From an uncultured Oscillospiraceae bacterium (GTDB lineage Bacteria > Bacillota > Clostridia > Oscillospirales > Oscillospiraceae), in assembly GCA_944387095.1 (NCBI GenBank), contig CALXDP010000006.1, forward strand, positions 38,081-102,080: 64,000 nt of DNA. The letters are read 5' to 3'. The translations under genes were made by a program, and so were the position numbers. Position 1 is the stretch's first letter. The number at the start of each line of letters is the position of its first letter. Below are positions 1 through 64,000 of the stretch, one piece after another. The notes under the pieces were generated by a model. The model was not told where the DNA came from and searched no databases. It saw only the letters and a program-made list of their open reading frames with translations.

Positions 1-495
1 CAGCAGGGCGCCGGCCGCCACGCCCAGTGTCCCGTATACACGGCCCAGCCGCTGGCGCTGCCGCTGGGCCTGAACCCGCTGTTCCTCCAGCCTTCCCGCC
101 GCCAACTCCAAAGCCTGGCGCTGGCTGTCCGCATCATAGCGGCCCAGCACACCGCCCAGCTGCTCCAGCAGCAGCCGGTCCGTCTCCTCCAGCCGCAGGC
201 CGCTGGCCTCCTCCCCCTGGAGCCAAACCTGACGGAAGGGCCGGCCATTGAGGTGATCCGCCCCCTGGGCGCATAGGTGGAAAAACTGCGCAGCGTGGCC
301 GCTGGTGCCCTGAGCCGCCCGCTCCAGCAGCTCGGGCAAGGGGGCCATCCGCCAACTCAGCTCCCGCTGCATCACCTCCAGACCGGCCACCAGCTCCCGC
401 AGATCCCGCACCCGGCCCTCCAAGTGGCCCACCGCCCCAAACCCCAGGGCGGAGGAACCCCCTGCCAGCAGCACCGCACCTACAATCCGAATCAT
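1..495 (-). CDS. spoIIIAB: Stage III sporulation protein AB (3' end cut by window edge)
   Basis: Reading from the ATG at 495 the frame stays open to base 1, giving 165 residues; the family is about 170 long, so only a few residues are missing. The protein starts with a hydrophobic N-terminal segment (residues 1-20), followed by a helical body rich in Leu, Gln and Arg, and the visible end is turning hydrophobic again, as in SpoIIIAB. Its ATG overlaps the stop of spoIIIAA (ATGA), so the two are translationally coupled. In Bacillus SpoIIIAB is part of the SpoIIIA-SpoIIQ channel between mother cell and forespore. The rest of the spoIIIA operon should continue to the left of the window. Confidence 0.9.
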   Translation of the reverse strand, partial: MIRIVGAVLLAGGSSALGFGAVGHLEGRVRDLRELVAGLEVMQRELSWRMAPLPELLERAAQGTSGHAAQFFHLCAQGADHLNGRPFRQVWLQGEEASGLRLEETDRLLLEQLGGVLGRYDADSQRQALELAAGRLEEQRVQAQRQRQRLGRVYGTLGVAAGALL

Positions 496-1445
496 TCCAG
501 CACCTCCACCCGGGCACAGCGGGTTGTCCCACGCCGCTCCAACACCACCGCCCGGCGGAACACGCCAACATCCATCAGGGAGCGGTATACCGGCCTGCGG
601 CGCAGATCGGCTACACTGCCCCCATGGGCGGTGGCCAACAGGGCCACTCCGCACCCCGCCGCCTCTTCCATGGCCTTGACGTCTACCGGGTGGGTGATCT
701 CATCGGCGGCCAGCACCTGGGGGTTCATCCCCCGCAACAGGATGGTCAGCCCCTGAGCTTTCCGGCAGCCGTCCAGCACGTCAGTGTGCCGTCCCACGTC
801 AAACTGAGGCACACCCTGCCACAGGGCGGCCACCTCCCCCCGCTCGTCCGCCACTCCAACCCGAAGGGGCGGACCGCCCACGCCGTCGGAAAGGCGGCGC
901 ACCAGCTCCCGCAACAGGGTGGTCTTACCCGCCCCCGGAGGCGCTAAAATCAGTGTACTGAGTATGCCGTCCTCCGTCCGCAGCTGACCCAGCAACTCCC
1001 CGGCCTGTCCCTCCGCCGGGCAGGCCACCCGTAGGGCCAGCGACGTGAGATAACGCAGGGTGGTGATCTCTTCCCCATGGCGGGCCACCGTGCCGCACAG
1101 CCCAATTCGGTGGCCGCCCCGGAGGGTGACATAGCCGTTTTTCACCTGGTCCAGCACCGTGTGGGCGGAGGCCTGGCTGGCGTTTTCCAGCACTGTGCGC
1201 AGATCCTGGGCGGTCACCGGGGGACTGGCCGTCTCCCGCTCCGTGTTCCCCAGGTTCACCGTCATCGGAAAGCCCAGCCGCAGCCGCAGCTCCTCCGCCG
1301 TTCCCAGCTCATCCTGGGAAATCTCCCACAGCGCCCGGGCAAATGGCTCCGGCAATACCCCGGCAGCCTGGCTCAGCGCCGCCAGCCGCCCGCGCCCTGG
1401 CGGCGCCCCGTCTCCTCTGGTCCTCTCCGTTACCGCGTCTTGCAT
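492..1445 (-). CDS. spoIIIAA: Stage III sporulation protein AA, ATPase of the SpoIIIA channel
   Basis: A 317-residue secretion-type ATPase. A Walker A motif (APPGAGKTTLLREL) sits near residue 155, followed by a Walker B-like VADERGEV and a conserved AHG stretch near the C-terminus (LLATAHGGS). It acts in the mother cell during engulfment and is thought to energise the SpoIIIA-SpoIIQ channel. I start it at the ATG at 1445, preceded by GGAGGAGATAAC; the longer open frame up to 1514 has no ribosome site and runs into the presumed leader. It overlaps spoIIIAB by 4 bases. A sigma-E type promoter lies 95-123 bases upstream, as expected for mother-cell expression. Confidence 0.95.
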   Translation of the reverse strand: MQDAVTERTRGDGAPPGRGRLAALSQAAGVLPEPFARALWEISQDELGTAEELRLRLGFPMTVNLGNTERETASPPVTAQDLRTVLENASQASAHTVLDQVKNGYVTLRGGHRIGLCGTVARHGEEITTLRYLTSLALRVACPAEGQAGELLGQLRTEDGILSTLILAPPGAGKTTLLRELVRRLSDGVGGPPLRVGVADERGEVAALWQGVPQFDVGRHTDVLDGCRKAQGLTILLRGMNPQVLAADEITHPVDVKAMEEAAGCGVALLATAHGGSVADLRRRPVYRSLMDVGVFRRAVVLERRGTTRCARVEVLE

Positions 1446-1539
1446 GTTATCTCCTCCGGCCAGACGGCCTCTGTACAAATTGGTTTGGGCCAGGCTCCCG
1501 CCCGCTCCTCCCACCGGGCCTGTCCCTCATGACGTCACC

Positions 1540-1568
1540 ATTCTATGAGGGCGTGTCCCAGAATATTC
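1540..1568 (-). promoter_or_regulatory. Sigma-E type promoter of spoIIIAA
   Basis: On the minus strand the sequence reads GAATATT, 14 bases, CATAGAAT. This matches the known sigma-E pattern (ATATT at -35, CATAnnAT at -10, 14-15 apart) almost perfectly. It would give a leader of about 85 bases before the spoIIIAA ATG. The match is seen directly; its use is inferred from gene function. Confidence 0.75.
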
Positions 1569-1823
1569 CGGCTTATCCCCAATCTTATATTTTCCGGGCT
1601 GTCTGCTCCGCTCCCCCGCGCTGCCCACAGGCAGAAAAAGGAAGGGGACGGGCCATCTGCGCCTGGAGACCGCCCAGCAGCACCTCGATGCCGGCACCCC
1701 TTCCCCCGTGACAGAGACCGTCCAAACCCTGCCAGCTTGGGCCAGAAATGCCGCCAGCCAGAAATTTGGCTGTCCTTCCAGGTGGCACAGGGAATCTTTC
1801 CATATCCTGGCGTCTTCCCCGCC

Positions 1824-1878
1824 TTGACAGAATGGGGAAATGGTCTATAATGAAACATACAGATACCCCGTATGGTAT
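1824..1878 (+). promoter_or_regulatory. Promoter and possible operator of the csoR-like gene
   Basis: TTGACA (1824-1829), 16 bases, TATAAT (1846-1851). Just downstream ATACC-N6-GGTAT (1863-1878) has the same outer half-sites and the same 6-base gap as the stronger inverted repeat at 2269-2290 before the ATPase gene. This suggests that the repressor controls itself and the pump. From about 1570 to 1820 I see nothing else. Confidence 0.6.
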
Positions 1879-1891
1879 GGGAGGTCACAGT

Positions 1892-2164
1892 ATGAGACAA
1901 TGCATGGACGCGGAAAACCTTCACCGACGGCTGAGAAAGATTATCGGTCAGGTGCAGGCCATTGACCGAATGGTGGACGAGGATGTCCCCTGCGAAGACA
2001 TGTTGCTACAGATCAACGCCGCCAAGGCCGCCCTCCACAAAGCGGGCCAGGTGGTGCTGGAAGGACACATCCGCCACTGTGTCCGGGATGGGATTGAGCA
2101 TGGAGATGCGGAAAAGACCATTGAGAGCTTCACCAAGGCGATGGATCGGTTCGCCAATATATGA
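1892..2164 (+). CDS. csoR: CsoR-family metal-sensing repressor
   Basis: A 90-residue all-helical DUF156 protein. The three Cu(I) ligands of CsoR can be placed by alignment to the Bacillus protein: Cys in VPCEDML, and His and Cys four residues apart in EGHIRHCV. The persulfide sensor CstR lacks that His, and FrmR uses a different set, so copper sensing is the best guess. The start at 1892 has GGGAGGTC in front; the longer open frame upstream runs through the promoter. It is followed by its own promoter-operator region and a P1B ATPase, the usual partner of CsoR. Confidence 0.9.
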   Translation: MRQCMDAENLHRRLRKIIGQVQAIDRMVDEDVPCEDMLLQINAAKAALHKAGQVVLEGHIRHCVRDGIEHGDAEKTIESFTKAMDRFANI

Positions 2165-2239
2165 TCTAATCCGGGGGCCAATGCCCCCGGACCTTTTTGC
2201 ACTGTTTCTGCCTGGTTTGTTTTCCTCTTCCCCCCGGCC

Positions 2240-2290
2240 TTGACAGAGCTCCTTCTCTCCTCTATAATATACCTATACCCCCATAGGTAT
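2240..2290 (+). promoter_or_regulatory. Promoter and CsoR-type operator of the P1B ATPase gene
   Basis: A consensus promoter, TTGACA (2240-2245), 17 bases, TATAAT (2263-2268), is followed immediately by a perfect inverted repeat ATACCTAT-N6-ATAGGTAT (2269-2290) with a C-tract in the centre. A repressor bound here would cover the transcription start. C/G-tract dyads of this kind are typical CsoR sites. Confidence 0.8.
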
Positions 2291-2307
2291 TAAAAGGAGG
2301 TCTCACA

Positions 2308-4203
2308 ATGAAAGCCATCATGGAAAAGCTGGAGGCTCTGCTGGAAGTGGGCGGCGTCAAGAAGGACATCGTCTTGCTTGTCCTGTCCGGCCTGTCTCTG
2401 CTGATCAGTATTTTTGACATACTCCCCCTTCCCTTTGACGCAGCCTGGGTGGCCATCCTTCTGTGCGGTGTGCCCATCATTCTGGAGGCGGTCATCGGCC
2501 TGGTCACCGCCTTTGACATCAAAGCGGATGTGCTGGTGTCCATGGCGTTGATCGCCTCGGTGTGCATCGGGGAGGATTTCGCCGCGGGCGAGGTGGCCTT
2601 TATCATGCAGCTGGGCGCGCTGCTGGAGGAGCTCACCGTGGCCCGAGCCCGTGCTGGTATCGAGAAGCTGGTCCATCTGACCCCCCAGACAGCCCGGGTC
2701 CTCTCCGACGGCGGGGAACGGATCGTTCCCGCCGGGGAGGTGCGCATCGGCGATCGGCTCCGGGTGCTGCCCGGGGAGACTGTCCCCGTGGACGGGAGGA
2801 TCCTCACCGGGCAGACCTCCATCAACCAGGCGGTGATCACCGGGGAGCCGCTCCCGGTGGACAAGGGGCCTGGGGATGAGGTGTCCAGCGGTACGGTAAA
2901 CCAGTTCGGCGCCTTTGAGATGGAGGCCTCCAGAGTGGGGGAGGACAGCTGCGTGCAGCGCATGATCCGCCTGGTTCAGTCTGTGGATGCGGGCAAGGCC
3001 AAAATCGTGGGGCTGGCCGACCGCTGGGCCACCTGGGTGGTGGCCATCGCCCTGGCCGCCGCCGCTCTCACCTGGATCTTCAGCGGCCAGATCATCCGGG
3101 CAGTCACCATCCTGGTGGTCTTCTGTCCCTGCGCCCTGGTGCTGGCCACTCCCACCGCCATCATGGCCGCCATTGGCAACGCCACCCGTCACGGTTTTCT
3201 GGTGCGAGAGGGCGACGCGCTGGAGCGACTGGCCAAGGTGGGTAAGATCACCTTTGACAAAACCGGCACCTTGACCTACGGCAAGCCCAGGGTGGCGGCG
3301 GTGCGCAGCATCCTGCCCGGGCTGGACGACGGGGCTCTGCTGGCCATGGTGGCAGCGGCGGAGCAGTTTTCCGAGCATCCCCTGGGCAAGGCCGTGGCAG
3401 CCAGCTATCAGGCGACCGGAACCCCTCTCTCCTCCGCCTCCGATTTCCGTATGATCCCGGGAGAGGGGGTGCGGGCCAGCGTGGGCGGCAGGGTTGTTCT
3501 GGCGGGGAATGAAAAGCTGCTGGCCGCCTTCGGGCTGGCTGTACCCCAGGCCGTCCGGCAGGAGCTGGAGGACTATCTCGCCCAGGGCTGTACCGTCATC
3601 CTCACCGGGGTGGATGGGGCCTTTGCCGGATACCTGGCCCTGTCCGACACCCTGCGCCCGGACAGCGCCCAAACCATCAGCCAGCTCGCCCGCCTTGGGG
3701 TACAGCCGGTGCTGCTCACCGGGGATCACCGCAGCGCGGCGGATACCATCGGCAGGCAGCTGCACGTTCCCGAGATCCACGCAGATTGTCTGCCGGAGGA
3801 TAAGCTGCGCTATCTGGAGCAGTGTCAGAGGGACGGGCAGAAGGTGTGCATGATCGGAGACGGAGTCAACGACGCCCCGGCGCTGAAAAAAGCCAATGTG
3901 GGCATCGCCATGGGGGCCGCGGGAAGCGACATTGCCGCCGATGCGGCCGACATCGTCCTGGTGGATGACGAGGTCCGGGAACTGTCCCACCTGTTCGCCC
4001 TGTCCCGGCGCATGATGACCACCATCAAGCTCAACCTTACCTTCTCCATGGCGCTCAACTTCCTGGCCATCGCCCTGGCCGTCCCCGGCATTCTCAACCC
4101 TGTGGTGGGTGCACTGGTCCATAACGCCGGCTCGGTGGTGGTCATCGTCCATTCCGCCCTGCTGCTGCGCTGGCGCCGGGGCGGCAAGGACGCCCCGGCC
4201 TGA
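2308..4203 (+). CDS. P1B-type heavy-metal-transporting ATPase
   Basis: 631 residues. The phosphorylation site DKTGTLT is near residue 316, the membrane metal site CPC (FCPCALVLATP) near 272, TGE in the actuator domain (VITGEPLP) and GDGVNDAP near 516, so all catalytic parts are present. There is no N-terminal HMA or His-rich metal-binding domain; the protein begins with a short amphipathic stretch and goes into the membrane. The last helices carry HNAGSVVVIVHS, not the MxxSS motif of copper exporters of the CopA class. The CsoR gene and operator in front argue for copper, but the transported ion is not settled by the sequence. It is efflux-like by context. Confidence 0.93.
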   Translation: MKAIMEKLEALLEVGGVKKDIVLLVLSGLSLLISIFDILPLPFDAAWVAILLCGVPIILEAVIGLVTAFDIKADVLVSMALIASVCIGEDFAAGEVAFIMQLGALLEELTVARARAGIEKLVHLTPQTARVLSDGGERIVPAGEVRIGDRLRVLPGETVPVDGRILTGQTSINQAVITGEPLPVDKGPGDEVSSGTVNQFGAFEMEASRVGEDSCVQRMIRLVQSVDAGKAKIVGLADRWATWVVAIALAAAALTWIFSGQIIRAVTILVVFCPCALVLATPTAIMAAIGNATRHGFLVREGDALERLAKVGKITFDKTGTLTYGKPRVAAVRSILPGLDDGALLAMVAAAEQFSEHPLGKAVAASYQATGTPLSSASDFRMIPGEGVRASVGGRVVLAGNEKLLAAFGLAVPQAVRQELEDYLAQGCTVILTGVDGAFAGYLALSDTLRPDSAQTISQLARLGVQPVLLTGDHRSAADTIGRQLHVPEIHADCLPEDKLRYLEQCQRDGQKVCMIGDGVNDAPALKKANVGIAMGAAGSDIAADAADIVLVDDEVRELSHLFALSRRMMTTIKLNLTFSMALNFLAIALAVPGILNPVVGALVHNAGSVVVIVHSALLLRWRRGGKDAPA

Positions 4204-4327
4204 ATCCTCTCGGGCCGGATGTGATTTTATCACCGACTTGCCTTTGCCGTTCCGATAGGATGAGTGCATCATCCCCCCATCAAACAATTCTGGGAGTGAC
4301 CCTCCCGCAGAAAGGTGGAAGCATAAC

Positions 4328-6022
4328 ATGAAAGTCGTGATTGTGGGCGGTGTGGCAGGCGGAGCCACCGCAGCCGCCCGAATCCGCCGGTTGGATGAAC
4401 AGGCCCAGATCGTGGTCTTTGAGCGCTCTGGCTATGTCTCCTACGCCAACTGCGGCCTGCCCTACTATATTGGCGGCGTCATCACCGACCCAAATCAGCT
4501 CACCCTCCAGACCCCGGAAAGCTTCTATCAGCGCTTCCGGGTGGATATGCGGGTGCGCCATGAGGTCACCGCCATCCATCCGGAGAAAAAGACCGTCAGC
4601 GTCCGGAATCTGACCACGGGCGAGGAATTTGAGGAGGGCTATGACAAGCTGCTGCTCTCCCCCGGCGCCAAGCCCACCCAGCCCCCCATGTCCGGCCTGG
4701 ACGACCCCCGCTTGTTCACCCTGCGCACCGTGGAGGACACTTTGCGCATTCGGCAGTTTGTGGAGGAGACCAAGCCCAAGTCGGTGGTACTGGCCGGGGG
4801 CGGCTTCATCGGACTGGAACTGGCGGAAAACCTCCGGGAGCTGGGCCTGGATGTCACCATCATCCAGGGTATCGACCACATGCTCCTCCAGCTGGACCCG
4901 GAGATGGCCGCCTTCCTCCACGCCAAGCTACGGGAAAAGGGCGTCCGTCTGCTGCTGGGCCACATGGTGGAGGGCTTCGCCTCCACCCCCGGCGGCATCC
5001 AGGTAAAGCTGAAGCAGGCTGATCCCATCCAGGCCGACATGGCGGTCCTGGCCATCGGCGTCACTCCGGACACCGCCCTGGCTAAAGACGCGGGGCTGGA
5101 ACTGGGGGTGCGGGGCAGCATTGTGGTCAACGACCGTATGGAAACCTCTCTGCCTCACATCTACGCCGTGGGGGACGCGGTGCAGGTGCGTCACGCCGTC
5201 ACCGGTGAAAACACCCTGATCTCCCTGGCCGGCCCGGCCAACAAGCAGGGGCGAATCGCAGCGGACAACATCTGCGGCGGCGACAGCCGTTATCTCGGCG
5301 CCCAGGGCTCCTTCGTGTTGAAAGTCTTTGACATGACCGTGGCGTCCACCGGCCTGAGCGAGGAGGCCGCCAAGCTGGCGGGTCTGGACTGCGACAAGGT
5401 CTATCTGGCTCCCGCCAGCCACGCCGGCTACTACCCCGGCGGTAAAATCATGATAATGAAGGTGCTCTTTGAGCGGGACACCTTCCGCCTGTTGGGCGCG
5501 GAGATTGTGGGCTATGAAGGGGTGGATAAGCGCATCGATGTGCTGGCCGCCGCCATCCACGCCCGCCTCACCGGGCTGGAACTGAAGGATTTGGATCTGG
5601 CCTACGCACCCCCCTACTCTTCCGCCAAGGATCCGGTAAACATGGCCGGTTTCATGATGGAAAACCTGAAAGACGGCCTGCTTCGCCAATTTCACTGGCA
5701 TGAGGTGGACGCCCTGCCCCGGGACGGCAGCGTCACCCTGCTGGACGTGCGCACGCCCCAGGAGTACGCCAACGGCCATATTGACGGCTTCCGGAACATC
5801 CCCCTGGACGAGCTGCGGGAGCGTCTGAACGAGCTGCCCGCCGGCAAGCCGGTGTACGCCCACTGCCAGAGCGGCCTGCGCAGCTATGTGGCCTGCCGGA
5901 TTCTCTCCCAGCACGGCTTTACCTGCTACAACCTCTCGGGCAGCTACCTGCTCTACGCCACCGCCAAGCGGCACTACTCTCCCGCCCCCACAGCGGATCC
6001 CTGCGGCAGACAGCTTCCGTAA
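4328..6022 (+). CDS. CoA-disulfide reductase / persulfide reductase fused to rhodanese
   Basis: 564 residues. The N-terminal two thirds are a FAD- and NAD(P)-dependent disulfide reductase: GGVAGGATAAARIRR at residues 7-21 and the single active Cys in NCGLPY (Cys42), the hallmark of the CoADR class. A second nucleotide site (LAGGGFIGLELAE) is near 160. The C-terminal 100 residues form a rhodanese domain with active Cys near 513 (HCQSGLRS). Such fusions reduce CoA-polysulfides or persulfides with NADH. It follows the metal ATPase by 124 bases and may be read with it. A link to copper or sulfide stress is inference. Confidence 0.88.
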   Translation: MKVVIVGGVAGGATAAARIRRLDEQAQIVVFERSGYVSYANCGLPYYIGGVITDPNQLTLQTPESFYQRFRVDMRVRHEVTAIHPEKKTVSVRNLTTGEEFEEGYDKLLLSPGAKPTQPPMSGLDDPRLFTLRTVEDTLRIRQFVEETKPKSVVLAGGGFIGLELAENLRELGLDVTIIQGIDHMLLQLDPEMAAFLHAKLREKGVRLLLGHMVEGFASTPGGIQVKLKQADPIQADMAVLAIGVTPDTALAKDAGLELGVRGSIVVNDRMETSLPHIYAVGDAVQVRHAVTGENTLISLAGPANKQGRIAADNICGGDSRYLGAQGSFVLKVFDMTVASTGLSEEAAKLAGLDCDKVYLAPASHAGYYPGGKIMIMKVLFERDTFRLLGAEIVGYEGVDKRIDVLAAAIHARLTGLELKDLDLAYAPPYSSAKDPVNMAGFMMENLKDGLLRQFHWHEVDALPRDGSVTLLDVRTPQEYANGHIDGFRNIPLDELRERLNELPAGKPVYAHCQSGLRSYVACRILSQHGFTCYNLSGSYLLYATAKRHYSPAPTADPCGRQLP

Positions 6023-6036
6023 GGGGATCAGACAGA

Positions 6037-6078
6037 AAAACGGGAGGCCAATCCGGATTTGGATTGGCCTCCCGTTTT
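6037..6078. terminator. Bidirectional terminator between the rhodanese fusion and rnfB
   Basis: A perfect 18-bp inverted repeat (6037-6054 and 6061-6078) around the loop GGATTT, with A-run before and T-run after, so it can stop both convergent transcripts. Confidence 0.9.
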
Positions 6079-6099
6079 TTCCTGTTCTGTTGGCAGTCC

Positions 6100-6930
6100 T
6101 CAGCCCTGCTTGGCCGCGGCGGCCAGGTTGATGCCAATGATGCAGTGGGACGGGCACGCCTCCACGCACTTGCCGCAGCCCACACACTTCTCGTATGTCA
6201 CGGACGCCAGATTGTCCGTCACCGTGATGGCGCCGGTGGGGCAGTTGCGCTCGCACAGCTTACAGCCGATGCAGCCGGCCGTACACGCCTTCCGTGTCTC
6301 CGCGCCAGGCCGGGTGCTGTTGCAGTCCACCACCACCGGGGCGGTGGCGGGCCGCACGGCAATCACCTCATTGGGACATGTCTTGACACACAGGCCGCAG
6401 CCGGTACACAGCCCGGTATCCACCCGGGCGATGCCGCCCACCAGATAGATGGCCTTTTCCGGGCACACCTTGACGCAGTCTCCCAGGCCGGCACAGCCGT
6501 AGACGCATGTGCCGCTGCCCCCGAAGAGCAGCTTTGCCGCGGTGCAACTGTCGATGCCCTCATAGTCCATCTTGGCGGAGGTGGCGGCGCAGGTGCCGCC
6601 GCAGCGCACCTCAGCCACCATTTTGACCACCTCGCCGCCCTCCCGGCCCAGCACCTGGCCCAGCTGCTGGGCGGCGCCGGAGCCGCCGGGGACACACAGG
6701 GTAATGGACAAATCAGGATCCTCCACTAGGGCGGCGGCGTAGCCATCGCAGCCGGCAAAGCCGCAGGCGCCGCAGTTGGCGCCGGGCAGACACTCCCGAA
6801 CTTTGGGGAGCATCTCGTCCACTTCCACCGCCATAAACTTGGAGGCCACAGTGAGCATCACCCCGCAGATCAGGGCGATGATGGCCAGAACGATCACAGC
6901 AATGATCACAACTTGAAAAACATCCATCAT
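6100..6930 (-). CDS. rnfB: Rnf complex subunit B (multi-cluster ferredoxin protein)
   Basis: 276 residues: one N-terminal membrane helix, then the Fe-S motif with CLPGANCGACGFAGCDGY around residues 45-65, then four-Cys ferredoxin motifs (CTGCGLCVKTCP, CIGCKLCERNCP, CVGCGKCVEACP) over the second half. RnfB is thought to take electrons from reduced ferredoxin and pass them into the complex. It is the last gene of the rnfCDGEAB operon, 11 bases after rnfA. The start ATG at 6930 is preceded by AAGGAGGGC; an ATG one codon later is equally possible. Confidence 0.95.
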   Translation of the reverse strand: MMDVFQVVIIAVIVLAIIALICGVMLTVASKFMAVEVDEMLPKVRECLPGANCGACGFAGCDGYAAALVEDPDLSITLCVPGGSGAAQQLGQVLGREGGEVVKMVAEVRCGGTCAATSAKMDYEGIDSCTAAKLLFGGSGTCVYGCAGLGDCVKVCPEKAIYLVGGIARVDTGLCTGCGLCVKTCPNEVIAVRPATAPVVVDCNSTRPGAETRKACTAGCIGCKLCERNCPTGAITVTDNLASVTYEKCVGCGKCVEACPSHCIIGINLAAAAKQG

Positions 6931-6941
6931 TCATGCCCTCC

Positions 6942-7571
6942 TTAGCCCAAACCGAGCAGATTCTCCACCAGTCCGGCAAAGCCCATGAAGGACACGGACA
7001 GGATGGAGGCGGACAGCAGGGTGATGGGCATGCCCTTGAAGCACTCCGGGCAGTTGCACCGCTCCACCCGGGTACGCACCCCGGCGAAGAGCACCATGGC
7101 CAGGAAGAAGCCTACACCGCTGCCAAAGGAGTTGAACAGCGCGTGAACAAAGCTGGTGCCAAAGACGGCGTCGGCCAGCAGGTAGCTGTCCACGTTGCTG
7201 ATACACACACCCAGCACCGCGCAGTTTGTGGTGATCAGGGGCAGGTATACGCCCAGGGAGGCGTGCAGAGCGGGGATGTACCTCTTCAGAATGATCTCCA
7301 CCAGCTGCACCAGAGCTGCAATCACCAGGATGAACACGATGGTCTGGAGATAGCCCAAGCCATTGGGGTTCAAAACAAAGTACTGGATGGGATAGGTCAC
7401 GGCGGTGGAGAGCACCATGACAAAGATGACGGCAATGGACATGCCGCTGGCCTGGTCCAGCTTTTTGGACACCCCCAGGAAGGGGCAGATGCCCAGGAAC
7501 TGGCTCAAAACATAGTTGTTGACCAGCACGGCGGTCATAATAATTCCAATGATTACTTTTACTTCACTCAT
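6942..7571 (-). CDS. rnfA: Rnf complex membrane subunit A
   Basis: 209 residues with six hydrophobic segments and the conserved NNYVLSQFLGICPFLGVS near the N-terminus, where a Cys takes part in the membrane-buried Fe-S cluster shared with RnfE. A second Cys motif (ITTNCAVLGV) lies near residue 115. Compared with typical RnfA it carries a short Cys-containing insert near the end (ERCNCPECFKG). It overlaps the rnfE stop by 4 bases (ATGA). Confidence 0.95.
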   Translation of the reverse strand: MSEVKVIIGIIMTAVLVNNYVLSQFLGICPFLGVSKKLDQASGMSIAVIFVMVLSTAVTYPIQYFVLNPNGLGYLQTIVFILVIAALVQLVEIILKRYIPALHASLGVYLPLITTNCAVLGVCISNVDSYLLADAVFGTSFVHALFNSFGSGVGFFLAMVLFAGVRTRVERCNCPECFKGMPITLLSASILSVSFMGFAGLVENLLGLG

Positions 7572-8260
7572 TTCGCGGCCGCCTCCTTTCCGTCACCGGC
7601 GCAGCTCAACGCGCCGCCGCACACCGACGCGCTGGGGCAGCCCATGCAGCCGAACTCCTTCTTCCGGGGAGCCTTGCCCTTGGTGACCTTGTTGACCACG
7701 GCGATGAGCACCCCGAAGATGGCAAAGCCGCCGGGAGCCATAACCATGATGGAGATGTTGTTGTCTATCAGCACCGGCACCTCGATGCCAAACCAGGTGC
7801 CGCTGCCCAGGATCTCACGGATGCTGGCCATCACCAGCATGGCCAGGGTATACCCCACCCCCATGCCGATGGCGTCCAGGGCGGAGTCGAACACGCCGTT
7901 CTTGCCGGCGAACATCTCCGCCCGCCCCAGGATGATACAGTTGACCACGATCAGGGGCAGGTATAGGCCCAGGGCCGTATTCAGGTCAGGCAGGAAAGCC
8001 TGCACGATCATCTGCACCAGGGTCACGAAGGAGGCAATGACCACGATGTAGCAGGGGATGCGCACCTTCTCCGAGATGGCCCGGCGCAGCAGGGAGATCA
8101 GCACATTAGAACACAGCAGCACGAAGGTAACCGCCGCACCCATACCGATGGCGTTGGACGCCTGGGTGGTGACCGCCATGAAGGGGCAGGTGCCCAGCAC
8201 CAGCACCAGGATGGGATTCTCCCGGATGATGCCGTTGGTGAGGATTCTCAATTTTTTCAT
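7568..8260 (-). CDS. rnfE: Rnf complex membrane subunit E
   Basis: 230 residues, homologous in build to RnfA: NPILVLVLGTCPFMAVT near the start and LIVVNCIILGRAEMFA near residue 110. These supply the Cys partners of the intramembrane cluster. Six hydrophobic segments are visible. The C-terminus has an extra soluble tail with four Cys (CMGCPSASVCGGALSC), present in several clostridial RnfE as far as I recall, of unknown role. It lies between rnfG (1 base gap) and rnfA (4-base overlap). Confidence 0.94.
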   Translation of the reverse strand: MKKLRILTNGIIRENPILVLVLGTCPFMAVTTQASNAIGMGAAVTFVLLCSNVLISLLRRAISEKVRIPCYIVVIASFVTLVQMIVQAFLPDLNTALGLYLPLIVVNCIILGRAEMFAGKNGVFDSALDAIGMGVGYTLAMLVMASIREILGSGTWFGIEVPVLIDNNISIMVMAPGGFAIFGVLIAVVNKVTKGKAPRKKEFGCMGCPSASVCGGALSCAGDGKEAAAK

Positions 8261-8261
8261 T

Positions 8262-8810
8262 TCACTGCCCCTCCTTTACCATGTCATAGGCCGTGAAAGC
8301 GTCCCGGATGGCATTGATGTAGTAATCGGATGAGATGGTGGCGCCGCCGATGGTGTCCACACCCTCCAGGCTGGCGTCCTTTCCCACAAACTGTCCCCGG
8401 AAGTCGTCTCCGGTGATCCTGGCCCCCAGGCCCACTGTCTCGGAATGGCTGAGCACCTGGGTATCGGTGATATAGCCCTCCCCGTCGATGCCGCAGATCA
8501 TATTTAGGGTGCCCCGGCCGCCGTAGCCGTCGGAGGTGATCATAAACACGTAGCCAGCATCGTTGGTGGCCTGGTATACCTGGGTGACGGTCTCAGGCAG
8601 GCCGTCCACCTCCAGCAGCTCAAAGTTGTCCGCCTCAGGAAGCACGGCGATCCGGGCCTGCCGGGCCGCCTCCTCCTCCGCCGCGGCAATGATGGGGGCG
8701 GTGATGTCGTTGGTGTAGGCCAGCAGGGCGGAGGCCACAACACAGATCAGCAGCAGCACCCCGATGGGGGCGATAAAATCCGTGAAAACAGAGCTCTTCG
8801 TCTTCGTCAT
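8262..8810 (-). CDS. rnfG: Rnf complex FMN-carrying subunit G
   Basis: 182 residues: an N-terminal membrane helix (residues 12-32) and an extracytoplasmic FMN-binding domain. The flavinylation motif is DTIGGATISSD near residue 160; its Thr is the expected FMN phosphoester site added by ApbE. The start is the ATG at 8810, which overlaps the rnfD stop (ATGA). A longer open frame upstream lies inside rnfD and is rejected. Confidence 0.94.
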   Translation of the reverse strand: MTKTKSSVFTDFIAPIGVLLLICVVASALLAYTNDITAPIIAAAEEEAARQARIAVLPEADNFELLEVDGLPETVTQVYQATNDAGYVFMITSDGYGGRGTLNMICGIDGEGYITDTQVLSHSETVGLGARITGDDFRGQFVGKDASLEGVDTIGGATISSDYYINAIRDAFTAYDMVKEGQ

Positions 8811-9760
8811 TCCTTCACACCTCCCAGGGGTTTTGGCTGTGTCCACATGCAGATGTAGGGATTGAGGATGTTCATGAGCAGGATGGAGAAGGACACGCCC
8901 TCCGGATAGTTGCCCCACACCCGGATGGCCACTGTGATCAGCCCGCAGCCAAACCCGAAGATCAGCTTTCCGGCCGGAGTGGGGGGAGAGGTGGTGTAGT
9001 CGGTGGCCATAAAGAAGGCGCCGATGAACAGGCCGCCGGCCATCATCTGGTACAGGGGCTGCTGGCCCAGCAGGGCGGTGAGCACCACCACGGTGCCGAT
9101 GAAGGCCACCGGGGTGTGCCAGGTGATCACCTTGCGGGCGATGAGGTAAATGCCACCCAGCAGCAGGGCCAGGCAGCTGGTCTCACCCAGGCTGCCTCCC
9201 CGGGCGCCCAGAAACATCTCCAGTAAGGTGGGAAGGCCCTCGCCGCCCTGCTTGAGAATGGCCAGCGGAGTGGCGGAACTCACTGCGTCTACCACTGTAC
9301 TGGAACTGACCGCATCCACAAAATTAGGCACCACCCAACTGGTCATGGTGCCGGAGAAGGCCACCAGCATAATCACCCGGGCGGTGATGGCGGGGTTGGC
9401 AAAGTTATAGCCGATGCCGCCGAACATCTGCTTGACCAGCACGATGGCCACAAAGGAGCCAAAAGCGGCCTGCCACAGGGGAATGCCCACGGGCAGGTTC
9501 AGGGCCAGCAGCAGCCCGGTGACAGCGGCGGACAGGTCGGACACGGTGACCGGCCGCTTGCAGATCTTTTCAAAGGCCCACTCGCACAGGATGGCCACGG
9601 CCACGCACACAGCCTCCACCAGCAGGGCCCGGGGTCCGAAGAACACCACGGAGGCCACCACCGCGGGCAGCATTGCCAGGAGCACATCCCGCATAATCGT
9701 TTGGGTTGTGATCTCAGCATGCAGATGGGGGGAGACCGATACGGTCAGATTCTTAGCCAT
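8807..9760 (-). CDS. rnfD: Rnf complex FMN-carrying membrane subunit D
   Basis: 317 residues with repeated hydrophobic segments typical of the RnfD/NqrB family. The flavin attachment motif VSSATPLAILK is at about residue 165, with the Thr as the likely FMN site. With RnfG it forms the membrane electron path, and with the other subunits it couples ferredoxin:NAD oxidoreduction to sodium or proton export. It overlaps rnfC by 8 bases and rnfG by 4. Confidence 0.95.
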   Translation of the reverse strand: MAKNLTVSVSPHLHAEITTQTIMRDVLLAMLPAVVASVVFFGPRALLVEAVCVAVAILCEWAFEKICKRPVTVSDLSAAVTGLLLALNLPVGIPLWQAAFGSFVAIVLVKQMFGGIGYNFANPAITARVIMLVAFSGTMTSWVVPNFVDAVSSSTVVDAVSSATPLAILKQGGEGLPTLLEMFLGARGGSLGETSCLALLLGGIYLIARKVITWHTPVAFIGTVVVLTALLGQQPLYQMMAGGLFIGAFFMATDYTTSPPTPAGKLIFGFGCGLITVAIRVWGNYPEGVSFSILLMNILNPYICMWTQPKPLGGVKE

Positions 9761-11108
9761 TCACCCTCGCCTCCTTCTTCTCTTCCGCCTTGGCCTTCTT
9801 CTTTTCCTCCTGGGCCTTCTGCTGGGCGTTATACTGATTGAGCATGGCCTTGGACAGCTTGTTCACCTGGACCAGGGGGCGCTTGGCCGGGCAGACATAA
9901 GAACAGCAGCCGCACTCCATGCACAGGTTGACCTTCAACGCCTTGAGGGTTTCCGGTTCGTTGTTGCGATAGGCCGTCTCAAAAGAGGCGGGCATCAGCT
10001 TCAGGGGGCAATGGGCGGCGCAGCGGCCGCACCGGATGCAGTCGGTGGTGACAGGCTCACCGGCATCCGCCTGTGCGAAGGCCAGCACCGCGTTGGTGTT
10101 CTTCATGACGGGTGCGCCCAGATCGGGCACGGCAATGCCCATCATGGGCCCGCCATAAAGCACCTTCCGGGGCTCCGTCTTCAAACCGCAAAAATCCAGC
10201 ACATCCTTCATGCTGGTGCCCACCGGGACAATGATGTTCTGGGGCTTGGCCACCGCGGAGCCGTCCACCGTGACCACCTTCTCCACCAGAGGCATACCGG
10301 TCTTCATGTACTTGGCGATGACCGCCAGGGTGGTGCAGTTGATCACCAGCACCCCCACGTCGATGGGCAGCTTGCCCTCAGGGACGATCTTTCCGGTGGT
10401 GTTGAAGATGATGACCTTCTCGCCGCCCTGGGGATAGATGGCGGGCAGGGCGGCCACCTCAAAGCCGGGCACGTCCTTCCCCGCCTCCTTCAGCTTCTGG
10501 ATGCACTGGGGCTTGTTGTCCTCAATGGCCATGATGATGCGACTGGCGGAATAGTACTTCTGGAGCAGGGCCGCCCCCTCCGCAATGCTCTGGGCATCAT
10601 CCAGCATGGTGCGGGTGTCCGAGGTGATATAGGGCTCGCACTCCGCGCCGTTGATGACGATGGCATCCACCTGCTCCGGCTTCACCTTGAGCTTGACGGC
10701 GGTGGGGAACCCCGCGCCGCCCAGACCCACAGCGCCGCAGTTGCGCACCGCCTCTACAAAGCTGTCCAGATCGTTGACCGCCGGTGGGGTGAGCCCCTCG
10801 TACTCCTGCTGCTCCCCGTCCGTTTCAATGACAATGGCGGTGTCATACCGGCCGTTGGAGCCCAGGATCTGATCCAGCTTCTTCACCTTGCCCGATACCC
10901 CAGAATGGATGGGCGCGGACACAAAGCCACCGGCTTCCGCGATCAGCTGGCCCACCTTTACCGTGTCCCCGGCCTTGACCACCGGTTTGGCCGGCGCACC
11001 GATGTTCATCGACATGGGCACCGTGACAACGGCAGGGACCGGCATGCGGACCGGCGCGCAATCCGCAGTAGTTTTCCTGTGGGGCACATGTACGCCGTGC
11101 AATTTCAC
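9753..11108 (-). CDS. rnfC: Rnf complex NADH-binding subunit C
   Basis: 451 residues from the GTG at 11108 (KLHGVHVPHRK start, as usual for RnfC), preceded by GGGAGGAAGGCAAT. A longer frame to a TTG at 11228 has no ribosome site and would begin at about the transcription start of the promoter at 11232-11259, so I reject it. The protein has the barrel-sandwich N-domain, a Gly-rich nucleotide site (GGAGFPTAVKLKV), and two ferredoxin motifs (CIRCGRCAAHCP, CMECGCCSYVCP), then a Lys/Glu-rich tail. It is the first gene of the Rnf operon and the entry or exit point for NADH. Confidence 0.94.
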   Translation of the reverse strand: MKLHGVHVPHRKTTADCAPVRMPVPAVVTVPMSMNIGAPAKPVVKAGDTVKVGQLIAEAGGFVSAPIHSGVSGKVKKLDQILGSNGRYDTAIVIETDGEQQEYEGLTPPAVNDLDSFVEAVRNCGAVGLGGAGFPTAVKLKVKPEQVDAIVINGAECEPYITSDTRTMLDDAQSIAEGAALLQKYYSASRIIMAIEDNKPQCIQKLKEAGKDVPGFEVAALPAIYPQGGEKVIIFNTTGKIVPEGKLPIDVGVLVINCTTLAVIAKYMKTGMPLVEKVVTVDGSAVAKPQNIIVPVGTSMKDVLDFCGLKTEPRKVLYGGPMMGIAVPDLGAPVMKNTNAVLAFAQADAGEPVTTDCIRCGRCAAHCPLKLMPASFETAYRNNEPETLKALKVNLCMECGCCSYVCPAKRPLVQVNKLSKAMLNQYNAQQKAQEEKKKAKAEEKKEARVNG

Positions 11109-11231
11109 ATTGCCTTCCTCCCTCACTTCATTTTTGAACCTTCGTATTAGCTCCTCCACCTCAAAATCGCCGGGAACAGCCGCGGCGGAAGATCTAGTAT
11201 CTGGCGTTTTCGTGGTTTTCGCCGTCAAAAC

Positions 11232-11259
11232 ATTATAACATATTTTGGGACAAACGCAA
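11232..11259 (-). promoter_or_regulatory. Probable promoter of the rnfCDGEAB operon
   Basis: On the minus strand TTGCGT, 16 bases, TATAAT. It would give a leader of about 115 bases before the rnfC GTG. A divergent candidate for apbE is TTGACC (11311-11316), 18 bases, TATGAT (11335-11340) on the plus strand. Confidence 0.55.
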
Positions 11260-11487
11260 TGATTATTTTGCCTGTTTTTTCACAAAGTGTCGCGCCGCGC
11301 CAGAACAGGCTTGACCGGGGCGGCAGGTTTGTTATATGATCAGACCGGATACATTCCAGCGTTTTCAAGGAAAAGCGACAAGGCGTGACCCAGCCGCGGA
11401 GGGGCCAGAACAGCCGGATTTTTCCTGTCCACCAAGTATAACGATTTCGCATTTATCATTTAAAAACATGGATTTAAGGAATTGCTT

Positions 11488-12501
11488 ATGAAACGATTTC
11501 GTCTGACCGCCATGCTGCTGGCCATCGTGCTGCTTGCCGCCTGCACCCCGGCCGCCTCACAGGAACATACCGCCTCCTTGTTTGCCATGGATACCGTGAT
11601 GGATCTAAGCGTGTATGGGGAACAGGGGGAAACTGTCCTGGACGGCGCCCGGGAACTGATTCAGGAGCTGGAGGGGCTGCTGTCCACCACCCGGGAGGAC
11701 AGCGAAGTCTACGCGCTCAACCACGGTGAGACGGTGGCTCTGTCCCCCTCCACCCGGGAGCTGCTGGACCGGGCGCTGGCGTTGTGCGGAGACACCGGCG
11801 GCGCGCTGGACATCACCATCTATCCGGTGGTGCGGGCCTGGGGCTTTACCACAGGAGAATATCAGGTCCCGGACTCCCAAACCCTCGCGGCGCTTTTGGA
11901 CAAGGTGGACTGCACTCAGATCACCCTGGAGGGAAATTCCCTGCTCCTGCCGGACGGCATGGAGTTGGATTTCGGCGCAGTGGCTAAGGGCTACACCGGC
12001 GACCGGCTCATGGAGCTGTTCCGGCAGTCCGGGATTGCCAGCGCCTATGTCAACCTGGGGGGCAACGTCCAGGTTCTGGGGGCCAGTCCCGACGGCGACC
12101 CCTGGCGTATCGGCATCCAGAACCCGGACGGCGAGGGATACGCCGCCGTCGTGGAGGTGACCGACCAGGCCGTGGTCACCTCGGGCTCCTATGAGCGGTA
12201 TTTTGAACAGGACGGGGTGCGCTACGGTCACATCATCGACCCGGATACCGGCTATCCCGCCCGCAGCGGCCTGAGCTCCGTCACCATTCTGTCCCAATCC
12301 GGCACCCTGGCCGACGGGCTGTCCACCGCCCTGTTCGTCATGGGTAAGGAGCGGGCCGTCCAGTTTTGGCGCACCCGGGACGATTTTGACTTTATCCTCA
12401 TCGGGGAGGATGGCACGGTGACCATTTCCCAGGGCATTGAGGACAGCTTCTCCTTCCCCGGGGAGCAGGGCAGTTACGCGCTGGAGGTGGTGCGCCGGTG
12501 A
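11488..12501 (+). CDS. apbE: FAD:protein FMN transferase (ApbE)
   Basis: 337 residues. A lipoprotein signal peptide (LLAAC lipobox near residue 19) places it on the outer face of the membrane. The family core is present: DTVMDLSVYGEQ, LDFGAVAKGYTGD and the LGGNVQVLG stretch, with the metal-site DPDTGYP towards the C-terminus. It moves FMN from FAD onto Thr in RnfD/RnfG type proteins. Divergent from the rnf operon, it heads a three-gene unit with overlapping ends. The start ATG at 11488 follows TAAGGA. Confidence 0.95.
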   Translation: MKRFRLTAMLLAIVLLAACTPAASQEHTASLFAMDTVMDLSVYGEQGETVLDGARELIQELEGLLSTTREDSEVYALNHGETVALSPSTRELLDRALALCGDTGGALDITIYPVVRAWGFTTGEYQVPDSQTLAALLDKVDCTQITLEGNSLLLPDGMELDFGAVAKGYTGDRLMELFRQSGIASAYVNLGGNVQVLGASPDGDPWRIGIQNPDGEGYAAVVEVTDQAVVTSGSYERYFEQDGVRYGHIIDPDTGYPARSGLSSVTILSQSGTLADGLSTALFVMGKERAVQFWRTRDDFDFILIGEDGTVTISQGIEDSFSFPGEQGSYALEVVRR

Positions 12502-12878
12502 AAAGCACAAAGTTCTGGATTGTTCTGATTGCTGTGCTGCTGTGTGTCTGCCTGGCCGCGTCCATTCTGGTCCTGGGCGGCAAAACTCAATCCACCACCG
12601 CCCACCTGTACCAGGGCGGCGCGCTGGTGCGCACCATCGACCTGTCCCAGGTGAACGAACCCTTTTCCTTTACGGTGGAAGGCCCCGCTGGATCCAACAC
12701 CGTTCAGGTGGAGTCCGGGCGGATCCGCGTGTCTCACGCGGACTGCCCGGACCAGGTCTGTGTCCACCAGGGCTGGATCTCTAACAGTGTGGCACCCATT
12801 GTGTGTCTGCCCAACCAGCTGGTCATTCAGATTGGGGGCAGTCCATCGGAAACTGAGATAGACGGGGTGTCCGGATGA
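12498..12878 (+). CDS. NusG-domain-II membrane-anchored protein
   Basis: 126 residues from a GTG overlapping the apbE stop (GTGA). One N-terminal membrane helix (about residues 6-27) is followed by a small beta domain of the NusG-II type, with DCPDQVCVHQGWI, a Cys pair typical of this family, near residue 83. The same gene commonly sits between apbE and a Gx transporter in Firmicutes. Its exact role is unknown; an outside-facing redox or assembly role is inference. Confidence 0.85.
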   Translation: MKSTKFWIVLIAVLLCVCLAASILVLGGKTQSTTAHLYQGGALVRTIDLSQVNEPFSFTVEGPAGSNTVQVESGRIRVSHADCPDQVCVHQGWISNSVAPIVCLPNQLVIQIGGSPSETEIDGVSG

Positions 12879-13393
12879 AACACACTTCTCTTCGCCATCT
12901 GACCTATATGGCGGTGCTCACCGCCGTGGCGCTGACCATTTTTGTCATTGAGGCCCAGCTGCCGGCCCTGGCCCCCATCCCCGGCATCAAGCTGGGGCTG
13001 GCCAATATTGTGACGGTGTACGCCGTCTTTGCCCTGGGTCCCGGGCAGGCCGCCGGGATCCTGCTGGCCCGGATCCTGCTGGGCAGTCTGTTTGCCGGGG
13101 GCATGACCATTTTCTACTCCCTGGCCGGCGGTCTGTGCTGTTATCTGGTCACGCTGGTCCTGTACAAACTGGTGGGCGGCAAGCAGATCTGGGTGTGCTC
13201 GGTGATGGGGGCCATGGCCCACAACGCAGGGCAGATCGCCGTGGCTGTGGCCATTACCCGCACTCCCGGCGTTCTGGCCTACCTTCCCATTCTGCTGGTG
13301 TCCGGCATCCTTACCGGGCTATTCACCGGCCTATGTGCCCAGTTCCTCCTCTCCCGGCTTCCCAAGGCCGGCCCCCCCAACGGCCGGCCTTGA
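12875..13393 (+). CDS. Gx transporter family membrane protein
   Basis: 172 residues, almost entirely hydrophobic, with about five to six membrane segments and the conserved PGIKLGLANIV near residue 45 and MGAMAHNAGQI near 112. This family is often labelled heptaprenyl diphosphate synthase component I but resembles S-subunits of ECF transporters. It overlaps the NusG-II gene by 4 bases. With apbE this suggests supply of a flavin or quinone precursor, which is inference. Confidence 0.87.
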   Translation: MKHTSLRHLTYMAVLTAVALTIFVIEAQLPALAPIPGIKLGLANIVTVYAVFALGPGQAAGILLARILLGSLFAGGMTIFYSLAGGLCCYLVTLVLYKLVGGKQIWVCSVMGAMAHNAGQIAVAVAITRTPGVLAYLPILLVSGILTGLFTGLCAQFLLSRLPKAGPPNGRP

Positions 13394-13433
13394 GATCCGG
13401 CTCCTGAGATGGTTTTGCCCTTCCCTGTATCTT

Positions 13434-13462
13434 GAAGCCCGGCGGTATCCCCGCCGGGCTTC
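13434..13462 (+). terminator. Hairpin after the apbE unit
   Basis: A perfect 12-bp stem (13434-13445, 13451-13462) with a 5-base loop. No T-run follows, so it may be a weak or factor-dependent terminator. Confidence 0.4.
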
Positions 13463-13579
13463 CCCTGTCTCCGGAAGGATTTCTCCTCCCGTGCCCCCTG
13501 GATACTGTCGCCCTCTGCCCCCGCCTGGCATAGGATGGCTGGGGAGCTTCTCCCCAAGCCATCATCAGGAGGAACCACG

Positions 13580-14968
13580 ATGGGTATTACAAGTTCCAAT
13601 AAACAGATTAGCACCGACCGGATCGACTGCGGGGAGACCTTGAAGGTCACCCTGGCCCTGTCGGCCGCGCCGGATATTTCCACCAATCCCACTGACATTG
13701 TGCTGGTGCTGGACCGCTCTGGCAGCATGGCCGGCCAGCCCCTGGCCGACCTGAAGGTGGGCGCCAAAACCTTCATCGAAATCATCGAGGAAGCCACCGA
13801 CGGCACCGCGGACGGCGTCATCGGCTCGGGCAGCCACATCGGCATCGTCAGCTTTGCCGGTACCGCCACAGCAGACACCCAGCTGATCACCTCGGTGGCT
13901 GATCTGGACGCCGCCGTGGACGCCCTGACGGCGGGCGGTCCAACCAATCACGCCGACGCCTTCACCAAGGCGGTACAGCTGTTTGACCCACTGTCCGCCA
14001 ACGCCAAGGTGATCGTTATGTTCACCGACGGGAAAACCACCGCCGGCCCTCCCGCCGCCCCCATCGCGGACGCGGCCAAGGCCTCCGGCATCATCATCTA
14101 CTGCATCGGCCTGGTGGGGGAGGACGGCATCGACGTGGATGTGCTCAACCAGTGGGCCACGGACCCCGACGACTCCCATGTGGTAGTCACCCCGGACTCC
14201 GGCGACCTGGAGGAGCTGTTCCGGGATCTGGCCGCCAACATCTCCAAGACGGGAGCCACCAATATCGTCATCGACGAGGTGGTCAGCAGCCAATTCACCA
14301 TCACCAGCATGGACGTCCCCACCAAAGGCACCGCCGTCCTGGTAGACGCCAACACCATCCAGTGGAAGATCCCCGAGCTGGGGGTCATGGGCAACGAGGG
14401 GGCGGCGCTGGAGTTCTATATCCGGCACACCGGCCAGGACTCCGGCCAGTTCCCGGTCAACCAGTCCATCACCTATTCCGACACTGAGGGCAACCAGGCG
14501 GTCTTCCCCGACCCGGTTGTCACCGTGGACTGTGGCTCGGCGGTTTGCCCAGAGCCCTGCCCCACCCCGGTGGATCTGACCATGGAGGGCTGCCAGGACT
14601 GCGTGGTGCTGGACGCCGGAGCGGTCCAGCTGGAATCCCAGGGGCGGATCCTCCAGCTGGAGGTCACTGTCAAAAACGTCTGCCCCGGCAAGCGCACCGC
14701 CCTGGCCGTCCTGCTCAGTGAAGTGGATGAACATGGGATGGAGCATCCGCGGGGGATGAAGACTTACGCCCTGCCCGCCCACAGCGGCCCGGGCTGCCAG
14801 GATATTCTGGTGCGGTGTATCCGGTTTGTGCTTCCGGAATCCCTGGATGTGTCCGGCAGCACGCCGGACGCCATGTGCAATGACCGCGATTTCAGGGTCC
14901 GCTTCCTCGCCCACAGCATAGACTCGGACTTTGTCTGCTGCTGCCAGACCTCCATCACTATGCCCTGA
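13580..14968 (+). CDS. von Willebrand factor A domain protein
   Basis: 462 residues from an ATG behind AGGAGGAACC. Residues 40-240 form a vWA domain with a complete metal site: DRSGSMAG, the Thr/Asn loop TAGGPTNHADA and FTDGKTT. The following part (240-330) looks like a beta-sandwich adhesin module. Then comes a Cys-rich linker (CGSAVCPEPCP, GCQDC) and a 110-residue C-terminal domain of unknown type (VKNVCPGKRTALAV, HSGPGCQDILVRC). No signal peptide, membrane helix or sorting signal is visible. The layout fits a structural or spore-surface protein released by mother-cell lysis better than a classic secreted adhesin, but that is a guess. Confidence 0.85.
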   Translation: MGITSSNKQISTDRIDCGETLKVTLALSAAPDISTNPTDIVLVLDRSGSMAGQPLADLKVGAKTFIEIIEEATDGTADGVIGSGSHIGIVSFAGTATADTQLITSVADLDAAVDALTAGGPTNHADAFTKAVQLFDPLSANAKVIVMFTDGKTTAGPPAAPIADAAKASGIIIYCIGLVGEDGIDVDVLNQWATDPDDSHVVVTPDSGDLEELFRDLAANISKTGATNIVIDEVVSSQFTITSMDVPTKGTAVLVDANTIQWKIPELGVMGNEGAALEFYIRHTGQDSGQFPVNQSITYSDTEGNQAVFPDPVVTVDCGSAVCPEPCPTPVDLTMEGCQDCVVLDAGAVQLESQGRILQLEVTVKNVCPGKRTALAVLLSEVDEHGMEHPRGMKTYALPAHSGPGCQDILVRCIRFVLPESLDVSGSTPDAMCNDRDFRVRFLAHSIDSDFVCCCQTSITMP

Positions 14969-15005
14969 GAAAACAGGTTCTGCCATTTTGCCCCCGCGTA
15001 AGACA

Positions 15006-15040
15006 GGGGAGCCGCCCTCCGGCGGCTCCCCTGCGTTTTT
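15006..15040 (+). terminator. Terminator of the vWA gene
   Basis: An 11-bp GC stem (15006-15016, 15021-15031) with a CTCC loop, followed by TGCGTTTTTT. Confidence 0.9.
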
Positions 15041-15108
15041 TCTTTTCCCCGGCACTTTGATAAACCGCCGCCAAGTTGGGCATGCTATCCTACTCAGAGG
15101 TGATGCCT

Positions 15109-16422
15109 ATGGAGTCCCTGTGGCGGAAAACTTCCCATCTGCCCACCTTCCCTTCCCTGGATCACGACCTTCACACCGATGTGCTGGTCATCGGCGGCGG
15201 CATGGCCGGCATCCTGTGCGCCCTGCTGCTCCACCGGGCCGGCATCGACTGCACGCTGGCGGAGGCGGACAGGCTGTGCTCCGGCGTCACCGGAAACACC
15301 ACCGCCAAGCTCACTGCCCAGCACGGGCTGTTCTGCCACCAGATGACAAAGGCCCTTGGCCCTGAGGCCACGGCGCTGTATATTCAGGCCAATCAGGAGG
15401 CCCTGACGCAATACAGAGCGCTGTGCCGGGACATGGACTGCAATTTTGAGGAAAAGGACGCCTACGTCTACTCCCTGTCCGACAGCGGCAGGCTGGAGCG
15501 GGAGATGGCCGCCCTGGACCGGGTGGGCGCCCCGGCGCAGTTTGTCTCCCGCATCTCCCTTCCCTTTCCCACCGCTGGCGCCATCCGCTTCCCCCGCCAG
15601 GCCCAGTTCCACCCGCTGAAGTTTGCCGCCGCGGCCGTCCAGGGCCTGCGGGTCTACGAGCATACCAGGGTAGTGGCGCTGCGCCCCGGCGCCGCCCTCA
15701 CCGACAAGGGTGTCATCCGCGCTGAGCGGATCATCGTGGCCACCCATTTCCCCTTCCTGCGGTGGCGGGGGAGCTACTTCCTCAAGCTGTACCAGCAGCG
15801 CTCCTATGTGCTTGCCCTGGAGGGCGGACCCGATGTGGACGGGATGTATCTGGATGAGGCGCAGGGCGGCCTGTCCCTGCGCAGCTACGGAAATATCCTG
15901 CTGTTGGGCGGGGGCGGGCACCGCACCGGCAAGCAGGGCGGCGGCTGGCCGTTTCTCTCCGACATCGCTGCGCGCTACTTTCCCCAGACCAGAGAACTTA
16001 CCCGCTGGGCCACCCAGGACTGCATGAGTCTGGACGGCGCGCCCTATATCGGGCGGTACTCCCGCTCCACCCCGGACCTGTATGTGGCCACCGGATTTCA
16101 GAAGTGGGGCATGACCGGAGCCATGGCCGCGGCCATGGTCCTCACCGACCTGGTACGGGACAGGGACAACCCCTATCAGCACCTCTTTTCCCCCTCCCGC
16201 TCCATCTTGCACCCGCAGCTGGCCGCCAACGCCCTGGAGGCCACCGCCACCCTGCTTACCCCCACCCGGCCCCGGTGCCCCCATATGGGCTGCGCCCTAA
16301 AGTACAATCCTCAGGAGCACTCCTGGGACTGCCCCTGCCATGGTTCCCGCTTCGCCGCCAGTGGGGCGCTGCTGGACAATCCGGCTCAGGGAGAGTGCAA
16401 GGGCCTTCAGCGCCGCCCGTGA
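15109..16422 (+). CDS. FAD-dependent oxidoreductase with C-terminal Rieske domain
   Basis: 437 residues. It begins with a DAO-type FAD site (VLVIGGGMAGILCALLLHRAG). The last 60 residues carry a Rieske [2Fe-2S] motif, CPH then CPCH 16-17 residues on, close to the end. The fusion resembles the YhfW type of oxidoreductase; its substrate is unknown. Of the in-frame ATGs I choose 15109, because AGAGG lies 8 bases in front; the ATG at 15103 is too close to it. It stands alone between two terminators or gaps, with tspO following about 100 bases later. Confidence 0.88.
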   Translation: MESLWRKTSHLPTFPSLDHDLHTDVLVIGGGMAGILCALLLHRAGIDCTLAEADRLCSGVTGNTTAKLTAQHGLFCHQMTKALGPEATALYIQANQEALTQYRALCRDMDCNFEEKDAYVYSLSDSGRLEREMAALDRVGAPAQFVSRISLPFPTAGAIRFPRQAQFHPLKFAAAAVQGLRVYEHTRVVALRPGAALTDKGVIRAERIIVATHFPFLRWRGSYFLKLYQQRSYVLALEGGPDVDGMYLDEAQGGLSLRSYGNILLLGGGGHRTGKQGGGWPFLSDIAARYFPQTRELTRWATQDCMSLDGAPYIGRYSRSTPDLYVATGFQKWGMTGAMAAAMVLTDLVRDRDNPYQHLFSPSRSILHPQLAANALEATATLLTPTRPRCPHMGCALKYNPQEHSWDCPCHGSRFAASGALLDNPAQGECKGLQRRP

Positions 16423-16525
16423 GACGGCCCCCTTCCGGGGCGGCGCCGGCATCCGCCCCCCGCGGTCCGGCAGCCGGGCGCATAGTCCGCCCGCTTTTGC
16501 GTATACTGTAAGCAGGTGATTGCAG

Positions 16526-16999
16526 ATGCGAAACCATCCCTGGAAGTCTTATCTGTTCTGGATCCTTTTGGCGGAAATGGTGGGGGCGCTGTCCGGCTGG
16601 CTGACCCGGGAGGGCACAAGGCTCTATGCGCGCGCCATCCAGCAGCCGCCCCTGTCGCCCCCGGCCCTGGTCTTTCCCATCGTCTGGGCCATATTGTTCG
16701 CCCTAATGGGTATTGGAGCGGCCCGGGTGTATCTCTCTCCGAACAGCGCCGCCCGCTCCAGCAGCCTGGTTCTGTTTCTGGTCCAGCTGGCCTTCAACTT
16801 CTTCTGGAGCATCATCTTCTTCAATGCCAGGGAATTTGGGTTTGCCCTGCTCTGGCTGGCGGTGCTGTGGGGGCTGATCCTGTGGATGATCCTATCCTTC
16901 CGCAAGGTGGATCGGCCCGCGGCCTGGCTGCAGGTTCCCTACCTTTTGTGGGTCAGCTTTGCCTTCTACCTCAACTTCGGCGTGTGGCGGCTGAACTGA
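16526..16999 (+). CDS. tspO: TspO/MBR family tryptophan-rich membrane protein
   Basis: 157 residues with five hydrophobic helices. The family signature is visible: PPLSPPALVFPIVWAILFALMG in the first loop and second helix, then QLAFNFFWSIIFF and the WVSFAFYLNFGVWRLN end. TspO proteins bind tetrapyrroles and related ligands; their bacterial role is stress-related and poorly defined. The start ATG at 16526 has AGGTG at 7 bases; a TTG two codons upstream is less likely. Confidence 0.9.
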   Translation: MRNHPWKSYLFWILLAEMVGALSGWLTREGTRLYARAIQQPPLSPPALVFPIVWAILFALMGIGAARVYLSPNSAARSSSLVLFLVQLAFNFFWSIIFFNAREFGFALLWLAVLWGLILWMILSFRKVDRPAAWLQVPYLLWVSFAFYLNFGVWRLN

Positions 17000-17021
17000 A
17001 GCCCGCCCCAGGAAACAAACA

Positions 17022-17047
17022 CGGCGTGCCGTTCCGGCACGCCGTTT
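17022..17047. terminator. Terminator between convergent tspO and thioesterase gene
   Basis: A 9-bp stem (17022-17030, 17036-17044) with loop GTTCC followed by TTTGTC. A short A-rich stretch on the other side would allow use in both directions. Confidence 0.75.
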
Positions 17048-17049
17048 GT

Positions 17050-17805
17050 CTATGTGATTTTGTTTTCCGGCAGAGACTCCAGGGTCAGGGCACAGTCAAA
17101 GCGCTCCGCGCCGTCCTCCCCCTCGCCCCGGGCGAACAGCGCATCCCCCTGGGCGGCGGTGTCCACCCAGACGGTCTCCCCCGCCCGGCACTCGCTAACA
17201 TATCCAATCTGAAAGGAGCGCACAAACTTCCCCCGGCACAACCGCTCCAGGTGGAGGGCGTCGCAGGCGAAGTCGGCGTAATGAATGTTGTTGACATGGC
17301 CGTTGATATCGGTGTCGGAATAGCGCATATCCCGGCGGTAACGGCCGTCAAACTGTTCCGGCATAGCTACCCGGCGCAGCCGGATGGACTTGTTCAGTTC
17401 CCCGCCGTCAGTGCCCTGAAACTCCGTCAGATGCCGTATGCGGTAGAGCTGGTGGCTGCCCGCCTCCACCATCACCCAGACGGAGGTGCCCTGCCCCACC
17501 GGCTTTCCGTTTCGGAACAGATCGAAGTCCCGGTAGGTGGACGCACCGGATGCCCCCCGGTGCCAGGTCTTGACGGTGACCTGGTCATTCCAGCGCAGGG
17601 GGGCGTCCAGTTCCACCCAGCTGCGGGTCACCATCCACAAACAGCCATACTTTTCATAAATCTCCGGCCCCGACACCCCAAGGGCCAAGGCCGCCTGGGT
17701 GGCCGCCTCTTGGAGCATACCCAACACCGCCGAGGGGCGGCATTGGTTGAACAGATCCACATCCCGGGAATCCACCCGGCACTCCATCTCATAGTAAACG
17801 CTCAT
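17050..17805 (-). CDS. Acyl-ACP thioesterase (FatA/FatB family)
   Basis: 251 residues forming two hot-dog domains. The N-half carries the VDLFNQCRPSAVLGMLQEAA helix and the C-half the catalytic NGHVNNIHYADF loop with Asn and His. The enzyme releases fatty acids from acyl carrier protein. It follows the zinc-ribbon gene by 4 bases and probably shares its transcript. The plant-type third residue (Cys or Glu) may be the Glu in YVSECRAGE. Confidence 0.87.
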   Translation of the reverse strand: MSVYYEMECRVDSRDVDLFNQCRPSAVLGMLQEAATQAALALGVSGPEIYEKYGCLWMVTRSWVELDAPLRWNDQVTVKTWHRGASGASTYRDFDLFRNGKPVGQGTSVWVMVEAGSHQLYRIRHLTEFQGTDGGELNKSIRLRRVAMPEQFDGRYRRDMRYSDTDINGHVNNIHYADFACDALHLERLCRGKFVRSFQIGYVSECRAGETVWVDTAAQGDALFARGEGEDGAERFDCALTLESLPENKIT

Positions 17806-17809
17806 GGTG

Positions 17810-18427
17810 TTACGGCTCCTTTTTTCCCGGAATCGTCAGGGTAGTCTGGACGCACAGCCGGTCCAGGTCGTCCAGGGTGGCGGCGTTCAGCCGCAGGGCG
17901 GCCCCACACCGGGCGCAGATGAGGTCCACCGCGGAATAACCCACCTTGATCCCGTAGTCGGCGCTGCCGCAGCCGCACCGGATCCCGCCCCGGCCCACGA
18001 TATCCTTCAGCTCGGAGAGCACCTCGCCCATGACCACCTCATCCAGGAAGGCCCCCCGGGTGTCCATGGCGTCGTCCAGGCGCAGCTTGTCCACCGCTCC
18101 CTCCAGCTCCTCCATGGCGTGGAACACCGCATCCTCCTCCCCAATGTAGCAGCACCCTAGCCCCGAGACGGAACAGGACAGGGCCAGCAGCCTCTGGCGC
18201 AGCAGCGCCTCGTTGGAGCAGACCGCCACATGGTCCTTGGCGCAGAACAGGCAGGGCACGGTGAGCTCGCACCGGTCCCCCATCTGGGTGATGGTCAGCT
18301 CCGACTTGCCGCAGGGACAGGGCAGCGCGCTGTCCGACGCGGTCAGCTGGAAGGCGGTACGCTGGGCGATGACCGCCTTGCCGCACACGGGGCAGATATA
18401 GCCGATGGTCCTTTGGCGTTCTCCCAT
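17810..18427 (-). CDS. Uncharacterised Cys-rich zinc-ribbon protein
   Basis: 205 residues. CxxC-type knuckles occur near the N-terminus (CPVCGK, CPCGK), in the middle (CLFCAKDH) and near the C-terminus (CGCG, CARCG), so two or three zinc sites are likely. No signal peptide or membrane helix. I do not recognise the family beyond this build. The ATG at 18427 has GGGAGGA 6 bases in front; an ATG 5 codons upstream lacks a site. It is followed by the thioesterase gene with a 4-base gap. Confidence 0.75.
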   Translation of the reverse strand: MGERQRTIGYICPVCGKAVIAQRTAFQLTASDSALPCPCGKSELTITQMGDRCELTVPCLFCAKDHVAVCSNEALLRQRLLALSCSVSGLGCCYIGEEDAVFHAMEELEGAVDKLRLDDAMDTRGAFLDEVVMGEVLSELKDIVGRGGIRCGCGSADYGIKVGYSAVDLICARCGAALRLNAATLDDLDRLCVQTTLTIPGKKEP

Positions 18428-18559
18428 AACTGATCCTCCCAATCCAAGTGGTTTCCCCCGCCGCCGAAACTGCGGGGCAGCCCGTTCCGTCCAACAGGAT
18501 CACATTATACCACCTCTTGCGCCTTTTTTCCATGGTCAAATTGCGCGCTTTTTGGAAAA

Positions 18560-18589
18560 GTCATAAAATCATCCCCATGGGGCAAACTA
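18560..18589 (+). promoter_or_regulatory. Possible sigma-G type promoter of spoVAD
   Basis: GTCATA, 17 bases, CAAACTA, compared with the forespore pattern TGnATA / CATACTA. The match is partial; the placement 30 bases before the spoVAD ATG and the gene's known forespore use support it. Confidence 0.4.
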
Positions 18590-18619
18590 ATCCAAATTCT
18601 TTGGAAAGGCGGCCATCCC

Positions 18620-19633
18620 ATGGAAAACAAGAAACTGGGCAGCCAGACCTTCTGTCCAGGCACACCTCCAGCCATCATCGGCTACGGCTCCGCCGCTGGC
18701 GGCAAGGAGCGGGAGGGCCCCCTGGGGCCTTGCTTTGACCACGTCTCCCAGGACGACACCTTTGGGGAAAAGAGCTGGGAGAAGGCGGAGTCCAAAATGC
18801 AGTCCCTGGCCCTGGACGGGGCTCTGAAACGGGCGGGACTGCACACGGTGGATCTGGACCTGCTGCTGGCGGGGGACCTGCTCAACCAGTGCATCGGCTC
18901 CTCCTTTGCTGCCCGCACCGCCGCGGTACCCTACCTGGGCCTGTACGGGGCCTGCTCCACCATGGGGGAGAGCCTGGCCCTGGCCGCTTTGCTGCTGGGG
19001 GGCGGCTATGGCCGCCACGCCGCCGCCGTCACCTCCTCCCACTTCTGCTCGGCGGAGCGGCAGTACCGCAACCCACTGGAATACGGCAGCCAGCGCACTC
19101 CCACCGCCCAATGGACGGCCACCGCCTCCGGGGCCGTGGTGCTGGAGGCCGGGGGAACCGGGCCCCGGGTCCCCTGTGTCACCATCGGCAAGGTGCGGGA
19201 CAAGGGCATCCAGGACGCCAACAACATGGGGGCGGCCATGGCCCCTGCCGCCTATGACACCCTGAAGGCCCACTTTGAGGACACCGGCCGCAGCCCGGAC
19301 TACTACGACCTCATCGTCACGGGGGATTTGGGCTACCTGGGCCGCCAGATCGTCACCGACTTTTTCGCCAGGGACGGCGTCCGTCTGGACAACTACAACG
19401 ACTGCGGGCTGATTCTCTTCCATCGGAAGGAGCAGGACGTCCACTGCGGCGCCTCGGGGTGCGGCTGCTCCGCGGCGGTACTCACCGCTTACCTTCTCCC
19501 CGGGCTGGAAAAGGGGCTATGGCGGCGGGTGCTGTTCTGCCCCACCGGGGCGCTGCTCTCCCCCACGTCCACCATGCAGGGGGAGTCCATTCCCGGGGTG
19601 TGTCACGCCGTGGCTCTGGAAGGAGGAAACTGA
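18620..19633 (+). CDS. spoVAD: Stage V sporulation protein AD
   Basis: 337 residues of the thiolase-like fold: an N-terminal SpoVAD opening (LGSQTFCPGTPPAIIGYGSAAG), the LYGACSTMGESLALAALLL stretch of the pseudo-active site near residue 112, and the C-terminal CPTGALLSPTSTMQGESIPG. In Bacillus SpoVAD binds dipicolinic acid and is part of the channel that loads it into the spore. spoVAE follows with no gap. The usual spoVAC is not upstream; instead there is a divergent zinc-ribbon gene. Confidence 0.95.
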   Translation: MENKKLGSQTFCPGTPPAIIGYGSAAGGKEREGPLGPCFDHVSQDDTFGEKSWEKAESKMQSLALDGALKRAGLHTVDLDLLLAGDLLNQCIGSSFAARTAAVPYLGLYGACSTMGESLALAALLLGGGYGRHAAAVTSSHFCSAERQYRNPLEYGSQRTPTAQWTATASGAVVLEAGGTGPRVPCVTIGKVRDKGIQDANNMGAAMAPAAYDTLKAHFEDTGRSPDYYDLIVTGDLGYLGRQIVTDFFARDGVRLDNYNDCGLILFHRKEQDVHCGASGCGCSAAVLTAYLLPGLEKGLWRRVLFCPTGALLSPTSTMQGESIPGVCHAVALEGGN

Positions 19634-19993
19634 ATGGAATATCTAAAGGCATTCCTGTTCGGCGGCGTGCTGTGCGCCATCGGACAAATCCTCATTGACA
19701 AGACTGGCCTCACCCCCGCCCGCATCCTCACCACCTATGTGGTAGCCGGGGTGATCCTCAGCGCCCTGGGGTTCTATCAGCCCCTGGTGGACTGGGCAGG
19801 GGCGGGAGCCACCGTCCCCCTCACCGGATTTGGCCATTCCCTGGCCCAGGGGGTCAGGGAGGCGGTGGCCCAGCGGGGACTGCTGGGCGCCCTCACCGGG
19901 GGGCTCACCGCCACCGCCGGGGGAATCGCCGCGGCCATCGTTCTGGGCCTGCTGGTGGCCCTGCTGTTCCGGGCGAAGCGGAAAGGCAGTTGA
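19634..19993 (+). CDS. spoVAE: Stage V sporulation protein AE
   Basis: 119 residues, strongly hydrophobic with three to four membrane segments and the family opening YLKAFLFGGVLCAIGQILIDKTGLTPARIL. It starts directly after the spoVAD stop and acts with it in dipicolinate uptake into the forespore. Its last 27 codons, together with the terminator and the following promoter, are copied at 21404-21688. Confidence 0.94.
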   Translation: MEYLKAFLFGGVLCAIGQILIDKTGLTPARILTTYVVAGVILSALGFYQPLVDWAGAGATVPLTGFGHSLAQGVREAVAQRGLLGALTGGLTATAGGIAAAIVLGLLVALLFRAKRKGS

Positions 19994-19997
19994 ATGC

Positions 19998-20033
19998 AGC
20001 GCCGGAGAACTTCCGTTCTCCGGCGCTGTGTTT
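19998..20033 (+). terminator. Terminator of spoVAD-AE
   Basis: A perfect 13-bp stem (19998-20010, 20015-20027) with loop TTCC followed by GTGTTTTCCC. Confidence 0.8.
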
Positions 20034-20086
20034 TCCCTTGCAGGCGGAAAACCGCATAAAATTTCAGGTGTGTTTCAAGAAAATTC

Positions 20087-20115
20087 TGGACATTTTCCCA
20101 TCTGTCTGGTATACT
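20087..20115 (+). promoter_or_regulatory. Promoter in repeat copy 1
   Basis: TGGACA, 17 bases, TATACT. It lies 130 bases before the secreted-protein gene at 20246. The identical promoter is repeated at 21577-21605. Confidence 0.7.
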
Positions 20116-20245
20116 AAAATTGTCAGAATTGGAAGCTGGACGGCATGGACGGAGAGGGGGAGGAAACCCGCCCCATGGGGCTTGGCGCGCCCGGTCAGTA
20201 AGGAGGAAGATCAGGAATCATCTGCGCAGAAACCGAGGTTTCAGC

Positions 20246-20920
20246 ATGAAAAAGGCCATCGCGTTGTTCCTGGTCCTTGTCTCGCTGGTCACCATTTCGG
20301 TGTCAGCCCATGCAGCCCCCGCAGATTATGAAATGCGTTCAGAACCTCTGACAGTTACCCCCACTTATTTCGTTCCAGCGGCTGAAAGTGAGGCGGAACA
20401 TCAACGTCAATTGGAAGCCCACCTTCGGCAATTTGACATTGATCTGTCAGAGTGTGTCATTGTGACAGACGGCATATCCATCATGCCGATGGATAATGCT
20501 AGTAACTATAAAATCGAATATTTAGAAACGCGCCTAGTCCAAAAGAGCAGAGACTTGTCAAACCAACCGCTAGGTGGTGTTAGTTTTACGCACGGAGGTT
20601 CAATCCTCTGCACCTTGGGTGGTGGTGCTTCTGTAAGTTTTTCAGTTCCCTTCACTATACCAGGCACGACGCACACGTTCTCTGTTTCTTTTGGGATCTT
20701 TGATGCCGATCCTGACGATGACATAGATGGATACATGATCGATATTCCTGGTGGCGGAATCCGCTACCGTGTTGGACTCACAAAAACTTATCAAGTGCGA
20801 TATTATAAAATATATCATAAGCGATGGAACGAAAGAATCTGGGGTTATGAGTGGGTAGAATATGGTGACGGATTTTCTCATACTTTGCATGCTTATGACT
20901 TTTATGTGTATCAGCCTTAA
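20246..20920 (+). CDS. Secreted protein of unknown function
   Basis: 224 residues from an ATG behind GAGG, with a clear signal peptide (MKKAIALFLVLVSLVTISVSAHA, cut near AHA). The mature part has a charged helical section (residues 40-60) and then a beta-rich C-terminal half (GGGASVSFSVPF, RYRVGLTKTYQVRYYKIY, ending in aromatic residues). I recognise no family. Base composition is visibly more AT-rich than the neighbours, suggesting transfer. The longer frame to 20120 is rejected because it precedes the signal peptide. It shares a transcript with the 142-aa gene 17 bases downstream. Confidence 0.7.
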   Translation: MKKAIALFLVLVSLVTISVSAHAAPADYEMRSEPLTVTPTYFVPAAESEAEHQRQLEAHLRQFDIDLSECVIVTDGISIMPMDNASNYKIEYLETRLVQKSRDLSNQPLGGVSFTHGGSILCTLGGGASVSFSVPFTIPGTTHTFSVSFGIFDADPDDDIDGYMIDIPGGGIRYRVGLTKTYQVRYYKIYHKRWNERIWGYEWVEYGDGFSHTLHAYDFYVYQP

Positions 20921-20937
20921 ATGGAGGAACCATCGTT

Positions 20938-21366
20938 ATGGAGAAGAAACTGAGTTGGCCGATTGTAATTCTCTTCCTTGCTGCAGTCCTCTTTTTAGCC
21001 GTCATCCTGGCTGTACGCTCCTCTGCCCAGGAGGGAGTTTTACAGGTACAGGCCGTGGGTACCTATCAGGCTGTGGACGACAACCTGGTGGATAGCATGG
21101 AAACCGTCCTGACCCTGGATGAAAATGGTGTCTACGCCTACTATCCCGCGGGGGGCGTGGCATTCTATCACGCGGGCTGGTACACCGTGGATGACCGGGT
21201 GATCACCCTGGAGGACACCCAGGGCAACCTGCGTACCGCCATCTATGTGAACGGCACCATCTATCTGTCAGAAGGGGATGGAGTGGTTTCCGTGGTGCAC
21301 CGCATGCGGCAAAATGGAGTATATGAAAATATCTCCATTGAAGATCTGCCCTCCCCCCGGACATAA
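20938..21366 (+). CDS. Membrane-anchored small protein of unknown function
   Basis: 142 residues. One N-terminal membrane helix (residues 7-27) is followed by an extracytoplasmic domain of about 110 residues rich in beta strands (VLQVQAVGTYQAVDD, GGVAFYHAGWYTVDDRVITL). It resembles small lipocalin- or immunoglobulin-like outer domains in build, but I cannot name it. The ATG follows ATGGAGGAACC. Codon use is close to the rest of the chromosome, unlike the gene before it. Confidence 0.65.
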   Translation: MEKKLSWPIVILFLAAVLFLAVILAVRSSAQEGVLQVQAVGTYQAVDDNLVDSMETVLTLDENGVYAYYPAGGVAFYHAGWYTVDDRVITLEDTQGNLRTAIYVNGTIYLSEGDGVVSVVHRMRQNGVYENISIEDLPSPRT

Positions 21367-21403
21367 GGTGAAGCGGTAATGTCAACTTAGAAAAATGGCT
21401 GCT

Positions 21404-21688
21404 ACCGCCGGGGGGATCGCCGCGGCCATCGTTCTGGGCCTGCTGGTGGCCCTGCTGTTCCGGGCGAAGCGGAAAGGCAGTTGAATGCAGCGCCGGAGAA
21501 CTTCCGTTCTCCGCGCTGTGTTTTCCCTTGCAGGCGGAAAACCGCATAAAATTTTAGGTGTGTTTCAAGAAAATTCTGGACATTTTCCCATCTGCCTGGT
21601 ATACTAAAATTGTCAGAATTGGAAACTAGACGGCATGGACGGAGAGAGGGAGAAAACCCGCCCCATGGGGCTTGGCGCGCCCGGTCAG
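21404..21688 (+). repeat. Direct repeat, copy 2 (285 bp)
   Basis: Second copy of 19913-20198. It holds an untranslated ghost of the spoVAE tail, a hairpin with one stem base lost, and the same promoter at 21577-21605. Downstream sequence diverges completely after GGTCAG. Bases 21689-21829 hold only the leader of the next gene. Confidence 0.95.
21577..21605 (+). promoter_or_regulatory. Promoter in repeat copy 2
   Basis: Same TGGACA-N17-TATACT as at 20087, one spacer base changed. It is placed to drive the 21830 gene. Confidence 0.65.
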
Positions 21689-21829
21689 CAACGCTCTTCC
21701 TTATATTCCTTCAAACAATTTAGTACGGCTAAGCGCATTCCAAAGACAGTCGGAGCAAGTCCCACAGTTTCACCTACTCATTGCGTGAAATCATTCATAT
21801 TTTAGTAAAAGAATAAAGGAGGCAGCCAA

Positions 21830-22519
21830 ATGAAGAAGAAGTTTTTATCCGGTTTTCTATCCATCATCCTCGGGCTCCATATCATCCTTTGCCCCGCATT
21901 TACATTCGCATCCGCGCCTCCAGAAATTATTCCTAATAGTAATAATTCTTTCGTTTTCCCATCGCTAAAAGATGGCGTGTCGACACTGTCCAGAATGTCT
22001 GTTCCACAACTGAATAGCTATATTAGCAGCGTCGCCCAGCGTGATATGGCAGTGGCTGCATCCACTTCGTCATCAAATGATACAGCTGCTACAATTATTG
22101 ACGTTCGCTTGGCTTTATATGCTGCGGGGCTAATTGCACAAAAAGTTGGCTTCCCCTGTGCGGGGAGAATCCTTGAGCATAGCGCATTGAATATAGATTA
22201 TACTGAATCAAATGGTGCAATCGCCCGAGCAATCCAAAACAGTCCGTCCTATGAAGCATGGAAGTCAACATCGAATGACTCGATCACATTTGAAATAGCA
22301 AGCGATGGTCTGGATTTGTTCCTTGCACTTCATTGGGTAAGTGTCAATGTTACGGGGAGCCCATCGTCTTCTCGGATTCGAATTATTGATACATTCAATT
22401 TTGACCCCAAATTCTTTAAGCAACCTTCTATCATCAATGCAATCAATGACATCGGATGGTTGTCACAAAAAGTATATCTGCTCTCCGAAATTGAAATCCA
22501 GATTGATATTGTATCCTAG
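21830..22519 (+). CDS. Secreted protein of unknown function, AT-rich gene
   Basis: 229 residues. A signal peptide (residues 1-27, ending near AFTFASA) is followed by a mature chain with a Ser/Asn-rich N-part and a helical middle (AALYAAGLIAQKVGFPCAGRIL), then strands. Its sequence is unrelated to the secreted protein at 20246 although it occupies the same slot behind the same promoter. The gene is clearly AT-rich for this chromosome, which points to acquisition. The ATG has AAAGGAGG at a good distance. No family recognised. Confidence 0.7.
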   Translation: MKKKFLSGFLSIILGLHIILCPAFTFASAPPEIIPNSNNSFVFPSLKDGVSTLSRMSVPQLNSYISSVAQRDMAVAASTSSSNDTAATIIDVRLALYAAGLIAQKVGFPCAGRILEHSALNIDYTESNGAIARAIQNSPSYEAWKSTSNDSITFEIASDGLDLFLALHWVSVNVTGSPSSSRIRIIDTFNFDPKFFKQPSIINAINDIGWLSQKVYLLSEIEIQIDIVS

Positions 22520-22546
22520 CTATCATCACAATCGAGGTAAATCTTT

Positions 22547-22978
22547 ATGAAACAACGTTCAAAATCTGTTCCACACCTGATTCTCTCCCTCGCCCTGCTC
22601 CCGGTTGTGCTGCTGAGCGCCTGCGCGGGGGCGGGAGACTGGTCGTTCAGCGGTCTGCCCGGCGACTATGAGGTGGTTCGGTTCAGCGCCCATGTAATTC
22701 GGCTGTTGGAGCGGACAAGCGATATCGGCGGCACTACCGTGGTGGACTCCTTCGTGTCTGAACTCTGGTGGAATGACGATTACATCCTGGCCAAGCGAAA
22801 GCCGGAGGACACCGCCCCGGAATCCAGTGTCTCCTACTACATCGTGGAGGTGGCCACAAAGGAGGTCTTCGGCCCGTACACGAAGGAGGAGTTTGACGCC
22901 AGGGTCCCGGAGCTGGACATCCCCTTCTCCCACGAGGGATGGATCTCTGTCCGGGATCTGCCGCAGGATAGCTCATAG
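22547..22978 (+). CDS. Lipoprotein of unknown function
   Basis: 143 residues with a lipoprotein signal (LLPVVLLSAC, lipobox Cys near residue 26). The mature domain of about 115 residues has alternating strands and acidic patches (ELWWNDDYILAKRKPED, YYIVEVATKEVFGPYTKEEFDARV), similar to small stress lipoproteins in build. It follows the AT-rich secreted gene by 27 bases and is likely co-transcribed. Its own composition is GC-rich like the core chromosome. Confidence 0.65.
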   Translation: MKQRSKSVPHLILSLALLPVVLLSACAGAGDWSFSGLPGDYEVVRFSAHVIRLLERTSDIGGTTVVDSFVSELWWNDDYILAKRKPEDTAPESSVSYYIVEVATKEVFGPYTKEEFDARVPELDIPFSHEGWISVRDLPQDSS

Positions 22979-23078
22979 GACCATGGTAAACCACACTCTA
23001 TCCCGGCGCCCACATTTCGCGGGCGCCGGGTTTATTTCCTTTATTTCCATATTTTTTGACGCTCCGCCCCATTTGTCA

Positions 23079-23107
23079 TTGACAAGCCATCCCTTCCCCG
23101 CTATAAT
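23079..23107 (+). promoter_or_regulatory. Promoter of the metK riboswitch transcript
   Basis: TTGACA (23079-23084), 17 bases, TATAAT (23102-23107), a consensus promoter that starts transcription about 15 bases before the aptamer. Confidence 0.85.
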
Positions 23108-23128
23108 AGCTACCGCAAGTGAATATTG

Positions 23129-23218
23129 CCTTATCCAGAGTGGCGGAGGGACCGGCCCGATGAAGCCACGGCAACCTGCGCTGCAAGGTGCCAATTCCGG
23201 CGGAAACGCAAGATGAGG
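23129..23218 (+). ncRNA. SAM-I (S-box) riboswitch aptamer
   Basis: The conserved S-box blocks are readable in order: CCTTATC for the P1 strand, AGAGTGGCGGAGGGACCGG, CCCGATGAAGCC, CGGCAACC, AAGGTGCCAATTCC and GATGAGG closing P1. It binds S-adenosylmethionine and ends transcription when SAM is plentiful. The gene behind it, metK, makes SAM. Confidence 0.95.
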
Positions 23219-23236
23219 AAATGCCTGAAGCTCTGC

Positions 23237-23262
23237 GCCCCGCCGCCCGGCGGGGCTTTTTT
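23237..23262 (+). terminator. Riboswitch-controlled terminator before metK
   Basis: GCCCCGCC stem (23237-23244, 23249-23256) followed by a run of six T. It lies between the aptamer and the metK start, as expected for the off state. Confidence 0.9.
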
Positions 23263-23299
23263 CAGCCTTCCGCGCGTACACAAAGAAAGGAAATGACCT

Positions 23300-24481
23300 A
23301 TGGCAAAGCGACTGTTTACCTCTGAATCGGTGACCGAAGGCCACCCCGACAAGATCTGCGACCAGATCTCCGACGCGGTGCTGGACGCCATCCTGGAACG
23401 GGATCCCAACGCCCGGGTGGCCTGTGAGACCACTGTATCCACCGGCCTGGTCCACATCATGGGGGAGATCACCACCTCCTGCTATGTGGATATCCCCAAG
23501 ATCGCCCGGGGCGTGATCCGGGACATCGGCTATGACCGGGCCAAGTACGGCTTCGACTGCGACACCTGCGGCGTCATCACCAACATTGACGAGCAGTCTC
23601 CCGACATCGCCCTGGGGGTGGACAAGGCCCTGGAGGCCAAGCAGGGCGAGATGACCGACGAGCTGGACGGCGGCGCGGGCGACCAGGGCATGATGTTCGG
23701 CTACGCCTGCCGGGAGACGGACGAGCTCATGCCCCTGCCCATCTCCCTGGCCCACCGGCTGGCCCAGCGCCTTACCGCCGTGCGTAAGGAGGGCCTGGTG
23801 GACTATCTCCGGCCCGACGGCAAGAGCCAGGTGACGGTAGAGTATGATCAGGCAGGTAAGCCCGTCCGGGTGGACGCGGTGGTGGTCTCCACCCAGCACA
23901 ACCCCGAGGCCTCCCTGGAGCAGATCCGCTCTGACATGATCCGGCTGGTCATTCAGCCCACTATCCCCGCCCATCTGCTGGACCAGGACACCAAAATTTA
24001 TGTCAACCCAACCGGCCGCTTCGTGGTGGGCGGCCCCCAGGGGGACTCGGGCCTTACCGGGCGCAAGCTCATCGTGGACACCTACGGCGGCTCCGCCCCC
24101 CACGGCGGCGGGGCCTTTTCCGGCAAGGACCCCACCAAGGTGGACCGCTCCGCCGCCTACGCTGCCCGCTGGGTGGCCAAGAACGTGGTGGCCGCCGGCC
24201 TGGCCAACCGCTGCCAGGTGCAGCTGGCCTACGCCATCGGCGTGGCCCGCCCCGTCTCCGTCCGGGTGGACACCTTCGGCACCGGCTCTATGGCCGACGC
24301 CAGGCTGGAGGAGATCGTAGAGAAGCTATTCGACCTGCGCCCCACCGCTATCATCCGCCGGCTGGACCTGCGCCGGCCCATCTACCGCCAGATTGCCGCC
24401 TACGGCCACTTCGGCCGCCCCGAGCTGGATCTACCCTGGGAGCGCCTGGATATGGTGGACGCGCTGAAGGCCGCCCTGTGA
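23300..24481 (+). CDS. metK: S-adenosylmethionine synthase
   Basis: 393 residues, the normal length. Signatures: [16 protein letters not shown] near the start, [12 protein letters not shown] near residue 127, and [19 protein letters not shown] near residue 270. It makes SAM from methionine and ATP in the cytosol. The ATG at 23300 follows AAAGGAAATGACCT. It is controlled by the SAM-I riboswitch just upstream. The last 60 bases are copied about 220 bases downstream. Confidence 0.98.
24416..24476 (+). repeat. metK 3' end, original copy of a 61-bp repeat
   Basis: These 61 bases recur at 24635-24695 with three mismatches. The second copy lacks a gene context. Bases 24482-24634 between them hold no recognisable gene; a small hairpin GCAAAAGC/GCTTTTG is visible near 24610-24628. 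Confidence 0.9.
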
Positions 24482-24634
24482 GCGACCTGTTCCCGGGACG
24501 ACCGAAGTCCGCGCCTTCTGTTGTGTACAAGCGTTTTGCGCGCTTTTGCAAAAACCTCGGCGCAGGGCGAATTCACTTCGTCCGAGCAGGCTGATCCCAA
24601 GGAAGCCCCGCAAAAGCCTCGCTTTTGTAGGATA

Positions 24635-24695
24635 CGCCCCGAGCTGGATCTGCCCTGGAAGCGCCTGGATATGGTGGACGCACTGAAGGCCGCCC
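24635..24695 (+). repeat. Displaced copy of the metK 3' end
   Basis: Matches 24416-24476 at 58 of 61 positions, offset 219. It reads as the last 20 codons of metK without the stop. Bases 24696-24796 after it show no feature. Confidence 0.9.
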
Positions 24696-24796
24696 AGTTA
24701 AATTTACCTCTTGTGGGCAAAGATCTTCCGGTGGCTTTTGCCGCCGTCAGGCCGTCGCAGCGCCCTCTATCTCATTATAAAGGTTTTCCCTTACGC

Positions 24797-24837
24797 AAAA
24801 GCAGGACCGGTTCCTCTCGAAACCGGTCCTGCTTTTT
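24797..24837. terminator. Terminator between metK region and feoB
   Basis: A perfect 16-bp stem (24797-24812, 24821-24836) with A-run and T-run on the two sides, usable in both directions. The feoB stop codon lies in the stem. Confidence 0.9.
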
Positions 24838-26665
24838 ACCATCCCAGCGCCCTGCCCAGGGCATTCACCACGAAGCACAGCCCAAACCCCAGGGCGGTGG
24901 GGATGGCTACCGCCAGCGCCGTCCACTTCCAGCTTCCCGTCTCCTTTCGGATGGTCAGACAGGTGGTGGAGCAGGGCCAGTGAAATAGAGAGAACAGGGT
25001 GACACACACCGCCGTCAGCCAGGTCCACCCCTGGCCGGCCAGCAGCTCCCCCAAAGCGGCCAGATCTCCGTACTCCACCAGGCTCCCGGTGGATAAGTAG
25101 GCCATGAGCATCACCGGAATGACAATCTCATTGGCGGGCCAGCCCAGCAGAAACGCCATGAGGATCACCCCGTCCAGGCCGAACAGCCGGGCAAAGGGAT
25201 CCAGAAAGCCGGTACACCAGTCCAGCAGGGATACTCCCCCCGCCTGGACATTGGCCATCAGCCAGATCACCAGCCCCGCCGGCGCCGCCACCGCCAGGGC
25301 CCGGCCCAGCACAAACACCGTCCGGTCCAGCAGGGAGCGCACCACTACCTGGCCCACCCGAGGCCGACGAAAGGGGGGTAGCTCCAGGGTGAAGGAGGTG
25401 GGGGTCCCCTGAAGTACCGTGGCCGACAGCAGCCGGGAGCAGGCCAGGGTGGCCACTGCCCCCAGCAGCAACGCCCCCAGCAGCAGCGCCGCTCCCAGCA
25501 GTGAGCCTGTCAGCCCGTCCCGGCCTCCCACAAAGAAAATCGTGATCAGGGCGATCAAGGTGGGAAACTTCCCATTGCAGGGCATCAGGGAGGCGGTAAG
25601 GGTGGCGATGAGCCGCTCCCGAGGGCTGTCAATGATGCGGCAGCCGGTGACGCCGCAGGCGTTGCATCCCAGGCTCATGGCCATGGTGAGGGCCTGCTTG
25701 CCGCAGGCCCTGGCCCTCTGAAAAGCGTGGTCCATGAGAAAGGCCACCCGGGGCAGGTAGCCCAGATCCTCCAGCAGGGTGAACAGGGGGAAAAAGATGG
25801 CCATGGGGGGCAGCATCACCGACACCACCCAGGCGGTCACCCGCCAGACTCCGTCCACCAGCAGGGCGGACAGCCACGCCGGCGCTCCGGACAGCCAGCC
25901 GGCCAGCACCGATCCCAGCCGTTCAAATCCTTGCGAGAGCCACTGAGAGGGCAGGTTGGCTCCCGCCACCGTCAGCCACAGAATGGCCCCCAGAAGCAAC
26001 AGCATCAGGGGGATCCCGGTCAGGCGGCTTGCCAGCAGGCGGTCCAGCTTCCGCTGCCGGCGCAGGGCGTCCTGGCGGCGGCTGCGCACCGTCTGGGCGG
26101 CGTACCGCTCGGCCAGCCGCGCCCGCTCCTCCGGTGAGCGCCGCCCCTCCGGCGCCTCCTGGTCCGGGCGGGCCAGCCGGGCCATGGCTGTCTTTAGTTC
26201 CTCCAGTCCCTGCTCCCGTCCGGCGGAGACCCCCACCACCGGCACCCCCAGCTGACGGGACAGCCCCTCCAAATCCACTTGAAGCCCCAAGCGCCGCGCC
26301 TCATCCATGAGGTTGACGCACACCAGCACCTTTCTGGTCAGCTCCAGCACCTGAAGTACCAGGATCAGGTTGCGCTCCAGACAGGTGGCGTCACACACCA
26401 CCACCACCCCGTCCGCCTCGCCGCCGGCGATGTAATCCCAGGCCACCTGTTCCTCCGGCGACTTGGCGGTGAGGGAGTAAATGCCTGGCAGATCGGTCAG
26501 GCGGTATTCCACCCCCTCATGGACAAAGCGCCCCTGGGCGGTGGCCACCGTCTTTCCCGCCCAGTTCCCTGTGTGCTGGCGCATGCCGGTCAGGGCGTTG
26601 AACAGGGTGGATTTGCCCACATTGGGGTTGCCAACCAGGGCAATGCAGGGCCTCTCCCCGCTCAT
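24836..26665 (-). CDS. feoB: Ferrous iron transport protein B
   Basis: 609 residues. The N-terminal GTPase shows G1 GNPNVGKST, G3 DLPGIYSL and G4 NLMDEA within the first 130 residues. The membrane part has the conserved GCNACGVTGCRII and LMPCNGKFPTLIAL motifs near the middle. It is shorter than the Escherichia protein (773) because the linker and C-terminal end are compact, as in many Firmicutes. It imports Fe(II). It overlaps feoA by 4 bases (ATGA). Confidence 0.97.
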   Translation of the reverse strand: MSGERPCIALVGNPNVGKSTLFNALTGMRQHTGNWAGKTVATAQGRFVHEGVEYRLTDLPGIYSLTAKSPEEQVAWDYIAGGEADGVVVVCDATCLERNLILVLQVLELTRKVLVCVNLMDEARRLGLQVDLEGLSRQLGVPVVGVSAGREQGLEELKTAMARLARPDQEAPEGRRSPEERARLAERYAAQTVRSRRQDALRRQRKLDRLLASRLTGIPLMLLLLGAILWLTVAGANLPSQWLSQGFERLGSVLAGWLSGAPAWLSALLVDGVWRVTAWVVSVMLPPMAIFFPLFTLLEDLGYLPRVAFLMDHAFQRARACGKQALTMAMSLGCNACGVTGCRIIDSPRERLIATLTASLMPCNGKFPTLIALITIFFVGGRDGLTGSLLGAALLLGALLLGAVATLACSRLLSATVLQGTPTSFTLELPPFRRPRVGQVVVRSLLDRTVFVLGRALAVAAPAGLVIWLMANVQAGGVSLLDWCTGFLDPFARLFGLDGVILMAFLLGWPANEIVIPVMLMAYLSTGSLVEYGDLAALGELLAGQGWTWLTAVCVTLFSLFHWPCSTTCLTIRKETGSWKWTALAVAIPTALGFGLCFVVNALGRALGW

Positions 26666-26913
26666 ATCGCCGCCGGGAGTTCCCGCTCCAGCCCCACGCC
26701 GGCGGCATCCGCCCGGCGCAGGGCAATGAGGGCTCCCCGGATCAGGTAGGCACAGGGGTCGCCGGCGGGGCTTTTGAGCAGACAGGTCACCCGGGTGCCC
26801 CGCACCAACCCCAGATCCCTCAGCCGCCGCTCCATGGCGGGCTGGACAGACAGCTGCGTCACATAGCCGCTTTCCCCAACCTTCAGGGCGGCCATGCTCA
26901 AATTTTCATCCAT
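26662..26913 (-). CDS. feoA: Ferrous iron transport protein A
   Basis: 83 residues of the SH3-like FeoA fold: LKVGESGYVTQLS, RRLRDLGLVRGTRVTCL and a last strand YLIRGALIALRRADA. FeoA assists FeoB at the cytosolic face. It is the first gene of a feoAB pair. Upstream, CGTATCTG (26983-26990) and CAGATACG (27014-27021) form an inverted repeat with a 23-base gap that could be a regulatory site; no classical Fur box is visible. Confidence 0.93.
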   Translation of the reverse strand: MDENLSMAALKVGESGYVTQLSVQPAMERRLRDLGLVRGTRVTCLLKSPAGDPCAYLIRGALIALRRADAAGVGLERELPAAI

Positions 26914-27046
26914 CGCAATTCGCTCCTCTGACTCGTCTTACGCAGCCCGCGCGCGGGCGGACCGCACCCTATCCTATGCCGCCGTATCTGCCGCTGACCA
27001 TGGAATGTTCCGTCAGATACGCCTTACCTTTTCGCCCCCAGCCGCA

Positions 27047-27088
27047 AAGCGGCCCTCCCGGCGGACAAGTCCGCCGGGAGGGCCGCTT
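27047..27088. terminator. Strong hairpin between the C39 peptidase and feoA genes
   Basis: A perfect 20-bp GC-rich stem (27047-27066, 27069-27088) with almost no loop. The T-run behind it on the minus strand is short, so it is a probable terminator for the peptidase gene. It lies between that gene's end and feoA. Confidence 0.6.
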
Positions 27089-27150
27089 CATCGATCCTGC
27101 AACATGGGCACGTATGCCCTTGGCGCAACACGGGCATGGGTGTATTTTGG

Positions 27151-27903
27151 TCAATCAGTCTCGATCACAACCGCCTGACCGCCCAGCGCCTGGTAGCTGT
27201 CCATCACCGTCTCCCGGTTTACCACCTGCACGCCAAAAATGGGGTCAGCCAGATAGAAGTTCTCCCCTTCCACACCGAACAGCACCCGGCAATGCCGGTT
27301 GGAATAGGGGGTGTATCGCTCTCCAGTCCCATCGATTACCCAGGTCAGATCGGCATACTGCGCGTCAGTATAGTACATTGTGGTCCACACAATCACCGGC
27401 CTGCCCGCCTGGAGCTGGTCGATCAGCTGCCGCTCCCCCGCACCGGAGATATCCCTGGCTGTGTAGCCGCTCCCCTGGGCCGCCAGATACACATTGGCCC
27501 CGGCGGCCAGGCCAGGCGCCAGAATATAGAAGCCGCTGTTGTCCCGGGGATTGCCCACGTAGGTTTGCCTGGGGTCCGGGCTGTATGCCACACCGTTTTC
27601 ATAGTAGATCTCCCCGCTTGGAATATAGCCGTCCGCCAGTTCTGTCTTGGATGCCGGGAAGGACAGATAGTTGAGTACGGCAGCCAGGCTGGCCGCCTCG
27701 CAGCCGTTGGGCAGCTCAGGCTGCTGATAGACGCAGTTCACCTCCAGCATCACCGGCGTCACAGGCCCGAAAAAGCGGTATGCCAATCCCCCGGTCACAC
27801 ACAGAACCAGCACAAGCAGGAGCAATTTCCCGCCCCACCTGTGGTGTTTTCTCCTTTTCTTCCTGGCCTGTGAAACGCGCTGCTGGGTTTGGATCTCTTC
27901 CAT
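27151..27903 (-). CDS. C39-family cysteine peptidase, membrane-anchored
   Basis: 250 residues. A basic N-terminus and one membrane helix (about residues 26-44) are followed by an outside domain of the C39_2 type: catalytic Cys in LPNGCEAASLAAVL, His in NRHCRVLFGV and Asp in FYLADP. Proteins of this kind are widespread in Firmicutes and their substrates are unknown. I start it at the ATG at 27903, behind GGGGAGGCGGG; the longer frame to 28044 contains low-quality sequence with no family match. Confidence 0.85.
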   Translation of the reverse strand: MEEIQTQQRVSQARKKRRKHHRWGGKLLLLVLVLCVTGGLAYRFFGPVTPVMLEVNCVYQQPELPNGCEAASLAAVLNYLSFPASKTELADGYIPSGEIYYENGVAYSPDPRQTYVGNPRDNSGFYILAPGLAAGANVYLAAQGSGYTARDISGAGERQLIDQLQAGRPVIVWTTMYYTDAQYADLTWVIDGTGERYTPYSNRHCRVLFGVEGENFYLADPIFGVQVVNRETVMDSYQALGGQAVVIETD

Positions 27904-28000
27904 GGGACGTCCCGCCTCCCCTTTTTCCCCAGTATAGCACACGCGATCCCCGTTTTCCCTCTCTTTCGCATTTCTTAAAAAAATCTCCACAAAAACGTAA

Positions 28001-28037
28001 GACACCCGCGGGACGCAAACACGGTCCCGTGGGTGTC
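28001..28037 (-). terminator. Terminator of the metallophosphoesterase gene
   Basis: A 14-bp stem with one G-T pair (28001-28014, 28024-28037). On the minus strand it is followed by TTACGTTTTTG. Confidence 0.75.
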
Positions 28038-28080
28038 CTTCCATTTTTATGCTCCCGCCCGATCCAGGCCGCCGCTGCCC

Positions 28081-28671
28081 TCAGTACTCAAAGATGCATT
28101 TGCTGTACGCGTTGAGGACGGTGGTGGCTCCGTAGGCCGTTTCCCGGGGGACCTCCAGGCCATAGTTGAGGTGGATATGGCCATGGATGAAATACTTTGG
28201 GTGGTACTTGTCCAGCAGTTGTGTGAAGCACTGGAACCCCTGATGGGAAGTGGTTTCAAAGTCATTGATATGTCTGGCCGGCGCGTGGGTGAGCAGGATA
28301 TCAAACCCGCCGCTTTTCCAAAGCTTCCATCTTTGCCGGCGGATCCGACGGGCCATCTGCGCCTCGGTATACATATTATTCCCCTCCCGGTAGCGGTGGG
28401 AACCGCCCAGGCCCAGGATGCGTACGCCCTGGTAGTTGTACAGCCGGTCCTCAATGCACACGCACCCCTCCGGCGGCCTGCTGGCAAAGGAATCGTCGTG
28501 GTTCCCACGGACATACAGCAGCGGACACCGGGCCATGGTCACCAGGAACTCCAGATATTCCTTTTTCAGATCGCCGCAGGCCAGGATCAGGTCAAACTGT
28601 GCCAGTTTGCCCGGCGTGTAGAAATCATAGTATTCCTTGGCTATGACATCAGATACAGCTAAAATCTTAAT
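28081..28671 (-). CDS. Metallophosphoesterase with an ATT start codon
   Basis: 196 residues if started at ATT (28671): IKILAVSDVIAKEYYD, then ACGDLKKEYL, RGNHDDSF, LLTHAPAR and FIHGHIHLNYG, the full set of metal-binding motifs of a small calcineurin-like phosphatase. No ATG, GTG or TTG exists in frame before the conserved first motif, and a TGA lies 4 codons upstream. A GTG at 28542 would delete motifs 1 and 2. GAGGGG sits 6 bases before the ATT. The gene follows the BMP fusion by 33 bases and is likely co-transcribed. Substrate unknown. Confidence 0.85.
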   Translation of the reverse strand: MKILAVSDVIAKEYYDFYTPGKLAQFDLILACGDLKKEYLEFLVTMARCPLLYVRGNHDDSFASRPPEGCVCIEDRLYNYQGVRILGLGGSHRYREGNNMYTEAQMARRIRRQRWKLWKSGGFDILLTHAPARHINDFETTSHQGFQCFTQLLDKYHPKYFIHGHIHLNYGLEVPRETAYGATTVLNAYSKCIFEY

Positions 28672-28704
28672 GGCTACCCCTCATTTCTCCCGTGTGTCTG
28701 CACT

Positions 28705-30645
28705 TCATGCCTGTGCGCCGCTCCCCCTGTCCTTGGACGGGTTCACGCCCACCAGGTCCACCGTGGCCTTGCCCTCCTCGGTGAGCTGGTCGTAATGAGG
28801 CAGCGCCCCCTCCACGTTCTCCACCAGCCAGTCCATGCTGACGATCTGCTCCGGGGACAGGCTGTGGTTATTCTCCCCATGAATCGTCCACCCATTCTGG
28901 GTGTAGATGGGCATGGTAAACGGCTCCCATACACCGCCGCAGATACCCTTTCTCAGAAAGTCCGCCAGCTTCCGGGTGCTCTCGGGCAGCAGCTCAGAGC
29001 AGCGAAGATCCACCACACCCGACGCCATGCCCCAGTAGTAGTTCAGCGCCTTGCTGCTCTCCTCATACTCCATCCGGAAAGTGCCGTTGAGGATCCGCCG
29101 GAGGATGGTCTCATAGTAGACCCCCCACTGCCACACCGGCATGGCCAGGTTCAGCGGCCCCTTGTCCGTCATCCGGGCCAGGCCGTAGGAGAATCCCCCT
29201 GCGTCCACGCTGATCATATCCTGCAGAGAGATCAGATCGATCTTCCGGTCTGTCAGCCGCTTTCTAGCCTGCTCCATGCCGGTCACGGAAGACCACTCCA
29301 GATGCACCTTGGCCCGGGGGTTGACCATTTTCGCCCCTAGGGCAAAGGAGTTGATGCCGGCGATCTGCCCATAGATGGGATAATTGCAGATGTAGCCCAG
29401 CTGGCCGTCCGGCTCCAGCGCCCCGGCAATGGCCCCGATGATGAACTTCACCTCGTACATCCGGGCGTAGTAAGTGCGGATGTACCGGTGGGACTTGTTG
29501 AGCGAACAGTTCAAAATCGTAATCTCCGGGTGCTCCACCGCCAGGCGCAGGCTGCCGGGCAGCATCCGCGGCGAGGTGGTGAAGATCACCTTATGCCCCT
29601 CATCAATGGCCTGTTCCATCACCTGTTCCAAATCCCCCGACAAAGCATCGTGGTAGGCCTTGGTGACAATCTGGCCCCGGAAAACCTGCTGTACATGCAG
29701 CCGTCCCAGCTCATGGGCCAGGGTCCACCCGGAGGTGGCCGGGGCCTTGTCATTGACAAAGGCCACCTTCAGCTCCTTGGGCTGGCTGCCCGGCCGCACC
29801 ATAGACAAAAGCCCCGCCTTCCGTTCTTCCCCCGGGGCCAGGTTCAGAGCGATGGGCTGCCGCTCCTGCTGCAGGGTAATCTCCTCCCACACCTTGGCCA
29901 GTGACCGCTTCATCTCCTGGTCACTTTTGCCCTGCAGCGCCTGATAGCCATATACCTTGATATAGACCAGCATGGCATCTCCCACCGTGGTGGTCAGCCG
30001 CTTGCCCCCGTTGGCCTCATAGGCCTGCCGGAACTGATAATAGGTGGCGGCGAAGTTTCTCCGCTCATCCTCTGTCCAAACCGCCCCCGGCGCTTTGCCC
30101 AGCAGCCGCTGCAACTGGGCAAAGCCGCCGGGCTTGGTCAACTCCAGAAAATTGACGCCGCTGTATCTGCTGAAGTCCACAAATTCATAATACAGCTCCA
30201 CATCCCGGTCTCCATTGCGCTCAGGCAGGATCCGGGTCACGCGGGCGGGAATGGTCACCGCGTCGAAGTACTTCAGCACACTCACCCGCTTGTTGCCCTC
30301 CGCCACATAGTAGCGGTTCATGTACTCATACAGAGTGACGGGATCCCGGATCCCCTCCTCCAAATGGGACTGGCACAGCTGAATCCACTTGTTGGCAAAC
30401 TCCGTGCTCTCGGGCAGCAGCGGCATGAAGTTGCGGGCAAAAGCCGTGGTGCGCAGGGCGGTCTTGGTGCCCACCACAAATTCCGCCGGCACCTGGACCA
30501 GTCCCAGATCAATCCCGCCAAGGGACTTCTCCTCCGGCAGGAAGTCATCCAGCACCGATAAATAGGGATACTGCCCGGACGTGATGCAGTTTCGCCGCTC
30601 CCGGATGGCAAGCCGCTGGGCGTCTTTGTAATATTGTGCTGGCAC
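28705..30645 (-). CDS. Cytosolic BMP/PnrA-domain protein with ParB-like N-terminal domain
   Basis: 646 residues from a GTG behind GGAGG. Residues about 60-270 include YYVAEGNKRVSVLKYFDAV, a stretch of the ParB-like / sulfiredoxin-type fold. Residues 290-600 match the basic membrane protein (BMP, PnrA) ligand-binding fold: LKVAFVNDKAPATSG, DEGHKVIFTTSP, FIIGAIAGALEPDGQLGYI. BMP proteins are normally exported nucleoside-binding lipoproteins, but this one has no signal peptide, lipobox or membrane helix. It may sense a nucleoside inside the cell. The gene precedes the metallophosphoesterase in a probable two-gene operon. Confidence 0.8.
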   Translation of the reverse strand: MPAQYYKDAQRLAIRERRNCITSGQYPYLSVLDDFLPEEKSLGGIDLGLVQVPAEFVVGTKTALRTTAFARNFMPLLPESTEFANKWIQLCQSHLEEGIRDPVTLYEYMNRYYVAEGNKRVSVLKYFDAVTIPARVTRILPERNGDRDVELYYEFVDFSRYSGVNFLELTKPGGFAQLQRLLGKAPGAVWTEDERRNFAATYYQFRQAYEANGGKRLTTTVGDAMLVYIKVYGYQALQGKSDQEMKRSLAKVWEEITLQQERQPIALNLAPGEERKAGLLSMVRPGSQPKELKVAFVNDKAPATSGWTLAHELGRLHVQQVFRGQIVTKAYHDALSGDLEQVMEQAIDEGHKVIFTTSPRMLPGSLRLAVEHPEITILNCSLNKSHRYIRTYYARMYEVKFIIGAIAGALEPDGQLGYICNYPIYGQIAGINSFALGAKMVNPRAKVHLEWSSVTGMEQARKRLTDRKIDLISLQDMISVDAGGFSYGLARMTDKGPLNLAMPVWQWGVYYETILRRILNGTFRMEYEESSKALNYYWGMASGVVDLRCSELLPESTRKLADFLRKGICGGVWEPFTMPIYTQNGWTIHGENNHSLSPEQIVSMDWLVENVEGALPHYDQLTEEGKATVDLVGVNPSKDRGSGAQA

Positions 30646-30744
30646 AGCACATCCTCCTTTCCCTCGCGCTTTCTGAGGTTTCTCCAGGTATCATGCGGCG
30701 CCGGGTCACTGGCTCAGCGCCATCACATACACCTGGCACGGGTT

Positions 30745-31154
30745 TCATTTGTTCCATAGAGCCGGGAAAATCTCAAATTCCCGGAACCCCATGGCCAGGC
30801 AAAACCGGTTGATCCGGTCATACGCCTCATAGCGGCCCATCTGCACGGTTTTCACCTGGAGGAAGGAACACCCCTGGGCCTAGGCTGCTTCCCGGGCAGT
30901 CTGGGACAGCGCCCGGCCAAAGCCTCGCCGGTGTTCCTCCCTGCGCACCCCCATGACCGCCAGCGCCACAGTGTCTCTCTCGGTCTGCTTCAGGCAGAGC
31001 AATCCAATGGGTTCCCCTCTCTCCACAGCGGCAAAAACGACTGTCCCTCGCTGTCGGAGATATATTCCTCTCTAGACCCCGGAATTCCGAACCACTCGGG
31101 CAGCGCCTCCAAAATCTGCCGGGGGATCCGCCCCTTTTCCCTGCTATCCTGCAT
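30745..31154 (-). pseudogene. Broken GNAT-family N-acetyltransferase gene
   Basis: Reading the minus strand from ATG 31154 gives MQDSREKGRIPRQILEALP and so on; after about 41 codons the frame must shift by one base to continue as TVVFAAVERGEPIGLLCLKQ, ALAVMGVRREEHRRGFGRAL and MGFREFEIFPALWNK. This is a GNAT acetyltransferase with its acetyl-CoA loop (RREEHRRGFGRAL). An in-frame TAG also interrupts the second half (after SQTAREAA). Two independent lesions indicate a true pseudogene, not a single sequencing error. Confidence 0.8.
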
Positions 31155-31182
31155 CTGGTGAATTCACATGTCTGCTCTCCGA

Positions 31183-32232
31183 TCAGACCGTCCCGGCAGA
31201 GAACTGGTAGCGGGTCACCTGCTCGTACCGCTCCCCCGCCCGCAGGACACAGGAAGGGAATTGGGGCTGGTTGGGGGAGTCGGGGAAGAACTGGGTCTCC
31301 AGGCAGAAGGCGTGCCGGGGCCCATATACCGAGCCATCCTTCCCCGCCCGCTCCCCCAGGCCGTTGGCGGTGTAGAGCTGTACCCCAGGCAGGGTGGTCT
31401 GCGTCTCCAGGACGATACCGGTCCTGGGAGACCGGGCCCAGGCCGCAGGGCGCAGCATGCCCATGGGCCCATCCACCGCGTAGTTGTGGTCATAGCCTCC
31501 CGCCTGGCGCAGCTGGGCAAAGTCCTCCTCGATGTGGGTCCCGATGGGGATGGGCCGGCGCAGGTCCATGGGGGTGCCCTCCACCAGCTGGATGTTTCCC
31601 AGGGGAATACTCGTCTCATCCGTGGGGGTATAGCCCTGGGCAAAGATTTGGATCTCCTGATCCAGCACCGGCCCCGAGCTCTGGCCGGAGAGGTTGAAGT
31701 AGCTGTGGTTGGTGAGGTTGCAGGGGGTATCCTGATCGCTCCTGGCCTCATACTTCAGCTCCAGGGAAGGGCCGTCCAGCCGGTAGATCACCCGCACGTC
31801 CAGGTTCCCCGGATACCCCTCCTCCCCGTCGGGGCTGAACAGGGCCAGCACCGCCCGGTCCCCCTCCAGCTCCTCCACCCGCCACACCCGGTGGGAGAAG
31901 CCCACGCGCCCGCCGTGCAGGTGGTTGGGGCCGTTGTTCACCGCCAGGGCATACTCCTGCCCATTGAGGGCAAAACGTCCCCTGGCAATGCGGTTGGCGC
32001 ACCGGCCCACCACCGCCCCCAGGTAGCCGTCCCGGCGCAGGTAGCTTTCCAAATCATCATAGCCCAGCACCACATCCACTCGCTCTCCAGCAAGGCCGGG
32101 CACCTCCAGGACGCGCACAGTGGCGCCAAAGGTCAGAATCTCACAGCGCAGCACGCCGTTGTCCAGGCCGAGCAGCTCCACCGGCTCTCCTGTCGGGGTG
32201 CGTCCAAAGGGACGGCGGGACGGTTGTGCCAT
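31183..32232 (-). CDS. galM: Aldose 1-epimerase (mutarotase)
   Basis: 349 residues. Active-site parts are visible: NHLHGGRVGFSHRVW, NHSYFNLSG with the second His, and a Glu in ETQFFPDSPNQPQFPS near the end. It interconverts the anomers of galactose before phosphorylation by GalK. The ATG at 32232 is preceded by GGAGGACTTTGCT; an upstream ATG at 32247 lacks a site. It is divergent from galK-galT, completing a Leloir locus except for galE. Confidence 0.95.
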   Translation of the reverse strand: MAQPSRRPFGRTPTGEPVELLGLDNGVLRCEILTFGATVRVLEVPGLAGERVDVVLGYDDLESYLRRDGYLGAVVGRCANRIARGRFALNGQEYALAVNNGPNHLHGGRVGFSHRVWRVEELEGDRAVLALFSPDGEEGYPGNLDVRVIYRLDGPSLELKYEARSDQDTPCNLTNHSYFNLSGQSSGPVLDQEIQIFAQGYTPTDETSIPLGNIQLVEGTPMDLRRPIPIGTHIEEDFAQLRQAGGYDHNYAVDGPMGMLRPAAWARSPRTGIVLETQTTLPGVQLYTANGLGERAGKDGSVYGPRHAFCLETQFFPDSPNQPQFPSCVLRAGERYEQVTRYQFSAGTV

Positions 32233-32265
32233 AGCAAAGTCCTCCATTCCATTCGCTTTGTTCCT

Positions 32266-32341
32266 AGTATATCAGGCTTTGGGAAAAAAGGCAAAGGGGA
32301 GCGCTTTCCCCCTTGCCAAAAATACAGGTTCCTGTTATGCT
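32266..32341. promoter_or_regulatory. Divergent galM / galK promoters
   Basis: Minus strand for galM: TTGCCT (32289-32294), 17 bases, TATACT (32266-32271). Plus strand for galK: TTGCCA (32313-32318), 17 bases, TATGCT (32336-32341). The galK spacer contains ACAGG-TT-CCTGT (32324-32335), a dyad that could be an operator. Confidence 0.65.
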
Positions 32342-32397
32342 GTTTTTACCAAAAGGATCGGCCCCTGGCCGTAACGAAAAGGATGAGGTGATCTTCC

Positions 32398-33747
32398 ATG
32401 AGCTCCTGCGAAACCTTGCTTGCTTCCCTGCGCTCCGGCGCCTGTGACGGCGTCCTGTCCAGGCTGTACGCTCTGGACGGCATGGCCCAGCGCCTGGATT
32501 GGGCCAGAGCCCGGGCGATTCAGGTGGTGGAGCGCTTCCAGGCCGCCTTCGACCCCGACGGCCGGGCGGACGCCGCCCTGTTCAGCGCCCCCGGCCGCAC
32601 GGAGATCGGCGGCAACCACACCGACCACCAGCACGGCCGGGTGCTGGCCGCCGCGGTGGACCTAGACTTTCTGGCCTGCGCCGCCCCCAACGGCACCAAT
32701 GTCATCCGCTTCCAGTCGGAGGGCTGGCCCCTGGTGGAGGTAACGCTGGACAGCCTGGATCCCCGGGAGGAGGAGCGGGAGTCCACCGCCGCCCTGGTGC
32801 GGGGGATGGCGGCCCAGGCCGCCCGGATGGGCTACCCCGTGGCCGGTTTTGACGCCTATGCCGTGTCCGACGTGCTGCCCGGCTCCGGCCTGTCCTCCTC
32901 GGCGGCCTGCGAGGTGCTGCTGGGGGTCATCGCCAACCACCTGTTCTGCCGGGGGGAGCTGGATCCGGTGACCATCGCCCGGATGGGCCAGAAAGCGGAG
33001 AACCTCTACTTCGGAAAGCAGAGCGGCTTGATGGACCAGACCGCCTCTTCGGTGGGGGGCGCGGTGGCCATCGACTTCGCCGACCCGTCCGCCCCGGTGG
33101 TGCGCTCGGTGGCGGTGGACCTGAACGCCCTGGGCTACGCTCTGTGCATTGTGGACTCGGGGGCCAGCCACGCCGCCCTCACCGGGGAATATGACTCCAT
33201 CCCCAAGGAGATGGGGGCGGTGTCCGCCTTCTTTGGAAAACGGGTGCTGCGGGAGGTGGATGAGGGCCAGGTCTTGGACAACCTGCCCCAGCTGCGCCGG
33301 GCGGCGGGCGACCGGGCGGTGCTGCGCGCCCTGCACTTCTTCTCCGACAATCTGTGGGCGGAGCAGGAGGCGGACGCCCTGGAGCGCGGGGACATGGACA
33401 CCTTCCTCTCCCTGGTGGGGCGGTCGGGCCGCTCCTCCTGGACGCTGCTCCAGGACATCACCCCCACGGGGGCGGTGGCAGAGCAGGCCATGGCGGTGGC
33501 CCTGGCCGTGGCGGAGCGGGCCCTGGGCGGCCGGGGCGCCTGCCGGGTCCACGGCGGCGGCTTTGCCGGCACCATCCAGGCTTTTGTCCCCCTGGATCTG
33601 CTGCCCGCCTTCCGCGCCCGGATGGAGAAAGCCCTGGGGGAGGGCAGCTGCCATGTGCTGAGCATCCGCCCCGTGGGCGGCTGCGTGATTGGCGTGAAGG
33701 AACATGGAGGGGAAGGCCAGCGGGAGCGGGTATCCCCACGGATTTGA
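32398..33747 (+). CDS. galK: Galactokinase
   Basis: 449 residues, longer than the usual 390 because of an N-terminal extension. The galactokinase signature GRTEIGGNHTDHQHG is near residue 68. The ATP loop of the GHMP family (VLPGSGLSSSAACEVLLG) is near 160 and the third motif GRGACRVHGGGFAGTIQAF near the C-terminus. It phosphorylates galactose. The ATG at 32398 follows GAGGTGA. galT follows after 14 bases. Confidence 0.96.
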   Translation: MSSCETLLASLRSGACDGVLSRLYALDGMAQRLDWARARAIQVVERFQAAFDPDGRADAALFSAPGRTEIGGNHTDHQHGRVLAAAVDLDFLACAAPNGTNVIRFQSEGWPLVEVTLDSLDPREEERESTAALVRGMAAQAARMGYPVAGFDAYAVSDVLPGSGLSSSAACEVLLGVIANHLFCRGELDPVTIARMGQKAENLYFGKQSGLMDQTASSVGGAVAIDFADPSAPVVRSVAVDLNALGYALCIVDSGASHAALTGEYDSIPKEMGAVSAFFGKRVLREVDEGQVLDNLPQLRRAAGDRAVLRALHFFSDNLWAEQEADALERGDMDTFLSLVGRSGRSSWTLLQDITPTGAVAEQAMAVALAVAERALGGRGACRVHGGGFAGTIQAFVPLDLLPAFRARMEKALGEGSCHVLSIRPVGGCVIGVKEHGGEGQRERVSPRI

Positions 33748-33761
33748 GGAGGTTTGCAATC

Positions 33762-35252
33762 ATGATTGACGAAGCCGTTTCCAAGCTGGCGGCCTATGCC
33801 CTGGCCACGGGGCTGATCCAGGAGTGCGAGTACCCCTGGGCCATCAATACCATCCTGGACGTTCTCAAGCTGGACAGCTACACCGACCCCGGCCCGGTGA
33901 AAGCGCCGGAGGCCCTGGCCCCGGTGCTGGATGAGCTGCTGGACGATGCCTGCGCCCGTGGGGCGCTGGCGGAGAACTCGGTGGTGTACCGGGACCTGTT
34001 CGACACCGAGCTCATGGGCCGGCTCACCCCCCGCCCCGCCCAGGTCATTGAGAAGTTCCAGGCCCTGTACCGGGAGAGCCCCCGGAAGGCCACCGACTGG
34101 TATTACCAGTTCAGTCAAGACACCAACTACATCCGCCGGGACCGGATCGCCAAAGATATGCAATGGAAGGCGCAGACCGAGTATGGGGAGATGGACATCA
34201 CCATCAACCTGTCCAAACCGGAGAAGGATCCCAAGGCCATTGCCGCCGCCCGGGACTTGCCCGCCTCCAACTACCCCCGCTGCCAGCTGTGCGCGGAGAA
34301 CGAGGGGTACGCCGGCCGGGTGAACCACCCCGCCCGGCAGAACCACCGCATCGTCCCCATCACCATCAACGGCTCTCCCTGGTTTTTACAGTACTCCCCC
34401 TATGTGTACTACAACGAGCACTGCATCTGCCTGAACAGCGTCCACACCCCCATGAAGATCGACCGGGCCTGCTTCGCCAAGCTGCTGGATTTTGTGCGGC
34501 AGTTTCCCCACTATTTCGTGGGCTCCAACGCCGATCTGCCCATCGTGGGCGGCTCCATCCTGGCCCACGACCACTTCCAGGGCGGACACTACACCTTCGC
34601 CATGGCCAAGGCCCCGGTGGAGACCCCCTTCGCCTTCCCCGGCTACGAGGACGTGGAGGCTGGCATCGTGAAGTGGCCCATGTCGGTGGTGCGCATCGCC
34701 TGCGCCGACCCGGACCGTCTGGTGGCCCTGGCCGACCGGATCCTGAACGCCTGGCGGGGATACACCGACGAGGCGGCAGTCATCTACGCCGAGACGGACG
34801 GAGTCCCCCACAACACCATCACCCCCATCGCCCGGATGCGGGATGGAAAGTACGAACTGGACCTGGTGCTGCGCAACAACCTGACCACCCAGGAGCATCC
34901 CCTGGGCCTGTACCACCCCCACGCCGAGCTGCACCACATCAAGAAGGAGAACATCGGCCTGATCGAGGTCATGGGCCTGGCGGTGCTCCCCGCCCGGCTG
35001 AAGGAGGAGCTGGCGGCGGTGGCCGAGGGCCTGGCCTCCGGCGCCGATCTGCGCCAGAGCGAGCTGACCGCCAAACACGCCGACTGGGCGGAGGGCTTCG
35101 CCCCTAAGTACGCCATCACAGCGGACAACGCCCTGGACATCGTCCAGAAGGAGACCGGCCTGGTATTCGCCCAGGTGCTGGAGCACGCCGGGGTGTACAA
35201 GCGGGACGAGGCGGGCCGGGCGGCCTTCCTGCGGTTTTTACACGCCGTCTGA
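33762..35252 (+). CDS. galT: Galactose-1-phosphate uridylyltransferase, Firmicutes type
   Basis: 496 residues of the long GalT class found in Firmicutes. The catalytic HxH-type motif lies in ILAHDHFQGGHYTFAM near residue 268. Cys pairs (CQLCAENEG) are near 175. It exchanges UMP between UDP-glucose and galactose-1-phosphate. The ATG at 33762 follows GAGGAGG; a much longer open frame upstream is inside galK. A terminator follows at 35273. Confidence 0.96.
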   Translation: MIDEAVSKLAAYALATGLIQECEYPWAINTILDVLKLDSYTDPGPVKAPEALAPVLDELLDDACARGALAENSVVYRDLFDTELMGRLTPRPAQVIEKFQALYRESPRKATDWYYQFSQDTNYIRRDRIAKDMQWKAQTEYGEMDITINLSKPEKDPKAIAAARDLPASNYPRCQLCAENEGYAGRVNHPARQNHRIVPITINGSPWFLQYSPYVYYNEHCICLNSVHTPMKIDRACFAKLLDFVRQFPHYFVGSNADLPIVGGSILAHDHFQGGHYTFAMAKAPVETPFAFPGYEDVEAGIVKWPMSVVRIACADPDRLVALADRILNAWRGYTDEAAVIYAETDGVPHNTITPIARMRDGKYELDLVLRNNLTTQEHPLGLYHPHAELHHIKKENIGLIEVMGLAVLPARLKEELAAVAEGLASGADLRQSELTAKHADWAEGFAPKYAITADNALDIVQKETGLVFAQVLEHAGVYKRDEAGRAAFLRFLHAV

Positions 35253-35272
35253 CACTTGCCACATGAGAAAAA

Positions 35273-35310
35273 GCGGCCGCCGGATCGAGAGATCCGGCGG
35301 CCGCCTGTTT
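35273..35310. terminator. Terminator after galT
   Basis: A perfect 14-bp stem (35273-35286, 35291-35304) with GAGA loop, A-run before it and CTGTTT after it. It separates galT from the convergent nucleotidase gene. Confidence 0.8.
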
Positions 35311-35323
35311 CCGCGTGGAAGGG

Positions 35324-37297
35324 TTACCGGCGCAACCCCCGGCGCCGGCCCCGGTAGCCCTGATAGCCGCGGGTATGGCCGCCCTTGCGGCGGGTGATCC
35401 GCCGCACCACCAGCGACACTACCAGCACCACAATCAGGATGAGCGCCAGCAGCACACCCAGGGCAATGAAGGTGAATCTGTTGGGATTCCTCAGCATCTC
35501 CACCGGGTTCCAGCTGGCATAGACCACCTTCCTGCCGTCCGGCTGGCCGTAGACCGCATCCACCTCTCCCCCCATGGCCTGGAGGTAGGAGGCGATGGCA
35601 TACCACTCCTTCACCTCGCCGCCCTCCCGGTCGTGGACGATGTAGTCCTCCAGACGGGCCATGTCGATGGGATTGCCGTTTTCGTCCCGGGCGGTGACCG
35701 AGAGCAGTCCAAAGGAGGTGTCCTCCACCGCCCCCAGCATCTGGCCGCAGTACAGCCCGGTGACCACATGGTAGAGCTGGTCATCCACGATGGCCTCGGC
35801 TGCGCCGCCGTCCCGGCGCAGGGCACTGTCTGTCACCTTGTTGAAGATCATCCGGTTGGTGTTGAAGGAGTACTCCACCCCGGAACTGAACAGCTGGGCA
35901 GCGGGCATGAGGGGGGTGACCGAGGCGTCGATCTCCAGAACAGTCTTCAGATCCGCCCCCGTCAGGTACACCGATACCAGCGGGTAGCCGGGCACCCCGT
36001 CCGCCCCGATCCCCAGGGAGGCGGCGTTGAATACGTGGGATACAGTGACCTCCCCCTGGGGCAAACTCTCCCGGATGACGCCGGAGGCGGTGATGGCCAC
36101 GTCCACCGGCTCGCCGGTGGCCTGCTCCGCCGCCCATCGGTAGGCGTCGGCAAACAGACTGCCCAGCGTGGACTCATGTTGGGTGGCGGACACCTGCTCC
36201 GCGCTGTCAAAGACATAGGGGTTGTCGGCCAGCATCTGGTCAAACCCCAGGGAGAAAGCGCTGAGGTAGCTCTCCTCCACCTCCCCCTTGGCCTGCTGAA
36301 TCCACCGGGCCAGCTCGGCGTCCTCCTCCAAGGCTCCGTCGATGGGGATCAGTTCATAGGAGGCCAGGGACACGCCGCCGCCGTCCCAGTTCAGGGTAAT
36401 CCGGCCCAGGTTCTTGCCATACTCCCCGGCGGAGACGATGTAGGTGTCCCCCACCTGAATGGGCTGGGCCAGGGTGGTGTGGGTGTGGCCGGAGATGATC
36501 AGGTCGATGCCGTCCACCCCCCGGGCCAGCTCATAGTCCTCCCCCCTGCCCTCGCCGTCGGTGCCCGAGTGGGACAGGCAGATCACCACCGGCTCCACCC
36601 CATTCTCCTCCAGGCAGGCGGCGGTGGCCTCCTCCACCACACGGCGGGCGGTGTCCTGCACGTCATGGAGCACCATGCCGGACATGGGCGCGCACGCGTC
36701 GGCGTCCACCCCCGCAATTCCAAAGACGGCGTACCATACGCCTCCCCGCTCCAGCAATACATAGTCGGCCACGCCATAGTCATCAAAGGCGTCCCACACC
36801 GCCTGGGCGTCCTGGTCATAGCCCTCCTCCCCCTCCTCCGGGGGCAGGTAATTGGCCTCCACAATGGCGGGCAGGGGGTCGCCGCTGGCCAGGGCGGCCT
36901 GGAGCATGTCTGCCAGCCCGGCGGCCCGGTAGTCGTACTCGTGATTGCCAAAGGTGGTCACATCATAGCCCATGGCCCCCATCACCCGCAGCTCCAGGGC
37001 GGAGGTGGAATAGGCCGTCTGGAAGAGGCTTCCCATGGAGAAGTCCCCCCCGTCCAGCAGCAGCGCGTCGGGATGGGCCCGCCTCTGTTCGTCGATCACG
37101 GTTTTCAGGCGGGCATAGCCGCCGTACTCCACCCCTTTCTCATCGGCGGCGGGCAGCAAGTGGGAGTGTAAATCGTGGGTGAACAGGATGGTGACCTGCT
37201 CCTGGGCCGACCCGGCAGCCAGGGCGGGCAGCGCCGCTCCGGCCGTCATCAAAAGGGCGGCCAGCAGCAGCGCAGACAAACGGCGGCAAAGATTCAT
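35324..37297 (-). CDS. 5'-nucleotidase / UDP-sugar hydrolase family, membrane-anchored
   Basis: 657 residues. A signal peptide (residues 1-27) leads into a calcineurin-like metal domain: HDLHSHL, GDFSMGS, GNHEYDY, LSHSGTDGEG and GHTHT are all present. The second half is the 5'-nucleotidase C-terminal domain. One C-terminal membrane helix (FIALGVLLALILIVVLVVSLVV) is followed by a very basic Gly/Arg tail inside. The enzyme dephosphorylates nucleotides at the cell surface. The ATG at 37297 follows AAGGAGAG. Confidence 0.93.
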   Translation of the reverse strand: MNLCRRLSALLLAALLMTAGAALPALAAGSAQEQVTILFTHDLHSHLLPAADEKGVEYGGYARLKTVIDEQRRAHPDALLLDGGDFSMGSLFQTAYSTSALELRVMGAMGYDVTTFGNHEYDYRAAGLADMLQAALASGDPLPAIVEANYLPPEEGEEGYDQDAQAVWDAFDDYGVADYVLLERGGVWYAVFGIAGVDADACAPMSGMVLHDVQDTARRVVEEATAACLEENGVEPVVICLSHSGTDGEGRGEDYELARGVDGIDLIISGHTHTTLAQPIQVGDTYIVSAGEYGKNLGRITLNWDGGGVSLASYELIPIDGALEEDAELARWIQQAKGEVEESYLSAFSLGFDQMLADNPYVFDSAEQVSATQHESTLGSLFADAYRWAAEQATGEPVDVAITASGVIRESLPQGEVTVSHVFNAASLGIGADGVPGYPLVSVYLTGADLKTVLEIDASVTPLMPAAQLFSSGVEYSFNTNRMIFNKVTDSALRRDGGAAEAIVDDQLYHVVTGLYCGQMLGAVEDTSFGLLSVTARDENGNPIDMARLEDYIVHDREGGEVKEWYAIASYLQAMGGEVDAVYGQPDGRKVVYASWNPVEMLRNPNRFTFIALGVLLALILIVVLVVSLVVRRITRRKGGHTRGYQGYRGRRRGLRR

Positions 37298-37401
37298 CAG
37301 GCTCTCTCCTTCTTCATCCATATGGTTCTCCTGCCGCTATTTTGACATAAAAAAGCGAAAATGGCAAGGGGCGCGCCTCCCCTTCTTTTCTCAAAACAAC
37401 C

Positions 37402-37430
37402 TGGACATTCCCGGCCATTTTTAGTATGAT
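37402..37430 (+). promoter_or_regulatory. Promoter of the sigma-54 activator gene
   Basis: TGGACA, 17 bases, TATGAT, a housekeeping-type promoter, about 50 bases before the ATG. Confidence 0.65.
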
Positions 37431-37481
37431 TTATAAGAAGAGGAAGTTCAGATTTTTCCGCCGGATGTGAGGAGGTTGTCC

Positions 37482-39011
37482 ATGAGCAAGAGCAGCGATT
37501 TGTCCGCCCTTCGGGAGGCCTTTGCCACTTTTCTGTCCCACGAGGGCGCGCCCTGCCAGGAGGCGGATCGCTTGGTTCAGCTGCTCTCCCCTTATTGTGT
37601 GGACCGGCTGGACTTCCGGGAGGTGTGCGAGAACCTCTATGACGCGGTACACATCGCCGACGGCGAGGGGCGCATCCTCTTTGTCAATGACGCCTATACC
37701 CGCACCACCGGCATCCGCGCTGAGGAGCTTCTGGGCCGCAGGGTGGCGGACATCGAGGCCGAGGGCACTTATTACAAAGGATCTGTCACAGCGGAAGTCA
37801 TTCGGCGGCGGGCCCGGGTGGACTCGGTGGCAACCATTCTCAGGCTCAACAAAGAGGTCCTGGTCACCGGCATCCCGGTGCTGGATGAGGCGGGCAACGT
37901 CAAGCTGGTGGTCACCAATACCCGGGACTTCCCAGAGCTGAAAAAACTGGAGCGCCAACTGCTGGCCCTGATGGAGGAGAGCAAGAAAGCCAATGAGGAG
38001 CTGACCTACCTGCGCTCCCAGCAGGCCGGCAACAAGCAGCTTCTGTACCGCAGCGCCGCCATGGGCGCTGTGATGAGTACCATCGCCAGCATTTCCCGCA
38101 CCGACGTCACCGTGCTGATCACCGGGGAATCCGGCACCGGTAAGGAGCTGGTGGCCAGCGAGATCTACCAGAGCAGCAACCGCAGCGGGAAACCTTTCAT
38201 CAAGGTCAACTGTGCCGCCATTCCCGCGGAGCTTCTGGAATCCGAGCTGTTCGGCTATGAGGACGGCGCCTTCACCGGGGCCCGAAAAAACGGCAAGCCC
38301 GGCCTGTTTGAGCTGGCCAATACCGGCACCATCTTGCTGGACGAGATCGGAGACCTCTCCCTTCCCCTCCAGGCCAAGCTGCTGCGGGTGCTGCAGCAAA
38401 AGGAGTTCATGCGCATCGGCGGAACTACCCCAGTGCAGCTGGACATCCGCATCCTGGCCTCCACCAACAAGGACCTGCGGGAAGAGGTGCGTCAGGGCCG
38501 CTTCCGCAAGGACCTCTACTACCGCCTCAATGTAGTACCCGTTGCGCTCAAGCCCCTGCGGGATCGGCGGGAGGACATCCCCGTCCTGGTGGAGCATTTT
38601 TTCCAGATTTTCAACAAGAAGCACGGCAAGGAGGTCTCCCTCACCCCCGGCGGGATGGACCTGATGCTGGATTACAGCTGGCCCGGCAACATCCGGGAGA
38701 TGGAAAACCTCATTGAGCGTATGGTGGTCACTTGCTCCAACGGGAGCATCAACCGCGGGCAGGTATTCTCCGCCCTGGATCTGGGCAAGGCCGCCCTCTC
38801 CCCTCCCAGCCAGAGTGGGTCCGGCCTGAAGCAGCGGGTGGCCGCCTATGAGCGGGAGATCATCCTCCAGGCCCTGGAACGGAAAGGCTCCATCCGCAAG
38901 GCCGCCGAGGCCCTGGGCATCGACCACTCCACCCTGGTGAAGAAGTGCAAACGCTATGCCCTGGATATAAACCCTCCGGGTGGTTCTATTCTTCACCAGC
39001 CCGGTGAATAA
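37482..39011 (+). CDS. Sigma-54-dependent activator with PAS domain
   Basis: 509 residues. A short N-part is followed by a PAS domain (residues about 60-160, [22 protein letters not shown]), a coiled linker ([19 protein letters not shown]), and an AAA+ core with Walker A GESGTGKE near 215, the sigma-54 contact loop GAFTGA near 262 and [11 protein letters not shown]. The end is a Fis-type helix-turn-helix ([22 protein letters not shown]). It should sense a ligand through PAS and open sigma-54 promoters; one lies 235 bases downstream. The ATG at 37482 follows GAGGAGG. Its stop codon lies inside a palindrome that may be its own binding site. Confidence 0.95.
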
Positions 39012-39019
39012 ATTCACCA
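39004..39019. promoter_or_regulatory. Upstream activator site 1 (GGTGAA-N4-TTCACC)
   Basis: A 16-bp palindrome across the stop codon of the activator gene. An identical half-site arrangement recurs at 39130-39145, centre-to-centre 126 bases away, which is 12 helical turns. Confidence 0.7.
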
Positions 39020-39115
39020 CCCGTCACTTTTGTATTTGTCTCCCATTTTTCTCTTTTCATTTTTGTATATATCCCACAATTATTTCTGTGAAGGAAAGGT
39101 TCTTCCCGGGTTTTC

Positions 39116-39159
39116 AGAGGCCCCCATCCGGTGAAAATTTTCACCGGATGGGGGCCTCT
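39116..39159. promoter_or_regulatory. 44-bp perfect palindrome with activator site 2 at its core
   Basis: Every base pairs symmetrically around 39137/39138. The core 39130-39145 is GGTGAA-AATT-TTCACC, matching site 1. It lies 110 bases before the -24 element, a normal distance for an enhancer of a sigma-54 promoter. As a hairpin it could also end transcription from the activator gene, and both may be true. Confidence 0.75.
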
Positions 39160-39245
39160 TTCCTGCTCGCCGGACTTGAGCAAGGGAAAATTTTTTCCTG
39201 TGTTTTCAGGCGGCCTCAGGCGCTTTTCCCCCGTCCGTCTCTTTT

Positions 39246-39263
39246 TTGGCATGGAACTTGCTT
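39246..39263 (+). promoter_or_regulatory. Sigma-54 (-24/-12) promoter
   Basis: TTGGCATGGAACTTGCTT, with GG at 39248 and GC at 39260, exactly 12 bases apart. It matches the consensus TTGGCAC-N5-TTGC at all but one key base. It lies about 60 bases before the cleavage-enzyme start. Confidence 0.88.
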
Positions 39264-39321
39264 TATCAGTGTACAGCAGAAGGCGTCTGCCCAAATCAAC
39301 GCAAAGACGAGGTGCATCACA

Positions 39322-40161
39322 TTGAAGAAGACCATCATTACCGTGGCCACCACCGGCGCGTGGCCCAAAAAGGAGAACAATCCCAATGTGCCCATGACCC
39401 CCGGGGAGATCGCGGAGGATGTGTACGACTGTTGGCAGGCCGGGGCCGCCATCGCCCACCTGCACATGCGGGATGAGGACGGCAACGGCACTATGGATGT
39501 GAACAAGTTCCGCCAGACGGTGGAGCTGCTTCGGAAGAACCATCCAGACTGTGACATCGTGCTGAACATGACCACCTCCGGCGACCTGAACGCCACGGAC
39601 GAAACCCGTCAGATCCACCTGAAGGAGCTGCGCCCCGAGATGGGCTCCTATGACTGCGGCTCCATGAACTGGCTGCACTCCAGCCTGTTCCTCAACCCCC
39701 CCAAGTTCCTGGAGGAGTTGGGGGCCAACATGCAGGCATGGGGCGTCAAGCCGGAGATCGAGGCCTTTGACCCGGGCATGATCGCCAATGCCGCCTACTA
39801 CCTCAAGAAAGGCGTGCTGAAGGCCCCCCTCCACTTCCAGTTCTGCATGGGCTGCGCCAACGGCATCCCCGGCAGCCTGAAGAACCTGCTGTTCATGAAG
39901 GAGACCATGGACTCCCTGTGCCCCGGCTCCACCTGGAGCTGCTTTGGCGTGGGCCACTCCGCCCTGGAAATCCTCTACGGCGCCGTCGCCCTAGGCGGCC
40001 ACATCCGCGTGGGCATGGAGGACAACGTGATGTATGCCAAGGGACAGCTGGCCGACAGCAACCGGCAGTTTGTAGAGCGGGCCGCCCGGGTCATCCGGGA
40101 GTATGGCAACGAGGTGGCCACCCCCGCTGAGGCCCGGGAGATTCTGGGGTTGAGGAAATGA
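39322..40161 (+). CDS. Beta-keto acid cleavage enzyme (BKACE, DUF849 family)
   Basis: 279 residues. Family marks: ITVATTGAWPKKENNPNVPMTP at the start, the zinc-binding HLHMRD near residue 47, and ENMTTSG-like LNMTTSGD and FGVGHSALE further on. BKACE enzymes take a beta-keto acid and acetyl-CoA and give acetoacetate plus a new CoA ester; the lysine-pathway Kce is one member and others use dehydrocarnitine. The TTG at 39322 has GAGGTG in front; the open frame to 38980 covers the promoter and is rejected. The zinc-ribbon gene overlaps its stop. Confidence 0.9.
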   Translation: MKKTIITVATTGAWPKKENNPNVPMTPGEIAEDVYDCWQAGAAIAHLHMRDEDGNGTMDVNKFRQTVELLRKNHPDCDIVLNMTTSGDLNATDETRQIHLKELRPEMGSYDCGSMNWLHSSLFLNPPKFLEELGANMQAWGVKPEIEAFDPGMIANAAYYLKKGVLKAPLHFQFCMGCANGIPGSLKNLLFMKETMDSLCPGSTWSCFGVGHSALEILYGAVALGGHIRVGMEDNVMYAKGQLADSNRQFVERAARVIREYGNEVATPAEAREILGLRK

Positions 40162-40349
40162 GCTGGGGCGTCTATTGGATGTTTTACCGCTGTCCCAACT
40201 GCGATAAGAAGTTCAAGTCCGGCGCGGACACCATCACTGAGCCCACATTTGGAAGATGCCCCACCTGCGGCGCGGAAGGCGTCCTGGTGGGGGAAAGCGG
40301 CAAATTCAATCCGCCGGACGCAAACGATTACGAGGATACCGCTGATTAA
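40158..40349 (+). CDS. Small zinc-ribbon protein
   Basis: 63 residues with two Cys pairs (YRCPNCDKKF and GRCPTCGAE), a rubredoxin-like zinc knuckle, and an acidic tail. Its ATG overlaps the stop of the cleavage-enzyme gene, so it is translationally coupled. Role unknown; it may help metal loading or assembly of the zinc enzyme before it, which is inference. Confidence 0.8.
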   Translation: MSWGVYWMFYRCPNCDKKFKSGADTITEPTFGRCPTCGAEGVLVGESGKFNPPDANDYEDTAD

Positions 40350-40370
40350 ACCTGAGGGGGGTCATTCGCA

Positions 40371-41300
40371 ATGAAACACATCAAGTATATCCTGATCTGC
40401 GGCGCCGGGCTGATGGGCAAGAACATCGCTTACGTCATGGCGTCCAACCCGGAGTTCGAGGTGGGCGTCTACGACCTGTACGACACCGACGTACACGCCG
40501 GCATCCGCGCCAACACCAAGCAGCTGCTGGACAAGGGCGTGATCACCCGGGAGGAGCTGGAGGGCCGCCTGTCCCGCATCTCCTTCACCACCGACATGGA
40601 CAGCGAGCTGGTGTCCCGGGCCGACCTGGTCATCGAGGCCGTGTTTGAGGACATGAAGGTCAAGCGAGAGACCTTCGCCAGGCTGGAGGAGCGCTGCCGT
40701 CCCGACACCATTTTCTGCACCAACTCCTCCGTCATGAGCCCCAGCGAGATCTCCGCCGAGCTCAAACATCGGGAGCGTTTCGTGGGCACCCACTTTTGGA
40801 ACCCCGGCCACCTGATTCCCCTGGTGGAGGTGGTCAAGTCCGACGCCTCCTCCGACGAGACGGCCCAGACCGTCATGGAGGTGCTGGCCGCCGCCGGCAA
40901 AGAGCCGGTGCTGTGCAAAAAAGACGTACCCGGCTTCATCGCCAACCGGATGCAGCACGCGCTGTGGCGGGAGGCCATCTCCATTGTGGAGCGGGGCATC
41001 GCCGATGCGGCCACGGTGGATAAGGCTGTGCGCTACTCCTTCGGCCTGCGCCTGCCCCAGCTAGCGCCCATGGAAAACGCCGACATGGTGGGCACCGACC
41101 TGACGTACAACATCCATGAGTATATTCTCAAAGATCTGGAGGACTCCCACGAACCCTCCCCCCTGCTCAAGAAGCTGCGGGACGAGGGCAAGCTGGGCTT
41201 CAAGACCGGCGAGGGCTTCCAGAAGTGGACGCCTGGGCAGATCAAGGCCTCCAACGAAGGGCTCAACGAGTATCTGGTCAAGATGCTCTACGGAAAATAA
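40371..41300 (+). CDS. 3-hydroxyacyl-CoA dehydrogenase-like enzyme
   Basis: 309 residues. A Rossmann NAD site (ILICGAGLMGKNIAYVMA) at the start is followed by the family stretch CTNSSVMSPSEISAEL and HFWNPGHLIPLVEVV near residue 140, with DVPGFIANRMQHALWREA at the domain border and a helical C-domain. It oxidises or reduces a beta-hydroxy acid or its CoA ester. The HFWNP motif differs from the HFFNP of butyrate-pathway Hbd, so the substrate may be a free acid such as carnitine. It follows the zinc-ribbon gene by 21 bases in the sigma-54 operon. Confidence 0.9.
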   Translation: MKHIKYILICGAGLMGKNIAYVMASNPEFEVGVYDLYDTDVHAGIRANTKQLLDKGVITREELEGRLSRISFTTDMDSELVSRADLVIEAVFEDMKVKRETFARLEERCRPDTIFCTNSSVMSPSEISAELKHRERFVGTHFWNPGHLIPLVEVVKSDASSDETAQTVMEVLAAAGKEPVLCKKDVPGFIANRMQHALWREAISIVERGIADAATVDKAVRYSFGLRLPQLAPMENADMVGTDLTYNIHEYILKDLEDSHEPSPLLKKLRDEGKLGFKTGEGFQKWTPGQIKASNEGLNEYLVKMLYGK

Positions 41301-41443
41301 GCCTCCCGTTCTTTCTGGTTGCATGCAAAAGCGAGATCTGTGAGTTCTGGCGCATCGCAACTGTGCTGGGATTGTATTTCATCCCCCTGCTGTTCTAACC
41401 CAGTCCAAGTCAAACTTGCCATCCTCTCTCTTCTTGCTTTGGA

Positions 41444-41482
41444 GTGGGACTCCGGGGCTTATGTCCCGGAGTCCCACTTCCT
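41444..41482 (+). terminator. Terminator of the sigma-54 operon
   Basis: A 13-bp stem (41444-41456, 41465-41477) with an 8-base loop, followed by TTCCTTTT. Confidence 0.75.
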
Positions 41483-41512
41483 TTTCCCCATGCCTTCTTT
41501 CTGGCGTCAGAA

Positions 41513-41543
41513 CAGCCCCGCCGGGAGACATCCGGCGGGGCTG
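41513..41543 (-). terminator. Terminator of the rhomboid-like gene
   Basis: A perfect 12-bp GC stem (41513-41524, 41532-41543) 14 bases beyond the end of the minus-strand gene. The T-run is short. Confidence 0.6.
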
Positions 41544-41556
41544 TCGGAGGCTATTC

Positions 41557-42450
41557 TCAGTCCTGGTGAATATGGACGTGGTTGTTGATGTGGTCGGCGC
41601 AGTAGCAGTAATAACCATCGCACTTGGAGCAGTACCGGAACTCCATATCCGGGTTGTCCAGGTCGGTGATGCCGCACACAGCACACTTGTGCCGGTATCC
41701 TGGGTTGGCCTTGGCCTGCTGCTTCTGGGCCTTCTTAAAGTTGACCACCTTGGGGTTGTGGCGGCTGCGGGCCAGCCCCAGTTTTGTAGACCAGAAGGAC
41801 CAGGTAAAGATGAAATAGTTGAGAAAGCTGGCCAGGGGAACCAGGGCCAGCAGCCACAGCCCCTGCTGGGCGTACTGCACCACTCTGACCAGTACCAGCA
41901 CCACGTCAATCAGTGCCATCCACTTCATCTTCACGGGAATGATGAAAAACAGCAGCACCTGCATCTCGCCGTACAGGGTAGCCAGCACCAGGAAGATGGA
42001 CAGGTTCAGGTAGTAGGCCAGGTCGCTCACAGGAATGATAAAAACCGAGTAGGTGCCCTGGAAGTAACCCAGCACCAGGCCGAATACCACCGAGAGCACG
42101 GCGCCGGACAGATAGAACAGGTTAAACTTCGCCGTGCCCCACTCCCGCTCCAGCATGGAGGCGATCCAGTAGTAGAAGTAGCACCCCAGCAGCAGATAGA
42201 ACGGATTGGTGGAGTTGGGGATAAAAATCCACGTCACCAGCCGCCAGACCTCCCCCTGGAAGATCAGCGTGGGTACAAACAGCAGATAGTTCATCCAGAC
42301 GCTGCGGAACAGCATCTCTCCAATCAGATTGAGTACAAAAACCGCGATCTGCCCAAAGACGATGACCTTCATCAGATTTGGAATGCCAAACCTGGGGTGC
42401 TTGGCGCAGAACCGGTCGATGGGACCATAGCGATTGTTTCGGTAGATCAC
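41557..42450 (-). CDS. Rhomboid-like membrane protein with C-terminal zinc finger
   Basis: 297 residues from a GTG behind AAGGAGGAAGG. About six membrane helices occupy residues 25-220. The rhomboid fold is suggested by EVWRLVTWIFIP in the first loop and helix 2, but no GxSG serine motif or paired His is visible, so it is likely a non-peptidase relative. The C-terminal 45 residues hold two Cys/His knuckles (CAVCGITD, CSKCDGYYCYCADH), a small zinc finger in the cytosol. Function unknown. Confidence 0.8.
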   Translation of the reverse strand: MIYRNNRYGPIDRFCAKHPRFGIPNLMKVIVFGQIAVFVLNLIGEMLFRSVWMNYLLFVPTLIFQGEVWRLVTWIFIPNSTNPFYLLLGCYFYYWIASMLEREWGTAKFNLFYLSGAVLSVVFGLVLGYFQGTYSVFIIPVSDLAYYLNLSIFLVLATLYGEMQVLLFFIIPVKMKWMALIDVVLVLVRVVQYAQQGLWLLALVPLASFLNYFIFTWSFWSTKLGLARSRHNPKVVNFKKAQKQQAKANPGYRHKCAVCGITDLDNPDMEFRYCSKCDGYYCYCADHINNHVHIHQD

Positions 42451-42533
42451 CGGAACCTTCCTCCTTGCCGCATGGCGATCAGTCTTCCGTATTTTACCTC
42501 ATACACAGGCCTAAATTATCAACAAACTGTAAA

Positions 42534-43751
42534 TCATGCGCGGTACAGGCTGACAATGTGGCACAGGATGTCCACCACCATGTCCATATCCTCTGCCGCC
42601 ACGCACTCCAGCGGGCCGTGGAAGTTGTAGCCCCCGGTGCCCAGATTGGGGCAGGGCAGCCCCATGTAGGACAGCCGGGCCCCATCGGTGCCTCCCCGGA
42701 TGGGCTCCACCGTGGGGGCCACCCCCGCCAGCTGGGCCGCCTTTTTGGCATTGTCAATGAGGTGCATGCAGTCTGCGAGCTGCTCCTTCATATTGTAGTA
42801 GCTGTCCTTCATAGTCAGCTCCACCCTGGCAGTGGGATGCTCGGCCTGGACCTGGGCGGCGGCCCGCTCCATCAGGGCCTTCTTCTCCTCAAATCTGGCC
42901 CGGTCATGGTCCCGGATGATGTAATCCATGCGGGCAAAAGCTACATCCCCCTCCAGCCGGTCCAGGTGGAAAAAGCCCTCATAGCCGTCAGTTTTGGCGG
43001 GGATAGCCTCAGAAGGCAGCAGGGCATTGAGCTGCTGGGCGATGAGCAGGGCGTTCTCCATGATCCCCTTGGCGGATCCGGGATGGACGGACACACCGGT
43101 GATGTCCACCCGGGCGGAGGCGGCGTTGAAGTTCTCGTACTCGATGGAACCCGCCGCCCCTCCGTCCACGGTGTAGGCGTACTTGGCCCCAAAGGCGGCC
43201 ACGTCAAAGTGGTCGGGCCCCTCGCCGATCTCCTCGTCGGGGGTGAAGGCCACGCAGATGCGCCCGTGGGGCAGTCCCTCCCGGATGAGCCGCTCACACA
43301 GGGTCATGATCTCAGCGATGCCCGCCTTGTCATCCGCCCCCAACAGGGTAGAGCCGTCTGCGGTGATCACCGTCTTGCCCTTCATCCCCTCCAGAAAGGG
43401 GAAGTCAGCGGCTTTGATCAACCGGCCCTCCTTGGGCAGGGCGATGTCGCCCCCGTCGTAGCGCTCGTGGAGGATGGGGTTGACCCCCTCCCCGGAGAAG
43501 GCCGGAGCGGTGTCCATGTGGGCCAGAAAACCCAAGGCGGGGGCGTCCTCCTGTCCCAGCGTGGCAGGCAGCCAGGCGGTGACGATGCAGTTGTCATCCA
43601 CCCCCGGGTCCTCCATCCCCAGCTCCTTCAGCTCGTCCACCAGCACCCTGGCCAGGTCCCACTGGCAGGAGGTGGAGGGGGTGACCCCCTGCTCTTCGGC
43701 GGAGGTGGTGTGAATCTTGGCATACTTCAGAAATCTCTCGTAAGCGCGCAT
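42534..43751 (-). CDS. pepT: Peptidase T (tripeptidase)
   Basis: 405 residues, normal length. M20-type zinc ligands are visible: HMDTAPAFSG, LGADDKAGIAE with the bridging Asp, and DEEIGEGPDHFD with the catalytic Glu. It removes the N-terminal residue of tripeptides in the cytosol. The ATG at 43751 follows AAAAGGAG; a longer frame reaching 44111 overlaps polA and is rejected. It follows polA by 41 bases. Confidence 0.95.
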   Translation of the reverse strand: MRAYERFLKYAKIHTTSAEEQGVTPSTSCQWDLARVLVDELKELGMEDPGVDDNCIVTAWLPATLGQEDAPALGFLAHMDTAPAFSGEGVNPILHERYDGGDIALPKEGRLIKAADFPFLEGMKGKTVITADGSTLLGADDKAGIAEIMTLCERLIREGLPHGRICVAFTPDEEIGEGPDHFDVAAFGAKYAYTVDGGAAGSIEYENFNAASARVDITGVSVHPGSAKGIMENALLIAQQLNALLPSEAIPAKTDGYEGFFHLDRLEGDVAFARMDYIIRDHDRARFEEKKALMERAAAQVQAEHPTARVELTMKDSYYNMKEQLADCMHLIDNAKKAAQLAGVAPTVEPIRGGTDGARLSYMGLPCPNLGTGGYNFHGPLECVAAEDMDMVVDILCHIVSLYRA

Positions 43752-43792
43752 GGGTCTTGGCTCCTTTTCTCTCAACTTTGGGGCAAAGGCCC

Positions 43793-46447
43793 TCAATGGG
43801 CCTGGGCCCAGGTCCTGCCCGCCTTGGCCTCCGCCACCAGGGGCACCGCCAGGTCGGCCACCGACTCCATCTCTTCCTTCAGCAGGGCCTTCACCTGTTC
43901 CGCCTCCCCCTCGGGGCACTCCACGATGAGCTCGTCGTGAACCTGGAGCACCAGCCGGGCCTTCAGCCCCGCGTCCCGGAGCGCCTGGTCCACCCGGAGC
44001 ATGGCCAGCTTGATGATGTCGGCGGCGGTGCCCTGGATGGGCATGTTCAGCGCCACCCGCTCCCCAAAGGCACGGGTATTGAAGTTGGAGCTTCTCAGCT
44101 CGGGCAGCCACCGGCGCCGGCCGTACAGCGTGGCCACATAGCCGTTCTCCCGCCCCTGTTCCACCACCCGGTCCATATAGGAGCGGACGCCGGAATAGTG
44201 GGCGAAATACTTGTCCATATACTCCTTGGCCTGGGCCACGGTGACGTGGATGTCCTGGGACAGTGAGAAGGGGGAAATGCCGTAGACAATGCCGAAGTTC
44301 ACCGCCTTGGCCGCCCGGCGCATGTCCGGCGTCACCTGGCCCCGCTCCACCCCGAACACCTGGGCAGCGGTGGCGGTGTGGATGTCCTCCCCTTCGTTGA
44401 AGGCGGCAATCAGAGCCTGATCCCCAGAGATGTGGGCCAGCAGCCGCAGCTCGATCTGGGAATAGTCCGCGTCCACCAGCATGTTCCCCTCCGGGGCCAC
44501 GAACATGGTGCGCATCTCCGCCCCCAGAGGGGTGCGCACGGGGATGTTCTGCAGATTGGGCTCGGTGGAGGACAGCCGCCCGGTGGCGGTCACCGTGTTC
44601 TGGAAACTGGTGTGAATGCGCCCGTCGGGGGCGATCACCTTGCCCAGCCCCTCCACATAGGTGGAGTTGAGCTTGGTCAGCTGCCGGTACTCCAGGATAT
44701 GAGCCACGATCTCGTGGTGGGGGGCCAGCCTTTCCAGCACTTCGGCACTGGTGGAGTAGCCCGTCTTGGTTTTCTTCACCGGGGGCAGGCCCAGCTTATC
44801 AAACAGGATGTGGCCCAGCTGCTTGGGGGAGAGGATGTTGAACTGCTCCCCCGCCAGGGTGTAGATGGCGTCCTGCTCCCGCTGAATGCCATCGGTGAGC
44901 AGCTGGCCAAACCGGGTCAAAGCCTTTCGGTCCACCAGAAAGCCCACCCGCTCCATCCGGGCCAGCACGGCGCACAGGGGCAGGTCAATCTCATAGCAGG
45001 CCCGTTCCAGCCCCAGCTCCCGGATCTTTCCCCTCTGCTCCTGATATAGGGCCTCCACCAGGGCAGTGTGGCTCATGAGCGCTCCCAAGGGCTGTGCGGT
45101 GTCCGCCAGCGGGGCAAAGGCATCGGGGGCCTGGTAAAGCTGGGCCTTGGGCACTTCCATGTTGAAGTAACTCACCGCCAGCTTTTCCAGCTCATAGCTG
45201 CCGTCGGTGGGCGAGAGGAGATAGGCGGCGACAGCGGTGTCAAACCCAAAGCCCTCCAGGCTCAGCCCCTTCTGGAGCAGCTGCCCCATGAGGGGCTTGC
45301 AGTCATGGGTCACTTTTTTCAGCTCCGGAGTGAAAAAGCCCAGAAGAAACTCCCGGTAGCAGTCCAGGACCTCCTCCAGGAACACGGCGGCCCTGCCACC
45401 CTCCTCGTCGCCCCACTCCACGCACACACCCTTCAAGTCGGGCAGGGCCAGAAAGGACACATGGTCCCGTCCCCGCCACAGGGCCAGCAGCTGCTCCATC
45501 CGTCCCCAGTTATCCACGATCTCGCTTTCGCACACGCCGACACGGGTGTTCTCCTTCTGCTCCACCGCCCCGTGGCCGGTGAGGCCCAGCCGGTCGATGA
45601 GCTTGGAAAACTCCAGCCGCAGCAAAAGCTGATACAGCGCCTGCTCGTTGTAGGGCCTGCGAGCCGCGTCCTGGGGGTGGAAATCCATTGGGGCGTCCCG
45701 GCGGATGGTGGCCAGCTCATAGCTCATTTCCGCCGCCCCCCGGCCCTCTTCCAGCTTTTTCAAAACCGCCGGCTTGGCGTCCACCTTGTCCAGGTGGGCG
45801 TACAGTTCTTTCACGTCAGGGTACTGGGCCATGAGGGCCATGGCAGTCTTTTCCCCGATGCCCTTCACCCCGGGGATATTGTCACTGGCATCCCCCATAA
45901 GCGCCTTCAGGTCGATCATGTGAATGGGGTCAAAGCCGTACTGCGCCCGAAAGGCCTGGGCGGTCATGTCCTTTGTGGTGGTCTGCCCCATGCGGGTGGA
46001 CACCAATTTTACGGTGACGTGCTCGTCGATGAGCTGCAGCGAGTCCTTGTCCCCGGTGACCACCACCGTGTCCCAGTCCTGGGCCCTGGCCTGGGCGGAC
46101 ATGGTGCCCAGCAGATCGTCCGCCTCCCACCCCTCCAGCTCATAGCGGCGGATGTTCATGGCGTCCAGCACTTCTTTCAGGACCGGCATCTGGGCGGCCA
46201 GCTCCTCTGGCATGCCCTTGCGCTGGGCCTTGTACCCCTCGTAGGCCTGGTGGCGGAAGGTGGGCGCTTTCAAATCGAAGGCCACCGCCAGCGCGTCCGG
46301 CTTCTCCTCGTCCAGCAGCTTGAGCAGGATGTTGAGAAAGCCGAAGATGGCGTTGGTGGGCAACCCGTCCCGGGTGGACAGATTCTGGCTCACCCCGTAA
46401 AAGGCCCGGTTGACAATGGAGTTGCCGTCGATGGCCATGAGTTTCAT
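43793..46447 (-). CDS. polA: DNA polymerase I
   Basis: 884 residues. The N-terminal 5'-3' exonuclease domain begins LMAIDGNSIVNRAFYG. The polymerase domain shows DYSQIELRLLAHISG (motif A), RRAAKAVNFGIVYG (motif B) and VHDELIVE (motif C). The middle 3'-5' proofreading domain lacks the usual DTET motif and looks inactive, as in several Firmicutes and Taq. It acts in repair and primer removal. pepT follows on the same strand. Confidence 0.97.
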   Translation of the reverse strand: MKLMAIDGNSIVNRAFYGVSQNLSTRDGLPTNAIFGFLNILLKLLDEEKPDALAVAFDLKAPTFRHQAYEGYKAQRKGMPEELAAQMPVLKEVLDAMNIRRYELEGWEADDLLGTMSAQARAQDWDTVVVTGDKDSLQLIDEHVTVKLVSTRMGQTTTKDMTAQAFRAQYGFDPIHMIDLKALMGDASDNIPGVKGIGEKTAMALMAQYPDVKELYAHLDKVDAKPAVLKKLEEGRGAAEMSYELATIRRDAPMDFHPQDAARRPYNEQALYQLLLRLEFSKLIDRLGLTGHGAVEQKENTRVGVCESEIVDNWGRMEQLLALWRGRDHVSFLALPDLKGVCVEWGDEEGGRAAVFLEEVLDCYREFLLGFFTPELKKVTHDCKPLMGQLLQKGLSLEGFGFDTAVAAYLLSPTDGSYELEKLAVSYFNMEVPKAQLYQAPDAFAPLADTAQPLGALMSHTALVEALYQEQRGKIRELGLERACYEIDLPLCAVLARMERVGFLVDRKALTRFGQLLTDGIQREQDAIYTLAGEQFNILSPKQLGHILFDKLGLPPVKKTKTGYSTSAEVLERLAPHHEIVAHILEYRQLTKLNSTYVEGLGKVIAPDGRIHTSFQNTVTATGRLSSTEPNLQNIPVRTPLGAEMRTMFVAPEGNMLVDADYSQIELRLLAHISGDQALIAAFNEGEDIHTATAAQVFGVERGQVTPDMRRAAKAVNFGIVYGISPFSLSQDIHVTVAQAKEYMDKYFAHYSGVRSYMDRVVEQGRENGYVATLYGRRRWLPELRSSNFNTRAFGERVALNMPIQGTAADIIKLAMLRVDQALRDAGLKARLVLQVHDELIVECPEGEAEQVKALLKEEMESVADLAVPLVAEAKAGRTWAQAH

Positions 46448-46639
46448 AAATGCACCCCGCCTGTCATAGTCAATATCCGGGGGGCAGCGCGCCGCACTCG
46501 GAAGCGGCCCGGCCGCAGGCGCTCCATCCCCCGCGCAAGATTATATCCAGTTTGAAAGTATATCATTTCCCGCCCGGTTCGGCAAGCCCCACCCGGGCGC
46601 GCCGCCGGGCGGTCCACCGCCCGTTCTTTCCCCAGATGC

Positions 46640-46680
46640 AAAGGGCCCGGACCGTGAATCTACGGTCCGGGCCCTTTGTG
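46640..46680 (-). terminator. Terminator of the lysis cassette
   Basis: A perfect 16-bp stem (46640-46655, 46662-46677) with a 6-base loop, just after the amidase gene on the minus strand. Confidence 0.8.
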
Positions 46681-46708
46681 CTTTCAGATCCCCTTGCCGC
46701 CGGGGCCC

Positions 46709-47551
46709 TCATGTCCCGGCCTTGTGCTCCAGCCGGTCCAGGATGGTCACCAGCTCTTCCCTGGTGCAGAAACTCTTGTAGCTGAAATCGGTCTGTCCGT
46801 CGCCGTCCAGGTCACCCACACCTCTGATCAGCCCCTCTCGCTGCGCCCAATCCCGGCTGTCCTTGGACCAGTCGGAAGGCTCCCGCAAAGCCCTCCGTCT
46901 GAGATAGTCGTCCATCATCTCGTCAAACTTTTCCTGAGTCATATCCTCATCCTCCATTTCCGCGGCCACATCCGCCCTGAAATCGTCCATACCCTTGCCG
47001 AACTTGGGAAACCAGTGCTCCACGTCCGCGTGGCCGCTGGCCATGCCCAGCCGGTACCCCTCGCTGTGGCAGATGACCACCTCCGGCTCCAGGGGGTCTA
47101 GATCATACATGGTACACAGGTGGGCGGTGAGCTCCACCGCCTCCCGGTAGACCTTGCCAAAGTAGTCCGCGTCGTCCAGCCCGTCCTCACAGATCTCAAA
47201 GGAGATGTAGGTGTTGTTGGCGGAGGGCCGGGTGGTGCCGTTACCGGCGTGCCAGCCCCGCATGTTCCAGGGCAGGGTCTGTACCGTGGCCACGCTGCCG
47301 TCGGCCAGCTTGCCGATGAAAGCGTGGACGCAGGCGTTGGTGCCCGGCCGGTTCCAGTCGTTGCCGTTGCGGTTATACCCCAGAAGGGCAATCAGCTCGT
47401 CATAGTCCGCCGCTTCTTCCAGGGGCTGGACATATCGCTTCAGGGTGGGATTGTTGGCCCCGGTGGAGTGGACCATCACCCCCTTGGGGGTGATAAACTG
47501 CCCCGTTTGATAGCAGTCGTTTTCCACCAGCAGGCACTGAAGCAGATTCAT
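46709..47551 (-). CDS. Phage-type N-acetylmuramoyl-L-alanine amidase (endolysin)
   Basis: 280 residues. The amidase_2 / PGRP-type catalytic part (residues 1-180) shows VMVHSTGANNP with a zinc His, HAFIGKLADG, and HSEGYRLGMASGHADVEHW near 160. The C-terminal part (PSDWSKDSRDWAQREGLIRG, SFCTREELVTILDR) is the SLH-like tail common in clostridial phage lysins. It cuts peptidoglycan. Its ATG overlaps the holin stop (ATGA). It is the last gene of an XhlA-holin-amidase set. Confidence 0.9.
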   Translation of the reverse strand: MNLLQCLLVENDCYQTGQFITPKGVMVHSTGANNPTLKRYVQPLEEAADYDELIALLGYNRNGNDWNRPGTNACVHAFIGKLADGSVATVQTLPWNMRGWHAGNGTTRPSANNTYISFEICEDGLDDADYFGKVYREAVELTAHLCTMYDLDPLEPEVVICHSEGYRLGMASGHADVEHWFPKFGKGMDDFRADVAAEMEDEDMTQEKFDEMMDDYLRRRALREPSDWSKDSRDWAQREGLIRGVGDLDGDGQTDFSYKSFCTREELVTILDRLEHKAGT

Positions 47552-47760
47552 TCCGTCTTCCCCCCCGACGTCGCCTGGAGCTGCCGCTCCGACTGGGTGC
47601 CAAAGTAGAAGGCGATAATCACTGTATACACCGTCATAAAATCCTGATCCACACCCTTGGTGAAGGCCAGCACCGCAAACACCGCCGTTAGGGCCAGCGT
47701 CACCAGGCTCTTCACCGACAGCAGCCGGGCCAGCCGCTCTTTGAGCACGCTTTGTTCCAT
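47548..47760 (-). CDS. Phage holin (phi LC3 type)
   Basis: 70 residues with an amphipathic N-part, two membrane segments (VTLALTAVFAVLAFT, YTVIIAFYFGTQS) and a polar tail, as in the phi-LC3 family. Holins open the membrane for the lysin. Coupled to the amidase by a 4-base overlap. Confidence 0.85.
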   Translation of the reverse strand: MEQSVLKERLARLLSVKSLVTLALTAVFAVLAFTKGVDQDFMTVYTVIIAFYFGTQSERQLQATSGGKTE

Positions 47761-47793
47761 TGCATTTCTCCCCTCCTTCTCTCTTCCGCTTTC

Positions 47794-48015
47794 TTACCGT
47801 TTCATCTCCCTGCGCAGCCGGGCCAGGTCCTCCTGCTGTTCAGACAGTTTGACCTCAACCACCGTTATGCGCTCGATGACGCCGTTGTGCTTGTCCACCT
47901 TTTTCTCCAGCTGCTCAATGCGGTAGTTGGTCAGCCGGTTGGCCGCCAGGATTCCTCCCAAACTGCCCATCGCCGTTCCAATGAGCGCAATGGCCGCCAC
48001 AATGATCTCCGTCAC
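47794..48015 (-). CDS. XhlA-like lysis accessory protein
   Basis: 73 residues from a GTG behind GGGAGGGGAGATTT. Here the membrane segment is at the N-terminus (VAAIALIGTAMGSLGGILAAN), followed by a coiled coil (EQLEKKVDKHNGVIERI to LRREMKR). The build matches haemolysin XhlA and related phage proteins, though XhlA usually has its helix at the C-terminus. It is 33 bases before the holin gene. Confidence 0.7.
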   Translation of the reverse strand: MTEIIVAAIALIGTAMGSLGGILAANRLTNYRIEQLEKKVDKHNGVIERITVVEVKLSEQQEDLARLRREMKR

Positions 48016-48054
48016 AAATCTCCCCTCCCATAAGCGCCCGGCACAAACCAATCG

Positions 48055-48083
48055 TTGCCTATTCCGGGGCAACGTGCTATAAT
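48055..48083 (+). promoter_or_regulatory. Probable promoter of prfC
   Basis: TTGCCT, 17 bases, TATAAT on the plus strand. It gives a leader of about 265 bases, GC-rich with several short inverted repeats, in which I see no known riboswitch. Confidence 0.6.
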
Positions 48084-48355
48084 CTTTCCCATAATGCGGC
48101 CTTTCCCTTTCTTCCGGCCAGGCGGAGCCCGGCTGGGGCGCCCCCCTTCCGGCTTTCGCCGCCGCTCTTTCTTCGGGCCCTCCCTCCCGCTGCAGCTCCG
48201 CGGCCAGAGGCCCTGTCCATGCCGGCGGGGAGGGGCGCGGCTGTGTTCTATTTCATAGACAATTCGGGTTTGATGTGGAGGATGTCCCATGTGACGAGAA
48301 ATGCGATGACCTGAGCGGCAAAACTCAAAAGTTCAAGTATATGGAGGGACTCCAC

Positions 48356-49957
48356 TTGTCAAAATACGAAGCTGAAATCAACCGCCGGCGAACCTTCGCC
48401 ATCATCTCCCACCCAGACGCGGGCAAGACCACCCTGACGGAAAAGTTCCTGCTCTACGGGGGGGCCATCGCCCAGGCTGGGGTAGTCAAGGGTAAGAAGA
48501 ACGCCCGGGCCGCCACCTCCGACTGGATGGAGATTGAGAAGCAGCGGGGCATCTCCGTCACCTCGTCGGTGATGCAGTTCCAATACGAGGGCTTCTGCAT
48601 CAATATTCTGGACACCCCCGGCCACCAGGACTTCTCCGAGGACACCTACCGCACCCTCATGGCCGCCGACTCCGCCGTCATGGTCATCGACGGGGCCAAA
48701 GGCGTGGAGGCCCAGACCCGGAAGCTCTTCAAGGTGTGCGCCCTGCGGGACATCCCCATCTTCACCTTCATCAATAAGATGGACCGGGAGGCCCGGGATC
48801 CCTTCGAGCTGTGCCAGGAGCTGGAGCACGAGCTGGGCATCGACACCTACGCCGTCAACTGGCCCATCGGCTGCGGCAAGGAGTTTCAGGGGGTGTACGA
48901 CCGGCAGCGGCGGAAAATCCTCCACTTCACCTCCAATACCAACGCCCGGGCCGCCATCGCCACCGAGGTGGAGCTGGACGACCCTGAATTGGCCAATTTG
49001 ATCGGCCAGGCCAAGCGGGACCAGCTGGCCGACGAGATCGAGCTGCTGGACGGCGCCTCCTGCGACTTCGACATGGACCGGGTGCGCCACGGCAAGCTGT
49101 CCCCGGTGTTCTTCGGTTCTGCCCTGACCAACTTCGGCGTGGAGCCCTTTTTGGAGGACTTTCTGCGCATGACCACGCCCCCCCTGCCCCGGCGGGCAGG
49201 GGAGCTGCTCATCGACGCCTTTGACGACGACTTTTCCGCCTTTGTGTTTAAAATCCAGGCCAACATGAACAAGGCCCACCGGGACCGGATCGCCTTCCTC
49301 CGGGTGGTGTCCGGGCGGTTTGACGCGGATAGGGAGGTCTACCACGTCCAGGGGGGCAAGAAGCTCCGCCTGTCCCGGCCCCAGCAGCTCATGGCCGCCG
49401 AGCGGGAAATCATCGAGGAGGCCTACGCCGGGGACATCATCGGCGTGTTCGACCCGGGGGTCTTCTCCATTGGGGACACCCTGTGTGCCCCGGGCAAGAA
49501 GTTCCAGTTCGACCCCATCCCCACCTTCGCCCCCGAGCACTTCCAGCGGGTGCGCCCCTTGGACACCATGAAGCGCAAACAGTTCCTCAAGGGCATGGAG
49601 CAGATCGCCCAGGAGGGTGCCATTCAGATTTTCAAAACCCCCTACTCCGGTATGGAGGAGGTCATCGTGGGGGTGGTGGGCACCCTGCAATTTGACGTGC
49701 TGGACTACCGGCTGAAAAACGAGTACGGTGTGGACTTGTACTGTGAGGGCCTGCCCTATGAGTACCTGCGCTGGGTGGAACACGACGGGGACGAGCCTCT
49801 GCGGGCAGAGGATCTCATCCTGCCCAACGACGCCATGCTGGTGGAGGACTACAGGGGCAACCAGCTGCTGCTCTTCGCCTCCCTTTGGTCCATCAACTGG
49901 ACGGCGGAGCGCAATGGGCAGCTCACCCTGTCCGAGTTCGGCGGGGCAAAGTTCTAA
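48356..49957 (+). CDS. prfC: Peptide chain release factor 3
   Basis: 533 residues from TTG 48356 (SKYEAEINRRRTFAIISHPDAGKTTL), the usual RF3 start and length. An ATG five codons upstream is possible, but GGAGGG lies 7 bases before the TTG. G1 is SHPDAGKTT, G3 DTPGHQDFSEDTYR and G4 INKMD. RF3 recycles class I release factors from ribosomes. It stands alone, with the glycosyltransferase gene 35 bases after it. Confidence 0.96.
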   Translation: MSKYEAEINRRRTFAIISHPDAGKTTLTEKFLLYGGAIAQAGVVKGKKNARAATSDWMEIEKQRGISVTSSVMQFQYEGFCINILDTPGHQDFSEDTYRTLMAADSAVMVIDGAKGVEAQTRKLFKVCALRDIPIFTFINKMDREARDPFELCQELEHELGIDTYAVNWPIGCGKEFQGVYDRQRRKILHFTSNTNARAAIATEVELDDPELANLIGQAKRDQLADEIELLDGASCDFDMDRVRHGKLSPVFFGSALTNFGVEPFLEDFLRMTTPPLPRRAGELLIDAFDDDFSAFVFKIQANMNKAHRDRIAFLRVVSGRFDADREVYHVQGGKKLRLSRPQQLMAAEREIIEEAYAGDIIGVFDPGVFSIGDTLCAPGKKFQFDPIPTFAPEHFQRVRPLDTMKRKQFLKGMEQIAQEGAIQIFKTPYSGMEEVIVGVVGTLQFDVLDYRLKNEYGVDLYCEGLPYEYLRWVEHDGDEPLRAEDLILPNDAMLVEDYRGNQLLLFASLWSINWTAERNGQLTLSEFGGAKF

Positions 49958-49992
49958 GTCTCGTTTCCAGCCCATAAAGGAGGCACTCTTTC

Positions 49993-50946
49993 ATGACCAA
50001 GCTGTCCATCATCGTGCCCTGCTACAATGAGCAGGCCGCCCTGCCCGCCTTCTATGAGGCGGTGACCGCCGTGGCGGCCGCCCTGCCGGAGACGGAGATG
50101 GAATACCTCTTTGTGGATGACGGCTCCAGAGACAGGACGCTGCCCATCCTCCGGGAACTGGCGGGTCGGGACAGCCACGTGCGCTACCTGTCCTTCTCCC
50201 GGAACTTCGGCAAGGAGGCGGCCATGTATGCCGGGCTCCAGGCCGCAAAAGGGGATCTGGTGGCCATCATGGACGCCGATCTCCAGGACCCGCCCGCCCT
50301 GCTGCTCGAGATGCTGGAGCTGATCCGCTCCGGACAGTACGACTGCGTGGCGGTGCGCCGGGTGAACCGGAAGGGAGAGCCCCCCATCCGCTCTTTCTTT
50401 GCCCGGGCCTTTTACCACCTCATCAACAAGCTCAGCCGTACCGAAATCGTGGACGGGGCCCGGGACTACCGGCTCATGACCCGGCAGATGGTGGACTCCA
50501 TCTTACAGCTCACCGAGTACAACCGTTTCTCCAAGGGCATTTTCTCCTGGGTGGGCTACCGTACCCATTGGCTGGAGACGGAGAATGTGGCGCGCGCTGA
50601 TGGCCGGAGCAAGTGGTCCTTCCTCAAGCTGTGGATTTACGCCATGGACGGCATCATCGCCTTCTCCACTGCCCCTCTGGCCATCGCCTCCATCCTGGGG
50701 CTGCTGTTCTGCGTCATCGCTTTTATCGCCATCATCTTCGTCATTGTCCGGCAGCTCATCTGGGGGGGCAGCGCCTTTGGCTGGCCCTCTCTGGTATGTA
50801 TCCTGCTGTTTGTCACCGGCATTCAGCTGTTCTGCATCGGCATCCTGGGCCAATATCTCTCCAAGACCTACCTGGAGGTCAAACGCCGTCCCATCTATAT
50901 CATCCAAGAGACGGGAGGAGGAAACCAGGATGAACAACAGGCATAA
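49993..50946 (+). CDS. GT2 glycosyltransferase, CsbB/GtrB type
   Basis: 317 residues. The GT-A catalytic domain shows SIIVPCYNEQAALPAFYE, YLFVDDGSRDRTL and the metal-binding MDADLQDPP. Two C-terminal membrane helices (FSTAPLAIASILGLLFCVIAFIA and LVCILLFVTGIQLFCIGILGQYL) complete the family build. Such enzymes load a sugar on undecaprenyl phosphate. It overlaps the YfhO gene by 17 bases, the same pair that glycosylates lipoteichoic acid in Bacillus. Confidence 0.92.
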   Translation: MTKLSIIVPCYNEQAALPAFYEAVTAVAAALPETEMEYLFVDDGSRDRTLPILRELAGRDSHVRYLSFSRNFGKEAAMYAGLQAAKGDLVAIMDADLQDPPALLLEMLELIRSGQYDCVAVRRVNRKGEPPIRSFFARAFYHLINKLSRTEIVDGARDYRLMTRQMVDSILQLTEYNRFSKGIFSWVGYRTHWLETENVARADGRSKWSFLKLWIYAMDGIIAFSTAPLAIASILGLLFCVIAFIAIIFVIVRQLIWGGSAFGWPSLVCILLFVTGIQLFCIGILGQYLSKTYLEVKRRPIYIIQETGGGNQDEQQA

Positions 50947-53263
50947 CGCCAACCAGCTGTGGTATCTGCTGGCCTTCCTGCTCCCGGCGGGATTGCTCAC
51001 CCTTGCCTATGTCCTGGAGGGCTTTGCCCCTTTCGGGGACAAGAGTATTCTCACCTCGGACATGGCCTCTCAGTATGTGGAGTTTTTTTGCGCTTTGAAA
51101 AAGGGGGATGTCTTTTTCTCTTGGTCCAAGGCCCTGGGCTCCTCTTACATTGGGGTGTTCAGCTACTATGTGTCCAGCCCCCTGTCCCTGTTCACCCTGT
51201 TGGTGCCCAACGAAGCTATGCCAGTTGGCCTGCTGTGGCTGACGGTGGGGAAATTCGGCCTTTCAGGCCTGACCGGTTTTCTCTTCTTCTCCCGCTATTT
51301 CCCCCGGCATAAACTGGCCGACCTGTTGTGTGCGGTCAGCTATGCCATGTGCGCGTATAGCGTGGCCTTCTCTCTGTGCATCATGTGGCTGGACGGGGTG
51401 ATCTGGCTTCCCGTCATTCTGCTGGGGCTGGAGCAGCTGATGGACGGGCGCAGGCGCTGGCTGTTTGCCGTCAGCCTGGTGGTCTGTTTTCTGTCCACCT
51501 GGTACATCTCCTATATGATCGGCGGCTTCTGCTGCCTGTGGTTCCTGGCCCAGGCCACGATCCGCCGCATGGCCCTCCGGGAGACCCTGCTGCGGCTGCG
51601 GGACCTGGTGCTGTGCGCGGCCTGGGCACTGTGCCTCACCGCCTGGCTGTGGCTGCCCACCCTGCTGAGCATGTTCGGCGGCAAGTTCTCCATTCCCCTG
51701 ACGGACTATTCCGGTCTGGTCAACTTCAGCCCCCTCCAGCTGCTCGCCCAGTTCCTGCCAGGGCAGTTTCAGCCGTACAGCCGCAACCTGCCCTTCCTCT
51801 TCTGCGGCACGCTGACCATTGTGGGCTTTCTGGCCTATTTCTTCCTGCGGGGCGTCCCCCTGCGCAACAAGCTGGCCGGCGCGGGGCTGGCTCTGGCCCT
51901 GACGCTGTCCATGTGGCTGTCCCCCCTGGACCGGATCTGGCATCTGTTCAAGTACCCCAACTTTTTCTTCTACCGCTACTCCTTCCTGCTGTCCTTTGTA
52001 TTGGTCTGGTTGGCCGGGCACACCCTCAGCCGGGGGCTGGACGCTCTGAGCGGGCGGAAACCCGCCCTGCTCCGGTGCACCGCCCTCCTGCTGCTGGCCG
52101 TTCTGGTGTGCGCCGATCTGACCTATAACGCCGCGGCCACCTTTGCCCGCATCGACGCCACCCAGGGCTATGAGTCCTATCGGGACTACCAGACCTACTA
52201 CACCGCCAACGCCGCCCTGGTGGCCCGGGGACAAGCTCTGGCGGAAGGGGACGGCTTCTATCGGATTGGGGCCGCCCAGGACCGGGGGCTGAACGCGCCC
52301 CTTTCCTTCGGCTACAATGGCGTCACCCATTACAGCAGCTTTTTCAACAGCAACGTCAATCGCCTGCTCAAGTCCCTGGGCTTTGCCCAGTCCTGGTATT
52401 GGACCGCCTACTTTGGCTCCACGCCCCTCACCGATGCGTTATTGGGCGTGCGCTACGTGCTTAGCGCCAACGCCATGCCGGGCAGCTATACCGCTCTGGA
52501 TGTCCGGGATGGCCTCACCCTGTATGAGAACGGCACCGTCCTGCCCCTGGCCTTCCCGGCGGATGGGGACGCCCTCTCCCTCTCTCTGTCCAGCGACGAT
52601 CCCTTCCAGAACCAGAATCTGCTGTTTTCCACCCTCTCCGGCCAGGAGGAGCTGCCCTTCACCCTCGTCACCCCCTCCGCCGTGGTGGAGGAGGCGGACG
52701 GCACCGTCACCCTCACCTTTCAGGGAGAGGGGCGGCCCATCTATGCCAATTTGTCCGCCTCCGGCCTTGTGGATGTGCGGGTCAACGGGGTCTACCTCAC
52801 CGGGCTGAACACCAATGAGACCCGTTGCATCCACTATCTGGGCACCCCAGCCCCGGGGGAAATTCTCACCGCTGCCATCCGCTGCTCCTCCCTTCAGGAC
52901 TGGTCCGGCCGGTTCTATGTCCTAAACCAGACCGCGCTGGCCGGCGGTCTGTCCGCTCTGGCCGCCGGGCCCCAGGTGCAGGTGGACGGCTCTACGGTTC
53001 GGCTGGACGTCACAGTGGAACCAGGACAGGCCATTCTCACCACCATCCCGGCGGAGGATGGCTGGAGCGCCTATGTGGACGGCCGGCAGGTACCTCTTTC
53101 CTCTTTCCTGGATACCTTTCTAGCTGTGGAGCTGTCTCCGGGCAGCCACACCGTCCTGCTGCGCTACACCCCGCCCGGCCTGCCCCCCGCTGCGGTTCTA
53201 GGCGCCGCTGCCCTTCTGGTTTCTGCCGTCGCACTGCTGCACCGGCGGCGGACCGCCCGGTAG
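50930..53263 (+). CDS. yfhO: YfhO-family membrane glycosyltransferase
   Basis: 777 residues from an ATG behind GGAGGAGGAAACC. About twelve membrane helices fill residues 10-510, with the DMASQYVEFF motif in the first outer loop as in GT-C type enzymes. A large outer C-domain (520-760) and a last helix near the end follow. It should use the lipid-linked sugar made by the gene before it to decorate a cell-wall polymer on the outside. The acceptor is not known here. Confidence 0.9.
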   Translation: MNNRHNANQLWYLLAFLLPAGLLTLAYVLEGFAPFGDKSILTSDMASQYVEFFCALKKGDVFFSWSKALGSSYIGVFSYYVSSPLSLFTLLVPNEAMPVGLLWLTVGKFGLSGLTGFLFFSRYFPRHKLADLLCAVSYAMCAYSVAFSLCIMWLDGVIWLPVILLGLEQLMDGRRRWLFAVSLVVCFLSTWYISYMIGGFCCLWFLAQATIRRMALRETLLRLRDLVLCAAWALCLTAWLWLPTLLSMFGGKFSIPLTDYSGLVNFSPLQLLAQFLPGQFQPYSRNLPFLFCGTLTIVGFLAYFFLRGVPLRNKLAGAGLALALTLSMWLSPLDRIWHLFKYPNFFFYRYSFLLSFVLVWLAGHTLSRGLDALSGRKPALLRCTALLLLAVLVCADLTYNAAATFARIDATQGYESYRDYQTYYTANAALVARGQALAEGDGFYRIGAAQDRGLNAPLSFGYNGVTHYSSFFNSNVNRLLKSLGFAQSWYWTAYFGSTPLTDALLGVRYVLSANAMPGSYTALDVRDGLTLYENGTVLPLAFPADGDALSLSLSSDDPFQNQNLLFSTLSGQEELPFTLVTPSAVVEEADGTVTLTFQGEGRPIYANLSASGLVDVRVNGVYLTGLNTNETRCIHYLGTPAPGEILTAAIRCSSLQDWSGRFYVLNQTALAGGLSALAAGPQVQVDGSTVRLDVTVEPGQAILTTIPAEDGWSAYVDGRQVPLSSFLDTFLAVELSPGSHTVLLRYTPPGLPPAAVLGAAALLVSAVALLHRRRTAR

Positions 53264-53362
53264 CCGGATCCAGCCCGGGCCAAATTGCCGCAGCTGTCAA
53301 ACAGAGCCGTTTGGGGCCTGCGAAAATTGGAAGTTTTTTCTGTAATTTTTTCCCTTTTCTCC

Positions 53363-53391
53363 TTGAAAGTCCGGTGGGAATGGGGTACAAT
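53363..53391 (+). promoter_or_regulatory. Promoter of the DUF6465 gene
   Basis: TTGAAA, 17 bases, TACAAT, about 90 bases before the ATG. Confidence 0.65.
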
Positions 53392-53482
53392 AACCTAAAG
53401 TTCGTTTCTGCGCCCGGATGGGCCCGAGCTTTCCATCCCGCACTCTTCATAGCCTGAAACGATTGAATCGGAGGAATCGCAA

Positions 53483-53827
53483 ATGAAAAAGGAACCCGAG
53501 GTCAAGCAGACTGCAGCCAGCACTGAGGCCGCCGTGAAGAAGGCCGCTGCCCCCAAGGCGGGGACGGAAAAGCCCGCCAAGCCCGCGGCCAAGAAGCCCG
53601 CCGCCCCCCGCAAACGGACCGCGGCCAAGGCCAGCCAGGACGTATACATCCAGTATGGCGGCGGCGAGTGGAACGTGGCCGATCTGGTGGAGCGGGCCAA
53701 GGCCGCCTATGCCGCCCAGGGGCATGACCTGGCCGACGCCAAAAAGGTGACCGTGTACGTCAAGCCCCAGGAGGGCAGGGCCTATTACGTGGTCAACGAC
53801 GTGGACACCGGCAGCGTGGTACTCTAA
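53483..53827 (+). CDS. DUF6465 family protein
   Basis: 114 residues. The first half is a low-complexity Lys/Ala/Pro-rich tail of histone-like type (AAVKKAAAPKAGTEKPAKP). The second half is a compact domain (DVYIQYGGGEWNVADLVERA to VYVKPQEGRAYYVVND) that matches DUF6465. Widespread in clostridia, function unknown. The basic tail may bind nucleic acid or polyphosphate, which is inference. ATG at 53483 behind CGGAGGAATCG. Confidence 0.85.
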   Translation: MKKEPEVKQTAASTEAAVKKAAAPKAGTEKPAKPAAKKPAAPRKRTAAKASQDVYIQYGGGEWNVADLVERAKAAYAAQGHDLADAKKVTVYVKPQEGRAYYVVNDVDTGSVVL

Positions 53828-53849
53828 GGTCTTTCCGTTGTCTCTATAA

Positions 53850-53897
53850 AAAAGCATCGTGGAGCTGCGCCAAAAGGCGCAGCTCCACGATGCTTTT
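53850..53897. terminator. Terminator after the DUF6465 gene
   Basis: A perfect 22-bp stem (53850-53871, 53876-53897) with AAAA loop, A-run before and T-rich sequence after; usable both ways. The stretch 53898-54123 up to rpoD holds no gene or signal I can support. Confidence 0.92.
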
Positions 53898-54123
53898 ATG
53901 TTTTTCCGCCGGACATAACTCTGTTCCGTTCCGAAAGTCCTTGCGCTTTGGGGGGCACCTGGTGTGGCGCGTTGTTGCCGCAGGCTCCATACCGCTTTCT
54001 TCCACCTTCGGTAAAAGCCCGCTCATTGCGCTGCAGCTCCTCTCCCCGCAAAACCCGCTGAGCTGGGCTTTTGCGGAGACCTCAAAAATCGCGCCCGGCC
54101 AGACAGCTCTTGCCGGAACTATC

Positions 54124-55437
<1,314 letters not shown>

Positions 55438-55443
55438 AGGTCG

Positions 55444-57225
55444 TCATCCTCCATAGCGTTTTTTCTGTTTCAGCGCGTCCCGCAGCTGGGCCAGGTCCTC
55501 GCCGGTGTGTATCTCTCCCTTGCGGCGCTGCGCAAGAATGATCCGCTTGTAGTCTTCCAGCGCCTCCCGGGCTGTATTGGCGCTTTGGGGCTGCTGGGCA
55601 ATGGCGGACAGGTGGTCCGCCTCCTGGGGGGAAAAGGCCCCGTCCAATACCGCCAGACTGGGGGTTCTCCCCGCCTGCCACTGTTTTTTCAGCAGTCCGT
55701 AGGCCTTACCCAGCAGCGGAGAGGAAAAATCCTCCTCTTCCAGCTCCTCCAGCTGCCGGAAATAGTCTCCGTCCAACAGCACCACCCGCAGCACGCCTTC
55801 CTCCGCCCTGGCAGACCGGAGATTCCGGTAGCGCAGGGTACGTTCCTTCGGCTGGAGCTGCTGGGCCGGGGCCAGGTCTTTCCGCTCCTGCTTGCGCCGG
55901 ATCTCCCAGCCCGTTCTCTTCCGCTGCCGCTCCACCTCTTGCCCCATAGCCTGGTGGGAAATGCCCGCGGCGTCTGCTGCCCGGTTGCCGTAGATCTCCC
56001 GCTCCACCGGGCTGGCCAGGCCGGCCACCAGCTGCGCCGCAGCCAGCAGATACTGGGCCTTCTGATCGTCCTGCTCCAAGTCAAACTCCTTCTGGAGCAG
56101 TCCCAACCGGTACTCCGCGGGGCTGGCGCTCTGGTTCATCAGCCCCTCAAAAGCCTGGGGCCCATAGCGCTTCATGTAGTCGTCTGGGTCCTGCTTGACC
56201 AGCTCTCCCTCCGGGGTTTTACGCCGGGGCAGCTGGAGCACCTTGACATGGATCCCCGAGTTTTTCAGCAGTCCAATGGCCCGCTGGGTGGCGTCCATAC
56301 CCGCCGCGTCGTTGTCCAGGCACAGCACCAGCTCTTTGGTATATCGGCTCAGCTGCTGGATGTGCTCCTCGGTCAGGGCAGTGCCCATGGTGGCCACTGT
56401 GTTGTCAAAGCCAGCCTGGTGCATGGTGATCACGTCGATATTGCCCTCCACCAAAATCAGGTTGGGCCGTTTTGTCTTTTTCGCGTAGTTGATGCCATAG
56501 AGGATATTGCGCTTTTTGAAAATAGGCGTTTCCGGAGTGTTCAGATACTTGGGCTGGGAGTCGTCCATTACCCGGCTGGTAAAACCGATCACGTCCCCCC
56601 GGGCGTCGATCACCGGCAGCATGAGCCGGTTGCGGAATTTATCGTAGATCCCACCGTTTTTGCCTGCCACCGCCAGCCCCGCCTGAAGCAGGTCGCCCTT
56701 GGAATAGCCCTGCTCCGCCATGGCCCGGGTGAGCGCGTCCCAGCTGTCCGGAGCGGCTCCCAGGCCGAAGCGGGCGGAAAACTTGGGGCTGATACGCCGC
56801 TTGTCCCGAATATAGGCCGCCACCCGTTCCCCCTCGGGCTGGGCGAGCACGGCGCGGTAGAACCGGGCGGCCTGCTTGTTCAGTTCCAGGATGCGCCGGC
56901 GCTCTTCCTGCCAGCTCTGACTGCTCCTGCCCTCCTCGGGTACGGTCATCCCCTCCCGCTCGGCCAGCTTGTGTACCGCCTCGGGGAAGGTGATGCTCTC
57001 CATCTCCATCAGAAAGCGATAGGCACCGCCCCCCTTGCCGCAACCGAAACAGTGGAAGATCTGCCGGGCCTCGTTGACCGAGAAGGACGGGGTCTTTTCA
57101 TGGTGGAAGGGGCACAGGCCCCAGTAGTTGCTCCCCCGCTTGGTCAGGGGAACATAGGCGGACACCACATCCACAATGTTGACCCGGCTGCTCAGCTCGT
57201 CCAGGAACCGCTCCGGTATGGCCAT
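55444..57225 (-). CDS. dnaG: DNA primase
   Basis: 593 residues. The N-terminal zinc finger is CPFHHEKTPSFSV then HCFGCGKGG near residues 40-65. The TOPRIM core shows LILVEGNIDVITMHQAGF near 260 and CLDNDAAGMDA. The C-terminal helicase-binding part is present. It makes RNA primers for replication. The ATG at 57225 follows GGAGGTGAGCAC; a longer frame to 57315 is rejected. Confidence 0.97.
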   Translation of the reverse strand: MAIPERFLDELSSRVNIVDVVSAYVPLTKRGSNYWGLCPFHHEKTPSFSVNEARQIFHCFGCGKGGGAYRFLMEMESITFPEAVHKLAEREGMTVPEEGRSSQSWQEERRRILELNKQAARFYRAVLAQPEGERVAAYIRDKRRISPKFSARFGLGAAPDSWDALTRAMAEQGYSKGDLLQAGLAVAGKNGGIYDKFRNRLMLPVIDARGDVIGFTSRVMDDSQPKYLNTPETPIFKKRNILYGINYAKKTKRPNLILVEGNIDVITMHQAGFDNTVATMGTALTEEHIQQLSRYTKELVLCLDNDAAGMDATQRAIGLLKNSGIHVKVLQLPRRKTPEGELVKQDPDDYMKRYGPQAFEGLMNQSASPAEYRLGLLQKEFDLEQDDQKAQYLLAAAQLVAGLASPVEREIYGNRAADAAGISHQAMGQEVERQRKRTGWEIRRKQERKDLAPAQQLQPKERTLRYRNLRSARAEEGVLRVVLLDGDYFRQLEELEEEDFSSPLLGKAYGLLKKQWQAGRTPSLAVLDGAFSPQEADHLSAIAQQPQSANTAREALEDYKRIILAQRRKGEIHTGEDLAQLRDALKQKKRYGG

Positions 57226-57296
57226 GTGCTCACCTCCTGATGATAGCCAAATTCTGATCTTTTTATGACGCTCCCTCTGCACTCGGCCCCGCGCGG

Positions 57297-57324
57297 GGGC
57301 TGCTCTCAATGGCACAGCGCTTCT
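57297..57324. repeat. 28-bp direct repeat, copy 1
   Basis: Lies in the dgt-dnaG gap. Copy 2 at 57428-57455 differs at two bases, offset 131. The GC-rich sequence between them codes for nothing I recognise. Confidence 0.8.
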
Positions 57325-57427
57325 GGTTTGTCACGCTTTGCCTGTTCGCGACGCCCGGCTTCCCTCCGTCTCGGGCTGGTCTGCGGGCTCCTTGCGGCCC
57401 TCCGCTCGCCCTCGCTCCAGTCCATCC

Positions 57428-57455
57428 GGGCTGCTCTCGACGGCACAGCGCTTCT
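57428..57455. repeat. 28-bp direct repeat, copy 2
   Basis: Reaches into the dgt stop codon. See copy 1 at 57297-57324. Confidence 0.8.
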
Positions 57456-58458
57456 ATTTCACCACCCACCGCATGGGGATGAACAGATTTCCAAATGTCT
57501 CCACGGCGTAGCTGTCCGTCATGCCGGCAATATAGTCCACCACCGCCCGCTGCGCCCCCTCCCGCACCAGGATATCCTGGTATTCCGAGGGCAGCTTGTC
57601 CGTATGCTTGGTGTAGTAATCGAAAAGCAGGCAAATCATGTCCTCCGCCTTGCCCTCCTCCCCCTTGGCCAGGGGATTGAAGTACACCGACTGGAACATG
57701 AACTGCTTCAGCTCCGCCATGGCCTTGGCAATGGGTTCGGACTGTCGGATTACGTCCCCCTCCTGGCTGTTTTGGATCACATCCAGGGTCAACGTCTCAA
57801 TCCGCTCTCCGTGGGTAAAGCCCAGGATCTCCGAAATATGTACCGGGATATCGGTGGGATAGATGATACCCCCCCGCATGGCGTCATCAATGTCGTGGTT
57901 GATGTAGGCGATTTTATCGGCAAGCCGGACCAGCTGTCCCTCCAAAGTCTCGGCCAGGTCCCCGGCGGTGTGGCACAGGATGCCCCGGCGCACCTCGTAG
58001 CACAGGTTGAGTCCCTCTCCGTTCTTCTCCAGCCGGTCCACCACCCGCAGGGACTGCTCGTAGTGGCGAAATCCCCCCTCTACCACCCGGCTTAAGGCCC
58101 GCTCCCCGGCGTGGCCAAAAGGGGTGTGGCCCAGGTCGTGGCCCAGGGCGGCGGCCTCAGTGAGGTCCTCGTTGAGTCCCAGGCCCCTTGCCATGGTGCG
58201 GGCGATGCGAGACACCTCCAAAGTGTGGGTCATGCGGGTGCGGTAGTGGTCCCCCTCGGGCTGGAGAAACACCTGGGTTTTATGCTTCAGTCTGCGGAAA
58301 GCCTTGCTGTGCACCACCCGGTCTACATCCCGCTGGAAGCAGGTGCGCATGGGGCAGGGCGGGATATCCACCAGCCGCCCCCGGCTCTGGGTGGACAGGC
58401 ACGCCCGCGGAGACAGAACCTTCCGTTCTAGCTCCTCAGTGCGCTCGCGCAGATTCAT
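57454..58458 (-). CDS. dgt: dGTP triphosphohydrolase-like HD protein
   Basis: 334 residues. The HD metal motif is complete: RTRMTHTLEVSRIAR gives the first His, AALGHDLGHTPFGHAGE the HD pair, and ADKIAYINHDIDDA the last Asp. CFQRDVDRVVHSKAFRRLKHKTQVF near residue 40 is typical of Dgt. It splits dNTPs into nucleoside and triphosphate. The ATG at 58458 is preceded by a G-run; the longer frame to 58545 contains the promoter region. dnaG follows on the same strand 229 bases on. Confidence 0.93.
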   Translation of the reverse strand: MNLRERTEELERKVLSPRACLSTQSRGRLVDIPPCPMRTCFQRDVDRVVHSKAFRRLKHKTQVFLQPEGDHYRTRMTHTLEVSRIARTMARGLGLNEDLTEAAALGHDLGHTPFGHAGERALSRVVEGGFRHYEQSLRVVDRLEKNGEGLNLCYEVRRGILCHTAGDLAETLEGQLVRLADKIAYINHDIDDAMRGGIIYPTDIPVHISEILGFTHGERIETLTLDVIQNSQEGDVIRQSEPIAKAMAELKQFMFQSVYFNPLAKGEEGKAEDMICLLFDYYTKHTDKLPSEYQDILVREGAQRAVVDYIAGMTDSYAVETFGNLFIPMRWVVK

Positions 58459-58631
58459 GGCAACGCCCCCTTTCCTAGTTTTCTTTTGATATAGTATACT
58501 TTTTTCAGCAGCCAAAACCCTTCTTTTCTCCAGAGTATTTTTCAAAACTTTTCACTTTCGTCGCTTTTGCCATCATAAATGGGACAAGTCCCCCATATAT
58601 CTGTACGGAATCCACCAAGGGGGTATTTGCC

Positions 58632-59582
58632 GTGAACGTCACCATCCTTCTCATCCGGCTCCTGGTCCTGGCGGTCATCTTTGTCAATGGATGGACAGAT
58701 GCGCCCAATGCCATCGCCACCGCGGTGGGCTCGGGGGCCATGGGATTTCGGCGGGCGGCAGCCTTGGCCGCCGTGTGCAACTTTGCCGGGGCCGCTCTGG
58801 CCTGCCTGCTCTTCCCCGCAGTGGCCGCCACCGTGGGCAGCCTGGTGACCTTTCCCCATCCTCAGGCCGCCCTCACCGCCCTGTGTGCCGCCCTGCTGGC
58901 CATTGTGATCTGGGCAGTTGCCGCCTGGCGCTTTGGCCTGCCCACCAGCGAGAGCCATGCCCTGCTGGCCGGTCTGTCTGGGGCGGCGCTGGCCCTGGGG
59001 GGCTCTGGCGCAGCCCTTAACGGGGCTGCCTGGGCCCGCACTCTGGCCGGTCTGGCCCTGTCCCTGCCCGCCGGGGCGCTGGCTGCCCGGGCCTGCCGGT
59101 GCTGGCTGAACCGCCACACCTGCAATGCCATCGCCTGGCAGCGCCGGGCTGCGGGGGTCATGGCCCTGCTCCACGGGGTCCAGGACGGGCAGAAGTTTCT
59201 GGCGCTGATGCTCATGGCAGACGACCTTGGAGGCGCAGATCCGTCTCCCGCCCTCCCCCTATTGATCCTGACCGCCTTCATGATGGCGGCAGGCACCGCC
59301 CTAGGCGGACGCCCCATTGTGGAAAAGGTTGGTTCCCAGCTGGCCGTGCTGACCCCGAAAGAAGGACTGGCTGCTGACGCGGGGGCGGGCCTTGTGCTGG
59401 CGGCTGGCGCTGCCCTGGGTCTACCCCTGTCCACCACTCATGTGAAGGTGGCGGCGGTATGCGGCGCAGGCCGCCAGCCAAACCTGCGCGCGGCAGGACA
59501 GATTGCCGGCGCCTGGCTGCTCACCTTCCCCTGCTGCGGGGCTTTATCCTTCGCTCTGGCCCGGCTGATGCTGGCCGGCTAG
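58632..59582 (+). CDS. Inorganic phosphate transporter, PiT family
   Basis: 316 residues with about ten membrane segments. The two PiT signatures are recognisable: NGWTDAPNAIATAVGSGAM at residues 19-37 and a weaker second copy, STTHVKVAAVCGAG, near the end. GLPTSESHALLAGLSGAAL lies near 98. It imports phosphate with protons or sodium. It begins with GTG 58632 behind AAGGGGG. Bases 58459-58631 hold no other gene. Confidence 0.92.
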   Translation: MNVTILLIRLLVLAVIFVNGWTDAPNAIATAVGSGAMGFRRAAALAAVCNFAGAALACLLFPAVAATVGSLVTFPHPQAALTALCAALLAIVIWAVAAWRFGLPTSESHALLAGLSGAALALGGSGAALNGAAWARTLAGLALSLPAGALAARACRCWLNRHTCNAIAWQRRAAGVMALLHGVQDGQKFLALMLMADDLGGADPSPALPLLILTAFMMAAGTALGGRPIVEKVGSQLAVLTPKEGLAADAGAGLVLAAGAALGLPLSTTHVKVAAVCGAGRQPNLRAAGQIAGAWLLTFPCCGALSFALARLMLAG

Positions 59583-59715
59583 TGTGGCTGGGCCCGGCGC
59601 TTCTCCCTTTCTCCCCATCCCGGCAGGCCCCCCTCTCCCGGCCAGGGAAAGGGCGCCTCCTTTCCGCCTGTTTATACCGGCCACCTCAAACTCTCCACTC
59701 CACCCCGGCCCTCTG

Positions 59716-59844
59716 TCAGAGGCGGGGTGGTTTGCCTTGTGCCAGCTCCTTTCTTTTCTGCCTCTCCTGGGCCTCGCTGCACTCATAGGCCTCCTTCAGC
59801 TTCTCCAGGGCTTTCTTTTCAATGCGGGATACATAGCTGCGCGC
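59716..59844 (-). pseudogene. sigK: 3' fragment of sigK, interrupted
   Basis: The minus strand reads ARSYVSRIEKKALEKLKEAY then ECSEAQERQKRKELAQGKPPRL and TGA at 59716. This is the C-terminal end of sigma-K: Bacillus SigK has ISRSYVSRIEKRALMKMF followed by a Lys-rich tail. The match starts in the recognition helix of region 4.2 and stops at about 59844, where a TAG occurs and homology ends. Some 200 N-terminal residues are missing from the window. In many spore formers sigK is split by a skin element, and this fits one of its ends. A dead fragment is the alternative. Confidence 0.8.
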
Positions 59845-59937
59845 CTAATGTAAACGATGCCCGGAAAGCCTTGTGAGAGCAGGGCTTGTCCGGGCATCAG
59901 ATGTTTAAGAGTAGCACCGCGCTTATTGTAAGCGGCG
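59840..59937. repeat. Imperfect 17-bp direct repeats at the sigK breakpoint
   Basis: CGCGCCTAATGTAAACG (59840-59856) and CGCGCTTATTGTAAGCG (59918-59934) agree at 14 of 17 bases. The first sits exactly on the breakpoint. Between them is a hairpin with GATGCCCGG/CCGGGCATC arms (59856-59864, 59890-59898). They could be recombinase sites; bases 59938-60067 are AT-rich without a gene. Confidence 0.5.
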
Positions 59938-60067
59938 CGGAAAATTAAAATTTTGGATGATAAGCGGCCATTTATTGAAGTTATAAATCACCTTAATGTA
60001 TGCTATATCAATCAATTATAATCCTTACTTAAAATTTGAATTTAAAAATACGAGATAATTTGTTATA

Positions 60068-61738
60068 TCATTCGATAGAATTACTAGTTTCTTCATCTGT
60101 GGACACACATATCTGTGTCTCTACACCAAACACTTTCAGCCCAAGATGCTTGTCCACCAACTCTAATATATTTGCCGATAGCATTTTTGCTTTGTGATAG
60201 TCGCTTAAAGAAATTTTTCGGGTTAAAAGAAAATCCCCGAGATTCTTGTTTATGGAATCGGAGCCTAACTTAGCAGCAGAAACAAAACCATCTATCTGAG
60301 AAATTGCAGTTCTTATCTGTTCGTTTTCTCTCATTTCAGATTCTTGTATATTTATGTGCTTACAATAACGATTAAATGATGTTTTCAAAAAATACGCATC
60401 ACTTAGGAAATCCAATGCAGATGTTAATACATTTATCATTGAATTCACTTCAAGCGAACCTTCTTCCGCAGCTTTGACAACCGCTTTTGAATCATTTGAC
60501 ATTTTTTCGCTAAGAGAAGAAGTGTGTGCAACCAAAAGATTAATATATGAAAGTTCCTTGGTTTCATTAAATCCAATTGATTCTTCCGTTAATTTTTCCC
60601 TTGTAAGATGATAGTCAGATGAATTAATTACTAACTGATAGCAATCAATTCCTTTTTCTTGGCAAACATCCCAAAGTAGCTGTTTACAAATATCATCTAG
60701 GTTTAATCCCATGGTAATTGATTTAATAAACGGAGTATCTATAAATATTGGGGTATAGGGTTGCTCACCTGTATTAATTATGCGCCATTCGTCTTCGTAT
60801 TCCCAACATTTGTTTTTTGAAAGCATATACGAAAGAATAGCACTCATATCTGGTTCAACAGTCTTTAATTTACCAGATTCGTCCGTTTCAAATTTATCAA
60901 TACCAAGATCTCTAAGTGTTAATGTCGGGCGATCACATGAATATTTAACAGGATACATAAACCCTATAAACTTGTTCATTTTTTCAAAATCGTATTCCAC
61001 ACAAATACCTGAATAAGAGTTCGCATAATGCGCCCACATAAGTTGATTATCCCAGCCGCTTGCACTAAAACAAACCACAGTTAGCTTGGACAAAAACTCT
61101 TTTATAAAAGGAAGATAAATTTGATCTCTAACCTTCACCACTTTTTCTTCTAAAAGTTTTAGTGAATCTTCTATATTCAACACATCAATTATGGCTTTTT
61201 CTTCAATTTTGACATTTTTATAATCCTTGATGATTATTGAAAAAACAAAGAATAGTTGCTTATTATTAAAGTATTGTTTGATCTCAGACGGACACTTTCT
61301 GTATAGTTTGTCCACGTTACCAGCAATAAACTGTGGAAAATTATCAGGCGAAACATGCGAAATTACACTTTGCGTAAATATATATTTTTTTAACTTATTA
61401 AGTGCACCAATAAACTCAATAGTTTTTCCAATAACCCTATATTTCAGAATATTTTTCAAAATCAATATAACATTTTGATCCATTGACAGTTTGGCTTGTG
61501 AGAGTACTAAATCAATACATTCATCATAAATCTTCTCTGGAGAAAAACCAATCATTGAATCAAATGGATCATTCATTTGTAATGGTGTACGCGCATAAAC
61601 CTGTCCATGTCGAATATTTTCTATGTCATATATGGTTTCAGCATCTCTTCGACATGCCCTATATTGATAAAACAAATTTCCGGCTTTACCAATCTCAGCT
61701 TTCATTTTCTCAAAGGATATATTGCTTTGATTAGTCAT
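60068..61738 (-). CDS. DUF2971 domain protein, AT-rich gene
   Basis: 556 residues. The N-part has FYQYRACRRDAETIYDIENI and ARTPLQMNDPFDS, and the centre LTVVCFSASGWDNQLMWAHYAN, ICVEYDF and CWEYEDEWRII, the marks of DUF2971. About 180 further residues at the C-terminus are helical and of unknown type. DUF2971 proteins often sit in accessory and defence regions; their activity is not known. The gene is far more AT-rich than its neighbours, a sign of recent transfer. ATG behind GGAGGAAAATA. Divergent from the HTH-DUF3990 operon. Confidence 0.85.
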   Translation of the reverse strand: MTNQSNISFEKMKAEIGKAGNLFYQYRACRRDAETIYDIENIRHGQVYARTPLQMNDPFDSMIGFSPEKIYDECIDLVLSQAKLSMDQNVILILKNILKYRVIGKTIEFIGALNKLKKYIFTQSVISHVSPDNFPQFIAGNVDKLYRKCPSEIKQYFNNKQLFFVFSIIIKDYKNVKIEEKAIIDVLNIEDSLKLLEEKVVKVRDQIYLPFIKEFLSKLTVVCFSASGWDNQLMWAHYANSYSGICVEYDFEKMNKFIGFMYPVKYSCDRPTLTLRDLGIDKFETDESGKLKTVEPDMSAILSYMLSKNKCWEYEDEWRIINTGEQPYTPIFIDTPFIKSITMGLNLDDICKQLLWDVCQEKGIDCYQLVINSSDYHLTREKLTEESIGFNETKELSYINLLVAHTSSLSEKMSNDSKAVVKAAEEGSLEVNSMINVLTSALDFLSDAYFLKTSFNRYCKHINIQESEMRENEQIRTAISQIDGFVSAAKLGSDSINKNLGDFLLTRKISLSDYHKAKMLSANILELVDKHLGLKVFGVETQICVSTDEETSNSIE

Positions 61739-61813
61739 TATTTTCCTCCAATAAAATACTTAGTTCAACCGAATTGCTGTCATAAAAAATTTTTTAACTC
61801 TTGTATCAAATTA

Positions 61814-61887
61814 ATTATATCCTATCTCAACAACACCCGCAATCTTCTTTTCCAGGTGTTGTATTCTATATACACAAGTGTTATAAT
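61814..61887. promoter_or_regulatory. Divergent promoters with shared inverted repeat
   Basis: Minus promoter: TTGCGG (61837-61842), 17 bases, TATAAT (61814-61819). Plus promoter: TTGTAT (61859-61864), 17 bases, TATAAT (61882-61887). The inverted repeat CAACACC (61831-61837) / GGTGTTG (61855-61861) touches both -35 regions, so one repressor could control both genes. The HTH protein at 61926 is the obvious candidate. Confidence 0.65.
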
Positions 61888-61925
61888 AATAAAAATCAAA
61901 TGTTATATTTAAGGAGGTGACCCCT

Positions 61926-62774
61926 GTGAAAAGCCCGGACCAAATCAAAGAGATCCGCTCCCGTCTAAACTTAAGCCAATCTGAATTGGCCGAGAAGCTG
62001 GGCGTCAGCTTCGCCACAGTAAATCGTTGGGAAAAGGGGCACTGTGAGCCGTCGCAGATTGCTGTCAATGCAATCAAAAACCTTTGCGCAGAAAATAACA
62101 TCGACTTTTCCCAGTTGGAAGGTTCTGCTATCATTACCTCCAATGAAATCGTCACTCTTTATCACGGCTCCAAGTCTGGATTACATGGCCCTATTGCTCC
62201 CATCAGCCGGGACCGGTGTGACTTTGGTAAAGGCTTTTACATGGGCACAGAGCGGATGCAGCCCCTCACATTGATCTGCAATTATCCGGAGGGGAAACTC
62301 TACACTCTGCAAGTCGACTTGACCGGCCTCAAGATTCTCGATGTGGAAGTCGGCCTGGATTGGGCGCTGCTGATCGCCTTCAACCGGGGCAAACTGGAAA
62401 CGGTCAAAGGTTCCCGCATTTATCGGCAGTATGCCGCTATGGCAGATGGCTGCGATATGGTCATCGGGTACATCGCCAACGACCGCATGTTTGTGGTATT
62501 GGACCGCTTCTTCAATGGAGAAATCACGGATTTGGCTCTGATTAACAGTCTATCTGCCTTGAAACTGGGAAAACAGTATGTGGCTCTGACAGAAAGAGCG
62601 TGCAGCCAAATCAAAATTTTGGACGAGCAGCACATCTCTAAAGAAGATCGTGAAAGCCTAAAGATGGAGAGCGAGGCCAACCGCTCTAAGGGAATCGCCC
62701 TGGCAGATGAGATCTGCCGGAAATACAGGCGGGAGGGCCGCTTCTTCGATGAGATCTTGAAGGCAGGTGAATGA
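61926..62774 (+). CDS. HTH-DUF3990 protein, ADP-ribosyltransferase-like
   Basis: 282 residues from a GTG 8 bases behind AAGGAGG. Residues 1-65 are an XRE-type helix-turn-helix (IRSRLNLSQSELAEKLGVSF, TVNRWEKGHCEPS). Residues 78-230 match DUF3990: VTLYHGSKSGLHGPI, CDFGKGFYMGT and YIANDRMFVVLDRFFNG. The HGS and FGKGFYM motifs resemble the NAD-binding parts of ADP-ribosyltransferases. A DNA-binding domain fused to a toxin-like enzyme suggests a self-regulated toxin or effector. The next gene starts 1 base after its stop. Confidence 0.85.
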   Translation: MKSPDQIKEIRSRLNLSQSELAEKLGVSFATVNRWEKGHCEPSQIAVNAIKNLCAENNIDFSQLEGSAIITSNEIVTLYHGSKSGLHGPIAPISRDRCDFGKGFYMGTERMQPLTLICNYPEGKLYTLQVDLTGLKILDVEVGLDWALLIAFNRGKLETVKGSRIYRQYAAMADGCDMVIGYIANDRMFVVLDRFFNGEITDLALINSLSALKLGKQYVALTERACSQIKILDEQHISKEDRESLKMESEANRSKGIALADEICRKYRREGRFFDEILKAGE

Positions 62775-62775
62775 G

Positions 62776-63210
62776 ATGGCAAACCTGAGTTTGGAACAGC
62801 GGCAGCTCTGCGATATTCAGGGACGCCTGTTTGAACTGGCCCTGAAAAACGGATATGACTGTCCCATGTTTATTCAGGCCTTTATGAACAGCCGGACAGC
62901 CGCGGCGCTGGACGACACCTATGACCGCCTGCAGTGGGCTGGTGAGGAGTATATCTTGGAGGAACTGAACGACGAAGTGGGCGGACTGAAAAAAGCAGGC
63001 GCGCTCTATTCCGCCGAGGTGATGTACTGGGCTGGCTACACCTACCGCTATTGGCACTATTACACCGGCGAGAGCAGCAAGACCATTTTCCAGACTGCCG
63101 AAGCGGAGACCATGAACGACTGTTGGCTGGGTTTTCACACCTTTGATGTGGAAATGGCTATTGATGATTTGAAGGAACTCTACGCACAGCAGGCGCGCCG
63201 CGCAGACTGA
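62776..63210 (+). CDS. Unknown 144-aa protein in the DUF3990 operon
   Basis: 144 residues, helical, acidic, with many aromatic residues in the second half (YWAGYTYRYWHYYTGESSK). Two blocks stand out: FIQAFMNSRTAAALDDTYDRLQW and NDCWLGFHTFDVEMAIDDLKELY. I do not recognise a family; in other genomes DUF3990 genes sit by small proteins such as DUF3791, and this may fill that slot. The ATG at 62776 follows AGGTG and comes right after the stop of the DUF3990 gene, so translation is coupled. Antitoxin or adaptor is a guess. Confidence 0.7.
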   Translation: MANLSLEQRQLCDIQGRLFELALKNGYDCPMFIQAFMNSRTAAALDDTYDRLQWAGEEYILEELNDEVGGLKKAGALYSAEVMYWAGYTYRYWHYYTGESSKTIFQTAEAETMNDCWLGFHTFDVEMAIDDLKELYAQQARRAD

Positions 63211-63226
63211 AAGGGAGGCGAACACC

Positions 63227-63934
63227 CTGACACCTCAGCATATTTACTTGACTGGCGATACCCACGGCAGTTTTGACCGGATCTATACATTTTGTCAAAC
63301 GCAGCAAACCACCCGGCAAGATTTGCTGATTATCCTTGGGGACGCAGGGATCAATTATTACGGTTCCAAGAAAGACGCTCTGCTTAAGCAGGTGCTCTCT
63401 GAACTGCCGCTTACCATTTTCTGTATCCACGGAAATCACGAGCAGAGGCCTACGGCAAAGAAGGGCTATGAAGAACAACTCTTTTGCGGCGGAATAGTTC
63501 TCGTCCAGCCAGAATATCCCAATCTTCTGTTTGCCGTAGATGGCGAGGTCTATGACTTTCTGGGGAAAAACTGTCTCGCCATCGGCGGTGCTTACAGTGT
63601 GGACAAGGAATACCGATTGGCCCGGGGCTGGGGATGGTGGCCGGATGAGCAGCCTGACGAGACCATCAAGGCCAAGGTTGAATCTGTTCTGGAGAAGCGG
63701 AATTGGCAAGTAGATATCGTGCTCAGCCACACCTGTCCCCTCCGCTATGAGCCCACGGAAGTATTTTTGCCTTTTATTGACCAGAGCAAAGTAGATAAGA
63801 GCACTGAAAGCTGGCTAGGCCAGATCGAAAGCCGTCTACGCTATCAGCGATGGTACTGTGGGCACTACCATGTTACCAAGCAGATTGATGATCTGCGGTT
63901 TTTGTTCGAGGATTATTTGATACTGGGAGAATAG
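63227..63934 (+). CDS. Metallophosphoesterase in the DUF3990 operon, CTG start
   Basis: 235 residues. Calcineurin-like motifs are complete: GDTHGSFDRI, ILGDAGINYYG, IHGNHEQRP, LSHTCPLRYEP and YCGHYHVTKQ. The first motif lies so close to the start that the only good initiator is CTG 63227 (TPQHIYLTGDTHG), 8 bases behind GGGAGG; a TTG at 63248 would leave no first strand. The gene follows the 144-aa gene by 16 bases. It may remove or process nucleotide groups made by the DUF3990 enzyme, which is inference. Confidence 0.87.
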   Translation: MTPQHIYLTGDTHGSFDRIYTFCQTQQTTRQDLLIILGDAGINYYGSKKDALLKQVLSELPLTIFCIHGNHEQRPTAKKGYEEQLFCGGIVLVQPEYPNLLFAVDGEVYDFLGKNCLAIGGAYSVDKEYRLARGWGWWPDEQPDETIKAKVESVLEKRNWQVDIVLSHTCPLRYEPTEVFLPFIDQSKVDKSTESWLGQIESRLRYQRWYCGHYHVTKQIDDLRFLFEDYLILGE

Positions 63935-63955
63935 TTCCAGCCTTATAATATTGTA

Positions 63956-63996
63956 GCCGCCCGACGCATCTCATCCGATGCGCCGGGCGGCTTTTT
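63956..63996 (+). terminator. Terminator of the DUF3990 operon
   Basis: A 15-bp stem with one mismatch (63956-63970, 63977-63991), loop TCATCC, then TTTTT. It closes the three-gene unit before the window ends. Confidence 0.9.
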
Positions 63997-64000
63997 GCGT

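What the first reader, a model, noticed from the sequence alone, without database searches (positions are those of the whole stretch)
59716..64000. sigK appears cut by a skin-like element whose left end is in this window
The last 42 codons of a sigma-K gene lie on the minus strand and stop inside the recognition helix (SRSYVSR block). Beyond it composition and gene content change. In Bacillus and Clostridioides sigK is split by a skin element that is excised in the mother cell. Those known breaks are nearer the middle of the gene; a break in the final HTH would be a new position.
Basis: partly seen in the sequence, partly recalled or inferred. Interest (0 to 1): 0.87.

Follow-up and report, generated by a model that had tools for sequence, protein, structure and literature searches.

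The report
Spore gene cut by several elements
A key spore-formation gene in this gut-type bacterium is interrupted inside its DNA-reading helix by a mobile element, and in its relatives the same gene can be broken into three or even four pieces by different elements, so several DNA cut-outs would be needed before the gene can work.

Summary
The window holds the last 39 codons of sigK (59716-59835, minus strand) beside a mobile-element end; the contig stops at the window end. An intact relative (G019) has sigK between the two genes that flank the pieces here. In this genome codons 1-66 lie on another contig and end at a different junction, so sigK is cut at least twice; the middle piece and both recombinases are absent from the 93%-complete assembly. 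Relatives supply them. A large serine recombinase (RecB) abuts a sigK half at this site (codons Y210/V211, region 4.2) in 73 of the 80 best named loci. All 40 piece sets that I joined at the shared cores read through without a stop: ten had three pieces, one had four; three-piece genes lie on single contigs, including a one-contig genome. Three recombinase families (22-28% identical) serve codons ~66, ~111 and ~210. Site 1 lies near a published position and the codon-111 core resembles the published one; a codon-210 break and multiple skins in one sigK appeared in nothing I saw. In the window the element appears inverted. Excision, timing and cell type are inferred, not shown.

The parts
59716..59835 (-). 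sigK last exon: 39 codons (YVSRIEKKALEKLKEAYECSEAQERQKRKELAQGKPPRL) plus stop
   Evidence: sigK match; selection
59827..59835 (-). att core shared with intact sigK (TATGTATCC, minus strand); centre of symmetry GT in the Y-V codons
   Evidence: junctions compared by eye
59836..59856 (+). element half of the att site: spacer plus arm CTAATGTAAACG; an arm of this kind precedes 75 of 89 attR-like cores in relatives (overlapping loci)
59856..59898 (+). element-end hairpin (MFE -34.6 kcal/mol for 59846-59900, z -8.1); in relatives found next to the sigK 5' half
60068..61738 (-). cargo ORF, 556 aa, DUF2971 domain
61917..62774 (+). cargo ORF, 285 aa, HTH_3 plus DUF3990
62767..63210 (+). cargo ORF, 147 aa, weak DUF3791 match below Pfam cut-off
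63248..63934 (+). cargo ORF, 228 aa, calcineurin-like phosphoesterase
58632..59582 (+). host flank: PHO4-family (phosphate) transporter gene, which also borders intact sigK in relative G019

Best explanation
sigK of this organism is a germ-line-interrupted gene in three pieces. One skin-type element sits at codons 66/67 (site 1) and a second at codons 210/211 (site 2, region 4.2); the window holds the last piece and the recombinase-free end of the second element. Each element would be cut out by its own large serine recombinase acting on two hybrid att sites, leaving the codons joined in frame. By analogy with B. subtilis and C. [quoted passage not shown] Shown here: the pieces and junctions, open reading frames up to matching cores in relatives, recombinases beside the junctions, and sequence conservation. 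Inferred: that excision happens, when, in which cell, and that this genome's missing middle piece and recombinases lie in an assembly gap.
For: Intact G019 has sigK between the same transporter and permease that border the two pieces here. Exons 1 and 3 of this genome are conserved against G041 (pN/pS 0.007/0.189 and 0.044/0.278). Exon 1 ends in a site-1 junction like those of G041, G131 and G361. RecB lies beside exon 3 in 45 of the 54 family genomes that carry it at 60% identity or more (G107 through its identical named copy). In the named collection 61 of 80 loci have exon 3 and 12 of 80 the 5' half next to RecB; this sample overlaps the first (19 of 30 top loci identical). 40 of 40 joined piece sets read through without a stop: 29 two-piece, 10 three-piece, 1 four-piece. 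Three pieces lie on one contig in G118 (one-contig genome), G275, Flavonifractor sp. An82 and Pseudoflavonifractor sp. 524-17. The window flank matches element ends beside the sigK 5' half in 41 of 48 loci hit.
Against: In this genome codons 67-209 and both recombinases are not found, so loss by deletion is not excluded; G004, 98% complete, lacks codons 1-206. The joins were cut at matching codons, so being in frame is by design; what they test is that every piece is open to a matching core, and only sets whose pieces my patterns recognised were joined. G041 is not broken at site 2, so part of the conservation may predate that insertion. No direct excision product was seen: the one joined attP (L236, found by eye; my attP pattern found none in any locus) lies on a contig with a uvrB-like ORF. 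No sigma-E-like promoter excess upstream of the RecB operon (0 of 67 strict, 2 of 67 loose against 1.4 in shuffles).
Confidence: 0.8

Rival explanations
1. In this genome sigK is a dead remnant: the elements moved in, the middle was lost, and the pieces are decaying.
For: Codons 67-209 are absent from the assembly, and only one partial Recombinase-domain match is found in it. In 7 of 54 RecB genomes no sigK 5' piece was found.
Against: Both remaining pieces are open and conserved. The assembly is 93% complete in 62 contigs and the window's contig runs out inside the element; the C10 piece lies 16.2 kb from that contig's end. In 40 of 40 joined sets from relatives the pieces are open.
Confidence: 0.13
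2. Assembly or binning artefact: the fragment is a chimeric contig end, not a true junction.
For: The contig ends 4.2 kb from the junction, and the genome is fragmented.
Against: The same junction with related element-end sequence occurs in many other genomes, including isolates and a one-contig genome.
Confidence: 0.03
3. The site-2 elements are ordinary integrating elements that use a conserved sigK stretch as a landing site and are not excised developmentally; hosts tolerate or lose sigK function.
For: Large serine recombinases commonly target conserved genes (general knowledge). Elements range from 2.4 kb (G312) to 103 kb (G221) with varied cargo. No sigma-E-like promoter signal was found.
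Against: Interrupted frames stay conserved across genera in exon 3 (pooled pN 0.24, pS 0.58) and upstream exons (0.22, 0.52), over the 226 pairs with pS below 0.62 among 39 sets; synonymous sites are near saturation, so this is a rough measure. It implies that the joined protein is used; precise excision is the simplest way.
Confidence: 0.12

Closest known systems
skin of Bacillus subtilis (sigK = spoIVCB + spoIIIC, recombinase SpoIVCA, RDF Skr)
   Same: Element inside sigK, large serine recombinase, short att core, in-frame rejoining. The relatives' codon-111 core (AAATG) resembles the published AATGA core (passages and one section of PMC10745906; passages of PMC6957869).
   Different: The window's break is at codon 210. 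RecB differs from the codon-111 recombinase (22-25% identity). No SpoIVCA sequence was compared. The same paper places AATGA-core insertions of the B. cereus group at nucleotide 423, which does not fit codon 111 by simple counting, so identity of the codon-111 site with the B. subtilis site is not established here.
skin-Cd of Clostridioides difficile (CD1231 recombinase, CD1234 RDF)
   Same: Interrupts sigK in a clostridium; excision controlled by a small RDF (passages of PMC5025042).
   Different: Inserted at a different site from B. subtilis, per the passages; the codon was not given in what I read, so identity with any site here is untested. One element is described.
Island IV in sigK of a B. 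cereus group strain (PMC10745906)
   Same: Reported at nucleotide 195 of sigK, about codon 65, near the site-1 position here; the sequences were not aligned.
   Different: Single element; its recombinase gene lies next to the 5' fragment, whereas RecA here lies next to the 3' part.
Alicyclobacillus phage MMB025 in sigK (PMC13141910)
   Same: Prophage in sigK with a four-base core TCTC (passages).
   Different: Position in the gene is not stated in the text I saw. TCTC can occur in Y-V-S-R codons (as in G015), so it might be near site 2; not tested.
TnpX/TndX-type large serine recombinases (TndX recalled)
   Same: RecB has Resolvase, Recombinase and zinc-ribbon domains; the best-scoring solved chain is TnpX.
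   Different: RecB lies beside a sigK half in 73 of 80 loci. In the phage collection 703 records match, all under 60% identity; the 20 listed have 26-37%.

Membership tests
skin (sigK-intervening element) | Lies inside the sigK coding sequence, with both halves kept | tested here: met
   Met in relatives on one contig (G118, G221, G321, G275, G108, G312). In the window genome only the first and last pieces are found
skin (sigK-intervening element) | Halves rejoin in frame at a short core shared by both junctions | tested here: met
   Met in relatives: 40 of 40 joined sets without internal stop, cut at matching codons. Not testable for the window genome, whose partner junctions are missing
skin (sigK-intervening element) | Carries its own large serine recombinase near one junction | tested here: met
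   Met in relatives: 45 of 54 with exon 3 plus 2 with the 5' half, and 73 of 80 named loci. Not found in the window genome, whose contigs end inside the elements
skin (sigK-intervening element) | Encodes a recombination directionality factor | tested here: inconclusive
   A conserved ORF of 34-78 aa upstream of recB in 60 of 69 loci is a candidate; examples have no Pfam or NCBIfam match
[quoted passage not shown]
   Needs cultures
prophage | Phage structural and packaging genes | tested here: inconclusive
   The smallest element measured (G312, 2.4 kb) has room only for a TspO-like ORF (label recalled), a 42-aa ORF and RecB; larger elements were not annotated for phage genes

The most novel reading that the evidence does not exclude
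In many gut Clostridia sigK is assembled like a multi-exon gene: up to three unrelated serine recombinases, each carried by its own element, must all act in the same mother cell to join up to four DNA pieces, so sigma-K is gated by a multi-key (AND) developmental lock, with one key cutting the promoter-recognition helix itself.
Probability: 0.65. Interest if true: 0.88.

Novelty: new variant of a known kind. Interest (0 to 1): 0.76.

Why it matters
Skin elements are textbook examples of programmed DNA excision, but the cases I read about have one element per sigK, and skin was called an exception in clostridia (passage in PMC5025042). Here a further insertion site with its own recombinase clade is found in several families of Clostridia, and single genes are cut two or three times. 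That makes the old question of why spore-formers keep sigK interrupted testable by comparison and by experiment in cultured isolates. It also means that surveys scoring sigK as missing or broken may misjudge spore-forming ability.

Tried and rejected
Looked for an intact or split sigK elsewhere in the genome: sigE, sigG, sigF, sigH, rpoD and ECF-like factors (assigned by reading the sequences) explain the other sigma-70 hits. Considered a chimeric contig end: rejected, because the junction recurs in other genomes. Considered that the L236 contig proves excision: withdrawn, because a uvrB-like ORF shares the contig; a stricter attP pattern found no match in any held locus. Searched for sigma-E promoters upstream of the RecB operon: nothing above block shuffles. 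Searched phages for RecB: 703 records, all under 60% identity. Viral contigs: 11 relatives; of the seven whose 3' side I read, two (L353, L354) show sigK exon 3, one (L352) ends in the att arm and core, two end at once, two are unrelated; four were not read. tRNA scan of 14 loci of the larger elements: none found. Three named loci (L281, L286, L214) were not joined because my patterns failed; one search shows their 5' parts open. The G211 break near codon 106 does not look like any of the three sites. In the class-wide search the seven best RecB relatives all abut a sigK half; of the other 13 loci one does (L339), ten do not and two were not scored. Earlier wrong reading: I first took the ARS residues as sigK; comparison with intact copies corrected this. 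The genome searches scored only three candidates per genome, so counts there are lower bounds. The blast database wrongly included eight protein rows, which could not match.
Full report
Observation. The window's minus strand carries the end of a sigma-K gene at 59716-59835. The frame is open upstream for three more codons (A-R-S), but comparison with intact copies shows that these belong to the element. The sequence shared with intact sigK begins with TATGTATCC, the Y-V-S codons of the region 4.2 recognition helix. On the intact sigK of relative G019 the Y and V are codons 210 and 211 of 252. GC drops from 0.58-0.70 to 0.30-0.34 beyond the junction, then returns to 0.51-0.52 from 62000. The window is G000:C6:38081-102080 and the contig ends there.

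This genome. No intact sigK was found in the assembly: of 12 sigma-70 region-2 hits none reads as sigK. A 252-residue sigK query finds only codons 1-68 on contig C10 (16217-16414 for codons 1-66) and the window piece, besides paralogues. In G019, sigK is intact and bordered by the same phosphate transporter that borders the window piece and the same permease that borders the C10 piece, so the DNA between is inserted. Exon 1 stops at a second junction (ATCATCAAGAA, then element sequence) like those of G041, G131 and G361. The gene is therefore cut at least twice. Codons 67-209 are missing, RecB is not found, and only one partial Recombinase-domain match exists. An assembly gap is likely but not proved. 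Against sister genome G041 both pieces are conserved (pN/pS 0.007/0.189 for exon 1, 0.044/0.278 for exon 3); G041 is not broken at site 2.

Site 2 across Clostridia. The codon-210 break occurs in genus members G004, G006 and G015, with a slightly different core in G015. In G004 and G015 a large serine recombinase ends just upstream of the sigK 3' piece; these two, called RecB here, are 61% identical. RecB at 60% identity or more is in 54 of 400 family genomes (61 passed E <= 1e-100; seven had only 37-40% relatives). Exon 3 lies directly downstream in 26 of the 30 best, in a 27th (L107) by its identical named copy L284, in 17 of 23 further places fetched (within 100 nt by the coordinates) and in G131: 45 of 54. 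In G300 and G212 RecB instead abuts the 5' half; the other seven were not resolved. In named genomes the scan found 171 relatives and kept the best 80. Of these, 61 have exon 3 next to RecB (54 by script, seven by reading) and 12 have the 5' half (11 by script, L279 by reading). One has a joined attP, two have the 5' half elsewhere in the locus, one is not next to sigK and three end at contig ends. The two samples overlap: 19 of the 30 best unnamed loci are identical to a named one. Named records include Flavonifractor sp. An82, Pseudoflavonifractor sp. 524-17, P. capillosus An827, Colidextribacter sp. OB.20, Flintibacter muris DSM 110149, Butyricicoccus pullicaecorum ET57 and Blautia wexlerae MSK.20.46, as the records are titled. 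In a class-wide sample of 391 genomes the seven best relatives, and eight of 20 loci in all, abut a sigK half, in five further families.

Junctions. The attP inferred from relatives has palindromic arms (such as CGTTTACATTAG ... CTAATGTAAACG) set 12 bases either side of a central GT; an arm of this kind precedes 75 of 89 attR-like cores in the held loci, some overlapping. The loci with RecB beside exon 3 have a hairpin end (CCCGGAAAGCC...GGCTTGTCCGGG, varying) at the 5' side where I read it. In the window the hairpin end is next to the 3' piece: the 100 bases beyond the core match element ends beside the sigK 5' half in 41 of 48 loci hit, some overlapping, and the hairpin folds at -34.6 kcal/mol, z -8.1. 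So the element here appears inverted, which explains why no recombinase is seen in the window; RecB is predicted beside the missing middle exon. I did not check that the other inverted loci carry the hairpin at their 3' side.

Several elements in one gene. Among the 54 RecB genomes, sigK upstream of site 2 was found in 47. It is unbroken in 26 and broken again in 21: at site 1 in eight, at codon 111 in nine, at both in three (G131, G287, G107), and at an odd position in one (G211). In several of these only one side of the extra break was listed, and in G287 and G107 the third of four pieces was not; the row list was cut, so counts are minima. Joining pieces at the cores gave an uninterrupted sigK frame in 40 of 40 sets: 29 of two pieces, ten of three, one of four (G131); no two sets are near-identical. 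The cuts were placed at matching codons, so being in frame is by design; the test is that each piece is open to a matching core. Three further sets could not be assembled by my patterns. In one-contig genome G118 the elements are about 10.9 and 21.8 kb; in Flavonifractor sp. An82 about 17 and 103 kb; in Pseudoflavonifractor sp. 524-17 about 18.5 and 31 kb. The recombinases at the three sites are 22-28% identical to one another. Within the window's own genus, of 32 genomes with a sigK 3' end, 18 are intact, six are broken at site 1, four at codon 111 and four at site 2, two of which (G000, G015) are broken at site 1 as well. Elements thus seem to come and go at fixed sites.

Candidate directionality factor. 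A short ORF (34-78 aa as called, mostly 40-50) with a shared pattern lies just upstream of recB, some copies overlapping it, in 60 of 69 loci tested. Examples have no Pfam or NCBIfam match. RDF genes usually lie near the integrase gene (passage in PMC6957869), so this is a reasonable candidate, untested. I found no sigma-E promoter signal upstream of it.

Prior work. From passages: skin in B. subtilis with core AATGA and insertions at nucleotides 195 and 423 in the B. cereus group (PMC10745906), skin-Cd at a different site (PMC5025042; PMC6957869), and a phage in Alicyclobacillus sigK with core TCTC (PMC13141910). Nucleotide 195 is near site 1. Nucleotide 423 with an AATGA core does not fit codon 111 by simple counting, so I leave open whether the codon-111 site is the B. 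subtilis site. PMC5595907, PMC4191935, PMC3789829, PMC10747680, PMC3533761 and PMC11536998 were seen in passages only. In ten searches of the open-access library, of which I saw listings with titles and abstract openings, some capped, nothing named two or more elements in one sigK or a break in region 4.2. Subscription papers, probably including the original C. difficile paper, and the C. perfringens phage paper were not available, so absence from print is not established.

Verdict. The finding is correct and understated. It is a new variant of a known kind: skin-type interruption at a further, apparently undescribed site, combined with other skins in the same gene. Excision and its developmental control are inferred from the known systems.

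Noticed in passing
L175 (G312:C13:61900-66300), element at about 1024-3410: A site-2 element of only 2.4 kb holding a TspO-like ORF (label recalled), a 42-aa ORF and RecB: perhaps near the minimum needed for a skin.
   Followed up: partly
L236 (CALWXU010000040.1) and L293 (G433:C61): Joined attP arms downstream of recB on a contig with a uvrB-like ORF, while sigK is intact elsewhere in the same genome; excised or relocated element.
   Followed up: partly
L323-L327 (G221:C1:262900-361900): The 103-kb insert in sigK of Flavonifractor sp. An82 has no tRNA and, by eye, many transporter-like and regulator-like ORFs, perhaps from repeated insertion.
   Followed up: partly
L195 (G211:C88:21200-22900): sigK broken near codon 106 by sequence with a repeated TTAGCACACAT motif, unlike any of the three sites.
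   Followed up: no
L142:12198-14297 (G118): The codon-111 recombinase frame runs without a stop into the following sigK exon, giving a 699-codon fused open frame.
   Followed up: no
L022 and L030 (G005, G002): sigK 3' parts beginning at the site-1 position but without a RecA match in the 1.5-kb flank held, so perhaps another recombinase uses site 1.
   Followed up: no
L279 (JAAVHN010000004.1): The sigK 5' half next to an inverted RecB itself begins at the codon-111 site (ESIANEILM), so this gene too looks multiply split.
   Followed up: no
L071:1-16210 (G000:C10): DNA beyond exon 1 in this genome carries transporter-like and reductase-like ORFs by eye, so the site-1 element seems to hold metabolic cargo.
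   Followed up: no
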